Source: a virus | Length of the DNA: 64,000 bases | Reading direction: 5' to 3' (one strand) | IMG/VR virus record: IMGVR_UViG_3300007513_000004 | Span: 159,403 to 223,402 of that record | Position numbers and translations under genes: made by a program | The notes under the pieces: model-generated | Told to the model about the DNA's origin: nothing | What the model saw: the letters and a program-made list of their open reading frames with translations, nothing else | Databases searched by the model: none | Shown here: positions 1 to 64,000 of the stretch, one piece after another | Position numbering within the stretch: the stretch's first letter is position 1 | How the letters are laid out: the number at the start of each line of letters is the position of its first letter

Positions 1-1056
1 GCGAATATCTTCCAGACCCTTAACGAGTCTTAATGCATATTCAATGTTCTTTTCCGGAGAAAGCCTGGCGACCATCCCAAATGCCGTTTCTCCTCTAATT
101 CCCAACTCTTTTCTTAACTCTCTGTTTTCTCTTCTTATAAAAACACTGGTATCAATTCCAACTGGCATTAAGATCTTATTTTTATCTAAAACACCAACAA
201 TATCCTTCGTCAATTCTTCGCTTACTTTGAAAATATTATCAACACCTGATCTGCTTCTTGTGTTTGCAACAGCATCACCCCAAATAAAATCACTATGGTA
301 TATCTCAACAACTTTTGCTGTTATTTTCTTGCTTTCTTTTAACTTCGAAATAACATCATATATCTTTTTGCTATTATAAAAAATAACTGTATCATAATTA
401 TGAGATATAAGAGTTGCTGATAAACGATCTAATGTTCTAATGAGCTTATGCTTTATATTTGGATTTGATAATTCAAATTCTAATTTATTTTTTGATAAAT
501 ACAAAAAATCTATATGAAACATATCTTTAGTTTTAGAGAAAATATTTTTAATATAGACTTCTCCGCCGCCATATATGCCATAGGGTATAATAACTGCAAT
601 TTTCTTATTAAAAGATATATTTTGCATATAAAGCTCCATCTGCCTAACTTCGTCCAACCGTTTCTCTTTTGGTTTTTTTATTATAGGCTTAATAATTCTA
701 TCATCACTTACGACAACTCTTCCCAATTCTATTCTTCCAAATGAATTTTTTGATCTTGATATTTCAATTATACAATTATCAATATTTTCTTTACATTCAA
801 AAGAATATTCGGACCAAGAACTTTTTGTAAACTTTATTTCTTTTTGAAAAAATATCTCTCCACTTTTCTTTTTAATATATAACTTTAATATCCCATTTCC
901 TGAAATCTTTTTACCAATTATTTTTATTTTTGCATTTTTAAAACTTAAAATATCTGTAGACAAACTTGACTTTGCAGACATTACAATGTTTTTATCTACA
1001 AAGCTAACTCCAGAAGACTTCCATTTAATATTATTATATGAATCTAATATTTTCAT
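1..1056 (-). CDS. Glycosyltransferase with extra N-terminal beta domain, 3' end cut by the window
   Basis: I translated this frame by hand: it is open from the ATG at 1056 to base 1 (352 codons) and continues beyond the window. Residues about 150-172 hold a GT-B-like start (VIIPYGIYGGGEVYIKN), followed by EIYHSD near 253, VGIDTSVF near 297 and FGMVARLSPEKN near 324-337. The last two match the donor-binding half of GT4-type glycosyltransferases. The first ~130 residues are not part of the usual fold; they are strand-rich and end in a jellyroll-like stretch (SFGRIELGRVVV), so a carbohydrate-binding-like domain is possible. The ATG overlaps the TGA of the upstream glycosyltransferase (ATGA), which implies translational coupling. 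It probably transfers a sugar to a host surface glycan or a virion component. The catalytic C-terminus is out of view and the acceptor is unknown. Confidence 0.8.
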   Translation of the reverse strand, partial: MKILDSYNNIKWKSSGVSFVDKNIVMSAKSSLSTDILSFKNAKIKIIGKKISGNGILKLYIKKKSGEIFFQKEIKFTKSSWSEYSFECKENIDNCIIEISRSKNSFGRIELGRVVVSDDRIIKPIIKKPKEKRLDEVRQMELYMQNISFNKKIAVIIPYGIYGGGEVYIKNIFSKTKDMFHIDFLYLSKNKLEFELSNPNIKHKLIRTLDRLSATLISHNYDTVIFYNSKKIYDVISKLKESKKITAKVVEIYHSDFIWGDAVANTRSRSGVDNIFKVSEELTKDIVGVLDKNKILMPVGIDTSVFIRRENRELRKELGIRGETAFGMVARLSPEKNIEYALRLVKGLEDIR

Positions 1057-2222
1057 AAAATATCCAAGATCTGTTTGGCCGCCCTCTCCCAGGTAAACAG
1101 CTTCACTGTTTTGTTAGACTCCTTTTTTAAACTCTTCTTTATATCTTTATAGTTCTCATATGCTTTTGTCATGGTTTCAGACAATGCATCTATATCTGGA
1201 ATATAAGTTTTGGCCCCAGGAGATGGTCTCCAATATTGATATTTGTCTGTGGCATCAATTTCTTTTACATCAACTAATAATGAATTTTTATCATTTAAAA
1301 AATCTAACTGACCAGTACACCTTGGCGCTATAACGATCATGCCTGCGGCCAAACCCTCCAGCAATGGTAGTCCAAACCCTTCAGAAGAAGAGGCGCTAAC
1401 AAGACATTCGCAAGAATTATATAACGGAACCATGCTTTCGTATCGATGCTGAACAACCTCCACCTGAGGCAGCCTTCTGCCTTTATGCTTTTTCTGTATT
1501 TTAAGAATTTCTTTAACAACATCACATTCAAACCTATATTTTGGCTCATTCAACTTTACTTTCAGCAAAAGACATACATCATCATCGTCTGTAAATGCAC
1601 TATAATATGCATCAACAAGCAAATCTATATTCTTTCTATAATGAGGTATAGAGACGTTTAAAAACTTAAATTTTCTCTTTGTCTTAAGATTATCAACTTT
1701 TGCTTTATTCTTAAAATCCTGAGGATTAATACCATGAGGTACAACTATACATTTTTCTTCTGGCCATCCGGCATTTACAAAAATCTCTTTTGAAAAATTA
1801 CTGGAAGGTAAAGCATAATCTACATGTTGAATTTCTTTTGACCAAACTTTTGGCAAAATACTTGTTTCATAATTGTAAATTGCTAATTTTAATTTAGAAT
1901 TTTTATTAAATCTATATTTAAAATTTCTAGGCAATGTATAAGTGAGATCAATATCCGCATTTATACCCTCCCTGCAAAGCTCCATCCAATCTTTTGGAAA
2001 CAAATTATATTTATTTGTACTATTTAAAAACAAATCATGGCCCATTAAGTGAAATTCTCTTAATAAGCTGCGCATAGTGACCGCCCAACTATGGGAAGTG
2101 CCAAGCATCGATTCTGCTCTAATTCTTAATGTGTCCATGGTATGAGAATTATACCAAATAATGCTTTGTTTTTTTATAAAACTATGGCAAATGGAAGTAG
2201 CATGGGAACGGTCCTTCGACAA
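1053..2222 (-). CDS. GT4-family glycosyltransferase
   Basis: This is a retaining GT-B-type sugar transferase of about 389 residues, a normal family length. Visible marks are a hydrophobic first strand (SIIWYN, ~20-25), VVPHGINPQDF in the linker, HYRKNIDLLVDAY opening the second Rossmann domain, and the E-x7-E donor motif in EGFGLPLLE (glutamates near 281 and 289). The start is uncertain. The reading frame opens with TTG at 2222, overlapping the upstream virion gene by 41 bases. The first in-frame ATG is at 2138, but using it would delete the first Rossmann strand, so TTG is preferred. The stop overlaps the ATG of the second glycosyltransferase. A pair of such enzymes next to fibre genes suggests modification of the host envelope or of virion proteins; the sugar and acceptor cannot be read from the sequence. 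Confidence 0.85.
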   Translation of the reverse strand: MSKDRSHATSICHSFIKKQSIIWYNSHTMDTLRIRAESMLGTSHSWAVTMRSLLREFHLMGHDLFLNSTNKYNLFPKDWMELCREGINADIDLTYTLPRNFKYRFNKNSKLKLAIYNYETSILPKVWSKEIQHVDYALPSSNFSKEIFVNAGWPEEKCIVVPHGINPQDFKNKAKVDNLKTKRKFKFLNVSIPHYRKNIDLLVDAYYSAFTDDDDVCLLLKVKLNEPKYRFECDVVKEILKIQKKHKGRRLPQVEVVQHRYESMVPLYNSCECLVSASSSEGFGLPLLEGLAAGMIVIAPRCTGQLDFLNDKNSLLVDVKEIDATDKYQYWRPSPGAKTYIPDIDALSETMTKAYENYKDIKKSLKKESNKTVKLFTWERAAKQILDIL

Positions 2223-5200
2223 AGGTTCCGGTTGCTGTACTGCCCGCTATGAAGAAGCACAGATCATCATCTTCAAAGTCTGTTTCTTCAACACACACTC
2301 CTATGCCTATTCTGCTGAGATCCTTTACACCAACCATTATATCTTCATTTCTGAATCCAGATTTCTTAAGGTGTACTCCAAATTGCAAAACCGTTCTATT
2401 TGAATCATTCAATGTATCATATAATATATTTTTGGTTTGCAATGTAGCAATTCCGGTTGTTGCGTCCAAACTGACACCAACCTTGAATATAACCCCGGTT
2501 GTTACCTCTTCATATTCTATCTCAAAAGACATCTCTGGAGATATAGACATAGCAGTCTCCGCAGAGCCGCTAGGTTCTATAATTAAAGCTTTATAAAAAC
2601 CAGGCAGATGTCCAGCTTGTGATAAAAAGTACAATGCCAAGGTAGTGATGTCAACATCTATGGTGCCGCCAGAGACTAACTCTCCAGGCTGAAAAGTAAC
2701 AACGAAAGAATCATTGTCTTCTAACGGATAATCTATTACCGTACCTAAGTTGTCTGCATTTAATATGTTATATGGAATTATATTATAATCCTCTGCACCG
2801 TCTGCAGCCGAAACAGACTCTGTCGTAGTTATAGATAATGTTGCCCCTATAACATTAGTCCTCTGTGTTAACATCAGAGGGAAGGCGACAGTGGCTCTGT
2901 TTATCAAAGAGTCAGAGTCTCTACTTATATCTATAGATGCCTCTTCCAAGTCTGACGAAGAAGAATATCCGTGTCTCATAACCAAACTATGCAATGTGCC
3001 GGTGAACTGAACTGGATAAGTTGGATATGCATATTGTGCAAGCTCAAAAGATACGCTGGCATCTCCGGCTCCGGGCTGAACGTCTGGAGTTTCTCCTATT
3101 CTTATAAACTGACCTGTTATATTGTCTGTTGAATCTATCAAAGTATCATCATAATACATTGCAAAAACAGCCTCATCAATTCTTCTTAATCTAAATATTA
3201 TTTCATCATTTAAATCATCCGCAGCATCTATAGAAAAGTCGAAATCACTTACAACATCGCCATCGGCATCGCCAAGCGTTATAACTCCATTATAAAACAT
3301 CTCTGTAGCACCACTTCCCGACAATCTCCATCCGAACTTAAGGACGGATGTTGTTTCGGCATTGGTAATAGTTATTGTCGTAAAAAATGCAATCTTTCCA
3401 TGGACAAGAGTACTGTCATCCCAAACTGTTCGCGACATTACAAAATCAATAATAAAATCACCCGATAATTCGCTGTCGATTATAGTTGGGACCGAAGGAT
3501 AATCTAGTTTTGCATATCTCTCATCAGCATTAATTGTCGATAATACAAAAACCGCTGGCTCATTTGGTCCAGAAAGTGCAGTTACAAAGGCGTCTGACGA
3601 TGGACTGTCAGAGGCATCTTGCCACTGATTAAAACCATTATCATCAGGATATGTAAAGTCTGTAAAAGACTCTGATATAACCTCTTCAGAGTCAGCGGCC
3701 TCTGTTTCGTCGGCATATCCGTCTACAGCATATCCGTCTACAAAGGCATCTACGTAAAGGCTGGAAATACACTGACTAAACTTTATTCTGCCTTTTGTCA
3801 AATCAGTTTCTGAACCAGAATCTTCGCACCCAACATATGTTCCGTCCGAAAACTTCATAGCAGGATATCCCGATTCTGTTTCGCAGGTTCCAGATTCAGC
3901 TTTTATAAAATTTGTATATAAATCAATTTGGCAGTCATCAACAGTCCCTGGAGGAAGCGGAATAGTTATCGTAGAAAACTCTATATCTCCATGATATGGA
4001 ACTCCAGGTTCCTTGTATATTTCGCCATTCGGTATAAACAAATCATTTGCCAAAACCTTTTGGTTTTTATAGATAGGAGCGCAATCGCCCTCCTCCATAC
4101 AGACTTCCTCGTCACAAACACATGATTCTTCATACTCTTCTGTAAAGTTTGTTTCCGAATATCTTCTTAGATCACATATATCAAGAAAGGTATCATCATG
4201 CGGTGCTCCAATATATGTTATTGACCAATTTTTTTCTTCAAATGGTACATTTAAAAGCTTCATATTATCGGAATAGGTATTTACCCTGGTCCCGCTTACA
4301 ATAACAACGTCCCCTAAATCACTAGAGCCAACAAAGGCTACTGCCTCTCCGTCTGTATCTGTAACGGACAACTCCACACTTACTCCGTCTGTATCTACTG
4401 TCTTGGAATATATAACATATGTGCCAGCAGACGATCCGGAAGATATTGTTATCTGATCCCCAACCCTCAGGGACAAAGCTTCATTTTCCGTCTCTACCGC
4501 AAAACTAACAGTGTCCTCTCCATCGGCTGTGGCCGGAGTGCTTAAAACGCCCCAATCGGAAAATTCTGCAGAATCAAATAGCGTTGGAAAGTCATCTTCT
4601 TCTAAAACATTTTCCAACTTTAATCTTAATACATTAAATGATTCATCTAAGGTGAAATTTACATATCCATCTATTGCATCTTCTATAAGCTCTATATCAG
4701 AACCATCTACCGTATCATCTTCGTTCAAATCAGCCTGAATAAATGTAACCAAGTCAAGCTCTCCGCCTAGAATCTTGCGCTCTGTGGTTTCTGTGTTTAT
4801 TGTGTTACCAACCACATTGAGTAACTCCATTATATCATTAGAAGTTAACTCTTTATCATTATCTAAGTCTCCAGCATACATTTTGTCGCATATGACACTA
4901 ACAATTCTATATCTAGAATTACATTCGCAATCTAAATCTGGAATAATAACTCTATTTATTAGATTTGAAGTTAACAGCTCAGAACTTGGCTCTATAAATA
5001 CGATTTCATCATTGCCAATATAACCCGGCTTGTCGAAAACTCCCGTTATATCCTGTGCTTCTCTTACATTTTTATCCTTTACTCTGGCCAATAAAACGGG
5101 TGGATAATCTTCATCGACCTCTGCCCACTCGTCTGCAGTCATTACTGCTACAGATGGAGCATCTTGAATTCTTGTATTAACAAAGTTTCCAGTTCTAGGG

Positions 5201-6783
5201 TGTGTTGCGGGAGTCTCAAAGTTATCTTGCCGCTGCAATACAAGCAGGTTTTCAGTTCCTTCCGAAACGTCACTCAATGATATATTTCTCAAAAAATAAG
5301 ACACTTCGGTACTTCCAACGTAATCAACAGTTTTTGGAAGAATTACTGGAAAACCATCTTCGGTATATGCTATACCGTCTGTAACCTCTACTGTGTCAGA
5401 GTGAACTGCAAACCAAAGTGACGAATCTGAATCATCGACATATACTAAATTATTTGGATCATATTCAAAAAATCTAGTTGTTTGCTTGTCAAAGCTTTCG
5501 AGGACGTTCAGCGTTTGACCATTATCAGTCTTTCTTGAGGGTCTGTCGTAACCTTTCTGCATCACAACCGTACCGGTCCTGTTGTCTCCCCGCCTGCTGA
5601 TAAGTACCGCATAATATTCATCAACATCTAATGATGGTTCAATATTTGGATCAGCGATTAGCGTGCCAGAGAAGTCAAAGCTTACAACCCGAGGTGTATC
5701 ATCAAGCTTGACCCCCAATGCTGCAAGATCTGCTTGAGAATATGACATCTCAATAATAGGAGAAGGGTCAGGGTCAAAGTCTATCAAGTTGTCAGGGGCT
5801 GGATCAGTTATGCAACTTATATCGGTTGATAACTTGTGAATTGAAATAACTATATCGCCTGAAAAATCATACTCAAGCCCAGAACTTGCATCCTCATCTT
5901 CCGAAACAGAAAGTAGTAAATCAATTTTTTGAATATTATTTGCTTTTGCTAAAAACTTCTGTCCATAAGTAGTGGTTTGGTCTCCATCTACTTCAAAATA
6001 AATCTCCTCTTCCGACTCTAATTCGAAATACAAATCATTAAAATTATATATAGAACCAAGACCTGTTTTTATTTCATCCTCAATAGACAAATCTGCACTA
6101 GAGGTTATAAAGTTTGCAAGATCCATATTTGGAGAATCTGTTTGAAAGGCAGTCTTCGTTCTCGCAAAGACCTTAAAGGGCTCTGCCTCTCTAAAAACAA
6201 TTTTTCCACTATCAGAAAGAGTATTTAAGCTTTCCTTTTCTAAACTATGCTCTGTCTTTCCGGTTCCTCCGGAAAAATTATTAAAAAGTACCGCTATAAC
6301 GCGTGTATAGTAATGCTCTGTAATCTTTGATATATTTTGCTTAAAGCTTATAACCTCTGAAACAAGTTCTCCAGAGTCGCTCAGGCTGCTGTATACAGTT
6401 CCAAGGATCAAAACCTTAGCTTCGATTCTACCACCAACATCAAGGCCAGAGGCCTCGACCTCTATTCTGTTTCCATAAATAATATCACTGGGCTGCCTAT
6501 CTAAATAGATAGCCCTTCCATCATACTCGCCGGAATCTATAACAAATTCTGATTCATTCTCATCATCACTGCTGTCCAAATTACCCGCAGGATCGCTCGT
6601 ATCTAATAAAACACGGCTTTCAAACAAGCGATCTCTTATGATTCCGCTTCCATGAAAATCCTTTGTTAAATTAGAAACTAAACCCCTATGGTGAATTTGT
6701 TCAGCATCTAAATCAGCCTCTGTTATTCTTTGGCCGTCAAAGAAATTTACTCTGGGAAGTTTTTCTCTATTAGCCTTTGCCAT
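2182..6783 (-). CDS. Giant tail/baseplate appendage protein with dockerin-like calcium loops
   Basis: This 1533-residue acidic beta-rich protein has no enzymatic motif that I recognise. The N-terminus (KLPRVNFFDGQRITEADL) looks like a virion-anchoring segment. Residues about 633-715 contain two dockerin/EF-type loops, DLDNDKELTSND and DLNEDDTVDGSD, each with the D-x-[DN]-x-D spacing of a calcium site and separated by a helical stretch. Around 884-905 lies a cysteine-dense patch (CVCDEEVCMEEGDC). A short DGYA repeat occurs near 1014-1023. Beta-sandwich-like modules fill the C-terminal third. The ATG is preceded by AGGAGAT. It follows the 3319-aa protein by 57 bases and overlaps the first glycosyltransferase, so it sits at the distal end of the baseplate operon, where peripheral appendages are often encoded. 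A receptor-binding or baseplate-decorating role is inference. Confidence 0.6.
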   Translation of the reverse strand: MAKANREKLPRVNFFDGQRITEADLDAEQIHHRGLVSNLTKDFHGSGIIRDRLFESRVLLDTSDPAGNLDSSDDENESEFVIDSGEYDGRAIYLDRQPSDIIYGNRIEVEASGLDVGGRIEAKVLILGTVYSSLSDSGELVSEVISFKQNISKITEHYYTRVIAVLFNNFSGGTGKTEHSLEKESLNTLSDSGKIVFREAEPFKVFARTKTAFQTDSPNMDLANFITSSADLSIEDEIKTGLGSIYNFNDLYFELESEEEIYFEVDGDQTTTYGQKFLAKANNIQKIDLLLSVSEDEDASSGLEYDFSGDIVISIHKLSTDISCITDPAPDNLIDFDPDPSPIIEMSYSQADLAALGVKLDDTPRVVSFDFSGTLIADPNIEPSLDVDEYYAVLISRRGDNRTGTVVMQKGYDRPSRKTDNGQTLNVLESFDKQTTRFFEYDPNNLVYVDDSDSSLWFAVHSDTVEVTDGIAYTEDGFPVILPKTVDYVGSTEVSYFLRNISLSDVSEGTENLLVLQRQDNFETPATHPRTGNFVNTRIQDAPSVAVMTADEWAEVDEDYPPVLLARVKDKNVREAQDITGVFDKPGYIGNDEIVFIEPSSELLTSNLINRVIIPDLDCECNSRYRIVSVICDKMYAGDLDNDKELTSNDIMELLNVVGNTINTETTERKILGGELDLVTFIQADLNEDDTVDGSDIELIEDAIDGYVNFTLDESFNVLRLKLENVLEEDDFPTLFDSAEFSDWGVLSTPATADGEDTVSFAVETENEALSLRVGDQITISSGSSAGTYVIYSKTVDTDGVSVELSVTDTDGEAVAFVGSSDLGDVVIVSGTRVNTYSDNMKLLNVPFEEKNWSITYIGAPHDDTFLDICDLRRYSETNFTEEYEESCVCDEEVCMEEGDCAPIYKNQKVLANDLFIPNGEIYKEPGVPYHGDIEFSTITIPLPPGTVDDCQIDLYTNFIKAESGTCETESGYPAMKFSDGTYVGCEDSGSETDLTKGRIKFSQCISSLYVDAFVDGYAVDGYADETEAADSEEVISESFTDFTYPDDNGFNQWQDASDSPSSDAFVTALSGPNEPAVFVLSTINADERYAKLDYPSVPTIIDSELSGDFIIDFVMSRTVWDDSTLVHGKIAFFTTITITNAETTSVLKFGWRLSGSGATEMFYNGVITLGDADGDVVSDFDFSIDAADDLNDEIIFRLRRIDEAVFAMYYDDTLIDSTDNITGQFIRIGETPDVQPGAGDASVSFELAQYAYPTYPVQFTGTLHSLVMRHGYSSSSDLEEASIDISRDSDSLINRATVAFPLMLTQRTNVIGATLSITTTESVSAADGAEDYNIIPYNILNADNLGTVIDYPLEDNDSFVVTFQPGELVSGGTIDVDITTLALYFLSQAGHLPGFYKALIIEPSGSAETAMSISPEMSFEIEYEEVTTGVIFKVGVSLDATTGIATLQTKNILYDTLNDSNRTVLQFGVHLKKSGFRNEDIMVGVKDLSRIGIGVCVEETDFEDDDLCFFIAGSTATGTFVEGPFPCYFHLP
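3713..3742 (-). repeat. 15-bp tandem direct repeat encoding DGYA(V) units
   Basis: The plus-strand 15-mer GCATATCCGTCTACA occurs twice, back to back (3713-3727 and 3728-3742). On the coding strand it gives successive VDGYA units in the 1533-aa protein. A related DGY-A-D repeat occurs in the 3319-aa neighbour. Confidence 0.85.
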
Positions 6784-6840
6784 TAAACATCTCCTACCTT
6801 TAACCTATATCGATACATCCAAGATTATTAATAGAGCTTA

Positions 6841-9800
6841 TTAGCATGGTTCTCTTGGGAATTTTATCAATGCATTCGAATGTGCAGGCTTTAATCTATC
6901 GACAAGTTCGACTATCAAATCCTCAACTTCATCACTGTTAATCTTACCAAAATTATCCGCTACTTCTATATCAAAATTAAAGATACCTTTTGAGGGGTCA
7001 ACAACCGTTGCATAAAAGTCCTCTTCACTTTCTTGTTCAAAATTCAACATAAGAGTTGTTGCATCGTCTTTAACCACAGGCATGACGGTATCTGTATTAG
7101 ATGAATAATTTGGATCAATATAATCTCCTGCAGGATCTTTAAATGTGCTTCTCATCGTTCTGCTAAATCTTATATTATCCATTCTAGATAATGCCGACTT
7201 TCTTTCAAAAGCATCAGACCCAACGCATACTAGTCTAAAATCATCTCCAAGCTTTATATTATAATCTATTTGTCTAGAGGCACCTTCTTGTTGTGTGGTT
7301 TGCCCATAAACAAACCCTGTACCATATATTACGCCTTCTTGACCATATGTTATGAACCCACTTTCAACCCCATCTACAAACAGCCTCATCGTATCTGATG
7401 CCGAATTTGTCCTATATGTACACATGACTCTATGCCAAGTGTTTCTATTCCAATCTATATCTTTACATATTATATTTGTACTACCATTTGCAATTATTGA
7501 GAAAACAATCTGACTTCTCTCGTTTTTATAAACAGACACCCTGTCTCCGGATAAGCTGCGCGGAATATACGAAACAAGCACATCAACCTTCGATCCTGGC
7601 AAAGCATCTGTCAAAAAGAGTCTTTTTCCGTCTGCGGAAAGCTTGCTTCCTATCGAAAAGTCCTTTTCAATTCCCGTCCCGCCTGTAAGCCGACCTGTTG
7701 TTTCGCTTCTATAGATTTCATCAAATAATATTTTATCTATTTCATCCTGAGAATAAAACTCTGAAAATTCTTGAGAATCTTGCAAAAGCTGCACACTAAC
7801 AACTTCCTTTGCCGGAGTTGGCAAATCAATTATCGTTGGAGAAAAAGATGTAACTCGCTTTCTGGTTACCGAATAAATATCAACATAATATCTTTCAACC
7901 TCATCTCCGATTGTATCTAAGACTGGACTTATCCAAAACTCAATCGTTCCTTCTTTTCTTCTAAAATAAGAAAGCCTATTATTTATAACTAAAGGCTGTG
8001 TATTAAAGAATCTTGCTGATAATCCAAAATTATCATTAACGCTGTTTTCGCTAACCAACATATCATCGCTTCTAATCAGCTTCGTCTCATTAAATAGCGG
8101 CCCATCTTGTGCATAATGACATTCAATATAAGCCTCTATAGCCGTATCTTTATCAAAGCCCATACGAACCATTGTTGATACAAACATATCTTCATCATTA
8201 ATATACTTTAAAAGCTTCTCTCTGTCTTCCAAATCAAGTTTAAATTTAAAATTACTCTCTGTATTTAAAAACTCTTTTTGCCTTAATCTTCTTGACTGAA
8301 GAGCTATTGGGTCATCAAAATGAATCAATGCAAGAGTCTGATCGTCTGGACAGTGTGGATTCGGATTCAGAAAATCCTCTGTAACACTTCTCGTTCCATC
8401 TGTATCACTTTGTGTAGGCCGTGTATCGCTAGACATCTCCGTTATGATTCTAAACTCATCTATGGTTCCGCCAAATTGGCCCGCTTCATTCCTATCACAC
8501 CCTATATAAAGATGATCCCCAACCTTTGGTAGTTTTATATTTAAAAATGCAGGATAATTCAGATAATAATCACCAGGATGTAATTCAAACGGATAAAACC
8601 CATTGGATCCAGCTGCAGTCAAAATAAGGCTTCCATTTGAATATTCAAATACCTCTGCATATTCTCCGCCATTATCTGAAACTGTAATTGGATTCGTCTC
8701 AATAAGCTCTACAACATACGGCTCATAATCTGGATCTGCCAAATAAATCTCTCCAACCATTTTTGATACAGATTTAAATAACTTCTTACCCTTTATTGTT
8801 CCGTTTCCTCTTATGGAAAAGACCTCCTCATCCGTTCCGTCTATAGTCTCTCCATATACTGTAATCTTATTTGTATAGATATCATCCATGTAACCTTCGG
8901 GATATCCTTCTATATCTTTTTCGCAAAAAGCTGTATTGTCTGAATCAAATTTGATCGATAAATATCTGCCCAAATTTTTCTTATAAACCTGAACTGGTTG
9001 ACAAATAAGCAGATGATGACCATCATCACCCTCTAGGTCTATTTCAAAAATTGACCGATGCAAAAAGTCTTCCTCCTCCACAATGCTGTCTAAAGTAGGA
9101 ATTGTTCGCGGCAAAACAATCCTTCTTACCGTAACATCTTCCAACGATACTGGCTCTGCAGCGTGGGCCAAAATAACACTCTTACCGCTCTTTACATCAT
9201 ACGGCTTCTCATCAAGCCTATAATATGAAGAACTAGATAAACTTATTATATCATTACAATTTGCATAAACCAAACCAAAGGTTTCTATGTGAATATTTAG
9301 ATCAGAAAAATCAATCGTACTATTAAAGTTGCAATCAGCATCCTTTCCGACAAACTCTACCACCTTTGTGGCTATATTAACCCTATATTGTGGATTTATA
9401 ACATTTTCACCGCTCACAATACTTATTGATCCACCATCTACGGTGTATAATATCCCGCCCAACTCTGTTTCGTTACCTTCGCAATCTGTTCTAAATATTG
9501 CAAAAGAACTATTTCTAAAATCGGTCGCTATATCTTCTTTGATTCCTGCGGTTGGGGGAAACATAAACTTTATATCAGAAGCAGAAGCGTCAAACGTAAC
9601 CGTATCCAAGCTTAACCCGCTAACAAAAGTGACATCATCCCCGTCAACGCTGTTTATAATAAACTCCTGACCAACATATGATGCGGCCACAGTTGACTCC
9701 AGGAAGATTATAGACCTTCCTACCATCTCTTGAGAGAAGCCGGCCTTACTTGACGTAAAAGAAGATGAATCAGCCAAAATTGTTCCATCTGTAAAAATAT

Positions 9801-12800
9801 CACAAAACTCTATATTATCAACAAGGAAGTCTTGAAGCATTTCTTTGCTAACATCTGAAAATTTATCATTTATCCTAACCGGGACTGGTCCGCCAAACTT
9901 ATAAATATTTGGAGCTTCAAGGCCATCTACGAATAAATGCATTTCATCTTTTTCATAAAGAGTATTTAGCCTCCAACTTGCAGATATATGATGAAGATCT
10001 CCTGGCTCAAAGTCTTTTATGTTTGTCGCAATATTATACATATTCACATCACCTCTTGAAGTCTGTGAATTATCATAAATTCTGAAATTCATAAATCCTT
10101 TGCCATCTTTAAATATTGATATTCTATTTTCAGAATCACTTTCGCCGCTATCAAACAAGTATCTTAATTTATCCGATGTAAAATAAACTTCGTCTACATC
10201 ATATTCTGATTCTGATGCATATCCATAAGCATCAGCATATCCATCTTCATCACAATCCATATACCCATCGGCATAAGCATCAGCATATCCATCTGCCTCT
10301 CCAATTACGGATAAAGAAAATTCAATTTTAGAATCAGTACTTATAAAGATATCTCCATCCTCTAAAGTTGTAACCCCATCTTCGTGTCGTCCACTAAACT
10401 CTATAAGGCCTATATCTATAAGGTTTCCAGAGTAATTATCATGAAAATTATTTGCATCAACCAAGGATCCATCAAGCAGGTGTATTCCCAAGAAAGGCTC
10501 ATTTAATATTTCGCATTCATCTATATCTTTTGATGAAAAATCATCAAAAGTAAGCCTGCTCAAGACAAATGTATCAGATTCTATTGTTATTATCTCGTTT
10601 TCATAATCTTTTGACAGAATAAGACTATCAAACAATCCTACATCCCAATTCATATAGGCTATATCCACTATATCGTTGGTATGGCCGTCTAGAACCAAAA
10701 CCAGCGGCTGCCCTGCATCACTTATTGCTAACGCAACCTTTATATTTAAAGCATCATCATAAACATGTATTGGAACAATACCCGTCATAACTCCAGATAC
10801 CGCCCCTTCAAATCTATCCGATGAAGAGGTTAAAATATCATAATCTAATTCTGACACCTTAAACGAAACCGTTACAGAATAATCTCCACCATGACATGGG
10901 AGTCTTGTGTATACAAAGTTACCATCTGATTCGGCATGATTACAGCTTTCCACATCATAAACTGATGGCCCCATCCGATAGACTCCGCCACTCTGAATAG
11001 TATCAAAGCCTCCATGCTTCATCCAGAGAGATGACTCAGTTTCTGTGCCTCCAAGCAATATGTTTATTAAATCCGAACTTGTTTCGTCAAGCTTTCTCCA
11101 CCCGCGCCCTGGCTCTTTTCCGTCCAAAACTCCATCGCCGCAATATCTATACTCCGCAGAGCAAACAAGGCCCGTTGGGCATCCCGACCCATCCTCATTC
11201 CTGTGCGCTCTTACTACAGATGAAAATTCACCATCTGTATTTATAGTTCCTGAAAAAGTATGATCTATTGGAACATCCGAATAGACAAACTCATAATCTC
11301 CGCCCGAGCCTCCGGACGCCTCGCAAACCCCTATTGGAACATTTACCGAGTTTCCAGCCCTGGTCCTAAAGACCCATTGACCAGCGTCTTCTGCTAGCGG
11401 AGATAAGCACAATTCGTCAAACCCTATAAAAACACCCTCTGAAGAATCTGAGTTGTACGGCAATCCAACCGACGTATCCGGGAAATCATACTTGTTTACC
11501 TCAAACGGTACACCTTTAGGGCTTCTTGCTGCAGCGCCAATATAAATATCATTTTCATTAAACCTATTATATATTGAATACTTCAACCTTCCTATATCCA
11601 CTATAGACTTTGCAGACCTATCTAGCGTTCCTGCTGCAATCTTGCCTGATAAAGCACTAGAATTATGAACAGAGCTTATGCCATCAGCTGTATTAAACCA
11701 TTTGTCAATATTAAAGGCTTCATAAATAACATCCTCTTTATCAACCCCGATAAGATCAGTATAAAATAGCTTTATAGTCTTTTTCTTAGGCCCAACAGCG
11801 CTATTTACAACAATCTCTACCAAATTATTCAAAGGATCCCTTGTAAACTTTAGATCAACAAAATCTGACATCCAATCTAATATGTAGCTTTTTGCTTCAT
11901 ATCCTAAATACTTTGTAGATTCTGGATTAGCATTTGTAAGAATGGATGCAGTCTGATAAAGCACTGTTATTTCGCCAGTTGGCAGCAGTGTATTTATTGC
12001 GGCCGAACCTTGTGCTGTCACATATTGTTGATTATCTGGAATTCTATTTATTATGAATCCAGACACAGAATCTGGAATTCTGCCTTCTACTGTATTTCCA
12101 TCTTCATCTAGAAACGCATATACTTCATATATCGCACCGCGAGTATCTAAAATTCTAAAAGCAGATGGACGATCATCAAACGCGACATCTACATCGCTTA
12201 TATATGAAAATGGTATACTAAAGTCTAAATCAATCGTAATAGACTGGAAATTCTTATCTCTAAATTTAGACAGCTCCTCAAGAGTGTCGTTGACTTTGCA
12301 GCTACAATTTCTTGTAGTATGCAGCCTATCATAAGTTGGTATTTCATTACTCTCTATATGCTCATACCCAACTCTAAATGTATATATTCTTCCACTTTCC
12401 GGATTGCATAATGGTCTTAATGAAAACAGCATAAACAGCAATTTATTCGTATCTCCCATAGATATAAACGCTGGGCTGCTAAACCTAAGAAGGTCTAATT
12501 CGCTACCCTCTGCCAAGAGGCCTCTAGAGGAGTCAGACATGGATCTTCCGAGTCCAAGGATACCCAAGGATGCCTTATTAAACGCAATGTCCTCAGAGGG
12601 CTTTCTGCGTGGAGGGTTTATTACTTCTGGGGCAGAAAAATTAGACACCTTTAATGATATGTCCATCTCTGTTTTTACAATCCTACTGATAGAATCTTCT
12701 TGTTTGACCAAGACAAAAGCACCAATGCTTTCTTCCTCTTCCCCTCCTCGCTCATCAACCCAAGAGCTTGTATAGTTATGCAGAGTTATGCTTGGAAGCG

Positions 12801-15800
12801 AATTGTCCACCCCTCCTATGACATGATCTGAAGCCAAAACCCCAAAATTATTATCATAATTAAATGGATTGGTTCCAAGTTTGTAAACATAATTTTTGGT
12901 ACCAATATTGTCTATATCTATAGTTAAAGTTGCATCATTATCAATTCCGGCCCACTCCGGGCAAATCCATGCCGAAAGCGTTCCTTCGCTCAAATTAATA
13001 TTCGAAAGAGAAGGGGTCTGTATAACGATATCGTCATTTATCATAACCCCCTCATTAAACTTGCAGGATTTAAACTCCAAAATTCCATCTGCACTCAATG
13101 TTCCGGGGTGTAAATAATCTCTGCCCAAAATCCAGCTTCCAAATACAGACTCTGTAATCTCAGGGGTTATGTCTGTAAAAGATTTTATCAAAGACTTAAA
13201 AGAAGGTGTGGTTGGCCCGTTTGTAAAGGCTTGCATCGTTCCCGCTAAAGCATTTCTATAAAGCTCTCTATCTGCAGTTATTGGAAATCTTTGAAAAAAC
13301 GGAATCTTAGTTAATATTCCAAAATTTTTCTTCAAAGCATCTCTCAATGCTCCAAATTTGTATGTAACAAAATATGTTTCACCCTCTGATATTGCACTTC
13401 CTATGGACCAATCTACTTCATTATCTCCATACTCATATGAAATATAGATATCGTCATATGAATATACATAGCCAAGGAAAAGCCTGCCAGCCCTGAAGTC
13501 AACACCAACTTCGGTTCCTATCTTCGGAACAAAGGTGGTCTTGTATATAACCTCAACTGGATCACCAGAATTAACATATGAGTCGGCCGGAATAGTGATT
13601 GTGATTCCAGAATCAGCTTTGTCCGTCTGAGCCTTAACGATAACCTGGGCGCTGCCCAAGTCTGGCGAATCTGCCTCAACATTATTCTCTGCTGGAACAG
13701 AAACTGTTATATTGGATAATTCTGCATCAAAACCTGTTATCGCAAATCGACTGCCTCCTTCGTCTAGTAAGAAATCTCCATCAAAATCTATGTCGTCCAG
13801 AATGGGGCCTGACTTTATTTCTACAACAACTTCATCGCCCGATTCTTCTGCAAAAACTATCTCTAAATCATCTATTTTAACAACATTTAATTTATCATTA
13901 AAAATTTCAGAACCTGTTGGCGTATGTATTATTTTATAAATTTCGTCAAATTCAGAATCATTTATTGTAATCAAATAATCATCACCACTACTAAGTAACC
14001 TTGTGCTATAACTCTTTTTTAAGTCTATAACATTATCTTCAAAAGACATAAATGTAGTATCAAAGATATTTCCGCCACCGTCTTTTACGAGCTCCTTTAC
14101 AACGTCTGACCCCAAGTCTTCAAGCCTACTAGCCTCTGCTTCGTAGGTTAACCTTGACCCCTCTAAGAGCCCCGTTGAGTACACCCCGTTTACCTCAGAG
14201 ACTTTCATGGGCAAGACCACTGTAAAGTCATCCAAAACAACACAAACATCTTGAAGGTTTCCATTAAAATCTATGGCCGTAGTTTCTCCGTCCGGAAGCA
14301 AAACAGTATTTTCTAAATCAAGTAAAGAAATAGTGCTGCTAGTATTTGATGGCTCATCATAAATTTTTGTAGCATCTTCCAAAGTATCTGAAGAAACTAA
14401 CTTCTTCGAAGCCTCTACAATACTTATTATATTGGTATTGAAAGGCGTAATTGAATTATAATTATAGTTAATATAACCTAATTCATAATCTTGATCATAA
14501 GATGTTGCCAAATAAACCTGGCCATGCCTATAGTCTACACAGTAATCTCCAACTTTGCGCAAACGAGATAGGTTTTCAAAAAAGCCTTCTCCTTTTGACG
14601 ATAATATTTCAGAAGTCAAACTATCATCCGAAGCTCTGCTCACTCCTGGGTTTGAATTAATATCCCCAAAGTACTTCTCTCTTGCAAAAAGATCTGTTTT
14701 TGTAAATTCAATTGATGTATTTATATACGATCCAATTGCATCTCCTGAGCCATTTATAATATAATTATTATCCAAGCTAAAGGCCAACCCCTTTGGACCT
14801 ATAGTTACATCTTCATTCAAACTTGGCGCTGTAGCTGTAGAGTTTATAGACACTGAGCTGATCAGGTTGTCAGAATCTGGCGTTCCAAAAAACTTAATTT
14901 GTAAATCTTCAATATCATCAGAGCCGTCTAACCCCGTACTTCTTATGAAATAATCTTGAGAATTTTGATCAATTAATTCAGCAGGAATTCCCGGTGAGAA
15001 TTGAATACTGCTATTAGACGCATTTGCTGTTATGGTTATAGAAAATGTTGGACAAACAAATTCTCCAATTGGCTCTAATCTTTCCAACTCTATTAAATCA
15101 AACTTTGCTAACTCATTCTCTTCTGTCCTGAACTCTGGAGAACGAGAGCCTGTAAAGTAAATCTCATCCCTTGTATTATATAGAGGCAGATAAACCTCTC
15201 CAGTTGTTTGGTTAAAAACTCTAAATACATTTGTTACTGGCGTATTTTGTGGACTTATGATAAATGAAGATACAAAATTATTTTCTACATGCTCGTTAAA
15301 TACCTCTGTATGGCAAGGAGCTCTGTAATCAACATCCTCGACATAGACCTTATCGTAATTAAAGTCTATATTTACACCTTCTCCAACTAAGCTTCTGTTG
15401 CTTGCGGCAACAAACTCATTATCTTTTATATAAAAATCTAGATTTCTAGAAAATGAATTTCTATATAAATATTCTGCAACATTATTATTAGACCCAGTGC
15501 CATCCCCGATCTCTTCGGCTCCGACCACTATAACCTCTCCTGTTGCATAATTTACTGCAAACTCACCAACTCTAGAAGGTAACTTTGAAGCATTGAAAAC
15601 AAGCTCTAACTGAAACTCATCTGGAATTTCTGATAAATTCTCTCCTGCCTTAAAAGCTATACCGCCCGTCTCTGGTATTTCATTTTCATAATTTACTATT
15701 GGAGCGTTTTCTAAGAAAAATCTTGTAATATTGGTAGGAATAGACTCTGTTTCGGCTTCTTTAAGATTATATACTTCTATTGAATTTTCATTAACGTCTA

Positions 15801-16800
15801 TCCCTGTATCTCTATAAAGATACGATACCAAAATAGTATCCCCTACAGTTGGTTCGTCTATATTTCCAAATTCTGATAACAAAACCCCATCTGTATCAAG
15901 ATCACTGTTGCTAAAAGCATATATTGGATCATATCGATTGTCAGATATTGAATACTTATAAAGTGAAATACCATACTCTGTGCCTATTTCTCCATCACAG
16001 TCTTCTTCGTCTGTAGACTTTATATGCTTTAGACCCACTATCTTTATTACATTTTTATTAACCAAGGATAGAAGAAAGCCTTTAAACCAATTGCCTTCGG
16101 ATGAAATAGATATCTCTTCTTCTTCTACATATATTTCTTGCAAAGAAATGGGATGATCCGGAATAGAATCGTGCATATCTATATCAGAATCTTCACTATA
16201 TTCTAACGATTTGAAGGTCAAGTTTCCAGCTGTTCTGCTTGAGGAAATACGATCTATTTCATATACCCCCTCATTTGCCAGCCGATCTGTTGCTCCAGAG
16301 CTTCTCGTTCTACGCTCGTCCTTAACACTTGTTGAGATATAATTATCGCTTAATACTTCTCCAATATGCTTTTGAGCCTGAAACAGCTCTTCTGATTGAG
16401 CGTTAATTAAATTATTTATATTTGTATTTTCAAGATCATAAAGCTTTGGAATATTCAAGACCATGCGGTCTCTAATTGGATTATGATTCTTAAGACCTAC
16501 AAAGTACAGCTCCCTGCTTACATCGTCATTTATTAACGGAGTACCGGAAGATGCGGCAAAAGGAATCTCATCTGTGTCTAATAACTTTAATATATAAAAG
16601 TTGCCTGCAACCTGTGGCTTTGTTCTTACAATTACAGACTTCTCTTCCACAGTAACTTGCGTTACTTCTAAATTATCTACATTACCACTAACCGACTCAA
16701 CCAAGAAGTGATCTTGGTTCAGCAGCTCTGTTAACTCTTTATTAAAAGTTACTTTTAGTTCAGTACTCGATGGTATTGAAAAAGAAACTGGTCTAAGCAT
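6841..16800 (-). CDS. 3319-residue giant tail protein with Ig-like and multiple LamG-like modules
   Basis: This is the largest gene here. Residues 1-75 resemble a bacterial Ig-like domain (SSTELKVTFNKEL to FYILKLLD). A segment about 95-150 (PIRDRMVLNIPKLYDL then a helix) may anchor it to the baseplate; its place right after the J-like wedge is where tail protein I genes lie in other myoviruses. Concanavalin/LamG-like jellyrolls are suggested near 1270-1300 (GTLSAWICPEW), 2150-2305 (KIEFSLSVIG to MHLFVDGLEAPN) and 2945-3150 (GTIEFWISP to MRLFVDGVESG). Repeated strand motifs such as YRHGQVYLATSY and FRAGRLFLGYVY hint at internal duplication. One dockerin-type half loop (CNFNSTIDFSDL) lies near 2485. 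The ATG follows the J-like gene by 8 bases. Glycan or receptor binding is inferred from the LamG-like folds. Confidence 0.65.
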   Translation of the reverse strand: MLRPVSFSIPSSTELKVTFNKELTELLNQDHFLVESVSGNVDNLEVTQVTVEEKSVIVRTKPQVAGNFYILKLLDTDEIPFAASSGTPLINDDVSRELYFVGLKNHNPIRDRMVLNIPKLYDLENTNINNLINAQSEELFQAQKHIGEVLSDNYISTSVKDERRTRSSGATDRLANEGVYEIDRISSSRTAGNLTFKSLEYSEDSDIDMHDSIPDHPISLQEIYVEEEEISISSEGNWFKGFLLSLVNKNVIKIVGLKHIKSTDEEDCDGEIGTEYGISLYKYSISDNRYDPIYAFSNSDLDTDGVLLSEFGNIDEPTVGDTILVSYLYRDTGIDVNENSIEVYNLKEAETESIPTNITRFFLENAPIVNYENEIPETGGIAFKAGENLSEIPDEFQLELVFNASKLPSRVGEFAVNYATGEVIVVGAEEIGDGTGSNNNVAEYLYRNSFSRNLDFYIKDNEFVAASNRSLVGEGVNIDFNYDKVYVEDVDYRAPCHTEVFNEHVENNFVSSFIISPQNTPVTNVFRVFNQTTGEVYLPLYNTRDEIYFTGSRSPEFRTEENELAKFDLIELERLEPIGEFVCPTFSITITANASNSSIQFSPGIPAELIDQNSQDYFIRSTGLDGSDDIEDLQIKFFGTPDSDNLISSVSINSTATAPSLNEDVTIGPKGLAFSLDNNYIINGSGDAIGSYINTSIEFTKTDLFAREKYFGDINSNPGVSRASDDSLTSEILSSKGEGFFENLSRLRKVGDYCVDYRHGQVYLATSYDQDYELGYINYNYNSITPFNTNIISIVEASKKLVSSDTLEDATKIYDEPSNTSSTISLLDLENTVLLPDGETTAIDFNGNLQDVCVVLDDFTVVLPMKVSEVNGVYSTGLLEGSRLTYEAEASRLEDLGSDVVKELVKDGGGNIFDTTFMSFEDNVIDLKKSYSTRLLSSGDDYLITINDSEFDEIYKIIHTPTGSEIFNDKLNVVKIDDLEIVFAEESGDEVVVEIKSGPILDDIDFDGDFLLDEGGSRFAITGFDAELSNITVSVPAENNVEADSPDLGSAQVIVKAQTDKADSGITITIPADSYVNSGDPVEVIYKTTFVPKIGTEVGVDFRAGRLFLGYVYSYDDIYISYEYGDNEVDWSIGSAISEGETYFVTYKFGALRDALKKNFGILTKIPFFQRFPITADRELYRNALAGTMQAFTNGPTTPSFKSLIKSFTDITPEITESVFGSWILGRDYLHPGTLSADGILEFKSCKFNEGVMINDDIVIQTPSLSNINLSEGTLSAWICPEWAGIDNDATLTIDIDNIGTKNYVYKLGTNPFNYDNNFGVLASDHVIGGVDNSLPSITLHNYTSSWVDERGGEEEESIGAFVLVKQEDSISRIVKTEMDISLKVSNFSAPEVINPPRRKPSEDIAFNKASLGILGLGRSMSDSSRGLLAEGSELDLLRFSSPAFISMGDTNKLLFMLFSLRPLCNPESGRIYTFRVGYEHIESNEIPTYDRLHTTRNCSCKVNDTLEELSKFRDKNFQSITIDLDFSIPFSYISDVDVAFDDRPSAFRILDTRGAIYEVYAFLDEDGNTVEGRIPDSVSGFIINRIPDNQQYVTAQGSAAINTLLPTGEITVLYQTASILTNANPESTKYLGYEAKSYILDWMSDFVDLKFTRDPLNNLVEIVVNSAVGPKKKTIKLFYTDLIGVDKEDVIYEAFNIDKWFNTADGISSVHNSSALSGKIAAGTLDRSAKSIVDIGRLKYSIYNRFNENDIYIGAAARSPKGVPFEVNKYDFPDTSVGLPYNSDSSEGVFIGFDELCLSPLAEDAGQWVFRTRAGNSVNVPIGVCEASGGSGGDYEFVYSDVPIDHTFSGTINTDGEFSSVVRAHRNEDGSGCPTGLVCSAEYRYCGDGVLDGKEPGRGWRKLDETSSDLINILLGGTETESSLWMKHGGFDTIQSGGVYRMGPSVYDVESCNHAESDGNFVYTRLPCHGGDYSVTVSFKVSELDYDILTSSSDRFEGAVSGVMTGIVPIHVYDDALNIKVALAISDAGQPLVLVLDGHTNDIVDIAYMNWDVGLFDSLILSKDYENEIITIESDTFVLSRLTFDDFSSKDIDECEILNEPFLGIHLLDGSLVDANNFHDNYSGNLIDIGLIEFSGRHEDGVTTLEDGDIFISTDSKIEFSLSVIGEADGYADAYADGYMDCDEDGYADAYGYASESEYDVDEVYFTSDKLRYLFDSGESDSENRISIFKDGKGFMNFRIYDNSQTSRGDVNMYNIATNIKDFEPGDLHHISASWRLNTLYEKDEMHLFVDGLEAPNIYKFGGPVPVRINDKFSDVSKEMLQDFLVDNIEFCDIFTDGTILADSSSFTSSKAGFSQEMVGRSIIFLESTVAASYVGQEFIINSVDGDDVTFVSGLSLDTVTFDASASDIKFMFPPTAGIKEDIATDFRNSSFAIFRTDCEGNETELGGILYTVDGGSISIVSGENVINPQYRVNIATKVVEFVGKDADCNFNSTIDFSDLNIHIETFGLVYANCNDIISLSSSSYYRLDEKPYDVKSGKSVILAHAAEPVSLEDVTVRRIVLPRTIPTLDSIVEEEDFLHRSIFEIDLEGDDGHHLLICQPVQVYKKNLGRYLSIKFDSDNTAFCEKDIEGYPEGYMDDIYTNKITVYGETIDGTDEEVFSIRGNGTIKGKKLFKSVSKMVGEIYLADPDYEPYVVELIETNPITVSDNGGEYAEVFEYSNGSLILTAAGSNGFYPFELHPGDYYLNYPAFLNIKLPKVGDHLYIGCDRNEAGQFGGTIDEFRIITEMSSDTRPTQSDTDGTRSVTEDFLNPNPHCPDDQTLALIHFDDPIALQSRRLRQKEFLNTESNFKFKLDLEDREKLLKYINDEDMFVSTMVRMGFDKDTAIEAYIECHYAQDGPLFNETKLIRSDDMLVSENSVNDNFGLSARFFNTQPLVINNRLSYFRRKEGTIEFWISPVLDTIGDEVERYYVDIYSVTRKRVTSFSPTIIDLPTPAKEVVSVQLLQDSQEFSEFYSQDEIDKILFDEIYRSETTGRLTGGTGIEKDFSIGSKLSADGKRLFLTDALPGSKVDVLVSYIPRSLSGDRVSVYKNERSQIVFSIIANGSTNIICKDIDWNRNTWHRVMCTYRTNSASDTMRLFVDGVESGFITYGQEGVIYGTGFVYGQTTQQEGASRQIDYNIKLGDDFRLVCVGSDAFERKSALSRMDNIRFSRTMRSTFKDPAGDYIDPNYSSNTDTVMPVVKDDATTLMLNFEQESEEDFYATVVDPSKGIFNFDIEVADNFGKINSDEVEDLIVELVDRLKPAHSNALIKFPREPC
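10224..10294 (-). repeat. 23-bp direct repeat pair encoding DGYADAY units
   Basis: The plus-strand 23-mer beginning CATAAGCATCAGCATATCC and ending ATCT occurs exactly at 10224-10246 and 10272-10294, a 48-base period. It encodes tyrosine/aspartate-rich DGYADAY units around residues 2167-2202 of the 3319-aa protein, and it seems to sit within a loop of a LamG-like domain. Confidence 0.8.
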
Positions 16801-16808
16801 ACCCTTAC

Positions 16809-19800
16809 CTAATTAATTCTAAATTTGTTTCTAGATACAGCCTCAAAAACAATAGTGCCAGGAGATATAGTTTGATTATCTAGCGCTCTAATAAAAGCCT
16901 TCCTTCCTGTTTTATCAGACTCATTAAATAATGAAATATTAACTGAGTCAACACCATTTTCTGCAGCAACAACGGCAATTATATCAGAATAATCAACAAC
17001 CGTTCCAAGTTTTGATGTGTTTAAAAGGTTTGAAACAGAATTTGTAGCATTTTCAACAATTTTTCCAGCCTCTCCAAGAGCGTTATCATTTATCAAAATT
17101 GTTCCTTCAACGTCTATTGTCAATTCCTCTGCCTCTTTAATAAGAATGTCTGCAGTGACAGGCCTAACCCTCTCAATCTCTATAGTAGAGCTTGTTATTA
17201 GCTTATTAACATTATATGATATTGAAATTCTCTCACCTTCTTTTGGAGCCAAAAAATCATAATCAACATAATATGTATTTCCATTTCCAGGCTGACTTAT
17301 CGGATTAACCTCAATGCTTCCCACCAAGTTTCCTGCAATAGATCTAAATCCAGATGATACAGATATCATGTCTATACGGCCAAATTGATTATCGGTAATT
17401 CTATGTCCAGAATCCGTAAAATATAATTCTTCATAAGCTTCGCTATTGTATACCAAAATAACTACCCTTACTACGTCTGAAGAGCTTAGCGAAATAGAGT
17501 TATTATTAGATGTTGACGGCAATGTAACCTCGTAATTTTCCAAATCTGAGTCTACCTGACCTGTGCCAATATCATATGTTATATCGTTTAGATAATATCC
17601 TAGCAAGTCAAACTCTTCATCCATCTCTCCGTCCGAATCCAACGTATATACGTGATCAACCCTTGCTATGCCTACATTGCCGGGTATAGAAGTAAGGCCC
17701 AAAGCTGTTTTTAACTCAGACTCTATATCTAAAGTTAACCCGCTCATAGATACTCCGGCCGCAATATCTATTTCGTACCTATTCATGGTTACCCCAGAAA
17801 TCTTTACCTTTCCTGGTTTTGAAATTCCAGATATTCCAACATCAATTTTTGTTGGGCCAAATCTGGCTATAGAAACTTCATCAGAACTTGTATCATAATT
17901 GAAAAATATAGGCTGATTTGTGCCAGAAGTCTCTGCCTGCCCCAGTCCTGATAATTCGTTTGAAGCTCCGCCACCCGTTATTGGAAGGTTTCCCAGGGTG
18001 GTTTTTGGATAAATAGAGTTTATATCTGCAACATAACTTACATAAATTGAATCACCAGATAAATACAGATCTTCTACTGTATCTAAAACCTCTTCTGTAT
18101 CTAAAATACTATCTGAAGGCAATGTTATTATATTGTTATAAAATGACCCATCGGTTCTGTCTACATCAAACACCTCTACTTTGTTATAGTGTATAATAAT
18201 CTCATCGTCTATCGCTCCTGGAGAATCTGATGGAAGATAAATAATTCTTGCAACAAATGATCCATCTGCCTCCTTTGTATTATAAAGCTCTAGACCATCA
18301 CTTTCTCTTCTTATTGATATTACATTTTCTATAGCGTCCTCTTCAGAGTCGATCTCTATCCCTACAACATCTGTAACCCCTACTGTATCAACTACGCTTA
18401 TAGATCCTGATAATTCTATTTTCTGATAAGCAGAAATAACCTTATTAATATTATATCCAAGCTCTACCTCATAAACCAATTCATCATCTGACTTGGTTAT
18501 GACAGACTCTTCTTCAAAGATGCCCCCCGATGGAGTCCAGTCTATAGAGTCTGATGCAGATGGATCTTGAAACTGCGAAAGACTATCTGATCCACCATAG
18601 TCAACATATTTATCATAAACTTGTCTCCATGTATAATTTACACTTAAAACATCCGCAGGAGTTGGAAGGGATCGTCCAGAAATCTCTATAACGCCCTCAT
18701 TATTTAGCCCGTCTGAGTCTAAATTTTGATCAACTACAGAATATAGCTCTCCAGTTGTTTTGTTTTGAACCTTGCTAACTCTAACGGCAGGGGTGTGCAT
18801 TAATCGTACAAACTCTTTTCCTGCAGAACTAACTTCTGAATTTTCTCCGACCTCATTTATATCCCTATACACTTGTATTATATTATCTATATCTGTAAAG
18901 GAAAGAGGGTCAATACTAAAGGATCCAGCCTTAGTGATTCCTTCTCCTGATACAATCTTTGTATTAGATACAAAGTGAATTTTATCAAACCCAAAAGGAC
19001 TTCCTCCAGTTTCTGGATTTAAATCTTTTTCTAATTCAAAATTTCCATGAGTTATTCCATCACTATCAACGAATGCCTCTACCAGTGTCCCAGAAGAGCT
19101 ACCGACTACCGATATTATAGAGTCAATCGGCTGAGCAGGCAATGTTCCGTTTTTAAAAGCTAAGACCCTCCTCTCTTCAGAGGTTCTCGTTGGATCCTGT
19201 CCTGTTTGGCCAAGTATATGATCATTTCTTTCATCAATAATATTTCCAGAGCCAGATAGGTCTGTAAAAATAAATGATTCAGAAATTGCCTCTACTTTTC
19301 TTCCTAGGATATAGGCATCTACTTTGCCTCCAGTTCCAGAGCTTATGATTCTGTCCGTCCCATCCCCTGTCTCTAGAGTTTCGGTTCCATCTCTCAGCAT
19401 CAATGTATCACCGGGCTCTACTATTAGAGCATCTAAAACCCCATTGACGCCCAAGAGGGAGTTTCTATATCCTGCCGAAGTTCCTACATTTGCTCCGCTA
19501 AAAACTGCTAAGATTCTAGACCTAAAAGAATCATCCGTTTCTCTATTTGTTCCACCAGTCATTGATGTTAGATTTGTAACAGATACGGCAAATGGAAGAT
19601 TGGTTGAAACAATCTGAAGAGACGCAACATTGCCTCCGGTTCCTTGCCTAACCGCTTGTACGGGAACTTCTAAAACATACGAACTATTAAGTCCGGCTAT
19701 TCTTAATCCCTTTTTCATCCTACTGGCATTGGCTGCCAATCTATTCTTATCTGTTGCAGACATTACAAAATTACCGATTGTTCTAAACTTTATTCCGTTT

Positions 19801-20135
19801 CTTGCAGTTACAAGAGTACCGGTTGGTATCGATATGTCTCCAACCAATGTATTTGTACAAAATATAACAATCCCATTAGCTGCCGAGCCGGTGTTTCTTC
19901 CTGCTCCAAAATTTGCAGCAAGCCTTTCCAGGTCTCTTCCGGAAGTTGTTGCCAAAGACTGCTTCTCTGCAACAACACCTACTGCTGAATATAATTTTGC
20001 AATCTGATCTGCTGGCAAGTCTACAAACAAATCTCTAGAAACAGTTCCAGGCTTTGTATCAAGATTTGGCTGAGTAAAGCCTAACCTCTGTATCATCGTA
20101 GACACAATTTCACTAAAAGATCTAAACGTAGCCAT
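16809..20135 (-). CDS. Baseplate wedge protein, J-like (T4 gp6 type), enlarged
   Basis: This is a structural subunit of the contractile-tail baseplate wedge. The N-terminal ~260 residues carry the J-like signature: DTKPGTVSRDLFVDLPA, then a helical SAVGVVAEKQSLATTSGRDLERLAANFG segment, the barrel around FCTNTLVGDISIPTGTLVTARNG, and TNRETDDSFRSRIL leading to SAGYRNSLLGVNGVLDA. The C-terminus (VDYSDIIAVVAAENGVDSVNI) also fits the family. At 1108 residues it is far longer than typical J proteins (about 300-400) or T4 gp6 (660). The extra length is an acidic beta-rich insertion from about 270 to 950 with motifs like VQNKTTGELYSVVD. It lies 8 bases after the gp25-like gene and 8 bases before the 3319-aa protein, the classic W/gp25-J-I order. 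Confidence 0.9.
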   Translation of the reverse strand: MATFRSFSEIVSTMIQRLGFTQPNLDTKPGTVSRDLFVDLPADQIAKLYSAVGVVAEKQSLATTSGRDLERLAANFGAGRNTGSAANGIVIFCTNTLVGDISIPTGTLVTARNGIKFRTIGNFVMSATDKNRLAANASRMKKGLRIAGLNSSYVLEVPVQAVRQGTGGNVASLQIVSTNLPFAVSVTNLTSMTGGTNRETDDSFRSRILAVFSGANVGTSAGYRNSLLGVNGVLDALIVEPGDTLMLRDGTETLETGDGTDRIISSGTGGKVDAYILGRKVEAISESFIFTDLSGSGNIIDERNDHILGQTGQDPTRTSEERRVLAFKNGTLPAQPIDSIISVVGSSSGTLVEAFVDSDGITHGNFELEKDLNPETGGSPFGFDKIHFVSNTKIVSGEGITKAGSFSIDPLSFTDIDNIIQVYRDINEVGENSEVSSAGKEFVRLMHTPAVRVSKVQNKTTGELYSVVDQNLDSDGLNNEGVIEISGRSLPTPADVLSVNYTWRQVYDKYVDYGGSDSLSQFQDPSASDSIDWTPSGGIFEEESVITKSDDELVYEVELGYNINKVISAYQKIELSGSISVVDTVGVTDVVGIEIDSEEDAIENVISIRRESDGLELYNTKEADGSFVARIIYLPSDSPGAIDDEIIIHYNKVEVFDVDRTDGSFYNNIITLPSDSILDTEEVLDTVEDLYLSGDSIYVSYVADINSIYPKTTLGNLPITGGGASNELSGLGQAETSGTNQPIFFNYDTSSDEVSIARFGPTKIDVGISGISKPGKVKISGVTMNRYEIDIAAGVSMSGLTLDIESELKTALGLTSIPGNVGIARVDHVYTLDSDGEMDEEFDLLGYYLNDITYDIGTGQVDSDLENYEVTLPSTSNNNSISLSSSDVVRVVILVYNSEAYEELYFTDSGHRITDNQFGRIDMISVSSGFRSIAGNLVGSIEVNPISQPGNGNTYYVDYDFLAPKEGERISISYNVNKLITSSTIEIERVRPVTADILIKEAEELTIDVEGTILINDNALGEAGKIVENATNSVSNLLNTSKLGTVVDYSDIIAVVAAENGVDSVNISLFNESDKTGRKAFIRALDNQTISPGTIVFEAVSRNKFRIN

Positions 20136-20143
20136 TATTACCC

Positions 20144-20575
20144 CTAAGCAATCCTTACCGTAATATTATCCCTTACCTCTGTAAGTTCTTGTGTTAATAC
20201 GGAAACAAATATATTATAAAGCCTTGGATCAACATCATCTCTTGCTACCGATATCTTGACTATATCCATAATAAGTTCTCCAGGAGACATATTCTGCCTT
20301 CTGGCCTGAGACCTCTGAAGAGACATAAGGTTTCTAACAGCAGTTCTTGCTGAAGACTCAAGATCTAGAGAAACTAATTTGTTATCTGCATGATGCCCTA
20401 TTCGCAAAGCCCCTATATAACTTCCATATTTTGGATGAAACTTATTATCACCAAGCTCTGTTAATAGTATTTTAATAATATCTTGACGCAGCTTTGCATT
20501 GCCATTTACTGTTTTTACAGAGCCACTAACTCCTATTTTAATATCCCCTCTTTCAAGGGCTAAATCAAAAGACAT
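20144..20575 (-). CDS. Baseplate wedge protein, gp25/GpW-like
   Basis: The product is 143 residues, close to T4 gp25 (132). It fits the gp25-like lysozyme-fold wedge family: N-terminal VKTVNGNAKLRQDIIKILLTELG, then KFHPKYGSYIGALRIG, a helical ESSARTAVRNLMSLQ region and a C-terminal strand VSVLTQELTEVRDNITVRI. In contractile systems this protein joins the J-like protein to make the wedge core and contacts the first sheath ring. It is separated by 8 bases from the J-like gene downstream. A 90-base gap with a perfect hairpin separates it from the upstream gene. Confidence 0.88.
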   Translation of the reverse strand: MSFDLALERGDIKIGVSGSVKTVNGNAKLRQDIIKILLTELGDNKFHPKYGSYIGALRIGHHADNKLVSLDLESSARTAVRNLMSLQRSQARRQNMSPGELIMDIVKISVARDDVDPRLYNIFVSVLTQELTEVRDNITVRIA

Positions 20576-20636
20576 ATTATTGTTTCCTAAACTCTGTTTT
20601 TTACGTTAAAAATAATAGAAATATTTTTATATAACT

Positions 20637-20659
20637 CTTGAATTTTAACCCAATTCAAG
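20637..20659 (-). other. Intercistronic hairpin, 8-bp perfect stem
   Basis: The arms CTTGAATT (20637-20644) and AATTCAAG (20652-20659) are perfectly complementary around a 7-base loop. It lies just after the stop of the 692-aa gene, upstream of the gp25-like gene. There is no T-run after it on the minus strand, so it is more likely an mRNA processing or stability element than a strong terminator. Confidence 0.4.
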
Positions 20660-20665
20660 AATCAA

Positions 20666-22744
20666 TCAGCCAGTTTCTACAGGATGAACAAAGGTTGCAA
20701 TCTCAGTCATAACTGCATATCTAAATAATTGATAAGCATCATAGGCCCTGAGGGCTATATCATTTGTAGCCTGAGCTATCGTGTCTCTTCTTTCTAGCTC
20801 ATCAAAAAAGCCGCTTGGAAACTCTTCCTCAAGATCTGCAAACTGCTCCTCTGTCAATAAGCATAATAAAGTTTCTTCTTTTGCTGTGAAAAAGGCAATA
20901 AGAAATGCCAATAAGTCTACAGCCCCGACGCCCTTTGATATACCTATCTTCGTTGCTATTTGAGCCTGAGTTTCGTCCTGAGCTTTTTCTGCTCGTCGCC
21001 TTTCATCTTCATCCTTCTTCTCCAACTGAGTTGTAACCCACCTTCTTGGAACATCCATTACAGATAAAACCGCGCTCATCATATGTGCATTTTTTACACC
21101 ACCACTTCTAGCGACACCCTCCTGCAATTCCAATACTTCAGGAACCTGACTGTCTCCCAAGATCAACAAAAGAGATTCTTCAATCATCTGCATAGTCTCT
21201 AACTGACACCGGCTTCCATGCGCCAATGCATCATCCTCTTTACAATAATCCTTTCTTTCAACAGCTGTTCTTGCATTATCATTTGTAACTTCAGAGCCAG
21301 AAGGTGGCGCATAACCACTTTGGTGTTGCATAGTCTGCAGATCTGTTATCTTGCCTCTGACATCAACTGCAAATCCGTGAAGCGCAGAAAATAACCTCGT
21401 TATCATCAATGATTCTATTAGCCCCATAGAGTTTGCAACATCACTGTAAGAAATTGGGACATCAGATATTCCAACGGTCACCGGAGGAGGTGTGTCTGAT
21501 CCAGAAAGATCTGGAGCATTAACTGTAGTTCCGCTAATAATATCAAGCCTTATTCTTATTACAGCTTCTAAAAGTGTAGATCTTAATTTATGCCTATTAA
21601 CAGTCCTGAGGGTGCTTGGGGCAAATGGAGCAGCCACCATTTTCTTTGGCTCATTAATACACTTCGCTATTCTTCCATCTTGAATGGGGGGGAATAGTAA
21701 ATAAGAAAATTTCCAAAAATTCTTTCCTCCCACGAAGCCCTGAAGAGATGGATCCGGCTCTTCCTTGACTTCTCTATTCCACAAAGAATTTAATAAATCA
21801 GTAGAATATTTATTAACCAACGCCGGCTCCATTAATATCAAGGCTTCCGTTACCAGCCAATACAGGTCGTTCTGGGAACTTCCCAAGGCCCAGGCCGGGG
21901 ACAAGGCTGAATCTGCTACATAATTTGGATCAAAGCCCATCAAGCTATCTTCCAAACTTGCCAACTTATCATCCAATGAACCTTCCGGATCAACGTTCGA
22001 CACGGCCGGGGCGCTGAGGATTATACCCATTATTTTATTTGCCGCAGCTAAAGTTGTTTCATTTGCTGTATCTGCTTCTAACAGTTCTTTCACTATATCG
22101 ACAAGCTCCTGAAGCTCTGGAACATATACAAAGCCTGCCTTTTCTAACCTTGAAAAGGCACTGACAGATGCTGAAAGAAAATCATATATAGCATTTGTTG
22201 GAGCCCCGGGCCGAGAGGTGACGGATAGCTGTCTGGTGTCTAAAATACTCATATAAGAATAACTTCCATCTTGCGTAAGGTTTTCCTGTTCACTAATCAA
22301 GTTTCCCGTTTCACTTACAGCAATCAATGCCTCATCAGCGTTTAAATCTGCCGAAGAAGGCATTCCTAACATTCTGAAAAACGCATTCTCATATGACTCC
22401 ATTACAGCCTCTGCATCCACAACTTCTTCAAGAGTTTTCTCCTCCCCTGTTACAGTTGGAATTTCCTGAGCCAATTCAAATGGTAAATACGAAGACCTCA
22501 TTCCGCTAAGTTCAGCAAAAAGTGAAGAAAAATTTTCCGCTACTTCTCCAAACATTTTCGCATAAGCCTCGCCTTGGCCTCCTGGTGGTACAAAATCATT
22601 GTTTACACCGAACTGATCTGCCAAAGAGGCTAGGGCGGTTCCGAGGGCGGCGCTTAATTCGTTTGTGGTCATACCAGAAGCGTCTACATTTGATTCTGCT
22701 TTTGCTATAAGATCTTGAATACCACCCGAGCTTGCAACTGTCAT
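20666..22744 (-). CDS. Helical baseplate-region protein of unknown function
   Basis: The 692-residue product is mostly alpha-helical, unlike its beta-rich neighbours. I do not recognise a family. Visible features are a serine/alanine-rich N-terminus, a central helical segment (LLEAVIRIRLDII), a charged coiled-coil-like stretch near 570-595 (LEKKDEDERRRAEKAQDE), and a hydrophobic segment VDLLAFLIAFFTA just after it. The ATG at 22744 lies 3 bases beyond the upstream stop at 22748, with GGAGA ahead of it inside the 2738-aa gene's end, so the two are tightly coupled. Its place between the giant hydrophobic-core protein and the gp25-like wedge implies a baseplate or tail-assembly role. That is context only. 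Confidence 0.55.
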   Translation of the reverse strand: MTVASSGGIQDLIAKAESNVDASGMTTNELSAALGTALASLADQFGVNNDFVPPGGQGEAYAKMFGEVAENFSSLFAELSGMRSSYLPFELAQEIPTVTGEEKTLEEVVDAEAVMESYENAFFRMLGMPSSADLNADEALIAVSETGNLISEQENLTQDGSYSYMSILDTRQLSVTSRPGAPTNAIYDFLSASVSAFSRLEKAGFVYVPELQELVDIVKELLEADTANETTLAAANKIMGIILSAPAVSNVDPEGSLDDKLASLEDSLMGFDPNYVADSALSPAWALGSSQNDLYWLVTEALILMEPALVNKYSTDLLNSLWNREVKEEPDPSLQGFVGGKNFWKFSYLLFPPIQDGRIAKCINEPKKMVAAPFAPSTLRTVNRHKLRSTLLEAVIRIRLDIISGTTVNAPDLSGSDTPPPVTVGISDVPISYSDVANSMGLIESLMITRLFSALHGFAVDVRGKITDLQTMQHQSGYAPPSGSEVTNDNARTAVERKDYCKEDDALAHGSRCQLETMQMIEESLLLILGDSQVPEVLELQEGVARSGGVKNAHMMSAVLSVMDVPRRWVTTQLEKKDEDERRRAEKAQDETQAQIATKIGISKGVGAVDLLAFLIAFFTAKEETLLCLLTEEQFADLEEEFPSGFFDELERRDTIAQATNDIALRAYDAYQLFRYAVMTEIATFVHPVETG

Positions 22745-22747
22745 ACT

Positions 22748-25700
22748 TTAATTCTCCAATTTCGTTCCGAAGGTTTGAGGTCCTGGCTTGGCAGACTTGG
22801 CGCTTTCATCTCTATCGTCATCTCCATACTTGCCGGAAGCTCCTCCGCCACCGGAGTCGGACCCGCTCTTAGGTACGAATAAAATAGTAAGTGTTCTATC
22901 TACCTTCATTAATTCACCTGGAGCAAAAAGCAACGAATCTGCTTCTGCATCGCCTGTGCTTTCCGCATCTTCTATGCAATCTACATCGGAAGAGGCCGAA
23001 GCATCCTCAGACTCTCCTCTTGTATCAATTATGCCTGACTCTGTAACAGCCTGTATGATAACCGAACAAACGGTCCCTCTCATAACAACCTTGCCCGGAG
23101 AATCCGCCGTTACAGCCAATGTATATGTTGATTCGTCCTTATCTACCAAATCTTCTTCTCCGGCGATAACCTCGATCCGTCTTGCCGAACCTGTGTCGTC
23201 CGTCAAAAAGTCTATTTTGATGCTATCGCTTAAATCAAGAGCTTGAGATATTTCTTCATCATAACAATCTCTTGGTATAAGTTCAATAAGAACCTTTGAT
23301 TCGGCCTCTGCAACGATCATATCTCCAACTCCAGAAGCATATTCCATAGCTCCCGTAATAGACGGGAAGCCTTCCATTTCATCAAAGTCTAATTCGTCAA
23401 CAATATCGCTCTTAATCAAGGTTGCAAGATCTTTTTGCTCTGGATTTATATATTCCGTAAGCGGTGTTTCATCGTCATCTCCAAGCAGCTTAAACGTTGT
23501 ATTCAATGGGTTAATAACAAACCTGCAAGTATCATCTATAGAATTCTCAACGCATGCCTTAAGAGCGTCATACTTCGTTATAATGAGCGGCATCGGAACG
23601 GGATTGAGGGCCAGCTTAAGCTCCCCTGTATCTTCATCCTCAACGGCTCCGATGGCAAGTTCGTGTCTTAACTTTGGAATAATCCCAAGAGGCACGCCAT
23701 CGTCATCTAACTCTTCGCTCTTAAAGTGCTGAAGGAATTCCTGCAAACAATCTAATGTGGGGGTTATTGCTATGTCTCCCAAGTCTTCTTCGAAGCCTGG
23801 AAGGTCCAAGAGAAGCTCCATCGGCCCCGAGGCACCGCAAGCTGATGCGATATCATCGGCAACCTGTCTAACGTCAACAATGTAAAGCCTTGGGAAGTCA
23901 AACACCTTGATTGAATCAAGAGAATTTCCAAGATCCTTTTGTTCTTTTCTGTGACCGCCGCCAAAATCATATGCCCATCCAAGCTCTGGAAATGGCATTT
24001 TATGTGCATCTTCCCAAGAGACTTCAAGAGTGTCGTCTGCTACAGTCTCCATAACAAGGAAGGAGGAGGCTGTGGAGGTGGCTGCATCTCCGCTATTTGT
24101 CCAACTTATCTCATACCCTTCCACAAAGCCCTCCCCCGCATCTGTATCAGGCTCTCCAGATATCTCAAAGGCTGTCCACGCAGCCTCTAAGGCCGCCCCC
24201 TGTTTTGTCTTTGGCAAATATTCAGTACCAGATGGTGCCAAACCAGACAAGAAGCTTGCATTGGCTTGAGCTTTAATAACAAGCTCTCCATCAACGGGGT
24301 ATTCTGCTACGCCGGAAGCAGTCGCAGCAGCTCCTGGGTCGCCGGATAATATAGTACTTTTTGGATCAATATTTCTATAAACCTCTTGATCTTCCTTTCC
24401 AAATCTTTTCTTTGGAGCACTTGGATGATTAATCATCTTTGCGTTTATTGATTCAATCTCCCCACTCTCAGTCACAATAATTCCACCGCCTGTATCTGTT
24501 TCTTCGACAAAATATACATTAAACTCATCATCAACAAGGGCAATCATTGGAATGTTTCCAAAAGTTTTAGTAACTGTAACTGGATTAAACTCAGCCACCA
24601 TAGTCTCCTCATTAACACTAGCCTCTTGAAGTTCAATCTCTACAGTTAACGGCTTTGGCTGATAGCCGTCTCCAGACTTTGTTAAGAAAATACCCGTCTT
24701 TCCATCTATTGGGCTAATAAAATCAAAATCACTTCCATCCTCTCCCTCGCCGGAGCTACCGCCACAAACATGTAATGAATCATCCGTACTTCTCAAAAAC
24801 ATCGGTGGAGAATCAAGAGTCTGTAACTCGCTTATAGTTTTCTTTCTAAAAAATAATGGGAACAATAAGAAGAATGGCCACCACGAAACTATACTTGTTT
24901 TGCCCCTATCGTTGAATTGAAACTCCACAATTCTTGGATCTGGACCTGTAAATATTGCAAACTTTTTAACGCTTCTTGTAAAAGACAAGCCAAATGTTGC
25001 ATTGAAATCACTGTCATCAAACTTCAAACCTGGATAATCAATATTGGGCATTTCCCCAGAGCCTTCGGAATCTCCTTCAAAGAACCCTCCTTCTATTACG
25101 AGCAAATTATCACCTGTAGCACTGTCTGTAAGGCCAGGCAACTCATTACCCGCATAACCACTGTTGCTAGATACAACAGCCGTACCTAGTTCATCAGATG
25201 AATCTATTAAAATATCACTAGGACATATACCGGCGGGATCATCACACCAGTCATCTCCATCGACATCTCCATCGAGCAGATCCGGCGGCGTATTTCCCCA
25301 AGTTTTCACATTATCTACCGGCAAAGTTGTATAGGTCTGAGCCAATGGCAGTAGCGCATCGGGCTCAATTCTTCCTCTTGGAGCAACCTTGCCAAGTATC
25401 AATCCGGCAAGCTGCGATGGATCAATACAAGCCTCTTCGTCGTCATCCGCACCAATTTGACAAGGGAAGGAGAATACAAGCATCAACAGCTCCAAGAATA
25501 GCTTTAGAATCGTTATAATTGGCTCTAGAACCGATAGGTCAGCCTCAAGGCTGAACAGGTGCTCATTTATGGCCTCCTCCAGCGCTACAATCGCCGGATA
25601 GTTCTTCTGCTCAATTGCGTTTACAAGAGCTGTTATGATTTCGTTTATAGCGTTGATGATGCTTAAGATCTTCAGAATCACGCAGAGCAGCAACTCCAGA

Positions 25701-28700
25701 AGGTGCAGTAATAATGCCAAGAACATAGCAGGAACAGAAAGCTGCGGCAATAACAATATAAGATCAAATAAGCACAAGAATAATCTAATTATTGCAAACA
25801 CCAATCTTATCGGATGCAGTAAAGCACATATAACATCAATAATGCAGAAGATAACCTTGATTGGAATCAAAAGAACTTTAAAGTTTCTAAGCTGAAGCGA
25901 TAACTCTGCAGTCAAGTGGAAGGAGAGATCACAGAAACTTTGCAAAAACTCTTTTGCGATATTTGCCTTATCTAGCGTTACAGATGTAAACTTGAGGAAA
26001 AACATCTCAAGCTCTTCTTGCAGCTTGCCCGCAGGACCCGTCTTGTTTCTGTTTCCACCAAAAATTTGGTCTGGCCATTTATCATCTAGATTTAAAGCAA
26101 TATCATTGCCCATCTGACGCTTGAGCCTCATTCTATTTTCTTGAGAATTTGTAAGAGAAATGCTCATACATTCACTCATTCCAAATACTGCAAAACTGCT
26201 CATATCCGGAATTGTGATTATCCAATTCATATAAATTCCGTCTGTAAACGGAGTTCCTTTTTTGGCCTTTACTCTCTTTCCAGCAACTTCAAATTTAGTA
26301 TCCTTCTTTGTTCCAATTGTTCTTAAGTAAATATTGTCATCAGAATTGACAATCATTGTTGAAAATATTTTTTTACCATATGATTTATATGGAAGCTTTT
26401 CATTCGGATCATTAATCCGAGCTTCTACAATTTCTGGAACATTAAACTTAATTGCAGCAACCTGCTCAAACCTAAAGGATAAAACCAATTTAAACTCATT
26501 CTCAAACTTATCTATTCCCGAAGATTGAATTGCCGCATCTTTATCTATAAAGACTTGATTAATATTTACCTTTGTAAAATCATTTGGCCTTGGCCCCATT
26601 GACGAAGCCCTCTGCTCCACACCTTCTGCTATTTGATTAAGCATTTGGCCAGCACTTGATAATTGATCTGAAAGCGTATTTAAAGCAGCAACCCCTGACG
26701 CTATTGCGTCAAGAACAGATTGGGCTCCGTCCATAACATCATCTACTGCACCTTGCGCAGTATCAAGAGCATTTGTAATGTCATCACCTATTGACGAAGA
26801 GTCAAGCCCTCCAGCCGCATCTGCTGCTGCACGAGCCTCCTCCAGAGCCTGCTCCTCAGCCTCTGCCGCGCTTAAGGCCTCATCTCCCAAAGATTCTTGT
26901 GCCGCTTCTTCTTTTGCAGCATACTCTGCTGCAGCTGTATCATAGTCTAATTGTAGCTCCTCGAAGGCGTCACCAGCTTCATCCATGGTTTCCTTGGCAG
27001 CATCAAGCTGCGCCTTCATCCCCTCCAGGGTTGCTGCAGCCTCTTCCTTTATCCTTTCATACATTGCGGCCATTTCAGATAAGCTTAAGGCAACCGTAGT
27101 TTGGCCATTCGTATCTATCGCAATAATCTCAACACCAGGCTTCCCCTCTTCATTTACTGGCGAATCAGACAAAGACATGCCATATATGTCTCCACCATCT
27201 TCGGCTCCAAAAACCATATCTACACTTGGATATATTTTAATTGGATTAGCAAATTCATAATAAGCATTTTCATTTGTAGATGGTTTGGTCCCAACCTCTT
27301 CGCCGCCCGGTCGCAAGGGATAACTTTCATTGGCAATTAATGGAAGTGGAGTTAAGCCTGCATTGCCTCCTGGGAAAATTATTGAAGACATACTCTCTTC
27401 GCCACTTGAGTCGGTAAACCTGCTAAGAGTTCCGGACAACATTGTTGTTGGTCGATCCTGACCTCTGGCCAAGACCGTTATATCCCCATCGTCCTTTACG
27501 GGGCTGCTGTCTACAACATCATCACTTATTCCACCATACCTTTCGTTAGAAAATGTAACAGTCGTTCTGTTATATAAAGTTGAATCATATGTTACATTGA
27601 AATATCTATCCTTTTTGCTTATGACTACATCTGTCCATCCCTCATCTTTAATGTTTCTTATATTTCTATAATTTGCGACAAGATATGAATTTTCAGCATA
27701 CTTTATCCTTCCGGCTCTCGATGGCTTTAGTCTTTTTGACCCAATATATCCTTTATACATTTTGGACATTCTGGCCTGCTTTGGACCGGTAAAGACTACA
27801 GACAAGCGGTCTAAACCATCTGATGTAATAATTGAAAATGGAGATATTCCAGAGCTATGACCACCTTGCGTTAGTTCGCTTAAATTATTATTTTTTATTT
27901 TTTTATTAAGCGTATTTGAATCACTATTGAGAATATCGAGAGGTATATTAGACTCAATTCTTGGCTTTCCACCTAAGGCTGATGGCAAAGTTGCAACAAA
28001 CCCCAAGATATGTGGCGGAGTAATAAAGGGTCTAAGCTCAGATCCTGGCTTACTATCTTTGGCTCCCAGCGGAATAATCCCATAACTTTGATCAGAACTC
28101 GACAAAGCCTGAGGGCCGCCTGGCTCGTTGAGAGGCTCGTTAGTTATAAGAATATATGCTGGATATTCCTTTTCTGATCCAACCAATTCAGTAAATCTGC
28201 TATAATTTAAAGATGCAGCCGCCGAGCCTGGAAAGTTTAAAATAGCTTTTCTTTTACTTATATATTCAAAGTCTGAAGAACCAATTTCGTATCCAAATTT
28301 CATAGGAACATGAAAACTAGCTCCATTCGGACTTGCAACGGTAGCCATTTCTATCTCCGAAATAGTACCCCCGCTTCCCGTCCAGCCTATATCTTCTTCT
28401 AAAATATCAAGATTTTTACCACCAGTGTCATTCAAAATTGCTATATAAGCATAAAAGGTTCCTCCAAAAATTGGCTTTTTGGATTTAATTTTAATTTCTG
28501 CATTTTGACCATCCATAAGAAGTGGAATGGAATGAACAGCGTTTGTCTCACTTCTAAACTTTGGAACAAAAAATCCATCTCTATCTGGGATTGGCGTAGG
28601 CGTAGGCGTAATGTCTGGCAATTCTATTTTGTCAGTACCTGGTGCTGCTACATAAATTTGAAACCCAGGAGAAGGATCAGTCGCGCCTTCTTCGGTCTGC

Positions 28701-30964
28701 GGCTGGGAGCATGTTCCGCTTGAAAGCTGTAAGCATACATAAAGCGTTCCCACATTAGATCCTAAGATATCAGACACAAGAGCTTCAGAGCGCACAGTTA
28801 AACTAGTTGATGATTGATTTGCAAAAATTACCGAATAATCACCAACGCTATCTCCGTCTTGAAAAGACCCTATTAAATTCTGCATTAATGGATCTGTATA
28901 AAAGTTAACCGAAACTACATCTGTCAAACCCTTCCCTGTAAAGGTTAATGCCTTGGTTCCATAAAAGCTAGCATCTGCGGAGAAAACCAGTTTATCATCA
29001 ACAAAACCATTTGGCTTTATCTTGGTTAATGTGACTGCCTTTGGATATACTTCTATATTATTTCCTGGAACTCTTACAATTTGACCTATATCATCAACCA
29101 CATAAAGAGCATATTCTGTTTTTTCTGACTCAGAATAAATATCCAACCCACTTGCAGCACCACTGGATGACCCGCTTGATGTATAAGGAATCTCAAGAAC
29201 CCATTCATCGTCTGGAGCATCTTCGCTCTTTGTTTTTGTAAGCGGAATCCAAATAGGAGGAATCTGATCTTCAACACTTGTTAAAATATTTGGCCTATTA
29301 GAAGCAACAATATCTCTGGCCCCGATGGTTTTAGATTCGAAAAACTTTTCATCGTTTGTTTCGTCCGCAGGCATTCCATCTCTAAACCCGAGAAGAATAT
29401 CAGGTCTATTTGCCTCACCCAAAACATCCGAAGTTCTATTCGCGCCCACCTTTGCAAGCGGAACGGACAGCGGAAATCCAAGATCTTGAAATCTATATCT
29501 ATTAAATGCATTTATAAAAAAATACTGTTGCTCCAGACTGTCCTTTGCCGACTGAGAATAGGCTGTTAACATCTCTTTATTAAAAGCGGATACATCACCA
29601 CTATTTATATAATCTAAAAGAACTTTATATACTGCCTGAAAATCTTCTTTCGATATATCATCAACAGACACCACAGGGCTTGCAGAAGAATCTAAATACC
29701 CCTTTGTAAGAACCGGCGCTGTAAACATCTCTACAGCCTCCCAAGACTCCCTAAACCCCCTTACTCTGGGTGGCTTTTTCGGAGTTATAATTGGAGATAA
29801 AAAGAACTCATAAGACGCAGAGGCTTTGTCTGAATCTCTATTCGTATCATACAGCCCCTCTCTGCTAATCGCTATATAACCCTTATCTCCATATTCTGGA
29901 TATGTTGTATCACCCGCCATTAACTCACAGGCCGGTGGCGCTTGATATTCAAAAGCTTCTGCAGCATAATTATTTCCATTAAGAAATTCAAAACAAAATG
30001 TTATATACTCTTCCGAAGGCTCTCCTAGGTCGTACATATTTGTTGTGTATCCAGAGCTATCTCTTCCAGATAGGTCTGGCATTTTAATATATACCGAATC
30101 ATCGTTGGCCGTATAATATCCTATATCTGATTTAAACAAATCTCCAAGGATATAATCTTCTTCTATATGAAATATAGGAAATATATCAAGCAATATTTTG
30201 ACGATACTATCATCTTCTATATCAATAACACCATCGGTTTCAGCCCCTACCCCGGTCAGGTACTGTGATAACGTTTCAAATGTCTCGCCGGAAATTCCAA
30301 CGTAATTCTTTAGCCCAAACTCCTCATCTGCAGCATTAACCAAGATATCCAGCATATCTTTTAATACTTGCATCGGAATAAACTTAAATGTTCCAACCGT
30401 TTTTAGTCCAGATAATCTTATATTATCTTCAGCCAAAGGATCTAGCTTCTTCTGCAGGTCCGAAGCATCTTCTATGCTTTCTGAAATCATCCTTGTAAGC
30501 ACAATAGATGGAACGTTACCTTCATGCCAACCATCTGTAATAGACGGCATGCTTTCTAATGATTTATTTATTTTATTTCTAGCAGTTACAAGGCTGGCTA
30601 CTCGCGGAAATTCACTCGAAGTATCAACCCCCGGTGTAATAGCGCTTATATGAGCCTTTAATCTTCCAAGTCTATATTTATTAAGCTTTTTGCTATACGT
30701 AGCTTTTGTTGTGTTTATTTTCTTATCGGACTGTAAAGATATCTTTACAATTGATCCTCCAATTAATGGAATTTTTTCTTTATCTTTTGCAGCATCAGGA
30801 AATAAAATTTCCATATCTTTAATCTTAAGATTAGAACGCCCAGAGGATGCCGTGGACGAATCATTATCCTCTGGATTGCAATTTACGTATATTTTTGAAA
30901 ATTCTTCTTGAAGATTAATATCGCCAACTAATAGCGGAAGAATCTTAGATACATTATCACCCAT
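22748..30964 (-). CDS. 2738-residue baseplate-region protein with TIG-like domain, coiled coil and hydrophobic core
   Basis: This multidomain giant has no enzymatic motif that I recognise. An IPT/TIG-like Ig fold is suggested at about 640-745 (KALTFTGKGLTDVVSV), followed by a threonine/proline linker (TPTPTPIPDRDG). An alanine/glutamate-rich coiled coil runs from about 1291 to 1385. Residues about 1695-1785 are strongly hydrophobic with four or five membrane-helix-length runs (PIKVIFCIIDVICALL, LLHLLELLLCVILKIL), with another at 1811-1836 and WWPFFLLFPLFF near 2040. A calcium-loop-like DGDVDGDDWCDD lies near 1900. The C-terminus is a flexible Gly/Ser/Asp tail. It begins a run after the spike gene, with a 100-base leader holding a good extended -10 promoter. 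Baseplate localisation is inferred from its position; the hydrophobic block is unusual for a virion protein. Confidence 0.6.
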   Translation of the reverse strand: MGDNVSKILPLLVGDINLQEEFSKIYVNCNPEDNDSSTASSGRSNLKIKDMEILFPDAAKDKEKIPLIGGSIVKISLQSDKKINTTKATYSKKLNKYRLGRLKAHISAITPGVDTSSEFPRVASLVTARNKINKSLESMPSITDGWHEGNVPSIVLTRMISESIEDASDLQKKLDPLAEDNIRLSGLKTVGTFKFIPMQVLKDMLDILVNAADEEFGLKNYVGISGETFETLSQYLTGVGAETDGVIDIEDDSIVKILLDIFPIFHIEEDYILGDLFKSDIGYYTANDDSVYIKMPDLSGRDSSGYTTNMYDLGEPSEEYITFCFEFLNGNNYAAEAFEYQAPPACELMAGDTTYPEYGDKGYIAISREGLYDTNRDSDKASASYEFFLSPIITPKKPPRVRGFRESWEAVEMFTAPVLTKGYLDSSASPVVSVDDISKEDFQAVYKVLLDYINSGDVSAFNKEMLTAYSQSAKDSLEQQYFFINAFNRYRFQDLGFPLSVPLAKVGANRTSDVLGEANRPDILLGFRDGMPADETNDEKFFESKTIGARDIVASNRPNILTSVEDQIPPIWIPLTKTKSEDAPDDEWVLEIPYTSSGSSSGAASGLDIYSESEKTEYALYVVDDIGQIVRVPGNNIEVYPKAVTLTKIKPNGFVDDKLVFSADASFYGTKALTFTGKGLTDVVSVNFYTDPLMQNLIGSFQDGDSVGDYSVIFANQSSTSLTVRSEALVSDILGSNVGTLYVCLQLSSGTCSQPQTEEGATDPSPGFQIYVAAPGTDKIELPDITPTPTPIPDRDGFFVPKFRSETNAVHSIPLLMDGQNAEIKIKSKKPIFGGTFYAYIAILNDTGGKNLDILEEDIGWTGSGGTISEIEMATVASPNGASFHVPMKFGYEIGSSDFEYISKRKAILNFPGSAAASLNYSRFTELVGSEKEYPAYILITNEPLNEPGGPQALSSSDQSYGIIPLGAKDSKPGSELRPFITPPHILGFVATLPSALGGKPRIESNIPLDILNSDSNTLNKKIKNNNLSELTQGGHSSGISPFSIITSDGLDRLSVVFTGPKQARMSKMYKGYIGSKRLKPSRAGRIKYAENSYLVANYRNIRNIKDEGWTDVVISKKDRYFNVTYDSTLYNRTTVTFSNERYGGISDDVVDSSPVKDDGDITVLARGQDRPTTMLSGTLSRFTDSSGEESMSSIIFPGGNAGLTPLPLIANESYPLRPGGEEVGTKPSTNENAYYEFANPIKIYPSVDMVFGAEDGGDIYGMSLSDSPVNEEGKPGVEIIAIDTNGQTTVALSLSEMAAMYERIKEEAAATLEGMKAQLDAAKETMDEAGDAFEELQLDYDTAAAEYAAKEEAAQESLGDEALSAAEAEEQALEEARAAADAAGGLDSSSIGDDITNALDTAQGAVDDVMDGAQSVLDAIASGVAALNTLSDQLSSAGQMLNQIAEGVEQRASSMGPRPNDFTKVNINQVFIDKDAAIQSSGIDKFENEFKLVLSFRFEQVAAIKFNVPEIVEARINDPNEKLPYKSYGKKIFSTMIVNSDDNIYLRTIGTKKDTKFEVAGKRVKAKKGTPFTDGIYMNWIITIPDMSSFAVFGMSECMSISLTNSQENRMRLKRQMGNDIALNLDDKWPDQIFGGNRNKTGPAGKLQEELEMFFLKFTSVTLDKANIAKEFLQSFCDLSFHLTAELSLQLRNFKVLLIPIKVIFCIIDVICALLHPIRLVFAIIRLFLCLFDLILLLPQLSVPAMFLALLLHLLELLLCVILKILSIINAINEIITALVNAIEQKNYPAIVALEEAINEHLFSLEADLSVLEPIITILKLFLELLMLVFSFPCQIGADDDEEACIDPSQLAGLILGKVAPRGRIEPDALLPLAQTYTTLPVDNVKTWGNTPPDLLDGDVDGDDWCDDPAGICPSDILIDSSDELGTAVVSSNSGYAGNELPGLTDSATGDNLLVIEGGFFEGDSEGSGEMPNIDYPGLKFDDSDFNATFGLSFTRSVKKFAIFTGPDPRIVEFQFNDRGKTSIVSWWPFFLLFPLFFRKKTISELQTLDSPPMFLRSTDDSLHVCGGSSGEGEDGSDFDFISPIDGKTGIFLTKSGDGYQPKPLTVEIELQEASVNEETMVAEFNPVTVTKTFGNIPMIALVDDEFNVYFVEETDTGGGIIVTESGEIESINAKMINHPSAPKKRFGKEDQEVYRNIDPKSTILSGDPGAAATASGVAEYPVDGELVIKAQANASFLSGLAPSGTEYLPKTKQGAALEAAWTAFEISGEPDTDAGEGFVEGYEISWTNSGDAATSTASSFLVMETVADDTLEVSWEDAHKMPFPELGWAYDFGGGHRKEQKDLGNSLDSIKVFDFPRLYIVDVRQVADDIASACGASGPMELLLDLPGFEEDLGDIAITPTLDCLQEFLQHFKSEELDDDGVPLGIIPKLRHELAIGAVEDEDTGELKLALNPVPMPLIITKYDALKACVENSIDDTCRFVINPLNTTFKLLGDDDETPLTEYINPEQKDLATLIKSDIVDELDFDEMEGFPSITGAMEYASGVGDMIVAEAESKVLIELIPRDCYDEEISQALDLSDSIKIDFLTDDTGSARRIEVIAGEEDLVDKDESTYTLAVTADSPGKVVMRGTVCSVIIQAVTESGIIDTRGESEDASASSDVDCIEDAESTGDAEADSLLFAPGELMKVDRTLTILFVPKSGSDSGGGGASGKYGDDDRDESAKSAKPGPQTFGTKLEN

Positions 30965-30998
30965 ACTTAACCCTTAAACTAACTTGATTTACAAACTT

Positions 30999-31007
30999 AT
31001 TATACCA
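30999..31007 (-). promoter_or_regulatory. Extended -10 promoter ahead of the 2738-aa gene
   Basis: The minus strand reads TGGTATAAT, a perfect extended -10 (TGn plus TATAAT), ending 34 bases before the ATG at 30964. No good -35 box lies 17 bases upstream, which is tolerated by extended -10 promoters. It sits in one of the few longer gaps (30965-31064), as expected for the head of a transcription unit covering the baseplate genes. Confidence 0.5.
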
Positions 31008-31064
31008 ACTTATCTACACAAAGATTAAATAAATTAATTGATTATAAAATAGAAAATATAACAA

Positions 31065-33509
31065 CTATTCACTATCTGCTAAATCTGCCAACAAATCTGT
31101 GATGCACTGAATTTTCTTACCAACCTCTTCAGCCGCATCTAAAGGATTTGTCTTTGGCGAAGCAGCCGGATCATCAGAACATGGAGCTTTGTGCGTTTCT
31201 CTTGGCGGCCTGTTTGCCTGCCTTACCTCTATTCCGTTTCCTGCAAGAATAAGCTTTGCCGTACTCTCTAAGCATAAATTTCCATCATTTCTAATAATCA
31301 TTGGCGCTCCGGGCTTCATCCCAGCTATAACCAAGCCTGCCTCACTTATGGAAATAATATAATCCGAAGCATGATTTCCATCTTCGGCCGCCCATCCTTC
31401 TTGTCCGCAATATCCTTTATCTGTCATATTTACTCTTAATTCAAACCTGCCTTCGCTAAAGTTATCGCCCGTTCTGCCTCCAACATTAAGCAGGAAATCT
31501 CCATCGGTCTGAACGACCACGCTTCGACCCTCTGAATCTGTACCAAACCAAGCAACCAAGGCCCCTGCTGTATCTAAAACGATACTTTTACCGTCTTGAT
31601 TATCGGCCCCGACAGAGGTCTCTATTGATCCTTCGAAATTTAAATTAGCACTTTTTCCTCCAGACTCCTTTCTCGTGCCTTCGCCTTTGTCGGCACTCTC
31701 AGTGGCTAGTTCTTCGCTAATAGAGAATGAATTTGTATATGGAACATTGGTTTCTCCCGCGCCGCCGGAAAAACTTTTGCCAGCAACGAGAACCTCTCCG
31801 CCTGGATCCATAGCGGGTGGACCCGGATTAATCTCCACTGTGGACATAAATGTTACATCATTAGCGTCTGAGCCGTCTGCGTTTGGATCTTTAGACTTTC
31901 TCTCAAAGGACTGTCCAAGAGAATTCCCCAAAACAATACCTGGGCATGCAGTTACCGAGGTCGGAATATGAACACATTTTATTAAATTTCCAATAAGCAT
32001 TTCTGCTGCAGCATACATGTTATGATACTTTGTAGAGTTAACACGCACCTTTGTGCCGCCTGATGAATCAATTATATTTTTTAAATTATGAAAATAACCA
32101 TCTTCATTCGTATGTCTAACCCCGGTTTGTCTTGTATATTTAACATCCTCCTCTGTATCTGCAAACATAGCTTCTCTAGCAGCAGCTGTAGGATATATTT
32201 CCGTACCTTCTTCATTGCGCAGCGTAACAGGAATCTTTTCTGAAACACTCTCTGACGATGGCTTGCTTAAAGTTCCGCCCGAAGTTCTGTAGAATAAGGC
32301 ATCAGTAGGGTATAAAACATTGCCAGTGTTTGATGACTTTGGAACATTTAATTTTAAAATACCCTCTTTATCAATTGCACAAATAAAGTTATCATTATCA
32401 TTTGAGGTTGCTTCAGATAAAGAATTTGTAGATAACTGAAAATGATAACCAATCCCTCTTCTGCTTATTAATCTAGCAGATTCATAATCTTTATCAGAAA
32501 CTTCAGACGGAATTAGACCATTATCATCTCCTGTTTTTACAACTCCATAATTTGGATCTAAAACTTCTCCCCTATGATTTACAACATTACCACCTATAAT
32601 CTCTATCAATTGATGTGGAGCCAAATGTAATGCATTTCTACTTCCAATGGCCTTTATATCACTCTCCCTTTCATATATGCTAGGCACAGAAGATGCTCGA
32701 TTAACGACCTCTTGATCATACCCTATGTACCCTGAATGTTCAGAAAGCTCATTAATAACAAGTCTATATTCTGATATTGGAGGATTTCTCATTAACTCAT
32801 TTGAGGCAATATTAAGAGCCCCACGGCCAGGCCAAATACCTCTAGATTTACCATCCGTATTCTTAGGATACATCAAAACCTGATGTCCACAGGGAACTGC
32901 TGCACTAGCAGAGTTGCTTTGCGGATCAAACCTTATTGCATCACCAGAGACTAAACGACTACCTGTACTGACGGATTGAATTGTATGCCCAACGGTTGAT
33001 ACTTTTGTTTCAGTTCCGCGCAAACTTATATATAATCCACTTTTTTGATCATTTCCTAAATATATATTATTATCTGTACAAGAGCCTTCCAAAAGTAACT
33101 GCCCGCCGCCAAACGCCGCCAACTTCATGTCGTTTGTATTCATGGCCGCTATAGGATAATCCGTAGTAGCTGTCGGAACAAAATCGCCTGGCTCGACCCC
33201 CTGGCGGCCCTTCCAGCCGGGTGCCCGGTCGCTATTCGGCTTTGGGATAACCTTTAAAGCCTGAATAGTGCCTCGACTTCCTGGATGCACTCTAATGCAA
33301 AGAACTCTATCTCCTTTGTTTGGATGCCTAAATAGCCCCGAATCTCTTACTCCACCATAATAAAGAGGCGGAATTACAAAGCTGGTCCCAGTATCTTGAG
33401 AGCCCTTATGAACCGTAAGCTCTCCAGTCTTTTTGTTAACATCCAAAACAACTGCTTCAAATGGCCAAAACGATGTTATCTGTCCGGCAATATCTGAATT
33501 TCCACTCAC
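31065..33509 (-). CDS. Baseplate central spike protein with N-terminal OB fold
   Basis: The first ~90 residues fit the OB-fold of gpV/gp5-type spikes: FWPFEAVVLDVNKKTGELTV, then SGLFRHPNKGDRVLCIRVHPGS, where the GDRVL strand is typical. The rest (814 residues total, larger than P2 gpV) is beta-rich with glycine turns. Near the C-terminus are strands such as GLVIAGMKPGAPMIIRNDGNLCLESTAKLIL, resembling the repetitive beta-prism of spike needles. The start is GTG at 33509, preceded by AAAGGAG; no competing ATG fits. It follows the hub gene by 19 bases, the usual hub-then-spike order. It should sit at the tip of the tail tube and pierce the outer membrane or cell wall on contraction. No lysozyme motif is seen. 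Confidence 0.75.
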   Translation of the reverse strand: MSGNSDIAGQITSFWPFEAVVLDVNKKTGELTVHKGSQDTGTSFVIPPLYYGGVRDSGLFRHPNKGDRVLCIRVHPGSRGTIQALKVIPKPNSDRAPGWKGRQGVEPGDFVPTATTDYPIAAMNTNDMKLAAFGGGQLLLEGSCTDNNIYLGNDQKSGLYISLRGTETKVSTVGHTIQSVSTGSRLVSGDAIRFDPQSNSASAAVPCGHQVLMYPKNTDGKSRGIWPGRGALNIASNELMRNPPISEYRLVINELSEHSGYIGYDQEVVNRASSVPSIYERESDIKAIGSRNALHLAPHQLIEIIGGNVVNHRGEVLDPNYGVVKTGDDNGLIPSEVSDKDYESARLISRRGIGYHFQLSTNSLSEATSNDNDNFICAIDKEGILKLNVPKSSNTGNVLYPTDALFYRTSGGTLSKPSSESVSEKIPVTLRNEEGTEIYPTAAAREAMFADTEEDVKYTRQTGVRHTNEDGYFHNLKNIIDSSGGTKVRVNSTKYHNMYAAAEMLIGNLIKCVHIPTSVTACPGIVLGNSLGQSFERKSKDPNADGSDANDVTFMSTVEINPGPPAMDPGGEVLVAGKSFSGGAGETNVPYTNSFSISEELATESADKGEGTRKESGGKSANLNFEGSIETSVGADNQDGKSIVLDTAGALVAWFGTDSEGRSVVVQTDGDFLLNVGGRTGDNFSEGRFELRVNMTDKGYCGQEGWAAEDGNHASDYIISISEAGLVIAGMKPGAPMIIRNDGNLCLESTAKLILAGNGIEVRQANRPPRETHKAPCSDDPAASPKTNPLDAAEEVGKKIQCITDLLADLADSE

Positions 33510-33528
33510 TAAAACTTCTCCTTTAACT

Positions 33529-36500
33529 TTAACTTAATACGCTATTTGGTATGTCTATAATACCAACTTCAATAACATTTATTTCACCTGTAAAATTAAA
33601 CCCACTTATTTCATCTCTGAAGTCTAACCAGCTGTTTTGTTTGGGCCCGCCTTTTGGAAAAATACCCAAGGCTTTATTGCTGCTGATATCTCCGGAAAGA
33701 TCAGAAGTAAATACACCCAATAGCTTTCTATCCATGCATTTTATCTCACCAAGAGGATTCGTATCATCCTCTCTTGTAAGATATGATATCTGCTCTATAA
33801 TCTTTGTAGAATTTATCGGAGTTACTGGCATATTGTTTGGCAACTTCATAGATGTAAGCTCTTTTGTAGTACCCGTTGATCCGCCACCAAAAAGAGAACC
33901 AACACTTGTCATTGCCTGACTTATTCCATCCACAAGGTCATCGCCTCCAGAGTATGCATGATCTTGAGCTACTTGGCTCGGATTCTCCAAAAGAGATCTG
34001 ACTATTGCCATCTTTTCGCTAACATTTTGAATCGCCTCTGTATCGTCTGGATCTTTTACGAATCCTCTAACTAAAACATATCTAGTTCCCATCATTGAGC
34101 CTGATAGGTCCATCATCATATTTGTAAATCTTATTTGATTATCTTTATAATCTAACAGCTCTGCCATACCAGCGCCTCCAGTTGGAAATACAAGTGTCGA
34201 ATCTGGCTTCAACACTCTGTAACTATCATCTGTTGATTCCGTTCTATACATCAGAGCAGGATCCTCAAGGAAGTTGGAAACAAGATCCTGTCCAATAATA
34301 TCTAGCGGGCTTGGCAAATACTCTCCGGGAGGATGGCCGTAAATTAAAGAAAGGCTTGTCGTAAAACTTTGTCCACTATATGAAAAGCTATGGTTAACAG
34401 ATCTAACATAATAAAGCAATCCCTTTGCCGGAACATACACCGTATCTCCTGGCTGATAAAATTCATTTCCAGGTACAGAAATTTCTCCTCTATTTATATT
34501 CATTTTTTGTAACAATAATTCTAATATCGCATATGGCCTCGCCTGCCCTTCGGCATCACTTATAAAAGGAACATTTATTGGACCACCTGACTTATAGCCA
34601 TACTGTCTCCAAAGATCAAAGTCTGTTGCTCCAGCCCAAAAATACAAGCCATCTGTTCCAGAGTTTAAATTGGCCCCCATTCCTAGTGGCGCATCACCCT
34701 GCACATCCACTCGACAAAAGTCTGGTGGATTTTCTGTAAAGGTAGCAGATAGAATATATTCATCTTTCAATATATATCTCTTTCCTGATCCATATCCTAA
34801 AAAGTTTCTTGTATCATCTTCTATGAGATGATCAAAGACAGAACCCTCATTTGCATCTCCAGTTATAATATCAATAGCATTTTGAGTGCTTTCTGCTAAA
34901 TTCTCAAGAAACTCAACCCCATCTCCAGATATTATTCCATCTGCAACATCTATCTCATCAGAATCTTCGCCAGACTCAAGAATTCCCGAAATCTCCTCTA
35001 ACTCTTCTTGTTTTGACAAGTTTGCTTGCAACATAGAAACATAACTATCTCTTTGAGATATAGCTTTTTTAATTTTATCCAAAATTCCATTGTTTCCTGT
35101 AACCACACTGTCAATATCTTCTTCATCCATAAAGAATATTAAATCTTTATTCTTAAAACCTTCTTTTTTGTCAATGCCTATGCCTTGAGCGGGATCTCTT
35201 CCGAATTGCTTCTTAAAAGTATTTCTTATGCCATTTAGGTTGTCAATTGTTGCCAGGTGTTGCGCTGGAGGCCTTATCGTATTGCCGGTGCCAGAACTGC
35301 CTGCTGCTGTCATTATATCGTTAACAATACCAGCCTCTTCTTGAAAGATTGGATCAAAAATACCCAAAAGAGTCTCTGTGTCTCCAGATAAAATATCTCC
35401 ATTTTCCTGAAAAGCAGCCGTAACCTTTAGCCCATCTCCGAACAACGAATTATTACTCTCTGTTATATCTCCAGCAGTTCCTTCAAACTCTCTCTGCTTA
35501 AGCTGCAAGCCTCCAGTTTGTGGAGAGTTGGCTCCAAAGAAATTTGCAATATCCCCAAACACTCCGCCGGCAACGGGGGCTTGAACTCCAAAGAAATCTA
35601 ATGAATCTGGACCAGATAGCTGCATATTTGGAATTATCGTATGATCTGGATACCTTCCCATCATAAGGCATAATAATACAATCTTTACATTCAAAGTGTG
35701 TACCGATAAATATAATCCTTCAATTCTTGTTGAAAAAAGATTGGTTATAAACCCTGGCATAATATCTCTGCCAGTTTCCTCCTGCGTTCTTATAACTTCC
35801 TTTAAAATAGAAAGGGGTGTTCGATTCCAAAGAGGAGGTCTAAACTCTAAATGACCCTGACTGTTGCAAAAGAATTCCAGGTGCAAATACCTAGCTGCCT
35901 CATCACATTTTTGATAAGTATCAACAAAGGTTCCTTTAAATAATGGAAAACTTCCATTATTTAATGATAAAATAAATGGTTTAATATCAGCACTATCATA
36001 CTGATCTGATACAACAAATAAATTCCTATCCCTATTCAGCCTAACATCTTCAATTCTTCTTTGCGCCCCAATCAGCCTCATTGCTCTATTTATATCATGA
36101 TTTTCCTCTTCATCATCATCCAGCGGAAGGCCGGAGCTTGGACCAAACAAGCTTATTTCAATGCCAACATCGTCGGCCGAAGTTAATGCACTATTAAACT
36201 GAGTTCCAACCCTTATCTGTTCTTGAATCGCAGCATCAATTGTATCAATTTCAGCCTGCAATGTGGCAACCAAAGCGGCTGCCGGAATTCCCGTCTGAAC
36301 CCCGCTTCCAGCGTTTTTTTGAAGACTTCTCATCTTCTTTCTAAGTTTCACCTTTCTCTTTTGCAAATTTTTAACCTGATTATTAGCCGTAGATCGAACC
36401 CCAGCCTGATTAATCATCTGTTCTGCCGCAGAAGAGCTAACTGACGCCATTCTATATGGGTGAAAATTTCCATAATATTCATTTTGCTCTCTTACCGCCT

Positions 36501-38862
36501 CCACAACACCTGTTAGTGGATCTTCTGGGCTAAAGTTTGTAGAACGATCACTCTTATTGTGCGCCGCGAGAGATTGCTCTATAAATGTTTCTACATCATA
36601 TGGCTGCCCAACAATCAAAATGCTTAAAATATTTGGAATATCAAGATTATTTAAAACATCATTTGTAGCTGTAACAGAATAATTTTGATCAAATTGTGAA
36701 GACATCTGGCTCTCTCCGGTTGGATCTACAATTTGAAATCCAGCCGTGGCCGTGATAACTCCGGTCTTCCACCTGTATACAAAACCATCCGGATGTTGCA
36801 TTACCTTCTTTCCATCTAAAGAACCAGGTCCATTGTATTGGCTTTGAAGAAGATTTCCCTCTGTAGCGTTTTGTCCGGCTAATATCCCAGAATCATAGCT
36901 AAGCAAGCCTGATGATAATAAATTTTTATTTTCATACAGCAATTCTCTTTCAGAGCCTATAACCTGTCCTAATTCATCTTTCGCCAATTCAAACGGAGTC
37001 AGCGGATCTTCCAAGATTCCCTGAGGATCGGCCATCGCTGGTTTTATAGCAAACCTACTCCACTTTAGCCAAGACATATTATCTGTGCATGAAACATTCA
37101 AAGTCCAATAACCTCCTGAAAAATTTTCAGAAGTATTTGTAATATACCCTCCGAACACATGAATCATTCCAAATGAATTATCCTGCATATGCCTTAATTT
37201 TTTATAAGTTTCAATATCCATTCTTTGATTTGTATATAATTGATACTCTGCCTTTAAAACTGCAGTGTCAATTTCCATAAAACCTGTATCAAAAGGTGCT
37301 TCGCTAGCCTCCTCTGGGTATAGTGACCCTCCTAATGTATAATCTGTATATGTTCTATTTCCACGAATATAAAAATGAACAGGATCTGGCGGACTCACAA
37401 TTGGCTTTCCAAGATAAAAGGTTCTAAGCCTCTCTCTTACATATTCCATGTCTAAAGAAGAATCTGCAGACCCCGCGCCACCGAGCTCCATAGCGGCAGA
37501 TACAATGGATGACCCATCTATCGGAGGCATACTTCCGGCCATACCCTCAGATTGCATTCCACCGTTTACTAATTCATCAAGAATTCCAACCGTTCCATTC
37601 AAAGCCTCTTCTATTGCAAGCTCTATATCATCCTCTAAAATGGTTCCAAGCCTATATGGATAAGTCATTGCGAAACTGGCAGTCCCAGGAGCAGTCTCAT
37701 AGTTGGTTGAAGTTTGAAAACTATTAAAAATTGTAAGCTCAATGACCCCAGTTCCTGGCCCTATTATATAATTGGCCGGATCGTGCGGATCAACTATCCA
37801 TGTTGTTAATTGATTATCAGTAGAAAATGCATTCCTTTTAAGCACCTTTGCTATATCTTCATTCATAGCACTATATTGCTCAACAGAAGATCCATAAGCA
37901 AAGGCATCCCCTATATCGCTAAACATGGTGTCCCAACTAAAGCTGAGATCTGCATCTGCATCTGCTCCACTTATAGCGGAAGCGTGACCATCTACACCTT
38001 CGTATTCATTTTTAAACTCTTCTTTTTTGCCTTCAAGAATCAACTTTGCAGTAGAGGCTGGCAGTGTATCTAAATAAGTTCTATTTGTATCTAAAGTAAC
38101 ACTCAAATAAGCTTCAATCTCTTCTCCTCTTTCATCAGTCAATAAGTTTCCATCCTCATCTCTAAGAAAAAGATCAGTAGTTGGCGCAGCGTCTGAACCT
38201 GGAGGGGCTACCGAAGATCTAGACTCAGCCAGTTGTTCATCACTTGCGTATATATACTGACCAGTGGCTGTATCATAGTATGCAGAGCCACCTTCGAGGC
38301 CCAAATTGTCCCCCCTAAGCTCAGAAAGCCACTCCTCAAGTCTTTTTGCAACATATTCTTCAGAAGTATATCCAAGTTTGTTTATATCGAATAAAGCTCC
38401 TTCGTTTATAAAAGAAGACAGCAAGTTCATACTGTACATCTTATTATCAGAAAGAAAATTTTCAAACTTTGTTAAGCTCTCATATGCTCTTATCTGCTGA
38501 ACTTTATAAGCAAACAATGCCTTAGTTGCTCTTAAAAGCATTTTTTCAGTTTTGTCCATAAACCTTAAATCATTAGCGCTTTTTAATGAAGAAAATGGCT
38601 TTTTCTTTATTAAAATTGTTGCCTCAGGAGACATCGCCAACAAGTTTCTGGTATCAGGAGTTACAGAGTTTGCATGATTTTGGTCTAAGAATATAGAAGC
38701 ACCCGTGCCAACAAGCGAAGGCGGCGGGTTCTCTATAGATCCATAATCAACATGTATAGGGACTGCTCCCTGAGATATCTTTGTTCTTGCCTCATTCAAA
38801 ACCTCTTTGATGCGAACATCCAACTCTGGAGTTAAACTCGGACTGGGCGCACTACCTGCCAT
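33529..38862 (-). CDS. Baseplate hub protein, gpD/gp27-like, giant form
   Basis: This 1777-residue protein contains scattered segments typical of contractile-tail hubs. Near 567-607 lies HVFGGYITNTSENFSGGYWTLNVS followed by MSWLKWSRF, the hub barrel. Near 957-1030 lies AARYLHLEFFCNSQGHLEFRPP. Near 1460-1525 lies NEFYQPGDTVYVPAKGLLYYVRSVNHSFSYSGQSFTTSLSLIYGHPP, a conserved hub end. Between these are long acidic, helical or disordered insertions (for example a basic coiled coil NLQKRKVKLRKKMRSLQK). A typical gp27 or gpD is about 350-400 residues, so most of this protein is extra. GAGGTGAT precedes the ATG. It follows the 341-aa hub-proximal gene by 8 bases. It should join the tube to the spike. 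Confidence 0.75.
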   Translation of the reverse strand: MAGSAPSPSLTPELDVRIKEVLNEARTKISQGAVPIHVDYGSIENPPPSLVGTGASIFLDQNHANSVTPDTRNLLAMSPEATILIKKKPFSSLKSANDLRFMDKTEKMLLRATKALFAYKVQQIRAYESLTKFENFLSDNKMYSMNLLSSFINEGALFDINKLGYTSEEYVAKRLEEWLSELRGDNLGLEGGSAYYDTATGQYIYASDEQLAESRSSVAPPGSDAAPTTDLFLRDEDGNLLTDERGEEIEAYLSVTLDTNRTYLDTLPASTAKLILEGKKEEFKNEYEGVDGHASAISGADADADLSFSWDTMFSDIGDAFAYGSSVEQYSAMNEDIAKVLKRNAFSTDNQLTTWIVDPHDPANYIIGPGTGVIELTIFNSFQTSTNYETAPGTASFAMTYPYRLGTILEDDIELAIEEALNGTVGILDELVNGGMQSEGMAGSMPPIDGSSIVSAAMELGGAGSADSSLDMEYVRERLRTFYLGKPIVSPPDPVHFYIRGNRTYTDYTLGGSLYPEEASEAPFDTGFMEIDTAVLKAEYQLYTNQRMDIETYKKLRHMQDNSFGMIHVFGGYITNTSENFSGGYWTLNVSCTDNMSWLKWSRFAIKPAMADPQGILEDPLTPFELAKDELGQVIGSERELLYENKNLLSSGLLSYDSGILAGQNATEGNLLQSQYNGPGSLDGKKVMQHPDGFVYRWKTGVITATAGFQIVDPTGESQMSSQFDQNYSVTATNDVLNNLDIPNILSILIVGQPYDVETFIEQSLAAHNKSDRSTNFSPEDPLTGVVEAVREQNEYYGNFHPYRMASVSSSAAEQMINQAGVRSTANNQVKNLQKRKVKLRKKMRSLQKNAGSGVQTGIPAAALVATLQAEIDTIDAAIQEQIRVGTQFNSALTSADDVGIEISLFGPSSGLPLDDDEEENHDINRAMRLIGAQRRIEDVRLNRDRNLFVVSDQYDSADIKPFILSLNNGSFPLFKGTFVDTYQKCDEAARYLHLEFFCNSQGHLEFRPPLWNRTPLSILKEVIRTQEETGRDIMPGFITNLFSTRIEGLYLSVHTLNVKIVLLCLMMGRYPDHTIIPNMQLSGPDSLDFFGVQAPVAGGVFGDIANFFGANSPQTGGLQLKQREFEGTAGDITESNNSLFGDGLKVTAAFQENGDILSGDTETLLGIFDPIFQEEAGIVNDIMTAAGSSGTGNTIRPPAQHLATIDNLNGIRNTFKKQFGRDPAQGIGIDKKEGFKNKDLIFFMDEEDIDSVVTGNNGILDKIKKAISQRDSYVSMLQANLSKQEELEEISGILESGEDSDEIDVADGIISGDGVEFLENLAESTQNAIDIITGDANEGSVFDHLIEDDTRNFLGYGSGKRYILKDEYILSATFTENPPDFCRVDVQGDAPLGMGANLNSGTDGLYFWAGATDFDLWRQYGYKSGGPINVPFISDAEGQARPYAILELLLQKMNINRGEISVPGNEFYQPGDTVYVPAKGLLYYVRSVNHSFSYSGQSFTTSLSLIYGHPPGEYLPSPLDIIGQDLVSNFLEDPALMYRTESTDDSYRVLKPDSTLVFPTGGAGMAELLDYKDNQIRFTNMMMDLSGSMMGTRYVLVRGFVKDPDDTEAIQNVSEKMAIVRSLLENPSQVAQDHAYSGGDDLVDGISQAMTSVGSLFGGGSTGTTKELTSMKLPNNMPVTPINSTKIIEQISYLTREDDTNPLGEIKCMDRKLLGVFTSDLSGDISSNKALGIFPKGGPKQNSWLDFRDEISGFNFTGEINVIEVGIIDIPNSVLS

Positions 38863-38870
38863 ATATCACC

Positions 38871-39896
38871 TCAACTACCACTTTTGATAGAACTCTTTCT
38901 GTTTGGATTAACAGAGTTCGGCTCTACTTGTTTATTGTCATCATCTTTAAATGTAGACTTTGTAGGGTTATTATTTAAAGAGTAATTATCATATAACTCT
39001 GGTGCTGTAGGCACAGTCGTTGAAGAGCTTGCGAATGATAAATTATCAGAGCCTGGAGTGTGCCCCTTATCAACTGTGGTGCCTTGAGCCATCATCGCTT
39101 CTCCGTCATATGACAACGGCTCCCTATGCCATGGCATAAAGTTTTCCCTTCGGCCCGTTCTTCTTAATACTGTAAATGTAAATTGATAAGTAAAATGACC
39201 AGGCTCTTGAGCAGATTCTGTTGTACTAAAGTTTTCAAAATAACCTCTGTAAAACTCTCCCTGATAATACATGTCTACATTTGTAGCAAAAGCTGCCAAA
39301 CTTGGAACGCTCGTAAACTGCTCATAACTAGCCGCAGTTCCACTTCCGGTAAATGGAGCAGATATTATATCTATAGCATTACTAACTCCAGAAACAGTGT
39401 CTGAAAAAGCCCCGCCCGTAAGAACATCTGCAACATTTGTTAGTGTTATTCCGGAAGAGCTGCTTTCTGCCAAAAGAGCTGCAGCTTCTTGCGCTGCAAT
39501 TTGAGCTTCGAGCGCCAAGGCCTCTTGCCTCTTTCTTAAAACATCTCTATACTGTATTTGCTCATGCCTATAAATATCTCTCAAAACATTTATTCCCTCT
39601 ATACCCGAAGAGCCCGTTGTGCCCCCAACCTCAATCTTGGTCAAAGCCTCTCCCCAGTACTGAGTAACGAAGCCACCCTTTGTAAGATCAGACTTAATCA
39701 GTTTATTATCTCGAACATTAAAGCTCTGAGGGTTTATATACAACTGCCTTCTTGCCCATAAAGGATCTCCGTCATCATTGTAAACCGTACCAGTTTGATT
39801 AGATCCAGATGCAGAATATGGATTTACACCGCCTGTAATAGCCTCCAATGATAAAGGAAGAAAGAAAATTATAGTTTGTCTTGTTATATCACCCAT
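38871..39896 (-). CDS. Hub-proximal/distal-tail protein
   Basis: The 341-residue product begins with ITRQTIIFFLPLSLE and then RRQLYINPQSFNVRDNKLIKSDLTKGGFVTQYWGEALTKIEVGGTTGS. The latter block (NPQ-S, KGGFV-Q-WG, I-V-G-TG) recurs in small baseplate/tail-tip proteins encoded after the tape measure in large phages. I recall it from such phages but cannot search for it. The centre is an alanine-rich helix (KRQEALALEAQIAAQEAAALLAES). Then comes TNVDMYYQGEFYRGYFENFSTTESAQEPGHFTYQFTFTVLRR, a barrel-type stretch. The C-terminal ~80 residues are polar and probably disordered. It probably forms a ring between tube and hub. AAGGAT precedes the ATG. Confidence 0.6.
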   Translation of the reverse strand: MGDITRQTIIFFLPLSLEAITGGVNPYSASGSNQTGTVYNDDGDPLWARRQLYINPQSFNVRDNKLIKSDLTKGGFVTQYWGEALTKIEVGGTTGSSGIEGINVLRDIYRHEQIQYRDVLRKRQEALALEAQIAAQEAAALLAESSSSGITLTNVADVLTGGAFSDTVSGVSNAIDIISAPFTGSGTAASYEQFTSVPSLAAFATNVDMYYQGEFYRGYFENFSTTESAQEPGHFTYQFTFTVLRRTGRRENFMPWHREPLSYDGEAMMAQGTTVDKGHTPGSDNLSFASSSTTVPTAPELYDNYSLNNNPTKSTFKDDDNKQVEPNSVNPNRKSSIKSGS

Positions 39897-39905
39897 GTTT
39901 TATCC

Positions 39906-41978
39906 TTAGTCTGTACTCGCGCCCGCACGATTTCTAGTTCCCTGTCCAAGTTCATTACTTATTGTGGCTGCTGCATTTAATACCGATCCAGCCCTATCTG
40001 TCAAATCAATCTCTATAGAAAGCTTAGCAGCAAAAGCATCCGCTATTGCTACAGCCATGGCGTCTGCCAAGTCCCTCCTACTTGAAAACCCGGCCTGCTC
40101 CAAAGCCGATGTTGATGCCTCAGACGCCGCAAGCATAGATGCTCTCTCTATATTGGCAGGTAATTCATTCATATTTAAATTAAAATTATCAAGATTACCG
40201 CTCAAATTAGTAGCAGCCTCAACGATGCCGGCATTATCGGCCGGGCCCTCCATTGTCGCGGCTCGCGTTAACGTTCCAACATCCCCTCGGGTAGCGCGAG
40301 GAGCATTGGCCCCGCCTCCTGGTGCAGATAAAATTTGACTTATAGAGCTATCTCCCTCCAGGCCAAGACTGTCTAATGCGCTAAGCAGACTATCCTGAAG
40401 GCCGCCTGATCCGGCGGCTCCTATTCTTCCCCGAATAGCCTCTCCACCCGCCTGAATACCTCCCGTTAACTTTCTTCTGCCTGCCGCAGCCACGCCTCTC
40501 ATTCCTTCCAAAGCCGGTCTTGCCAAAACTGCTAACAAATTAGATTGAATTGCAAGCTGTTGATTTGCCTTTTCCCATTCATCAAGGGTTTTATCTCTTC
40601 CTTCCATCTCATTCTTTAATTGTTTTTCTAATTCTGCCTTGGTATCCACATCTCCAGATCTAGTTGCATCATCTAATCTTGAAAGCATGTCCAAAACACG
40701 AGTTGCTGACTTATCATCACCAACTCCAAATTGATTTTTTAACATCTGCTGCTGTATATAAAACTGATTCTGAAGCTCTGGAGACTCAGCTGCCTGCTGA
40801 ACAGTTACGATATCTCCCCCTGTAAACGAAGCAAGGGTATCTTTCATCCCCATTGCCAATTGAGCCCCTATATCTGATTGTTCTCCAGTCTGTTCAGCCT
40901 CCAGCATGGCCGCCTGCATTCCGATTGATGCTCCCAGCACTCCTGATCCGCCACCGCCGCCGATATCTAATCCACCTCTTTGAAATACAAGATAAGCATT
41001 TGCATAATTCGTTGTTAAATCTGCCAATGCACTAGTCAAAGTCCGCGTTAAATCAACAGCATTTTCAATTCCAAGCCCCATATCTTGCATTGTTCGTCCA
41101 AACCCTTCTAATATTGGTCTTCCAAAATCTGCTGACATTCCAAGCTTTTCGAACCCTTGTACTGCGCTATTCAATGTAGACGCAACAGTTGATGCTCTTA
41201 ATCCTGTTTCTTTTGCAACTGCACTAAATCCGCCGATCATCTCTGCAGCTTCTTGGGCGCTTTTTCCCTGCTTGTTCATAGCTGTATTGAAATATTCAGC
41301 ACCCTCGGATACAGATACGCCCATGGCAGCAGCTTGAGCTGCAGCAACAGCATAGAGCTTTGTTGACCCAATTCCCGTATCAACACTTTGATTTAACTGA
41401 TCTAATGATAAGCTGGTATTTTTAGTCGCCTCAACAAACCCTGTCATGGCATCTTTTGTAAGATACATAGATTGTGCAAATTGACTTGCCGTCTCTGTCC
41501 TTAAACCATCTGCAAATCTTTCTGCTTCGCCAATTGTGCTTCCAAACTGCTTTCCTAAGTCAAAAATGCCTTTATCATATTCTCTTAACGCTCTGGAGGG
41601 CCCGTCAAAAGTTTCTGCCAATAACTTAGCAGATTCAACAGCACCTTCTCCAAGCTCGCCAAGAATGCTCGTGCCAACCGACATGGCTTGAAACATAGCA
41701 TTTGCCGCGCTACCAACCCCTGGAATTTTTGAAGCAAGAGTTCCAAGAAAGCTAAGAGATTTAGAGCCTGCGTCTGTCATGCCGCTGATTGCCTCTGCAG
41801 CCTCCTCAAAGGCTGGAGTCATACCGCCGACCTTACTGCCACCAACTGACGAGCCAAGTTCAAAAATACTCTTTACAGAACTATTAAACCCCTCTGTAGT
41901 ATCCTTGGCCTCTTTCGCAGCCTTACGGTACGCCTCGACCTCAGCACGGAGCTGTGCAACCTCATCTTGAACGGACAT
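39906..41978 (-). CDS. Tail tape measure protein
   Basis: The 690-residue helical protein fixes tail length and may help DNA passage. Support comes from its place directly after the frameshifted chaperone, the N-terminal coiled coil (EVAQLRAEVEAYRKAAKEAKD), the alanine/glycine-rich hydrophobic helices at about 60-120 (LSFLGTLASKIPGVGSAANAMFQAMSVG), and the repetitive helical middle (SEGAEYFNTAMNKQGKSAQEAAEMIGGFSAVAKETG). A glycine-rich stretch GGGGGSGV occurs near 347. At about 0.15 nm per residue it would specify a tail near 100 nm, short for a phage with baseplate proteins this large. The ATG lies 6 bases after the end of the chaperone fusion. I see no lytic domain. Confidence 0.8.
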   Translation of the reverse strand: MSVQDEVAQLRAEVEAYRKAAKEAKDTTEGFNSSVKSIFELGSSVGGSKVGGMTPAFEEAAEAISGMTDAGSKSLSFLGTLASKIPGVGSAANAMFQAMSVGTSILGELGEGAVESAKLLAETFDGPSRALREYDKGIFDLGKQFGSTIGEAERFADGLRTETASQFAQSMYLTKDAMTGFVEATKNTSLSLDQLNQSVDTGIGSTKLYAVAAAQAAAMGVSVSEGAEYFNTAMNKQGKSAQEAAEMIGGFSAVAKETGLRASTVASTLNSAVQGFEKLGMSADFGRPILEGFGRTMQDMGLGIENAVDLTRTLTSALADLTTNYANAYLVFQRGGLDIGGGGGSGVLGASIGMQAAMLEAEQTGEQSDIGAQLAMGMKDTLASFTGGDIVTVQQAAESPELQNQFYIQQQMLKNQFGVGDDKSATRVLDMLSRLDDATRSGDVDTKAELEKQLKNEMEGRDKTLDEWEKANQQLAIQSNLLAVLARPALEGMRGVAAAGRRKLTGGIQAGGEAIRGRIGAAGSGGLQDSLLSALDSLGLEGDSSISQILSAPGGGANAPRATRGDVGTLTRAATMEGPADNAGIVEAATNLSGNLDNFNLNMNELPANIERASMLAASEASTSALEQAGFSSRRDLADAMAVAIADAFAAKLSIEIDLTDRAGSVLNAAATISNELGQGTRNRAGASTD

Positions 41979-41984
41979 TTTGCT

Positions 41985-42922
41985 TTATTTATCCTTTGTT
42001 ATATTAAATAATCTAGACATATCTTTCGGCATCCTCGTACTCCTAGCGTCTCTAGGCTTGTCTCCAGTATTACCTTGTAAATTAGTATTTTTATACTTAC
42101 CCCGAATAGACTTAACCAATTCATCATTCTTTCTAAATTCTTCTTGAAGTATTTGTCTTTCGAATTCTTCATCTGAAGCAAATCTGTCATCATCCTTAGA
42201 ATCTCTAATATTTCTAATTTTTTGCACAGCTTCAGAATTCCAGAACGAAGCCAAATATTCAGCAAGATCTAGATTATATTCATATTTGTTTTTTTCATCT
42301 TCTTGCAACATTTGGGCGTACCAAAGCCATTGAGCTTCGCTGATATTCTCGAAACGCTCATCGTCAGAAGTGCAACTCCATGTCTTGCATAGAGCCCAGC
42401 GGAGCCTGCTGATTGGCTCCTCGGTTATACTTTTAAATCTTCTAAACCAATCTCTTCACTAGAGGCTGCTACAAGCTTTTCGTATATTTGATATACTCTT
42501 TCAACAACAACTGACTGCATGTTAAGAACAACATCCAACCTTCTCTCTGCAACGCCCTCTAACTCTTCATTTGCACAAAGATCTTCTAAAGGAACTCCAT
42601 TTACCGACTCAATAACATAAGAAACAGTAACAGGCTTTATGTCTAGCAATCTATCTATCTGATCAAATTGCATCACTGTTTGCATAATTTCCTTTTGCTG
42701 CTTTGTAGATAATGTGGTTATAACAAATTTATATCCAACTATATCCACAACCTCATTTATCTTTCCTAAAAAAATTAAATTTTTCAAATCATCTAGACCG
42801 AGCATTGTTTCATTTGTTTCTTCTTTACGATTGTCGTCTACAACGGGCTCGATCTCTTCTAAGCTATCTTCTTCATTACTTGTATCATTAGAACGACTAA
42901 TCGTGGCGGTTCTCTTTGGCAT
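41985..42922 (-). CDS. Tail assembly chaperone, -1 frameshift fusion product (gpG-gpT type)
   Basis: Reading frame 0 from 42922 reaches the slippery heptamer at 42437-42431. A -1 shift there passes into a frame open to the stop at 41985. The fusion is 164 + 148 = 312 residues. The join reads LEDLK then SITEEPISRLRWALCKTW, DDERFENISEAQWLWYAQM and a charged helical tail. The second frame has no start codon or ribosome site near its beginning; its first ATG (42311) falls inside the WLWYAQM segment, which looks like the core of a folded domain. In lambda and many other tailed phages the G and GT forms, made in unequal amounts, coat the tape measure and recruit tube subunits. Position between tube and tape measure fits this exactly. 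Confidence 0.82.
42397..42437 (-). promoter_or_regulatory. Programmed -1 ribosomal frameshift signal: T_TTA_AAA slippery site plus hairpin/pseudoknot
   Basis: On the minus strand TTTAAAA lies at 42437-42431, in zero frame read T TTA AAA, a canonical X_XXY_YYZ heptamer. After a 10-base spacer comes GGAGCC (42420-42415), an 8-base loop AATCAGCA and GGCTCC (42406-42401), a GC-rich 6-bp stem in AT-rich DNA. The loop tetramer CAGC can pair with GCTG (42400-42397) directly after the stem, giving an H-type pseudoknot. The zero-frame TAA is inside the spacer. Confidence 0.82.
42425..42922 (-). CDS. Tail assembly chaperone, unshifted short form (gpG type)
   Basis: The 165-residue zero-frame product terminates at TAA just after the slippery site. 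The N-terminal 45 residues are acidic and polar. The rest is helical (NLIFLGKINEVVDIVGYKFVITTLSTKQQKEIMQTV and VEGVAERRLDVVLNMQSVVVERVYQIYEKLVAA), consistent with tail chaperones that bind tape-measure helices. AAAGGAG precedes the ATG at 42922. A hairpin terminator lies between this gene and the tube gene upstream, so the chaperone and tape measure are likely expressed at a lower level than sheath and tube. Confidence 0.8.
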   Translation of the reverse strand: MPKRTATISRSNDTSNEEDSLEEIEPVVDDNRKEETNETMLGLDDLKNLIFLGKINEVVDIVGYKFVITTLSTKQQKEIMQTVMQFDQIDRLLDIKPVTVSYVIESVNGVPLEDLCANEELEGVAERRLDVVLNMQSVVVERVYQIYEKLVAASSEEIGLEDLKV

Positions 42923-42977
42923 TGAGTCTCCTTTCTTTAGTTATACTAAAAATGCTATATTATTTTACTTTATATAA

Positions 42978-43009
42978 ACAAAAAACACCATCTTTTAAAA
43001 AGATGGTGT
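42978..43009 (-). terminator. Rho-independent terminator between tube and chaperone genes
   Basis: On the minus strand a near-perfect 12-bp stem (ACACCATCTTTT paired with AAAAGATGGTGT, 43009-42985) is followed by TTTTTTG. It lies 28 bases beyond the tube stop. It probably separates abundant sheath and tube mRNA from lower chaperone and tape-measure expression, with partial readthrough or a fresh promoter in 42923-42977. Confidence 0.85.
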
Positions 43010-43037
43010 CTTTATAATTTAATTTAATTTTTGTATA

Positions 43038-43673
43038 TCAACTATAAGCTGCCGAAATAAGACCCGGGAAGTCCAAGGGACCTCTGCGGTCGCCCATATC
43101 CGCAGCCTGCTCAACTGCATCCACATCGATCTTGGAGGCATCGACCTCTCTGCTGCCACCCACGCCTTGGCTGTTTGCAACCGGCTCGTGTGCTCGCTTG
43201 GAAGATATGAATTCACAATCAATACCAGCAGATTCTGCAATAGTATAATCAGAAGTTTGATAAGTCTTTGATAAATTATTGAACCAGCAATTATGATAAG
43301 TCGTTATAACCGCATCATCACCGTCTCCTGTAAACTTATCAATAACCACTATATCAAACGGCATTCTTTGAGCATGAATATTCTTAAAGCCTCTGGCAAA
43401 AGATTCAGGCAAAGATAAGCCATCAAATACAATTCTGTTAACCTGCAAAGAGAACTTTGCCGGAGACTGAGGAACTAACTCTATTATGCCATCAGTTCCA
43501 ACTTCCGAAATAGGCTTGTTAGATCTTGACTGAGTTTCTTGAAAAGACTGGATCGCGCCGACTGGCTCGCCATTGACATAAACAATAACCTGCGTTGATA
43601 GACCGGTTCTAGTCTTTGCGCCTGTAATTGTAGCGCTATCAAATAAAGTTGATGTATTTGGATAATCTGCCAT
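43038..43673 (-). CDS. Tail tube protein
   Basis: The 211-residue product follows the sheath gene by 12 bases and precedes the chaperone, the expected place for the tube subunit. The sequence fits the tube beta-barrel: VIVYVNGEPVGAIQSFQETQSRS, then SPAKFSLQVNRIVFDG, KNIHAQRMPFDIVVIDKF, TTYHNCWFNNLSKTYQTSDYTIAESAGIDCEFISS. Such tubes stack as hexamers inside the sheath. The C-terminal ~45 residues (AHEPVANSQG to AAYS) are polar and possibly extended, beyond the core fold. ATG at 43673 is preceded by AGGAG. A strong terminator follows it. Confidence 0.87.
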   Translation of the reverse strand: MADYPNTSTLFDSATITGAKTRTGLSTQVIVYVNGEPVGAIQSFQETQSRSNKPISEVGTDGIIELVPQSPAKFSLQVNRIVFDGLSLPESFARGFKNIHAQRMPFDIVVIDKFTGDGDDAVITTYHNCWFNNLSKTYQTSDYTIAESAGIDCEFISSKRAHEPVANSQGVGGSREVDASKIDVDAVEQAADMGDRRGPLDFPGLISAAYS

Positions 43674-43685
43674 TATTTTCTCCTA

Positions 43686-46600
43686 TTATATGACCCCAAC
43701 TTCTATATCTATAAAGATGTAATTTATAGGATAAGCTGGAGAGAACTGTAAAAATACGTTAATCTGTCTTGGGTCAACCTTATCTTGTTCAACCCTAACA
43801 TTCTTATACTGAGTGACCAACCCTTGAGCAATTAGTGCCGACATAATCGAACTAACCCTAGCTCCAACAAGGTTGTTTGTATCTCCGCTTTGTACTCCGC
43901 CTATAAATCCCTTAAGAGAGTTTCTCAAAACTCGTTTAACGGTGTCTCTAATGAAGATAATAGAGATTTCTTCATCCTCAACAAATCCTGATTGACTTGT
44001 TGTTCTGCCTGCCAAAACCTTTCCGCCTCCGGTTACTGGCTCAACAACTGTTGCGCCGACGTTACCAAGGCCATTTAAAATGACAGGTCTAAAAATCTTG
44101 TCTCTGGTTAATGCAAATCCAGATAATGTCTTGTATGTTAACGGAAGAGCTACATTCTGTCTTGCCGATAGCCACCCAGAAGCTGCTGCGGCCATATAAA
44201 ACCCGTGTAGATTAACATTTGTTCCATTTACATTTCTAACAATCGTATCTGGGAACATATAAACACATCTGTTGCTCGTATAGTTATCACTTAGCTTGAA
44301 GTTTACAAGGTCTTCCACATTATCATCAAGAACCTCTTCTGGATCATCTCCCTGAATTCCTTCAAGAATTCCGATATCTTCGACCGCAACCTCTTCTGTT
44401 CCGATTAAAGCAGCGGCTGAAACCCCCATTTGCGCTCCGATAAATGCCACCCTCTCCATCCTGTTTGCAACAGAACTCATGTTCTCACAGTGATTAACTG
44501 TTGCTCTAAAGATTGAAGAAATAGCCTGAGTTGGAAGAGGTACGATGATTTGAGCATCCGCAGCCTCAAGCGCCTCAAGCGCGTTAAACCAATTTGTATC
44601 AAAATAATCTGAATCATTTTCGTCTACATAAGAAATCTTAAGACCATCACCATCCTGAAGAACGCCGCTAGTTACAAGATCTTCATGAAGAAGAAGACAA
44701 GCATCATCAGGGGTGCTAGAAGGATCCTTGATGAAGAAGTTAATATCTTCATATTCAGCCGCAAGAGTTATAGCCTCACCATCGCTGGCCCTCACAACAT
44801 ATGCTTTTGAATCATCTGTTACTGCGCTTATTGTAAGCTCGACCTCATCAACTCCATCATTATCCAGCCCCAGCGCTCCAGAAACCTGCTCTTTACTTGT
44901 TAAAGCCGTTCTGCTATCCCAAGCTTCTCCGGCATTTTCCATGCTTGTAACGACAATTGTCATCCCAACATGTTCTCCGTCAAAATCAAATTCTGGAGTT
45001 GTGAAGTAAAATCCATCATCATCTTCGGCAATTTCGCCTTCGATTCCATTTCCAACAATGTCCTCATCTATATTTACAACCGTATATGAGAAAGCATTAT
45101 CAGAACTTCCTATCCAATTATATTGCTGGATATCTGATTCAAGCTGAGAGTTATAAAAGTCTACTTTATTCGGGAAAACCTGTGTTTCTTCGCCATCTCT
45201 TACAATAAAAATGTTAACCCTAGAGTCTGCATCAGGTCGGCCATTTCTAAGGCCTGTAATTGGTCTTGAGATAACGAACCTAAGATCATCTACTTCGCAA
45301 CCAGATCCACAATCTGGAAATCCACCGACTCCCAAAGAATCTCTTTCTTCTAATAGAGTTGCGGTTGTTCTTCTTGGGATTGCAGGCTTGCATTGAAGCG
45401 CAAGAATTGCTGGCGCCCCATTCTCCATGGCCATCTGTGACCCAAGAGAAAGAGTGTTGTCTTCGCTTGGGTTTCCGTGCTTCGTAAATAATGAATTAGC
45501 ACCTGTAAAAAACTCTGGATCATTAAGATCACCTTCGAAAACATATTTTGCCTCTAAGTTATCGCCCAAAGCTAAAGCTCTTGAGTTTACATCAATATAG
45601 AACTTATCCCCCACCTCGAATGGAACCGCACCCTCTTCTATTCCTAATAGTAAAATTCCATTATTTTCTAACATATGGAATGTAAGGCCTGTGTCTGATA
45701 AACCACCGGTACCCTCTAAGTCTGGAAGGCCTGTACTTTCATCGTCAAGAGCATGAAGTCTAAGCCTTCTGGTTGAAGTAATTGCGCTAACAGTATACCT
45801 GCCTCCATTGGAGTTCGTTCCTGCGCACATCACCACAGTCTTTCCTACATCGCCGCTTGTAAAGCTGCCCTCAGTAGTTGGCGCTCCAGTTGTAGTATTG
45901 TGAAGAACATCCTCATCATCTATCAACAGGTTTGTCGCCCGGATCTCCCAATCCATATCAGTCCAATCGGCGGGGCCAAGACTGTCTGTAGTAAGAGTTA
46001 TTGTTGTGTCTGTTCCATCATATTCTAAATCTTCTATTTCATATCCTGCATAACCATCTATGCATAAAAAGTCTCCCGCCATGGCCTGACCCTGAGTAAC
46101 AATATCGGCACCAGCAACAACAAAAGTATCAGTCGTAGATTCTGTTTCATCCCCACTCTTTAGAGTTGCAGAGCCCTGGGGGAATGCAAGTCCGGAGACA
46201 TCTCCGTAAGCTACAACAAACCCATCTGTGCATTCGTCTGAAGTTCCAGAGATTGCTCCATCTCCACTGGTGTAATATGAACTGTGAAAGGCCATCGGGC
46301 TTCCTGCGGAATCATAAATCTGTCCAGATTCAGACCCTGTAACGCTAAACGTGGCCAGCCCAGGAATGGGATCGCCATTTGAATCTCTTACGACACTTAC
46401 GCATCTTACGGTCCACCTCTCTGCCGGAGCAGAGTCATCAAGTACATCCAGGGTAATAAACGGATCACAACTTGCATCTTCAATGATTGTTCCCGTTCCT
46501 ATATTCATACTTGCTGCAGAATATCCCTTTCCGTCCTGATCGCCAATAGAGGCTCCCTGCAGCTCAATGCATCCTGTTGCAGGATCTAATCTAAAGTCAA

Positions 46601-46928
46601 AGGCTGAATCAAAACCATTTGCATCAATCTCATCTTCCTTTCCAAAAAGAAGAGTTCCGTTTAATCGAAGCTCTGTTCTTCCGCTAACGACAGGAATGTT
46701 TTGAAGCTCAAAAAAGCGCCCATCACCGCTACCGGTGGGGCTGCAATCTGCCGCTCCATCCTCTCCGCCGCCTGCTGCGGCCTGAACAATGGTCTCCTCC
46801 CTGAGGCCTTCGCCCATAACACAAACTATTCTTATTCCGCCTGGGATAGAGACCCCACGGGAAAGAACCCTATCTCTTGCAAATGCTCCAGGCTGAATGA
46901 AACCTGAAATGCCGGGTATATTAGCCAT
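43686..46928 (-). CDS. Contractile tail sheath protein, enlarged with inserted domains
   Basis: The N-terminus (ISGFIQPGAFARDRVLSRGVSIPGG) and the C-terminal ~310 residues identify a sheath. Near 770-1080 are FDTNWFNALEALEAADAQIIVPLPTQ, FYMAAAASGWLSARQNVALPLTYKTLSGF, and the final domain with GGGKVLAGRTTSQSG, IIFIRDTVKRVLRNSLKGFIG and NVFLQFSPAYPINYIFIDIEVGVI. The last strands are those that sheath subunits exchange with neighbours. At 1080 residues it is much longer than T4 gp18 (659). The extra ~450 residues between the ends are acidic beta modules that probably project outward. GGAGGATTTATA precedes the ATG at 46928, a strong ribosome site fitting high expression. It is followed by the tube gene. 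Confidence 0.92.
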   Translation of the reverse strand: MANIPGISGFIQPGAFARDRVLSRGVSIPGGIRIVCVMGEGLREETIVQAAAGGGEDGAADCSPTGSGDGRFFELQNIPVVSGRTELRLNGTLLFGKEDEIDANGFDSAFDFRLDPATGCIELQGASIGDQDGKGYSAASMNIGTGTIIEDASCDPFITLDVLDDSAPAERWTVRCVSVVRDSNGDPIPGLATFSVTGSESGQIYDSAGSPMAFHSSYYTSGDGAISGTSDECTDGFVVAYGDVSGLAFPQGSATLKSGDETESTTDTFVVAGADIVTQGQAMAGDFLCIDGYAGYEIEDLEYDGTDTTITLTTDSLGPADWTDMDWEIRATNLLIDDEDVLHNTTTGAPTTEGSFTSGDVGKTVVMCAGTNSNGGRYTVSAITSTRRLRLHALDDESTGLPDLEGTGGLSDTGLTFHMLENNGILLLGIEEGAVPFEVGDKFYIDVNSRALALGDNLEAKYVFEGDLNDPEFFTGANSLFTKHGNPSEDNTLSLGSQMAMENGAPAILALQCKPAIPRRTTATLLEERDSLGVGGFPDCGSGCEVDDLRFVISRPITGLRNGRPDADSRVNIFIVRDGEETQVFPNKVDFYNSQLESDIQQYNWIGSSDNAFSYTVVNIDEDIVGNGIEGEIAEDDDGFYFTTPEFDFDGEHVGMTIVVTSMENAGEAWDSRTALTSKEQVSGALGLDNDGVDEVELTISAVTDDSKAYVVRASDGEAITLAAEYEDINFFIKDPSSTPDDACLLLHEDLVTSGVLQDGDGLKISYVDENDSDYFDTNWFNALEALEAADAQIIVPLPTQAISSIFRATVNHCENMSSVANRMERVAFIGAQMGVSAAALIGTEEVAVEDIGILEGIQGDDPEEVLDDNVEDLVNFKLSDNYTSNRCVYMFPDTIVRNVNGTNVNLHGFYMAAAASGWLSARQNVALPLTYKTLSGFALTRDKIFRPVILNGLGNVGATVVEPVTGGGKVLAGRTTSQSGFVEDEEISIIFIRDTVKRVLRNSLKGFIGGVQSGDTNNLVGARVSSIMSALIAQGLVTQYKNVRVEQDKVDPRQINVFLQFSPAYPINYIFIDIEVGVI

Positions 46929-47000
46929 TTATAAATCCTCCACGCTTGCGATAACTCACCAAATTATTTATTATTAGTAGTTTCATTTTTCTATAATCTT

Positions 47001-47810
47001 TTAAAAAATTTCTGTTAATTCAATGATATCATCGAACCTACTAGACAGAACATCTGCCTCAGTTTTAACTCCTGGAATTGGATGCCACGTCGGCTGAATA
47101 CTAAATGCTATTTTTTCAACAACATTTTCAATCGGAATCTCAACCCTCCACTCGGAAAAAGTACTTAAACTAATGCTTGTGTTATATACATAGTCATTAG
47201 CATACGGCTCCGCTGCTTCTGCGCCAATTCTTAATTGACTTACAAATAAACCATTTGCCCTTAGCTCATTCCATAGCACATACTGTATTGCCATTGAAAC
47301 TATATCAACCAATTCTTCCAATTCACTTTGACTTTCAGAATGAATTCCCAATTCGAAACCTAACTCCCAACGTCCTGCGTAAACCCTATGAGTGGGAGTG
47401 CTAACAAGCCTTCTTGCGCCATAATCCGTCTCTACCATATCGGTTCTATACTTATAAGTCATATTTTGATTAAAAGACACTGGCTTATAAGATCCGCCGC
47501 TTGACTTTACAACAATTGCTGGAAAAAACTTAACTTCATATCTGTATGCATCACTTATCAATATTTTAGTGGTAAACTCTGAGTCTACATCAATGCCTGT
47601 TTGGTCTGGAGTCAAAGGATAACCATATTCATCATCTCGATATGTAAAGATGGAATCATTTCTAAAGACATTTCTCAAACCATCAATCAATAATGTTTTA
47701 GGATGTACTATTGCTGTTTGCTGAACAATATAGTTATCAGTGAAAAAACTTGAATAAACAACATGATCGCCATTAAGGCCAGATCCTGGTAAATTCTGTT
47801 CGTCAATCAT
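47001..47810 (-). CDS. Probable tail completion/terminator-like protein
   Basis: The 269-residue product is not one that I can assign from sequence alone. It begins with a loop-rich stretch, then NYIVQQTAIVHPKTLLIDGLRNVFRND, a beta section (YRYEVKFFPAIVVKSSGG), THRVYAGRWELGFELGIHSESQSELEELVDIVSMAIQYVLW and a strand pair (WRVEIPIENVVEKIAFSI). The alternation of a pre-helix strand, long helix and C-terminal strands resembles tail terminator or neck proteins. Its place immediately upstream of the sheath fits, since head-completion and tail-terminator genes commonly lie there. The ATG overlaps the previous stop by 4 bases (ATGA). Function is inferred from context. Confidence 0.5.
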   Translation of the reverse strand: MIDEQNLPGSGLNGDHVVYSSFFTDNYIVQQTAIVHPKTLLIDGLRNVFRNDSIFTYRDDEYGYPLTPDQTGIDVDSEFTTKILISDAYRYEVKFFPAIVVKSSGGSYKPVSFNQNMTYKYRTDMVETDYGARRLVSTPTHRVYAGRWELGFELGIHSESQSELEELVDIVSMAIQYVLWNELRANGLFVSQLRIGAEAAEPYANDYVYNTSISLSTFSEWRVEIPIENVVEKIAFSIQPTWHPIPGVKTEADVLSSRFDDIIELTEIF

Positions 47811-48151
47811 TTCTTATAATCCCTAAACTGTAACGGTAAATATTTCAAGTCTTCGATACTGGAGGCTTGTTCACAAAAATGTTTAATCTCTCTAACATAC
47901 TTATCTAACTTTTCTTTATTTTTTAAATCATCAGCATCGAGTATAATAGTTTTTTTGAACATTAACTCTGTAACAATCTCACCATTATTAGCATCTAAAT
48001 TACCAGAAACCATCTCTATAGAATTATTGTCAGAAACGATATTAACGCTTCGACTCATTTCTTTCTTAAGAAAATCAGATAGATTTTGAATCGTTCGTTC
48101 TAGAATATTATTCTTTCTTCTTTTTTTACTAAAAATTTTAACAGCAAACAT
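47807..48151 (-). CDS. Small protein of unknown function upstream of the sheath
   Basis: The product is 114 residues from the ATG at 48151. The frame can also begin one codon earlier with GTG at 48154, but the ATG gives better spacing from GAGG. The basic N-terminus (KIFSKKRRKNN) is followed by a helix (ILERTIQNLSDFLKKEMS), a strand pair around ELMFKKTIILDADDL and a helical C-terminus (KLDKYVREIKHFCEQ). No family is recognised. The stop overlaps the next ATG (ATGA), so it is co-translated with the putative tail-completion gene. Its compact strand-helix layout is compatible with a neck or assembly factor, which is a guess. Confidence 0.5.
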   Translation of the reverse strand: MFAVKIFSKKRRKNNILERTIQNLSDFLKKEMSRSVNIVSDNNSIEMVSGNLDANNGEIVTELMFKKTIILDADDLKNKEKLDKYVREIKHFCEQASSIEDLKYLPLQFRDYKK

Positions 48152-48630
48152 CACCTTACCTCGTAGTCAGAAATATCATCAGCCAAATCTATCACTATGT
48201 TTATTGGCTTGAATTTCTTATGAATATATTCTACTCCGTATTTTCCCGAAGGCAATCTTACTTCCCAATATCCGTCACTATTGGTTTTTGCATTTTTAAC
48301 AAGCTTGTTATTTCCATCGTAAACATTAACTATAACATCATAAATTGGAACCTTGGACTTGTTAACAATAAATCCATGTGTTTTTATATTTCCCAAAACT
48401 AATCTATCAACCTTTTGCTGTTTTTGTGTAGGCCGATTTGAAGAAGGCTCCTTAATTACGGGAGAAGCAGTCACTGCTGCGGCTGCATTTTTATTAAGTT
48501 TTGAAACTTTATTGCTTAAGAGTTTTACATTATCATCTACAACCTGCACTCGTTTATCAAGGGTTTCCAATTTATCTAAAATTTCATAAATAGCATCTAT
48601 GGCCGATTGTTCTTTTGTCTTAGACATCAC
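48151..48630 (-). CDS. Coiled-coil protein with carboxypeptidase-regulatory-like beta domain
   Basis: The 159-residue protein has a parallel-type coiled coil in the first ~55 residues (IYEILDKLETLDKRVQVVDDNVKLLSNKVSKLNK), a short Ala/Pro linker, and a C-terminal ~80-residue beta-sandwich of the carboxypeptidase-regulatory/Cna-B-like type: TKHGFIVNKSKVPIYDVIVNVYDGN-like start, then ANSDGYWEVRLPSGKYGVEYIHKKF-like turn, with the D-G-x-[WY] and L-P-x-G-x-Y motifs. Motif wording is approximate except for SDGYWEVRLPSGKYGVEY. Such domains decorate virions and often bind sugars. The coiled coil suggests a trimer. It lies 5 bases after the 1207-aa fibre and overlaps the next gene, so it is probably a minor appendage or a fibre connector. 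Confidence 0.6.
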   Translation of the reverse strand: MMSKTKEQSAIDAIYEILDKLETLDKRVQVVDDNVKLLSNKVSKLNKNAAAAVTASPVIKEPSSNRPTQKQQKVDRLVLGNIKTHGFIVNKSKVPIYDVIVNVYDGNNKLVKNAKTNSDGYWEVRLPSGKYGVEYIHKKFKPINIVIDLADDISDYEVR

Positions 48631-48635
48631 TCCTC

Positions 48636-51600
48636 CTAGTAATCATCATCTGATACGTTATTCGCCTCTACGTACCCATAGAATGTAGAGTTGTTCAGTC
48701 CAGACTCAGCCCCAATACCATAAGGGCCAGTCGTTTGGTCTGTTACATTTATTGAAATGTTTCCATTTATAATAACATTATTAACGTAGCTGCCGCCATC
48801 CCAATAAATAGCCCCGTCGCCCCAGCCTATAGAATCAAAAAAACAATCTTTTACAATCAAATTGCCGAAATATAGCCCAGAACCACGGCCCTGCCTAACA
48901 GCCCACTCCCATGGCTCAGCGTCATTTACACTAGTCCGTGTTCCATTGTCAATTCCTATACAATTTATTTTAGAAAGCCTAAAAGTAGCCTCTGGAGAGC
49001 TGGTTGAGCTTCCAGTGCTAGATATTTCTTGAGCTACTTCAACAATAGAGCCTCGGTCTGTAAAGGATTCATGCTGTTTATATGTAAAACTTTCAAGCGT
49101 TACTCCATAAACTATATCCTCAGAAGAAGATCTGTTTCCGGGCTCTCCTCCTCCTATATAAATTAACACACTTTGATCAGCAGAACTTCCACCGACCAGC
49201 AGCTCTCCGCTTCGCTGTATTATAGTGTTTGGCCCAGCGCCGCTAAGTATCAAGTCAAAATCAATAATAATTGTTTCAGAAACATTATATGTCCCTTCTT
49301 TTAGAAAAATATTTGGGGTTCCCATTTTTGGAAATAATTTTGAAAACATTCTCGCATAATCTACGGCAGCCTTAATATCTGTAAAGTGTCCAAACCTTTG
49401 ATCATTGGCAACCGTTATATCACCAATAAGCTTATGGTCAATATGATCTATAAACAATCTAAGATCTGTTACCGTTGTTGTCTCCCCAGAAGTATCTACT
49501 TCCACATAAGCAAGATTTGCTACGGCCTGACCCGCAAATGGCGACACATACTCTGCACCAGCACCTGCTCGATCAACCTCGTTTTCAACAATAATACATC
49601 CACTTCCATCCAAAGCTATATAAAAATTATCTGTATCATTATAATCCTCAACACCCCCATCGTATTTGTAAACAAGATCTGTAACTCCCAAGTATTCAAA
49701 CCTTACACCGTTTACTACTGCAACTCCTGGGTTTATAGTTATCTTGCATGTACTGCTATCCACATATGTAATGCTATCTATATCTGTAGCTCGAATTACT
49801 CCGCTTGTTCTTAATTCATTTCTTGGACCCTGTATGTATCTTTCAAGAAATGCTTCTCCAATGATTGTATCATCAACAGTTCCTGTGATTCTTTTGTTCC
49901 TTACAGTCGGAACTGCTCCACCGGTTTCAGATGCAGATCCTAAAATAAATCCAAAATCAGCCGAATAAACCCCTCTGCACAAATGCAACACGCTACTTGG
50001 AAGATCATCATAGCCTATTAACACCGATGTCTGTTCTGAAAGTGGCGGGCCTGATGCTAAAACCTCCAAAACTATATACGACATCTTATCTCTGGAAAAA
50101 ACCTTATATTCTCCGGTTGCACCCACAAAGGTCTCCTCCCCCTCACTCCCCGGCGTCACATCATAAGGGGGCGTTGTAGACTCTCCAACCGTGGTTCCCA
50201 AATAAGCCATACCATCGGTTGTTACTGTTACAACATAAATATCATCCGCTTGAATAAAGCCTCCTGACACATCTGAAACAATGGCATAAAATCCGGCTGT
50301 TTCAATATGCCTTACAGTGTCTAGTTTCTTTTTATAAAAAATATCTTTATTTTGATCAACGAATACATCAAACATAATAAGACCATCGGTCTCAAGAAAC
50401 TCCATCTCTCCGATTGGGGCTGTACACCTTATTACAAAAACTGAAGAATCATCCGAAATCTCCCCTTGTAATGCTGGAGTTCCAGATGTAGGATCCAATA
50501 TTATTGTATTTGCAGATACATTACGAATTCTGAAAGTACCATCGTCTCCAGATTCTGTAGAGCCGTCAATTACACATAAATCACCAGTTCTAATATCATC
50601 TGCTATAAAGTCTGTAGATACAGAGCTCAAATACATTGTTCCTGCAGCAATAAGTATAGAGTCATCTCCATACTTCTTTATCTTTCCAAAATCTTCTAAA
50701 AGTCTTCCATTAATATGATAAGCGTTTCCCCCAGAGCCTTCAACCTCTCTGTCCAAAAGATATGATAGCCCCAAGACTTCTGCCGCATCAGTTGTTGCTG
50801 CGACCAATTTGATTGTTCTGTTTTTAGAATCTTCTGCAAAGCTTGGCAAAACGTGCGTAATTGCCAACTCATAACATCTTAATGATCTTATCTTATATGC
50901 AAAAATGTTTAAGTTATTAGCTACAGCATAATCATTTATTTTAAAAACAATTGTATCAAGATTTTGAATATCAAAGTCTTCATCATAAACTGTTATCTCA
51001 ACTGTATCTCCTCCGTCTATTTCCAAGGCAATCATATCAGCCACGCCATCTTCAAGACTCGTTGGCTTTATTCCGGACGATATAATTGTTGCTGCATTCG
51101 GAAGGGCCACTTGAACATCTGGCGTATTAGATTTATCGTATCTAGGTCTAACGCTACAGTTTAATCCATTCTCATTATAATTTACAAATTGATTTTTAGT
51201 TATCTTAGCCGTCGTTCCTTCTTCAATCTCATTTACTGGACCGCCAAATATCATTACATAATCTACATCACCTTCGTCGGTCAATGCTACAGATGCAATT
51301 AAATATTCTGTATTATCTTCTTCAAACGAAGAATCTACAACGGAAAGTATATCAAAAGGCTTTGGGGCGGTCGTTGGTGTTGGCGGGGTTGAAAAAGATA
51401 CTTTAGATGTGCTTTTATCATTTGGACCATCATAAATTATTTCGCTGGCCTCTGTCAGCAGCGTGCCTATCTCATTCCCCTCCCAGGCATTATAGGAAGA
51501 ACCCGTTCTTATTATTCCATTCGAATTGAAGTTAAGATTTGAATTTCTGAGCCCCTCTCCTTCCAATTCTGCTAAATCATCAATGGCTCCTTGAACACTT

Positions 51601-52259
51601 GATGAGCTAATTAAATCTGAAGTTTCTTCATTGCTATAATATATCTGTCCCGCAATATGAGAATTATTATTTGCGCCTATACTTTCACCGGTATAGTTCA
51701 TATGAGCATTATAAATTTCTTCCAAAATCTCCTGAAGAGTTCCCTCTCCAAGAGCCATCGTTGCATCGGAAGACTCCTCAGCCTCCGCTGCTTCTACGGC
51801 TATTGCTTTGGCATAATGTCTATTTATAGCATCATCATGAACGTGTGCCGAAACAATCGCATTAAGCTCTTCAAGGGTTATAATAAACGCATCTAATCTG
51901 TTGTCCAAAATAGAAATTTGATCTTGCAGCAAATGAGTTGGAAAGTTTAATCGTAATTTGCTTTCATTAATTGCCGCGACTTTTGATACGTCTGTATCTG
52001 TAACAGGGCCTGAAAGAACATTCGATCTATCCAAAGCTTCTTTTAATATATTTCCATTTTCATCCAAAGCATTTGACAGCCTTGCCGAAACGGTATTTCC
52101 GGTTGCTCCTTGCGGATTTATACCCAGAGCCTTTTCAATATTAAATATTGCAGACCTAAGACTATTAAACACATCAGAGCCTATCTCGGTAATATTATCT
52201 CTAATTACCGGGATCTCTACTGATGTATCTAATTCATTTGGATATTTTGATTTTGGCAC
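48636..52259 (-). CDS. Beta-helix fibre protein, shorter paralogue
   Basis: This 1207-residue fibre starts with GTG at 52259 (GAGGATAAC ahead). Its first ~130 residues are nearly the same as those of the upstream 1970-aa gene (PKSKYPNELDTS, GINPQGA-GNTVS, NGNILKEALDR, AAINESKLRLN), so they share a virion anchor. Later segments are also homologous (HVH and NRH motifs, SVQGAIDDL). A small beta module lies near 555-585 (TGDLCVIDGSTE, DDGTFRI). From about 956 to the end is a right-handed beta-helix of pectate-lyase type (FTDIKAAVDYARMFSKLFP, NIFLKEGTYNVSETIII, LILSGAGPNTII). It stops in the helix region and lacks the long C-terminus of its paralogue. It may bind or cleave a host polysaccharide; no catalytic residues were identified. 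Confidence 0.8.
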   Translation of the reverse strand: MPKSKYPNELDTSVEIPVIRDNITEIGSDVFNSLRSAIFNIEKALGINPQGATGNTVSARLSNALDENGNILKEALDRSNVLSGPVTDTDVSKVAAINESKLRLNFPTHLLQDQISILDNRLDAFIITLEELNAIVSAHVHDDAINRHYAKAIAVEAAEAEESSDATMALGEGTLQEILEEIYNAHMNYTGESIGANNNSHIAGQIYYSNEETSDLISSSSVQGAIDDLAELEGEGLRNSNLNFNSNGIIRTGSSYNAWEGNEIGTLLTEASEIIYDGPNDKSTSKVSFSTPPTPTTAPKPFDILSVVDSSFEEDNTEYLIASVALTDEGDVDYVMIFGGPVNEIEEGTTAKITKNQFVNYNENGLNCSVRPRYDKSNTPDVQVALPNAATIISSGIKPTSLEDGVADMIALEIDGGDTVEITVYDEDFDIQNLDTIVFKINDYAVANNLNIFAYKIRSLRCYELAITHVLPSFAEDSKNRTIKLVAATTDAAEVLGLSYLLDREVEGSGGNAYHINGRLLEDFGKIKKYGDDSILIAAGTMYLSSVSTDFIADDIRTGDLCVIDGSTESGDDGTFRIRNVSANTIILDPTSGTPALQGEISDDSSVFVIRCTAPIGEMEFLETDGLIMFDVFVDQNKDIFYKKKLDTVRHIETAGFYAIVSDVSGGFIQADDIYVVTVTTDGMAYLGTTVGESTTPPYDVTPGSEGEETFVGATGEYKVFSRDKMSYIVLEVLASGPPLSEQTSVLIGYDDLPSSVLHLCRGVYSADFGFILGSASETGGAVPTVRNKRITGTVDDTIIGEAFLERYIQGPRNELRTSGVIRATDIDSITYVDSSTCKITINPGVAVVNGVRFEYLGVTDLVYKYDGGVEDYNDTDNFYIALDGSGCIIVENEVDRAGAGAEYVSPFAGQAVANLAYVEVDTSGETTTVTDLRLFIDHIDHKLIGDITVANDQRFGHFTDIKAAVDYARMFSKLFPKMGTPNIFLKEGTYNVSETIIIDFDLILSGAGPNTIIQRSGELLVGGSSADQSVLIYIGGGEPGNRSSSEDIVYGVTLESFTYKQHESFTDRGSIVEVAQEISSTGSSTSSPEATFRLSKINCIGIDNGTRTSVNDAEPWEWAVRQGRGSGLYFGNLIVKDCFFDSIGWGDGAIYWDGGSYVNNVIINGNISINVTDQTTGPYGIGAESGLNNSTFYGYVEANNVSDDDY

Positions 52260-52268
52260 GTTATCCTC

Positions 52269-55200
52269 TTAACCGCAATGGTATGTGCATCCAACAAATG
52301 CTTTTTTATAGGTTTGACCATCAAACTCAAATTCAACACATTCATAATTATTACTATTTAAATCAAAATTACAATCTTGGGTAATCTTTGCCACAGTATA
52401 GTTGTGAAGCAAATCATCATCTTGCCTCATACCATAACCAGGAATTTCGCAAGTTGTTATGTAATCTCCATTCTCCAAATCACCATTTATATTACAAATC
52501 CAAACAGCACCTTCTCCTAGTGAGTTAATAATCAGCCTTTCATCATCCTCTTTTTTTGCATAAGAAGATACGAATGCTCCTATCGAATAAGATCTTGTAT
52601 CACTGCCTTCATCCTCCATATCAGATATTACTCCAAAAGCTTTTTTATCATTTCTTACACTTGATAGCCCAACCTCTGGCAATGATTCATTTATGCTAGG
52701 CTTTTTTAATCCATCTAGATTACTATAAAAACCCTTTGAAATAACTATCAGCCCTATGTTGTCCTTGTCGTGCAAGGCTTTATCCCCCAGAGATCTATGC
52801 TGACCTGTAAAGTTAAGCTCGTCTACATTATTTGCCGGATTTAAATATGCTCGAACACCATCGAAGGAACCTCCATAACTATTTTTATGATGAAAGGCTA
52901 ATACGTTTGAGTTTCCATCGTATGAAGATCTCACGTGTATTGTCCATCTAACATCTGCCGTACCGGCAAGGATTCCGTCATCACCGCCATGGGTTGCATA
53001 CTGATGAATCCTTATTCCTGAGTTGCTATCATCGTCAGATTGAAACACATCAAATCGCCCATTCTTCATAGCCATTCTAAATTTTTCATCAAAATTAGTG
53101 CCAAGCAGACCAGTGTTAAATGGATCTTCATCTACATTATATGGCCCAAAAGCTAAATTACTATAGGTATCTGACGATGAAGACCAATATGTTGCTATAT
53201 CTCCATACATAGATGTAGAGCCAGCCTTTATAAAAAGACATGGTCCCTCCGCCTGGCTGCCTGCAACATTTATTACCCCAACCTGATGACCTGGACTGCT
53301 TACTGATAAAGAATCATATATAGCAACATTTCCGGTTCTATCTATATACAAGGCCTTGCCATAGTCGGTCCACAAGCTCAAAGTATCATCGTCTGCAGCG
53401 GATCCAATCAATGTTTCAACGCCACTGCGGATAGCGAAACTAACATCGTCTATAGTAATGGATCCACCAACATTGAGATCGCCTGTGTTCACGGAACCAC
53501 TAACATTCAACCTGTGGCCATCAGGTGTCGTGGTCCCTATCGCAACGCCACCACTGCCATTGGCACACATCATAAGATCACTATCTCCAGAGTTTTGAAG
53601 ATGCATTGAAGAAGAAGCGGAACCATCTCTGGCCAATATCTCATTGGCATCGAATGCTAGATGATCACCGCTTGTATCTCCTACTATTAAGATTCCGGTA
53701 CTATTTGACTCACTTATTTCGTCCGAACCTGTGGTGCCTCCATAAACATATAACGGCACTTGAGAATCGGCCACCCCTATCCCAACTCCATCTTCAGTTA
53801 TGGTCAAACTATCACTTAAAGATCTTCTGTTGATCTTGAATACCGCCGAATCAGTTGTAGAGCTACTTCTTGTTCCCATTACAAATTGGCCATTGGAGGC
53901 AGGCGTGTCTCCATCCCACTCGATAAAGCCACCATGGTTAAACACGCCCGCATCTCCGGAGCAATCCTCAACAAACTCAATTCTTGATGAACAGTTTCCT
54001 CCCCCAGCATCGGGCGATCCCAGTCTAAACACCACATCATCACCAATGAGGTGAAGATTTGGCTGAGTTGTTGATGGACTTGAGTTTTCAATCGTTATAC
54101 TTTCTGCTATAATATCTGTTGCTGCAATATTTGTAACAGCAAGCGTTTCAATGGGAAGAAGCCTATCTGACCATTCATGATTGCCGTCATAGTCGATCTT
54201 GCCCGATCCTGAGCCATCATTATCAGCACATATGTTTCCAACTATTTGTATATTATTTATTGCAGGACAATCATCAAAGTCAAAAATATTTTCTCCAGCA
54301 ACATACGAGCCAACCAGCGGATCGACATAAGCACAATGAATAAGATAATTGTCCATCCCATCCACCACCATATCCGTTCCACCGGGAGCGATTCCTGACC
54401 CTCTAGAAACATTATTTGATATATTTATATTTCTAATATTTGCTGCAGCAAAATCATCAAACTTTATTGCTGAATTTAAAAATTGACAATTTGTTATAGA
54501 GATATTTCCTGCGCCATGATCTGTCGCCTCTTCCAGCCTGTCATGAGCCTCAACTATAATTCCGCCATAGCTAATGTCGGCAGCACCGTCAGCGCCCTCA
54601 TCACACTCTGATGAGTCAAAAATAACATTATCAATGTTAACTCCCCAATTTAGCTTATAGCCTTCCGAATCTGAAAGATGATTTGGGTCTTTAATAGATG
54701 GATCTATAATATTTATAGAAGAAAGTCTCATTCTGAAATTGCTTAAATTCACAAAGCCATTATTTATTACATCCATGTCCATATCTGGCACAGAAGAGCT
54801 TATAGTCGGATCAAGGCCATATGCATCATCATCAATGGCCATTCCAGGTCCTGCAATTTTTATACCAGACCAATTATCGGCGCTTCTTGAGACCAGCCTA
54901 GTATCTAGATCGTTAGAGTCATCATATATGTCGGCTATATCTATAACTGTCGAATATCCTTCTCCAACTATATTTACGGGAAAGTTTATCCATATACCTT
55001 GATTTAAATGTCTTGCATTAAGAGTTTTGTTATCGGTTGTTGTTCCAGAGTCCTCTGCGTGATCAACAATGACCCTATGAGTTCCAGACTTCAGATGAAT
55101 CGTCGGAACACCAGCGCTTGAATATGCTTCAGAAAATCTTTTCGCATACTTGAGAGCTTCATTGATTGTTAAAAAGTGTCCCATACCTCTTTGCGGAGAT

Positions 55201-58181
55201 ACGGTAATTGAATTAAGAATTCTTAAGTCTAATTGGTCAATAAATAATCTCAAATCAGTTGCAAAAGGAGGATCTCCAATAGTGGTGTCAGAACCATCTC
55301 CATTGTATTCTACAGTACATAAGACGCAATAATCATACGGATCAAATGGTGAGGAACAAACCCCGCTTGCTCCAGAGGAGTTTGAACTAGCAAAAACAAT
55401 CTCTCCCCACTGGTTCATGGCTACAAAAAATTTATCTGTATCGGGAGAAGGCCCCCAAGGAGAGTTGATTCCTGTTATCAAATTATTTCTTGCGCTTATT
55501 TCAAATCTTTTTCCCTTCACATAACAAACGCCACCCGCTATATCTATAACATAATGTCCGTTTACATTTATTGACTCATGATCATCCAAGTCAGTATAGG
55601 GCGTTAATAAGTCCGTGCTAGAGTCAAGAACCGATGTTGTCACCTCAAGCCCGCTGACTACACCATTTGATCTAGTTTCTCGAATAGGCCTTTGCTGCAT
55701 TGTGTATATGGCATCAGTTCCAAGATCCTTGTGTCCAACATTTCCTCTGCGCAACTTTGAAAAAAGCCTAGGATAATCAGTTCCAGCCCCGGAAACTCTT
55801 GAGGATCCAGCTTCATAATGCGATCTTGCAATGAGAAGATTTTGCCCATCATTTACCTCCTCAAACCCATAAAGACCTATAGTGGTAGCAACTCCAGACC
55901 CAGCGGCTCCAATGTCATCATCTATCTGTGCCGATATAGCAGAAGAATCCTGAATAAACAATGTAAGCTTTATATCATACTTTCCAGAAGATACCTCTAT
56001 ATAAGAGTTTGAAAGACTGCCCAGAATAACTGGATCGCCTCCATCTAAGGCTATTAAGTCAACTCCATCTACAGTCCTCTCTAACGTTAGCCCCTCTCCA
56101 GATGCTGCCGAATACACAGAGACATCCCCAGCAAAGTCTACTACGGCCACTACGTTCGAAACAGTATCTCCATCCCCCGTGTTGGATAAGGCTCCATATA
56201 TTAATCTTCTATTATAAAAAACACTTCTATCATAATCCATAAAAACATCTATAATTGCAACATATGAAGATCCGTCTATCTCGCTAAATGCCATATCTGC
56301 CAATGATAATGAATTTTTAAATATATAAAACTCTGTACTTTCATCAGAAGATCCTGTCCAAGCCCCGCCTGACAGTTGGTTTGAATCTACACCAACCTTG
56401 GACCCTGACTCATGAACGCTTGTTACGAGATAAGTTCCATCGTCAGCGCTAGATTCCGCAATGACCAAAAGGTCTCCTACACATATCGCTTCTTCTAAAA
56501 AGTTTACAGAAGTTGACGATATCTGTGACGATCCAGACAAAAGCTCCAACCCGGTCTCTGCCAATTTTGTACCAAGACCGTTATAAGCTTTGCCCTGTAT
56601 ATAATATCTTGTTCCAAGACCAGCATCTATAACTGAGTCTTCATAATCTGATAAGCCCATAGAGTCAAGGGCGTCATCGGATCCTCTTGAAACTTTTAAT
56701 GTATAAGAATTTGTAGCAGAACTTTCTATAGAATGAACAAATGCAATTTCAGAAGGCTTATTCTCATCATAATCTATTCTGTATGCATAAACGCTATAAC
56801 CTCCAGCCGAGAATTGTTCATTTAGCTTTTTAAGAATCGTATCAACCGTTTGTACTGTAGCTTCTCCATCATAAACATCCAAATCAATGGCGGTTCCTTC
56901 GTCAATTGTTATAGAAAAATATCTATTTCCTTCGGACCCTATTCCGTTTATTTCCGAAGGCCTTATTCCGTTTGTTATAATTGCTGCGGCTTCTGGGTTT
57001 GCTATTTGCAAAGTATCTGCATTAGAAGTTGGAATGCCAGATTCGTCATAGGCCTCATACTCTCTAACTGACACAAGCAATCCGCCAAGATTTGCTTCTT
57101 TGTTTGTGTTTTGATAAATTTTTGCCGTAGTATCAACCTCTGCATCTTCTCCGAATCTTGCAAAAACATATACTCCTGTTATTTTGGTCTCATCATCAGG
57201 GTCGTATACAACTTCGCTAATCTGATATTCTGCAGTTCCAGACTCATCTGTTATTTGTAATATATCAGACTTTTTAATGCTTATTTCAGGCACATCTTGT
57301 GCTGTATTAAAACCAATATGATGGCCCTGAGGCGACTCATAAGATATGCTTGCATAATAGGTTATGCCAGTACTATCCAGTATCAGCTGTCCTACGTCAT
57401 CCTCAAGAGAGGATACAAGCTGACCAGTTCTTGCTACTCCATTATCATGCTGATGATTCTGGTGATCATCAAGCTGACCAACGGCATGTGCCAAGATATC
57501 CTCTATAGCGCCCTGAACATCATCTGAATCTATATAGGCAGAAACATCTGTTGTATCAAAAAATAACTGATCAGCTTCGTGTGATCTGTTTGATATCGAT
57601 ATATCACTTCCATCATAATTTATATGCGATTGAAAAACTGACTCAAAAGCATCTTGCGATGTTGTAATATCTAAAGATGTAATTCCAGTTGAAGAAGAGG
57701 TATTATCAATAGCCTCTATAGTAATTGCCTGCCCCTTGTGTCTATTTGTAGCAGAAGTATGCACATGGGCATTAAACAAAACTGCAAGCTCATCTATTGT
57801 AGCAAGCATGGCATCTACTTGATTCATCAATTGAGATACTTCGTCTTGCAATAATTGCGTTGGATAATTTAAACGAAGCTTGCTTTCATTAATAGCGGCA
57901 GTTTTAGAAACATCACTATCAACAATTGGGCCACTTAAAACGTTCGCCCTATCAAGGGCTTCTTTTAATATATTTCCATTGCCATCTATAGCCTTATTGA
58001 GTCTGTCCGAAACAGTATTCCCAACAGCTCCTTGCGGATTAATACCCAACGTTCTTTCTATCTGAAATAAAGCAGATCTTATACTATTGAGGACATCAGA
58101 GCCAACCTCTATGATGTTGTCTCTAACTGCCGGTATTTCAATAGATGTATCTAATTCATTTGGATATTTTGACTTTGGCAT
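52269..58181 (-). CDS. Beta-helix fibre protein, long paralogue with distal head
   Basis: This 1970-residue protein shares its N-terminal anchor and first ~900 residues' layout with the next gene. HVHTSATNRH and DDHQNHQHDNG are His-rich motifs of a kind that bind metal in other phage fibres. A beta module lies near 560-600 (VGDLLVIAESSADDGTYLV). A pectate-lyase-type beta-helix spans about 995-1360 (FLTINEALKYAKRF, TIHLKSGTHRVIVDH, INFPVNIVGEGYSTVI, and later NISITNCQFLNS). Beyond it are repeated GxGxIxxGT-like segments and a C-terminal domain of ~110 residues (LGEGAVWICNINGDLENGDYI, PGYGMRQDDDLLHNYTVAKI). I associate that ending with marine-virus fibres. It is likely the main tailspike or long fibre. 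ATG follows GGAAGAG. Confidence 0.8.
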   Translation of the reverse strand: MPKSKYPNELDTSIEIPAVRDNIIEVGSDVLNSIRSALFQIERTLGINPQGAVGNTVSDRLNKAIDGNGNILKEALDRANVLSGPIVDSDVSKTAAINESKLRLNYPTQLLQDEVSQLMNQVDAMLATIDELAVLFNAHVHTSATNRHKGQAITIEAIDNTSSSTGITSLDITTSQDAFESVFQSHINYDGSDISISNRSHEADQLFFDTTDVSAYIDSDDVQGAIEDILAHAVGQLDDHQNHQHDNGVARTGQLVSSLEDDVGQLILDSTGITYYASISYESPQGHHIGFNTAQDVPEISIKKSDILQITDESGTAEYQISEVVYDPDDETKITGVYVFARFGEDAEVDTTAKIYQNTNKEANLGGLLVSVREYEAYDESGIPTSNADTLQIANPEAAAIITNGIRPSEINGIGSEGNRYFSITIDEGTAIDLDVYDGEATVQTVDTILKKLNEQFSAGGYSVYAYRIDYDENKPSEIAFVHSIESSATNSYTLKVSRGSDDALDSMGLSDYEDSVIDAGLGTRYYIQGKAYNGLGTKLAETGLELLSGSSQISSTSVNFLEEAICVGDLLVIAESSADDGTYLVTSVHESGSKVGVDSNQLSGGAWTGSSDESTEFYIFKNSLSLADMAFSEIDGSSYVAIIDVFMDYDRSVFYNRRLIYGALSNTGDGDTVSNVVAVVDFAGDVSVYSAASGEGLTLERTVDGVDLIALDGGDPVILGSLSNSYIEVSSGKYDIKLTLFIQDSSAISAQIDDDIGAAGSGVATTIGLYGFEEVNDGQNLLIARSHYEAGSSRVSGAGTDYPRLFSKLRRGNVGHKDLGTDAIYTMQQRPIRETRSNGVVSGLEVTTSVLDSSTDLLTPYTDLDDHESINVNGHYVIDIAGGVCYVKGKRFEISARNNLITGINSPWGPSPDTDKFFVAMNQWGEIVFASSNSSGASGVCSSPFDPYDYCVLCTVEYNGDGSDTTIGDPPFATDLRLFIDQLDLRILNSITVSPQRGMGHFLTINEALKYAKRFSEAYSSAGVPTIHLKSGTHRVIVDHAEDSGTTTDNKTLNARHLNQGIWINFPVNIVGEGYSTVIDIADIYDDSNDLDTRLVSRSADNWSGIKIAGPGMAIDDDAYGLDPTISSSVPDMDMDVINNGFVNLSNFRMRLSSINIIDPSIKDPNHLSDSEGYKLNWGVNIDNVIFDSSECDEGADGAADISYGGIIVEAHDRLEEATDHGAGNISITNCQFLNSAIKFDDFAAANIRNINISNNVSRGSGIAPGGTDMVVDGMDNYLIHCAYVDPLVGSYVAGENIFDFDDCPAINNIQIVGNICADNDGSGSGKIDYDGNHEWSDRLLPIETLAVTNIAATDIIAESITIENSSPSTTQPNLHLIGDDVVFRLGSPDAGGGNCSSRIEFVEDCSGDAGVFNHGGFIEWDGDTPASNGQFVMGTRSSSTTDSAVFKINRRSLSDSLTITEDGVGIGVADSQVPLYVYGGTTGSDEISESNSTGILIVGDTSGDHLAFDANEILARDGSASSSMHLQNSGDSDLMMCANGSGGVAIGTTTPDGHRLNVSGSVNTGDLNVGGSITIDDVSFAIRSGVETLIGSAADDDTLSLWTDYGKALYIDRTGNVAIYDSLSVSSPGHQVGVINVAGSQAEGPCLFIKAGSTSMYGDIATYWSSSSDTYSNLAFGPYNVDEDPFNTGLLGTNFDEKFRMAMKNGRFDVFQSDDDSNSGIRIHQYATHGGDDGILAGTADVRWTIHVRSSYDGNSNVLAFHHKNSYGGSFDGVRAYLNPANNVDELNFTGQHRSLGDKALHDKDNIGLIVISKGFYSNLDGLKKPSINESLPEVGLSSVRNDKKAFGVISDMEDEGSDTRSYSIGAFVSSYAKKEDDERLIINSLGEGAVWICNINGDLENGDYITTCEIPGYGMRQDDDLLHNYTVAKITQDCNFDLNSNNYECVEFEFDGQTYKKAFVGCTYHCG

Positions 58182-58254
58182 TAACTCTTCCTATAATTTT
58201 AACTTTCATATTCATTAAAATAAAATTAGTATTAGAAACTTGACAGATAATTGA

Positions 58255-58704
58255 TTAAGGCATTTCCATCTGATCTGTAATAGCATCAGCACCTACAAAG
58301 GCTGCAATTGTAATTGCAATGCCTAAAGATAAAAATCCTATATTTTCCAATGTTTGAAATCTATCTCTTCTATTATATTTATCCAAAAGATCCTGATTTA
58401 TTACAGTCAGATGAGCATATCTATCCACCTGTGACTGAGAATAATCAAGGTTTAACTTATACAAATCTATCTGCTGCACCCTCAGAACCTCTAACTCTCT
58501 ATGCCTATCTAACTCCAACTCTTTAGCTTCTAATTCTTCAATTCTATTAAGAAGAGCTGTTGCCTCATCGATGGTAAAGACATAAGAGTCTTCCTCAAGT
58601 GTTGTTCCAGCCTTCACTATATCTCCCGCCCAACTTATGCTGGGAGTAAAAACAAGAGAAGCTATAACAGCAAAAGACATCAATTGCTTTAAAACGAACC
58701 TCAT
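58255..58704 (-). CDS. Exported coiled-coil protein with C-terminal membrane segment (spanin-like)
   Basis: The 149-residue product has a Sec signal (KQLMSFAVIASLVFTPSISWA, likely cut before GD near residue 27), a charged coiled coil at about 41-118 (ATALLNRIEELEAKELELDRHRELEVL), and a membrane helix at 121-141 (NIGFLSLGIAITIAAFVGA). Signal plus periplasmic coiled coil plus C-terminal anchor is the architecture of unimolecular spanins, which join inner and outer membranes at lysis. It lacks the lipobox cysteine that would attach it to the outer membrane, so the match is incomplete. Its ATG overlaps the previous stop by 4 bases, linking it to the small membrane genes upstream. It could alternatively be a virion membrane-contact protein. 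Confidence 0.5.
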   Translation of the reverse strand: MRFVLKQLMSFAVIASLVFTPSISWAGDIVKAGTTLEEDSYVFTIDEATALLNRIEELEAKELELDRHRELEVLRVQQIDLYKLNLDYSQSQVDRYAHLTVINQDLLDKYNRRDRFQTLENIGFLSLGIAITIAAFVGADAITDQMEMP

Positions 58705-58913
58705 AAATCTAACTCCATATTTCCGATATGATCTTTAACGTCTACCTTATCTGGAGACATTAAAGACTCCATCTCTTTTATATCAATTAAAAGATATTCC
58801 CTTCCTGTTGATATATTTTCTTTTATTTTTTCCGCAAGGGATATTAAGCCCTCATAAACTTTGCTATTTTTATCTTTTGAAATATCAATAAGCTTGTTAA
58901 TCTTTTCTAACAT
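58701..58913 (-). CDS. Small helical protein of unknown function
   Basis: The product is 70 residues: LEKINKLIDISKDKNSK, a helix KVYEGLISLAEKIKEN and an acidic C-terminus. No membrane segment or known motif is seen. It is likely real because it is packed between neighbours with TAATG and ATGA overlaps and has AGAGG ahead of its ATG. Its place in the membrane/coiled-coil cluster suggests a lysis accessory role, which is inferred from context only. Confidence 0.55.
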   Translation of the reverse strand: MLEKINKLIDISKDKNSKVYEGLISLAEKIKENISTGREYLLIDIKEMESLMSPDKVDVKDHIGNMELDL

Positions 58914-59275
58914 TAAAAACCTCTTTCATCAAAAAACTCATCTAGTTCATCTTCCGAAACTTCTTTTCTTGCCTCGAATTCTTCAAGAGTTTTTATTTCT
59001 TCTATTATTTCTTCTATTCTGCTTTCTAAACTTAAAATCTTTTCATCATTTCTATCTATTTCTTCTTGAGCTTTCTCAATTTCAACTTCGGTTCTAACCT
59101 TTTTAAGTTCTAGCTCAAGAATCTCGCGAGCATTTATTTTCTTTCTTAATAAGAAGACCGCTATAAAGCCAAAAATGCCTACTATTGCACCAAATATCAG
59201 TTTAGCTTTTAGTCCAACCTTTTTAAAAAAGTCACCAATTGCATACCAAAACCCTTTATCTTCTTCTTCACTCAT
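58913..59275 (-). CDS. Single-pass membrane coiled-coil protein (i-spanin-like)
   Basis: I place the start at the ATG at 59275; a longer reading frame upstream would overlap the previous gene by about 100 bases. The 120-residue product has a polar N-terminus with an amphipathic piece (GFWYAIGDFFKKVG), one membrane helix near 26-43 (LIFGAIVGIFGFIAVFLL) and a long charged coiled coil (REILELELKKVRTEVEIEKAQEEIDRND). N-terminal anchor plus coiled coil is the layout of i-spanins, though the ~23-residue cytoplasmic tail is longer than usual. It overlaps the holin-like gene by 8 bases. A different membrane scaffold function is possible. Confidence 0.55.
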   Translation of the reverse strand: MSEEEDKGFWYAIGDFFKKVGLKAKLIFGAIVGIFGFIAVFLLRKKINAREILELELKKVRTEVEIEKAQEEIDRNDEKILSLESRIEEIIEEIKTLEEFEARKEVSEDELDEFFDERGF

Positions 59276-59540
59276 TATCTTCTTCCTGCTCCTCTTCCTT
59301 GCTATTTTCAGCTTCGTACTTCCTGTCAGTCCAACGCCTGGTAACATATGCTGTAAATGTCGCAGCAAGATATGCCGTCATTGCCGAAGCCTCCATGGGC
59401 TGAAGGCCTAATTCAAAGTCTTTATAAGAAATTCTACCGAAAGTCGCTAACAAAATGTTCAGTGTAACTACTGAAAAAGCAAAAAATGCGAATGTAAGCA
59501 TTGCATCTGGCTTTCCTGCTGTATTTTTAATCCAATACAT
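59268..59540 (-). CDS. Small two-helix membrane protein (holin-like)
   Basis: The product is 90 residues with two hydrophobic segments, about 13-33 (AMLTFAFFAFSVVTLNILLAT) and 49-68 (EASAMTAYLAATFTAYVTRR), and a very acidic tail (NSKEEEQEEDNE). Size, two helices and a charged C-terminus are typical of class II holins, and it sits directly before coiled-coil membrane proteins. AGGAGGGAT gives a strong ribosome site for the ATG at 59540. No endolysin is visible in the window, so the lysis assignment is provisional. Confidence 0.55.
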   Translation of the reverse strand: MYWIKNTAGKPDAMLTFAFFAFSVVTLNILLATFGRISYKDFELGLQPMEASAMTAYLAATFTAYVTRRWTDRKYEAENSKEEEQEEDNE

Positions 59541-59548
59541 TATCCCTC

Positions 59549-61540
59549 CTAAGTGCTCAAACTATATGGAATAGTATAAACAATATCTGTCTTATCCATC
59601 CTCTTTAACTTTAACCTTTGCCTTGTGAAGTGTCTATAAAACAACTTATCTTTCGTAACGTCCAAAACTTCATATATATATTCTGCATCATCATTAAAAT
59701 CAAATCGCACGATTAAATCTCTATCTCTTATTGCCGGGTTTGGCAAAGTCCAACCCTGAGGCTCATAAACTTGTTCGAGATGCGTATGCAGCCCTAACTT
59801 CAAATCTTCTGTTGTATCTCCAAATGCGACCATAACCCTGCCATCCTCTCTTCTCTTGTAGTCATACTGAGTAAAGCCGCCGATAAAGCCTGTTCCATAA
59901 CACTTCTTGCAAGATTTAATCTTTGGATGCATCCTTCTGGAATCAGAACAGCTGCAGATCTCTCCATCCCAGATTCTTTTCAAAAGAATTATGGGCTCCC
60001 CAGATTGATCCAGAAGAACCTCTTCTCTGTTGAGCATTCGATCAAAGAGGTTCATACCTCTATATTTATTAAACTCTCCTCCGAGATAGCTTCCACAATC
60101 ACTTTGTCCTTGAAAAATATGTTGAGGAATGGCCCTATGATATCCGCAGAAATCAAAGCCTTGAAAAAACTTTTTATCATTATCTGTATAGTCAGTTATA
60201 ACCAGCCCCGTTCCGTCAAGCTCTCGTCCGCTCTCATATCCGTCTATATATGTTGGCGTTGCCATTATTATTACAGAGTTTTTATCCTGACATGCCAAAA
60301 ACATCTTTATAGGATCCCCCTCTAAATAAATTCCGGCGCTTGTTCCATTTAATCCTCGTCCTCCGGAAGGAAGAAGAAATGAAGTGTCTGTTTTTGCTGT
60401 ATATTTAATTACCTCTGCATTATTAACAATCAATATTCCAGTAGCCGGATATCCATCTGTTGAAGAAACGGGAAATATTGTATCATCCTCTAAAACTTGT
60501 TCGGTTATTTCAATATCATCTGGAATACGATATGTGTCATCGGCAACTTCTTCCATTCCTGTTAAATCTACACTTCCCGAAAAGGTCTCCAAGGCTCTGA
60601 CTGCAAATGACAAAGTAAGCCCGGGAGTCAGCCCAGAAATTTGCGCACACCTGCTTTCTGATGAAGATATATATTTGGGATTTGAATCAAAAATTTCTAA
60701 TCTAGACTCATCATGAAAGATTAAAGCGTAAGAATCTCCCTTATAAGATCTAGACATGGGTTTGTACCACTCCACCTGAAGCATATCTCCACGACCCATG
60801 TTGGATACTTTTCTAATTCCTTGTGCAAATCCTAAAAACTTAACTTGTGGAAATGTTGATGAAAGAATTATCTCTGGCAAGTCAACAGTATAAGAGAACT
60901 TTCCTCTTAGTACATTTCCAGAAGTATCTTCTATCGTATATCTCAACTGATATGGGCCATCACGGAAAGATTCTGTTGGCTCGATTCTAACGGAAGCTCC
61001 GTCTGTTATCTTGGTTATTGCTGACGAATCTCCATCGAAGTATTCTTCAAACTCACCATCAACTACTATCGGAAGATCATTTAACCATACATTTATAGAG
61101 CTAGTATTTACATCGTCTATTTCATCTTTAAATTGCAAAAACAGCACCTGGTCCGATTTAACCAAATCTCCAGGCTCAGGTGAGGACAATTCCAGTATAG
61201 GCTCTAGCGGTATAACTTTAAAAACATATTCAAAGTTATAATATTTGCCATCAAGATCTTTTACTTGAATTTTGACAAGAACAACCGTTCCAGGAATAAA
61301 ATCATCTTCACGATCTATAGCGACAGAAAGCCCTGCATCTATTACAGATATATCCGAATAAGTTCCATCATATCCCGCTTTAAACTCTAAATCTTTGATC
61401 GCTCTTGCGCCACTTATCTCAACGACCAAAGAGGACGAATCTATGCCTGTGTCATCATCTACGATGACAAATTCTATTAAGGAATCTAGGTCTGCGTAGG
61501 TAGTTCCCTCAGATGGGGATTGCCCAGATAATGTTAGCAT
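59549..61540 (-). CDS. Ig/FN3 virion protein with zinc ribbon and neck/connector-like C-terminus
   Basis: The ATG at 61540, 5 bases after GGAGG, is the start. A TTG four codons earlier would lie inside the ribosome site. The 663-residue product opens with two Ig-like modules (LSLSGQSPSEGT start, then LELSSPEPGDLV) and an FN3-like module near 240-310 (MLQVEWYKPMSRSY, SGLTPGLTLSFAVRALE). Near 517-545 is a zinc-ribbon pattern CSC-x12-C-x2-C (EICSCSDSRRMHPK, SCKKCYGTGFIGG). The final ~120 residues (RVMVAFGDTTEDLKL, GWTLPNPAIRDRDLIVRF, EYIYEVLDVTKDKLFYRHF) match a module I recall in neck or connector proteins of large myoviruses. A role at the head-tail junction is plausible, but the distance from the sheath gene (about 12 kb) is large. 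Confidence 0.6.
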   Translation of the reverse strand: MLTLSGQSPSEGTTYADLDSLIEFVIVDDDTGIDSSSLVVEISGARAIKDLEFKAGYDGTYSDISVIDAGLSVAIDREDDFIPGTVVLVKIQVKDLDGKYYNFEYVFKVIPLEPILELSSPEPGDLVKSDQVLFLQFKDEIDDVNTSSINVWLNDLPIVVDGEFEEYFDGDSSAITKITDGASVRIEPTESFRDGPYQLRYTIEDTSGNVLRGKFSYTVDLPEIILSSTFPQVKFLGFAQGIRKVSNMGRGDMLQVEWYKPMSRSYKGDSYALIFHDESRLEIFDSNPKYISSSESRCAQISGLTPGLTLSFAVRALETFSGSVDLTGMEEVADDTYRIPDDIEITEQVLEDDTIFPVSSTDGYPATGILIVNNAEVIKYTAKTDTSFLLPSGGRGLNGTSAGIYLEGDPIKMFLACQDKNSVIIMATPTYIDGYESGRELDGTGLVITDYTDNDKKFFQGFDFCGYHRAIPQHIFQGQSDCGSYLGGEFNKYRGMNLFDRMLNREEVLLDQSGEPIILLKRIWDGEICSCSDSRRMHPKIKSCKKCYGTGFIGGFTQYDYKRREDGRVMVAFGDTTEDLKLGLHTHLEQVYEPQGWTLPNPAIRDRDLIVRFDFNDDAEYIYEVLDVTKDKLFYRHFTRQRLKLKRMDKTDIVYTIPYSLST

Positions 61541-61575
61541 ATAAACCTCCAATTGAGGCTTTTCTATTAGTAGAG

Positions 61576-62088
61576 CTAATCGTCGTTAGCTCTTTCCATT
61601 ATCTCTTCTTTTTTATCTTCTTTTTGACCCTCTGGAACATCATGAAACTTTAAAAGATGATTTACATACTTTTCAGCCTCATCCTCGCCCCTTTGTTCTT
61701 CATCAAATTTTACTTGATATTGAAAGGCTTCAATCTCATCTTCTCTGTTTAAATAATCTTTTCTTTTATCAGTTTGCTTTTTACCATATTCATCAATATG
61801 CTGTATAGCATGAACTAGCTCATGTATTACATATCTCATTAATACTTCAAAGGGTTTCTTCATTAATTTTGGACTTAAAACAATATTTCCATTGACCGTT
61901 TTAGCTGTAACTTTAACTTTGTCGAATCTAATCGGTACGCTTTTTAATATCCACACACCTACGCCAAGGTCTTCGCATATCTCTTTTGCAACACTATCAT
62001 TCATAAGCGCTGTTCTAATCTTTGATAGCGTTTCCATTTGATTCATCAAATGGTTATTTTTTTTCTTTGCCGATATTACCTTGATCAT
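61576..62088 (-). CDS. HExxH zinc-peptidase-like protein
   Basis: The 170-residue product contains VIHELVHAIQH (HExxH zinc-binding helix, about 91-101) and, 23-25 residues later, NREDEIEAFQYQ, which may supply a glutamate third ligand, as in gluzincin or SprT/ATP23-like domains. The N-terminal half (VGVWILKSVPIRFDKVKVTAKTVNGNIVLSPKLM) resembles the strand that lies above the active site. The C-terminus is highly charged (KEDKKEEIMERAN). No signal peptide is seen, so it is cytoplasmic. ATG at 62088 has a weak GAGG site and overlaps the previous gene by 35 bases. An ATG at 62046 would avoid the overlap but lacks a ribosome site. It might process a virion protein or a host target. Confidence 0.65.
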   Translation of the reverse strand: MIKVISAKKKNNHLMNQMETLSKIRTALMNDSVAKEICEDLGVGVWILKSVPIRFDKVKVTAKTVNGNIVLSPKLMKKPFEVLMRYVIHELVHAIQHIDEYGKKQTDKRKDYLNREDEIEAFQYQVKFDEEQRGEDEAEKYVNHLLKFHDVPEGQKEDKKEEIMERANDD

Positions 62089-62308
62089 CTAACTCGCCCT
62101 CTTCTTTAAAAAAATAATCATCTAAATTTTCAGACTCACTAGTTATAGCTAAATTAGCAAGAAACGAACTTTGCTCAAGCATAGATATGCGCTCTTCAGC
62201 TCTTTTTATTAAGTGTTTTAGCCCTAAAAGCTCAAGCTGTATCTCCTCAAACGTCCGAGGGGAGTTAAAACCGCAATAAGAAAGGGAACAATTTTCTGGC
62301 TCTCTCAT
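62054..62308 (-). CDS. Small coiled-coil protein of unknown function
   Basis: The product is 84 residues: a short N-terminus with two cysteines (CSLSYCGF), one helix or coiled coil (FEEIQLELLGLKHLIKRAEERISMLEQ) and an acidic then basic tail. GGAGATT precedes the ATG at 62308. It overlaps the HExxH gene and lies 27 bases beyond the secreted protease, so it is part of the same transcript. No function can be assigned. Confidence 0.5.
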   Translation of the reverse strand: MREPENCSLSYCGFNSPRTFEEIQLELLGLKHLIKRAEERISMLEQSSFLANLAITSESENLDDYFFKEEGELDDQGNIGKEKK

Positions 62309-62335
62309 ATAATCTCCAACTAATATATTACCTAT

Positions 62336-62905
62336 TTATTCTGGTGTTGCTTCAAGTTCTTTAGATAATTCTTGATACCTTCTATAGGTTACGCCTGTCG
62401 AGTCGTGACCTCCGCGTTCCCAAACTTCATTCATAAGGTGATATCTTCTATAAGTGTGATCCCAGCCAAAGGCGTGTCCAAGCTCATGCTCTAAAACCCT
62501 TTCTTTTGTTGTCTCTTTTTGTTGTAAAAAAATCTCTGCATGTAATATTATATTTAAATCTCTATTTATAGTCCTTCTTGTTATTGCAATTTTATCGTAA
62601 TCAAACCCCTGATCTGGAATTGTTATAATAATTTCACCGAAGAGTGGCCTTCCGGCACAAGACATAGACTCATCATTATATATTACTTTTTCAAAAGTAT
62701 ACCCCAACCTCTCCCAATACCCCAAAGCCTTTCTTACCCGACCATCTGAAATTGACAAAACTTTACATACCTTTACGACTGGGTTCATTACCCAGTATGA
62801 GTTTGTATCAGGATATGACGGAGGGCCGAACATTGCCTCCTCCGGAGTGTAGGATGCAACAAGAATCGGCGTTAATAGTAACAATATAAAATATTTCAAT
62901 TTCAT
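62336..62905 (-). CDS. Secreted matrixin-like zinc metalloprotease
   Basis: The 189-residue product begins with a signal peptide (KLKYFILLLLTPILVASY). Near residues 140-150 it has HELGHAFGWDH, the full HExxHxxGxxH zinc site of metzincins, and shortly after it LMNE, a candidate Met-turn. A region with two cysteines (CKV and CAG) precedes it. Length and motifs fit a minimal matrixin catalytic domain without a separate prodomain. Being exported, it would act in the periplasm or outside the cell on host surface or matrix proteins, or at lysis. It is the first minus-strand gene after the divergent intergenic region. Ribosome site is weak. It is an unusual enzyme for a tail region. Confidence 0.78.
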   Translation of the reverse strand: MKLKYFILLLLTPILVASYTPEEAMFGPPSYPDTNSYWVMNPVVKVCKVLSISDGRVRKALGYWERLGYTFEKVIYNDESMSCAGRPLFGEIIITIPDQGFDYDKIAITRRTINRDLNIILHAEIFLQQKETTKERVLEHELGHAFGWDHTYRRYHLMNEVWERGGHDSTGVTYRRYQELSKELEATPE

Positions 62906-63036
62906 TACTTATTTTATACTCTATTTCATTTGAATATATTCCTCAAAAGTGATAGCTTTAAAATATAAGAATATTTTTACTAATATTATTATTTAAATTA
63001 ATACTCATAAGAAGAGTTTATTTAGAGAGGTTCAAA
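62906..63036. promoter_or_regulatory. Divergent intergenic region between minus and plus transcription units
   Basis: This 131-base AT-rich gap separates the two transcription directions and must contain promoters for both or lie after an upstream minus-strand start. It holds a 10-bp palindrome GAATATATTC (62932-62941) and several TATAA-like strings, none with a clear -35 partner. GAGAGG ends 6 bases before the plus-strand ATG at 63037. I cannot assign a specific promoter. Confidence 0.45.
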
Positions 63037-63669
63037 ATGGCACTTATACTTTTAAATCCAGGACTAAGACCATTGGGGCAGTTTGACTTTGCTGACGATG
63101 ATGCATCCAAAGTAACTGGTGGCGAAATAGCAAAAATTGTAACATATACTTCATCAACTGAGAAGGCGGCTCCAGATGTAACTGGCAATCAAGACCTGGT
63201 ACACTTCCAGCTTGATTCATTTTCAGATGGAAGACTTTGCGGATTAGTAGACGAAGGAACTTCCTCGGAAGAAGATTCTACTCCTGGATATGGAACTTTG
63301 ATGGGACAAGCAATAGGGGTAACTACCACCATGGTCGCCGGATCAACTATTATGGGCCCATCAACTGTTTATAGCTCAGGAAAGGCCACAATCTGGCATC
63401 AAGCTGGACTTTATGGAATCACAGAGGAGGCTTTTGTCTCTGGACAGCCAGCTGCAGCTTTTGGGGCCGGTATTAACACCAGTTTGTTCGGAACAGCAAC
63501 TGGCGGAGCAACCGCCGGAAAACTAACCACAGTAAGCACAGGCAATGAGGCCGCTTGGTGGCTAAGCAGAGAATCAGGATCTTCGCTCGTATCAACCACC
63601 AACTCCCAGGCCGGGCTTACCGCCGCTACAGAATATCACATAATATATTTCCCCGGACCAACCAAATAG
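63037..63669 (+). CDS. Putative virion structural/decoration protein
   Basis: The 210-residue product is rich in Gly, Ala, Ser and Thr, with a strand-rich body and no enzyme motif. It opens with ALILLNPGLRPLGQFDFADDDASKVTGGEI. The start-of-fold look (NPGLRPLGQFD) and size suggest a small capsid decoration or virion surface protein. The C-terminus (EYHIIYFPGPTK) ends in a strand. ATG at 63037 has GAGAGG ahead. It is followed after 9 bases by the fibre start. It could instead be a fibre-associated protein; I have no family match. Confidence 0.5.
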   Translation: MALILLNPGLRPLGQFDFADDDASKVTGGEIAKIVTYTSSTEKAAPDVTGNQDLVHFQLDSFSDGRLCGLVDEGTSSEEDSTPGYGTLMGQAIGVTTTMVAGSTIMGPSTVYSSGKATIWHQAGLYGITEEAFVSGQPAAAFGAGINTSLFGTATGGATAGKLTTVSTGNEAAWWLSRESGSSLVSTTNSQAGLTAATEYHIIYFPGPTK

Positions 63670-63678
63670 GAATAAACC

Positions 63679-64000
63679 ATGGCTAATGAATCTCAAAACA
63701 ATTACGCTGCAAAAGCAGCATCCTCAACACCATCTACTGCAGATGGCGCAGCACTTGGATCTGCAACTGCCGAATACTCCGATTTATACCTTGCAGACGA
63801 AGGCGTTCTCTATTTTGGCAATAATCAAGATGTCTTATTAACACATAATGCAGATACTGGACTTACTTTGTCCGGAACAACAAGTGCCATTCTTGTTGCC
63901 GGTAGCTTTACAGGAGATCTTACAGGAGATGTGACAGGAGATCTTACAGGAGATGTGACAGGAGATGTGACAGGAGATGTGACAGGAGATCTTACAGGAC
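63679..64000 (+). CDS. Fibre-type structural protein, 5' part only (runs off the window)
   Basis: From the ATG at 63679 (AGGAAT ahead) the frame stays open for 107 codons to the window end. The N-terminus (MANESQNNYAAKAAS) leads to SDLYLADEGVLYFGNNQDVLLTHNADTGLTL, a beta module that I recognise from structural proteins of marine phages. It is followed by alternating TGDL/TGDV units. Such repeats usually form a repetitive beta stalk before a C-terminal head, often one that self-cleaves. Neither the head nor its type can be seen here. Confidence 0.72.
   Translation, partial: MANESQNNYAAKAASSTPSTADGAALGSATAEYSDLYLADEGVLYFGNNQDVLLTHNADTGLTLSGTTSAILVAGSFTGDLTGDVTGDLTGDVTGDVTGDVTGDLTG
63910..64000 (+). 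repeat. 12-bp tandem repeat encoding TGD[LV] units
   Basis: Seven complete 12-base units, ACAGGAGATCTT (L) or ACAGGAGATGTG (V), run from 63910 to 63993 in the order L V L V V V L, and an eighth begins before the window ends. Near-identity at the DNA level suggests recent expansion or contraction by slippage in a fibre stalk. Confidence 0.92.

Follow-up and report, generated by a model that had tools for sequence, protein, structure and literature searches.

A probable −1 frameshifted tail assembly chaperone gene with a conserved downstream stem in large contractile-tail phages

Phage lambda is a siphovirus whose tail chaperone gene carries the slippery sequence G_GGA_AAG. In the lambda scheme, most of the product is gpG and a minority is the G-T fusion, and assembly around the tape measure protein depends on the ratio of the two (PMC5009743, whose passages on gpG and gpGT review Levin 1993 and Xu 2004). 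For T4-like phages, the passages on them in PMC5009743 and the account of Vladimirov 2022 cited in PMC10885494 report a mechanism other than frameshifting. The only clear relative of the gene described here in the annotated phage collection is gp181/gp182 of Bacillus phage G (JN638751), which is also the sole relative from a cultured phage that we found. Its G and T parts are both homologous to ours (26% identity, E 1e-9), and the annotation gives it as a joined CDS for a tail assembly chaperone, with the tape measure gene next in order.

The gene lies in a stretch of 64,000 nucleotides (the window), which is part of a 223-kb virus record. It is highly probable that this is a −1 frameshifted chaperone of the lambda G/GT type, stimulated by a downstream hairpin, in a contractile-tail phage. 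The initial annotation had proposed a tail chaperone frameshift at this site, and the proposal is now backed by homology, gene order, predicted fold, conservation of the slip site and codon freezing.

The overlapping frames and their neighbourhood

The junction between the two frames consists of the following elements.

42425–42922 (−), zero-frame open reading frame of 165 aa, a gpG-like tail assembly chaperone (G)
42431–42437 (−), slippery heptamer T_TTA_AAA
42425–42427 (−), zero-frame stop TAA, one codon after the heptamer
41985–42431 (−), T-like extension in the −1 frame (T), 148 codons and a stop

An AGGAG ribosome-binding site is located upstream of G. The register at the slip site is GA T_TTA_AAA, followed by GTA and the TAA stop, in agreement with the heptamer and early stop read previously. 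The open −1 frame begins at 42455 and is closed by a stop whose last base is 41985. Its first codon, AGT, re-reads the last base of the heptamer, and the predicted fusion is 312 aa long with the junction peptide EDLKSITEEPISR. As had also been claimed, the 148 codons lack a start of their own: none of the first 39 is ATG, GTG or TTG, the earliest such codon is at 42311, and no ATG occurs until 117 nt into the frame. The conserved T motif ISRLRW...QWLWY is upstream of any start codon. The number of TTTAAAA copies in the window (42, with 38 expected) is at the chance level and was rejected as evidence; the case thus rests on arrangement and conservation.

A scan of IMG/VR with a C-terminal alignment produced 60 loci, of which 44 are distinct at the element. 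The contigs of this family are up to 497 kb long, and phage G is a member; a search of genome contigs for relatives found none. A canonical in-register heptamer is present at the junction in 43 of the 44 distinct loci: A_AAA_AAA in 19, A_AAA_AAC in 13, A_AAA_AAG in three, T_TTA_AAA only in seven, and both kinds, overlapping, in one. The sole exception, L069, has G_GGG_GAA TAA and retains the downstream stem (L069:640-712). Throughout the family at most one codon separates the heptamer from the zero-frame stop. The seven sequences with T_TTA_AAA only, that of the window among them, form one supported clade, in which the heptamer is positioned three bases further upstream than in the other loci. 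Both the slip site and the stem are identical in relatives down to 70% amino acid identity.

Two other explanations of the T frame have to be considered. T might arise through termination-reinitiation, or its translation might begin at a non-standard start, given that the zero-frame stop and the second frame overlap closely and that the second T codon is ATG in L039, L040 and L065. These are the only loci with such an ATG, however, and all three retain the heptamer. In the window and most relatives no ATG, GTG or TTG precedes the conserved T core, and a separate start would leave the persistence of the heptamer across the family without a reason. A second frame forming a separate gene with a start of its own, which the initial annotation had named as the observation that would speak against it, is not the rule among the homologues, and we rejected this explanation as very improbable. 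The broken frame might also be a sequencing or assembly error, or a degraded single gene; nothing beyond the broken frame itself suggests this. Three other IMG/VR records contain exactly the same junction, which is also conserved in diverged phages, one isolate genome among them. An error or degradation is already refuted by these records, and its probability is negligible.

The neighbouring genes that define the context of G and T are listed here.

43038–43673 (−), tail tube protein, the upstream neighbour (PHROG 985, virion structural protein, E 3e-12)
39906–41978 (−), probable tape measure protein, 690 aa, from position and composition
43686–46928 (−), tail sheath (PHROG 2839, E 2e-16)

The G protein of the window matches the PHROG tail assembly chaperone family 2792 weakly (E 0.004), and its relatives match PHROG tail assembly chaperone families better (up to 5e-5); a Pfam search with G and T gave no usable match. 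The AlphaFold2 model of G is confident over its core and matches phage G gp181 (E 7e-8) as well as other annotated tail assembly chaperones. Its best match in the PDB is the HK97 chaperone 2ob9, a weak one (probability 0.95, E only 0.21). The model of T, which is less certain than that of G, matches phage G gp182 best (fold E 2e-3). The PHROG families, the homology to phage G and the fold place the G part among the tail assembly chaperones. Where the flanking sequence is long enough, G is almost always preceded by a tube homologue. The probable tape measure frame begins 6 nt past the T stop, at the position of the phage G tapemeasure protein gp183; no family match was found for this 690-aa frame. 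The presence of a sheath gene shows that the tail is contractile. As in the lambda type, the chaperone gene is positioned between tail tube and tape measure, an in-register slippery heptamer is found near the end of the zero-frame reading frame, and the downstream −1 frame is open and conserved and has no start of its own.

Several other properties of this region were observed. The sheath protein has 1080 residues and is matched by sheath families in its C-terminal part only, so that it has a large extra region. Two large adjacent genes on the minus strand, 48636–52259 and 52269–58181, are paralogues in tandem: their products share 34% identity over about 1000 residues and have N-termini that are nearly the same. 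They probably encode tail fibre or baseplate proteins. A hairpin with a T tail, resembling an intrinsic terminator, is located at 43013–42981 (−) between the tube and chaperone genes, and the relatives that were read have a strong hairpin of partly different sequence at about the same place upstream of G. Past this hairpin, at about 42975–42935 (−), there is an AT-rich motif, AAGTAAAATAATATAGCATTTTTAGTATAAC, slightly altered copies of which immediately precede the ribosome-binding site of G in L018, L019 and L007; it is possibly a phage late promoter.

The downstream stem

42415–42420 (−), 5' arm of the stem, GGAGCC
42401–42406 (−), 3' arm of the stem, GGCTCC
42423–42424 (−), CC, which may pair with GG at 42397–42396 across an internal loop

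The GC-rich stem GGAGCC-N8-GGCUCC that had been noted earlier has 6 bp and an 8-nt loop and begins 10 nt past the heptamer, a longer spacer than usual. Its arms are supported by conservation, by folding and by a codon-resampling control, in which the protein was fixed and the codons were redrawn at window usage in 20,000 sequences: only 70 of these had a 6-bp stem in range. The combination of heptamer, stop, open frame and stem is not due to chance.

In 41 sequences aligned without indels, 84% of the cells over 8 positions are paired, compared to 32–52% in slid controls. At three pairs both sides have changed, and the covariation exceeds that of all 500 shuffles, a figure inflated by the relatedness of the sequences. 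That the arms are GC-rich coding sequence accounts for the small number of compensatory changes. RNAalifold recovers the same six base pairs. The z-scores of the minimum free energy are modest (−1.0 to −2.3) and were not used as main evidence, and a search of Rfam returned nothing. Taken comparatively, the family supports this first stem, and the stem claimed initially has withstood the analysis, with its conservation and some compensatory change added.

The strongest evidence for the predicted stem is the freezing of codons. The six sequences nearest to the window have 37 columns in which the amino acid is invariant and degenerate; 11 of these keep a single codon, and nine of the 11 form a contiguous block over the element (hypergeometric 4e-7). 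The corresponding run test with four sequences gave 118 of 50,000. Family-wide, the glutamates of the 5' arm are encoded by GAG in 31 of 31 cases. The leucine of the 3' arm is encoded by CTC, which accounts for 3% of the leucine codons of the window, in 35 of 41 sequences, whereas five codons are used about evenly for the leucine four codons further on.

The stem varies in its outer part. It is about 10 bp long and begins close to the heptamer in some relatives, such as L032; in the clade of the window, the internal loop with the CC/GG pairs takes the place of this outer part. With this extension the calculated energy is −13.9 kcal/mol, compared to −11.9 kcal/mol without it. The stimulator of this clade is most likely a stem-loop, to which the CC/GG extension possibly adds, bringing the structure to 6 nt from the heptamer.

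Two candidate pseudoknots

42397–42411 (−), CAGC (42411–42408) and GCTG (42400–42397), a second pairing that is not accepted here

The initial annotation had drawn an H-type pseudoknot, in which CAGC of the 8-nt loop pairs with GCTG abutting the 3' arm of the stem, and this structure would stimulate the frameshift. The letters are indeed present, and both tetramers are invariant in the six nearest sequences, down to the little-used codons ATC, AGC and CGC. Stem and 4-bp second pairing together arise seldom in the resampling control (8 of 20,000). Across 37 distinct sequences, however, CAGC/GCUG shows no excess over shuffled pairs on any measure, and its invariance in the nearest six makes it uninformative there, leaving the second stem without the comparative support that the first one has. 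The pairing is lost in L022, the next sequence out. In ordinary H-type geometry zero linker bases cannot span a first stem of 6 bp, so that the first stem of the drawn pseudoknot would have to be partly melted. The second helix is also weak (−3.5 kcal/mol) and competes with a fold, GGAGCC/GGCUCU with CAGC/GCUG nested inside, of −13.7 kcal/mol. A stimulatory pseudoknot of this form is thus improbable. The nested fold itself was rejected as the stimulator: its energy is near that of the hairpin, and L020 and L021 lack the second copy of GGCUC, showing that it is not clade-wide. Also rejected was a longer-range pairing of the loop, UCAG/CUGA at +31, which is no better than in codon-resampled sequences (p 0.57). 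The frozen loop and CGC codon in the nearest six make a role of the loop in the window's clade possible.

The simple hairpin remains the preferred stimulator in the window's clade, and a better H-type candidate than CAGC/GCUG is found in a different branch. In 15 sequences among L042–L068, the loop GGCAY can pair with GUGCC 26 nt past the stem; the loop encodes P-W-H or near equivalents, and the first linker has 2 nt. The valine that provides the GUG is encoded by GTG in 15 of 15 sequences, compared to 10 of 107 other valines in the same gene segments (5e-13 in a naive Fisher test, the 15 sequences being related). This valine and the stem leucine are the only codons that do not vary throughout the set, and the valine two codons past it is GTG in only one of 28 cases. 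Four sequences that have the valine and lack GGCAY in the loop use GTT, GTA, GTT and GTG. In L060, GGCAT is kept, but CTA (leucine) takes the place of the valine and the pairing is lost. Compensatory changes in this second helix were not found in the related set. On the strength of the codon pattern, GGCAY/GUGCC is a strong candidate for an H-type pseudoknot in that branch; the pairing is absent from the window's clade.

Proposed mechanism and comparison with known systems

A −1 slip very probably allows the phage to produce two forms of its tail chaperone, one long and one short, from a single gene. The majority of ribosomes would translate the 165 residues of G and terminate at the TAA. A minority would pause at the hairpin, the tRNAs in the P and A sites would re-pair from TTA-AAA to TTT-AAA, and the slipped ribosomes would read on in the −1 frame to give the G-T fusion. 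By analogy with lambda, many copies of G and few of GT would coat the tape measure protein, T would recruit tube subunits, and neither protein would stay in the virion.

On balance, the pattern of slip sites and stems in the family favours one −1 element inherited from the ancestor of this large contractile-tail lineage. Its A_AAA_AAN heptamer would have become T_TTA_AAA, moved by three bases, in the window's clade, and a separate branch would have the GGCAY/GUGCC pseudoknot. If this is true, the type of stimulator has switched within one orthologous frameshift gene. The well-understood frameshifting of tail chaperones is extended here to large phages with contractile tails, a broad group of which most are uncultured, and the stem past the slip site is preserved across very large phages that had previously been a scattered group. 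Aligned, the loci show how slip sites and stimulators vary naturally within a single gene, which can help to test how the G:GT ratio is controlled. The 312-aa fusion deserves annotation. As the phage G relative was already annotated as joined, only the new members, the shared element and the branch-specific stimulator are novel.

The window and phage G share the order of tube, G, GT and tape measure, as well as a slip immediately before the stop. Phage G differs in its heptamer, A_AAA_AAC, in a different short stem and in a much longer tape measure. In common with lambda gpG/gpGT, the window has a −1 slip near the 3' end of G, a T part without its own start, a location between tail tube and tape measure and, by prediction, an HK97-like chaperone fold. 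Unlike in lambda, the tail is contractile, and no sequence similarity to the lambda proteins was detected. Another contractile phage, P2, provides a parallel: its tail gene E/E', which precedes the tape measure gene, also has a −1 frameshift (PMC5009743). The T4-like phages share with the window a contractile tail and a tail chaperone role. They are reported not to use frameshifting, however, whereas the slip site of the present family is conserved and its T frame is startless. This contractile-tail family thus follows the lambda/P2 pattern instead.
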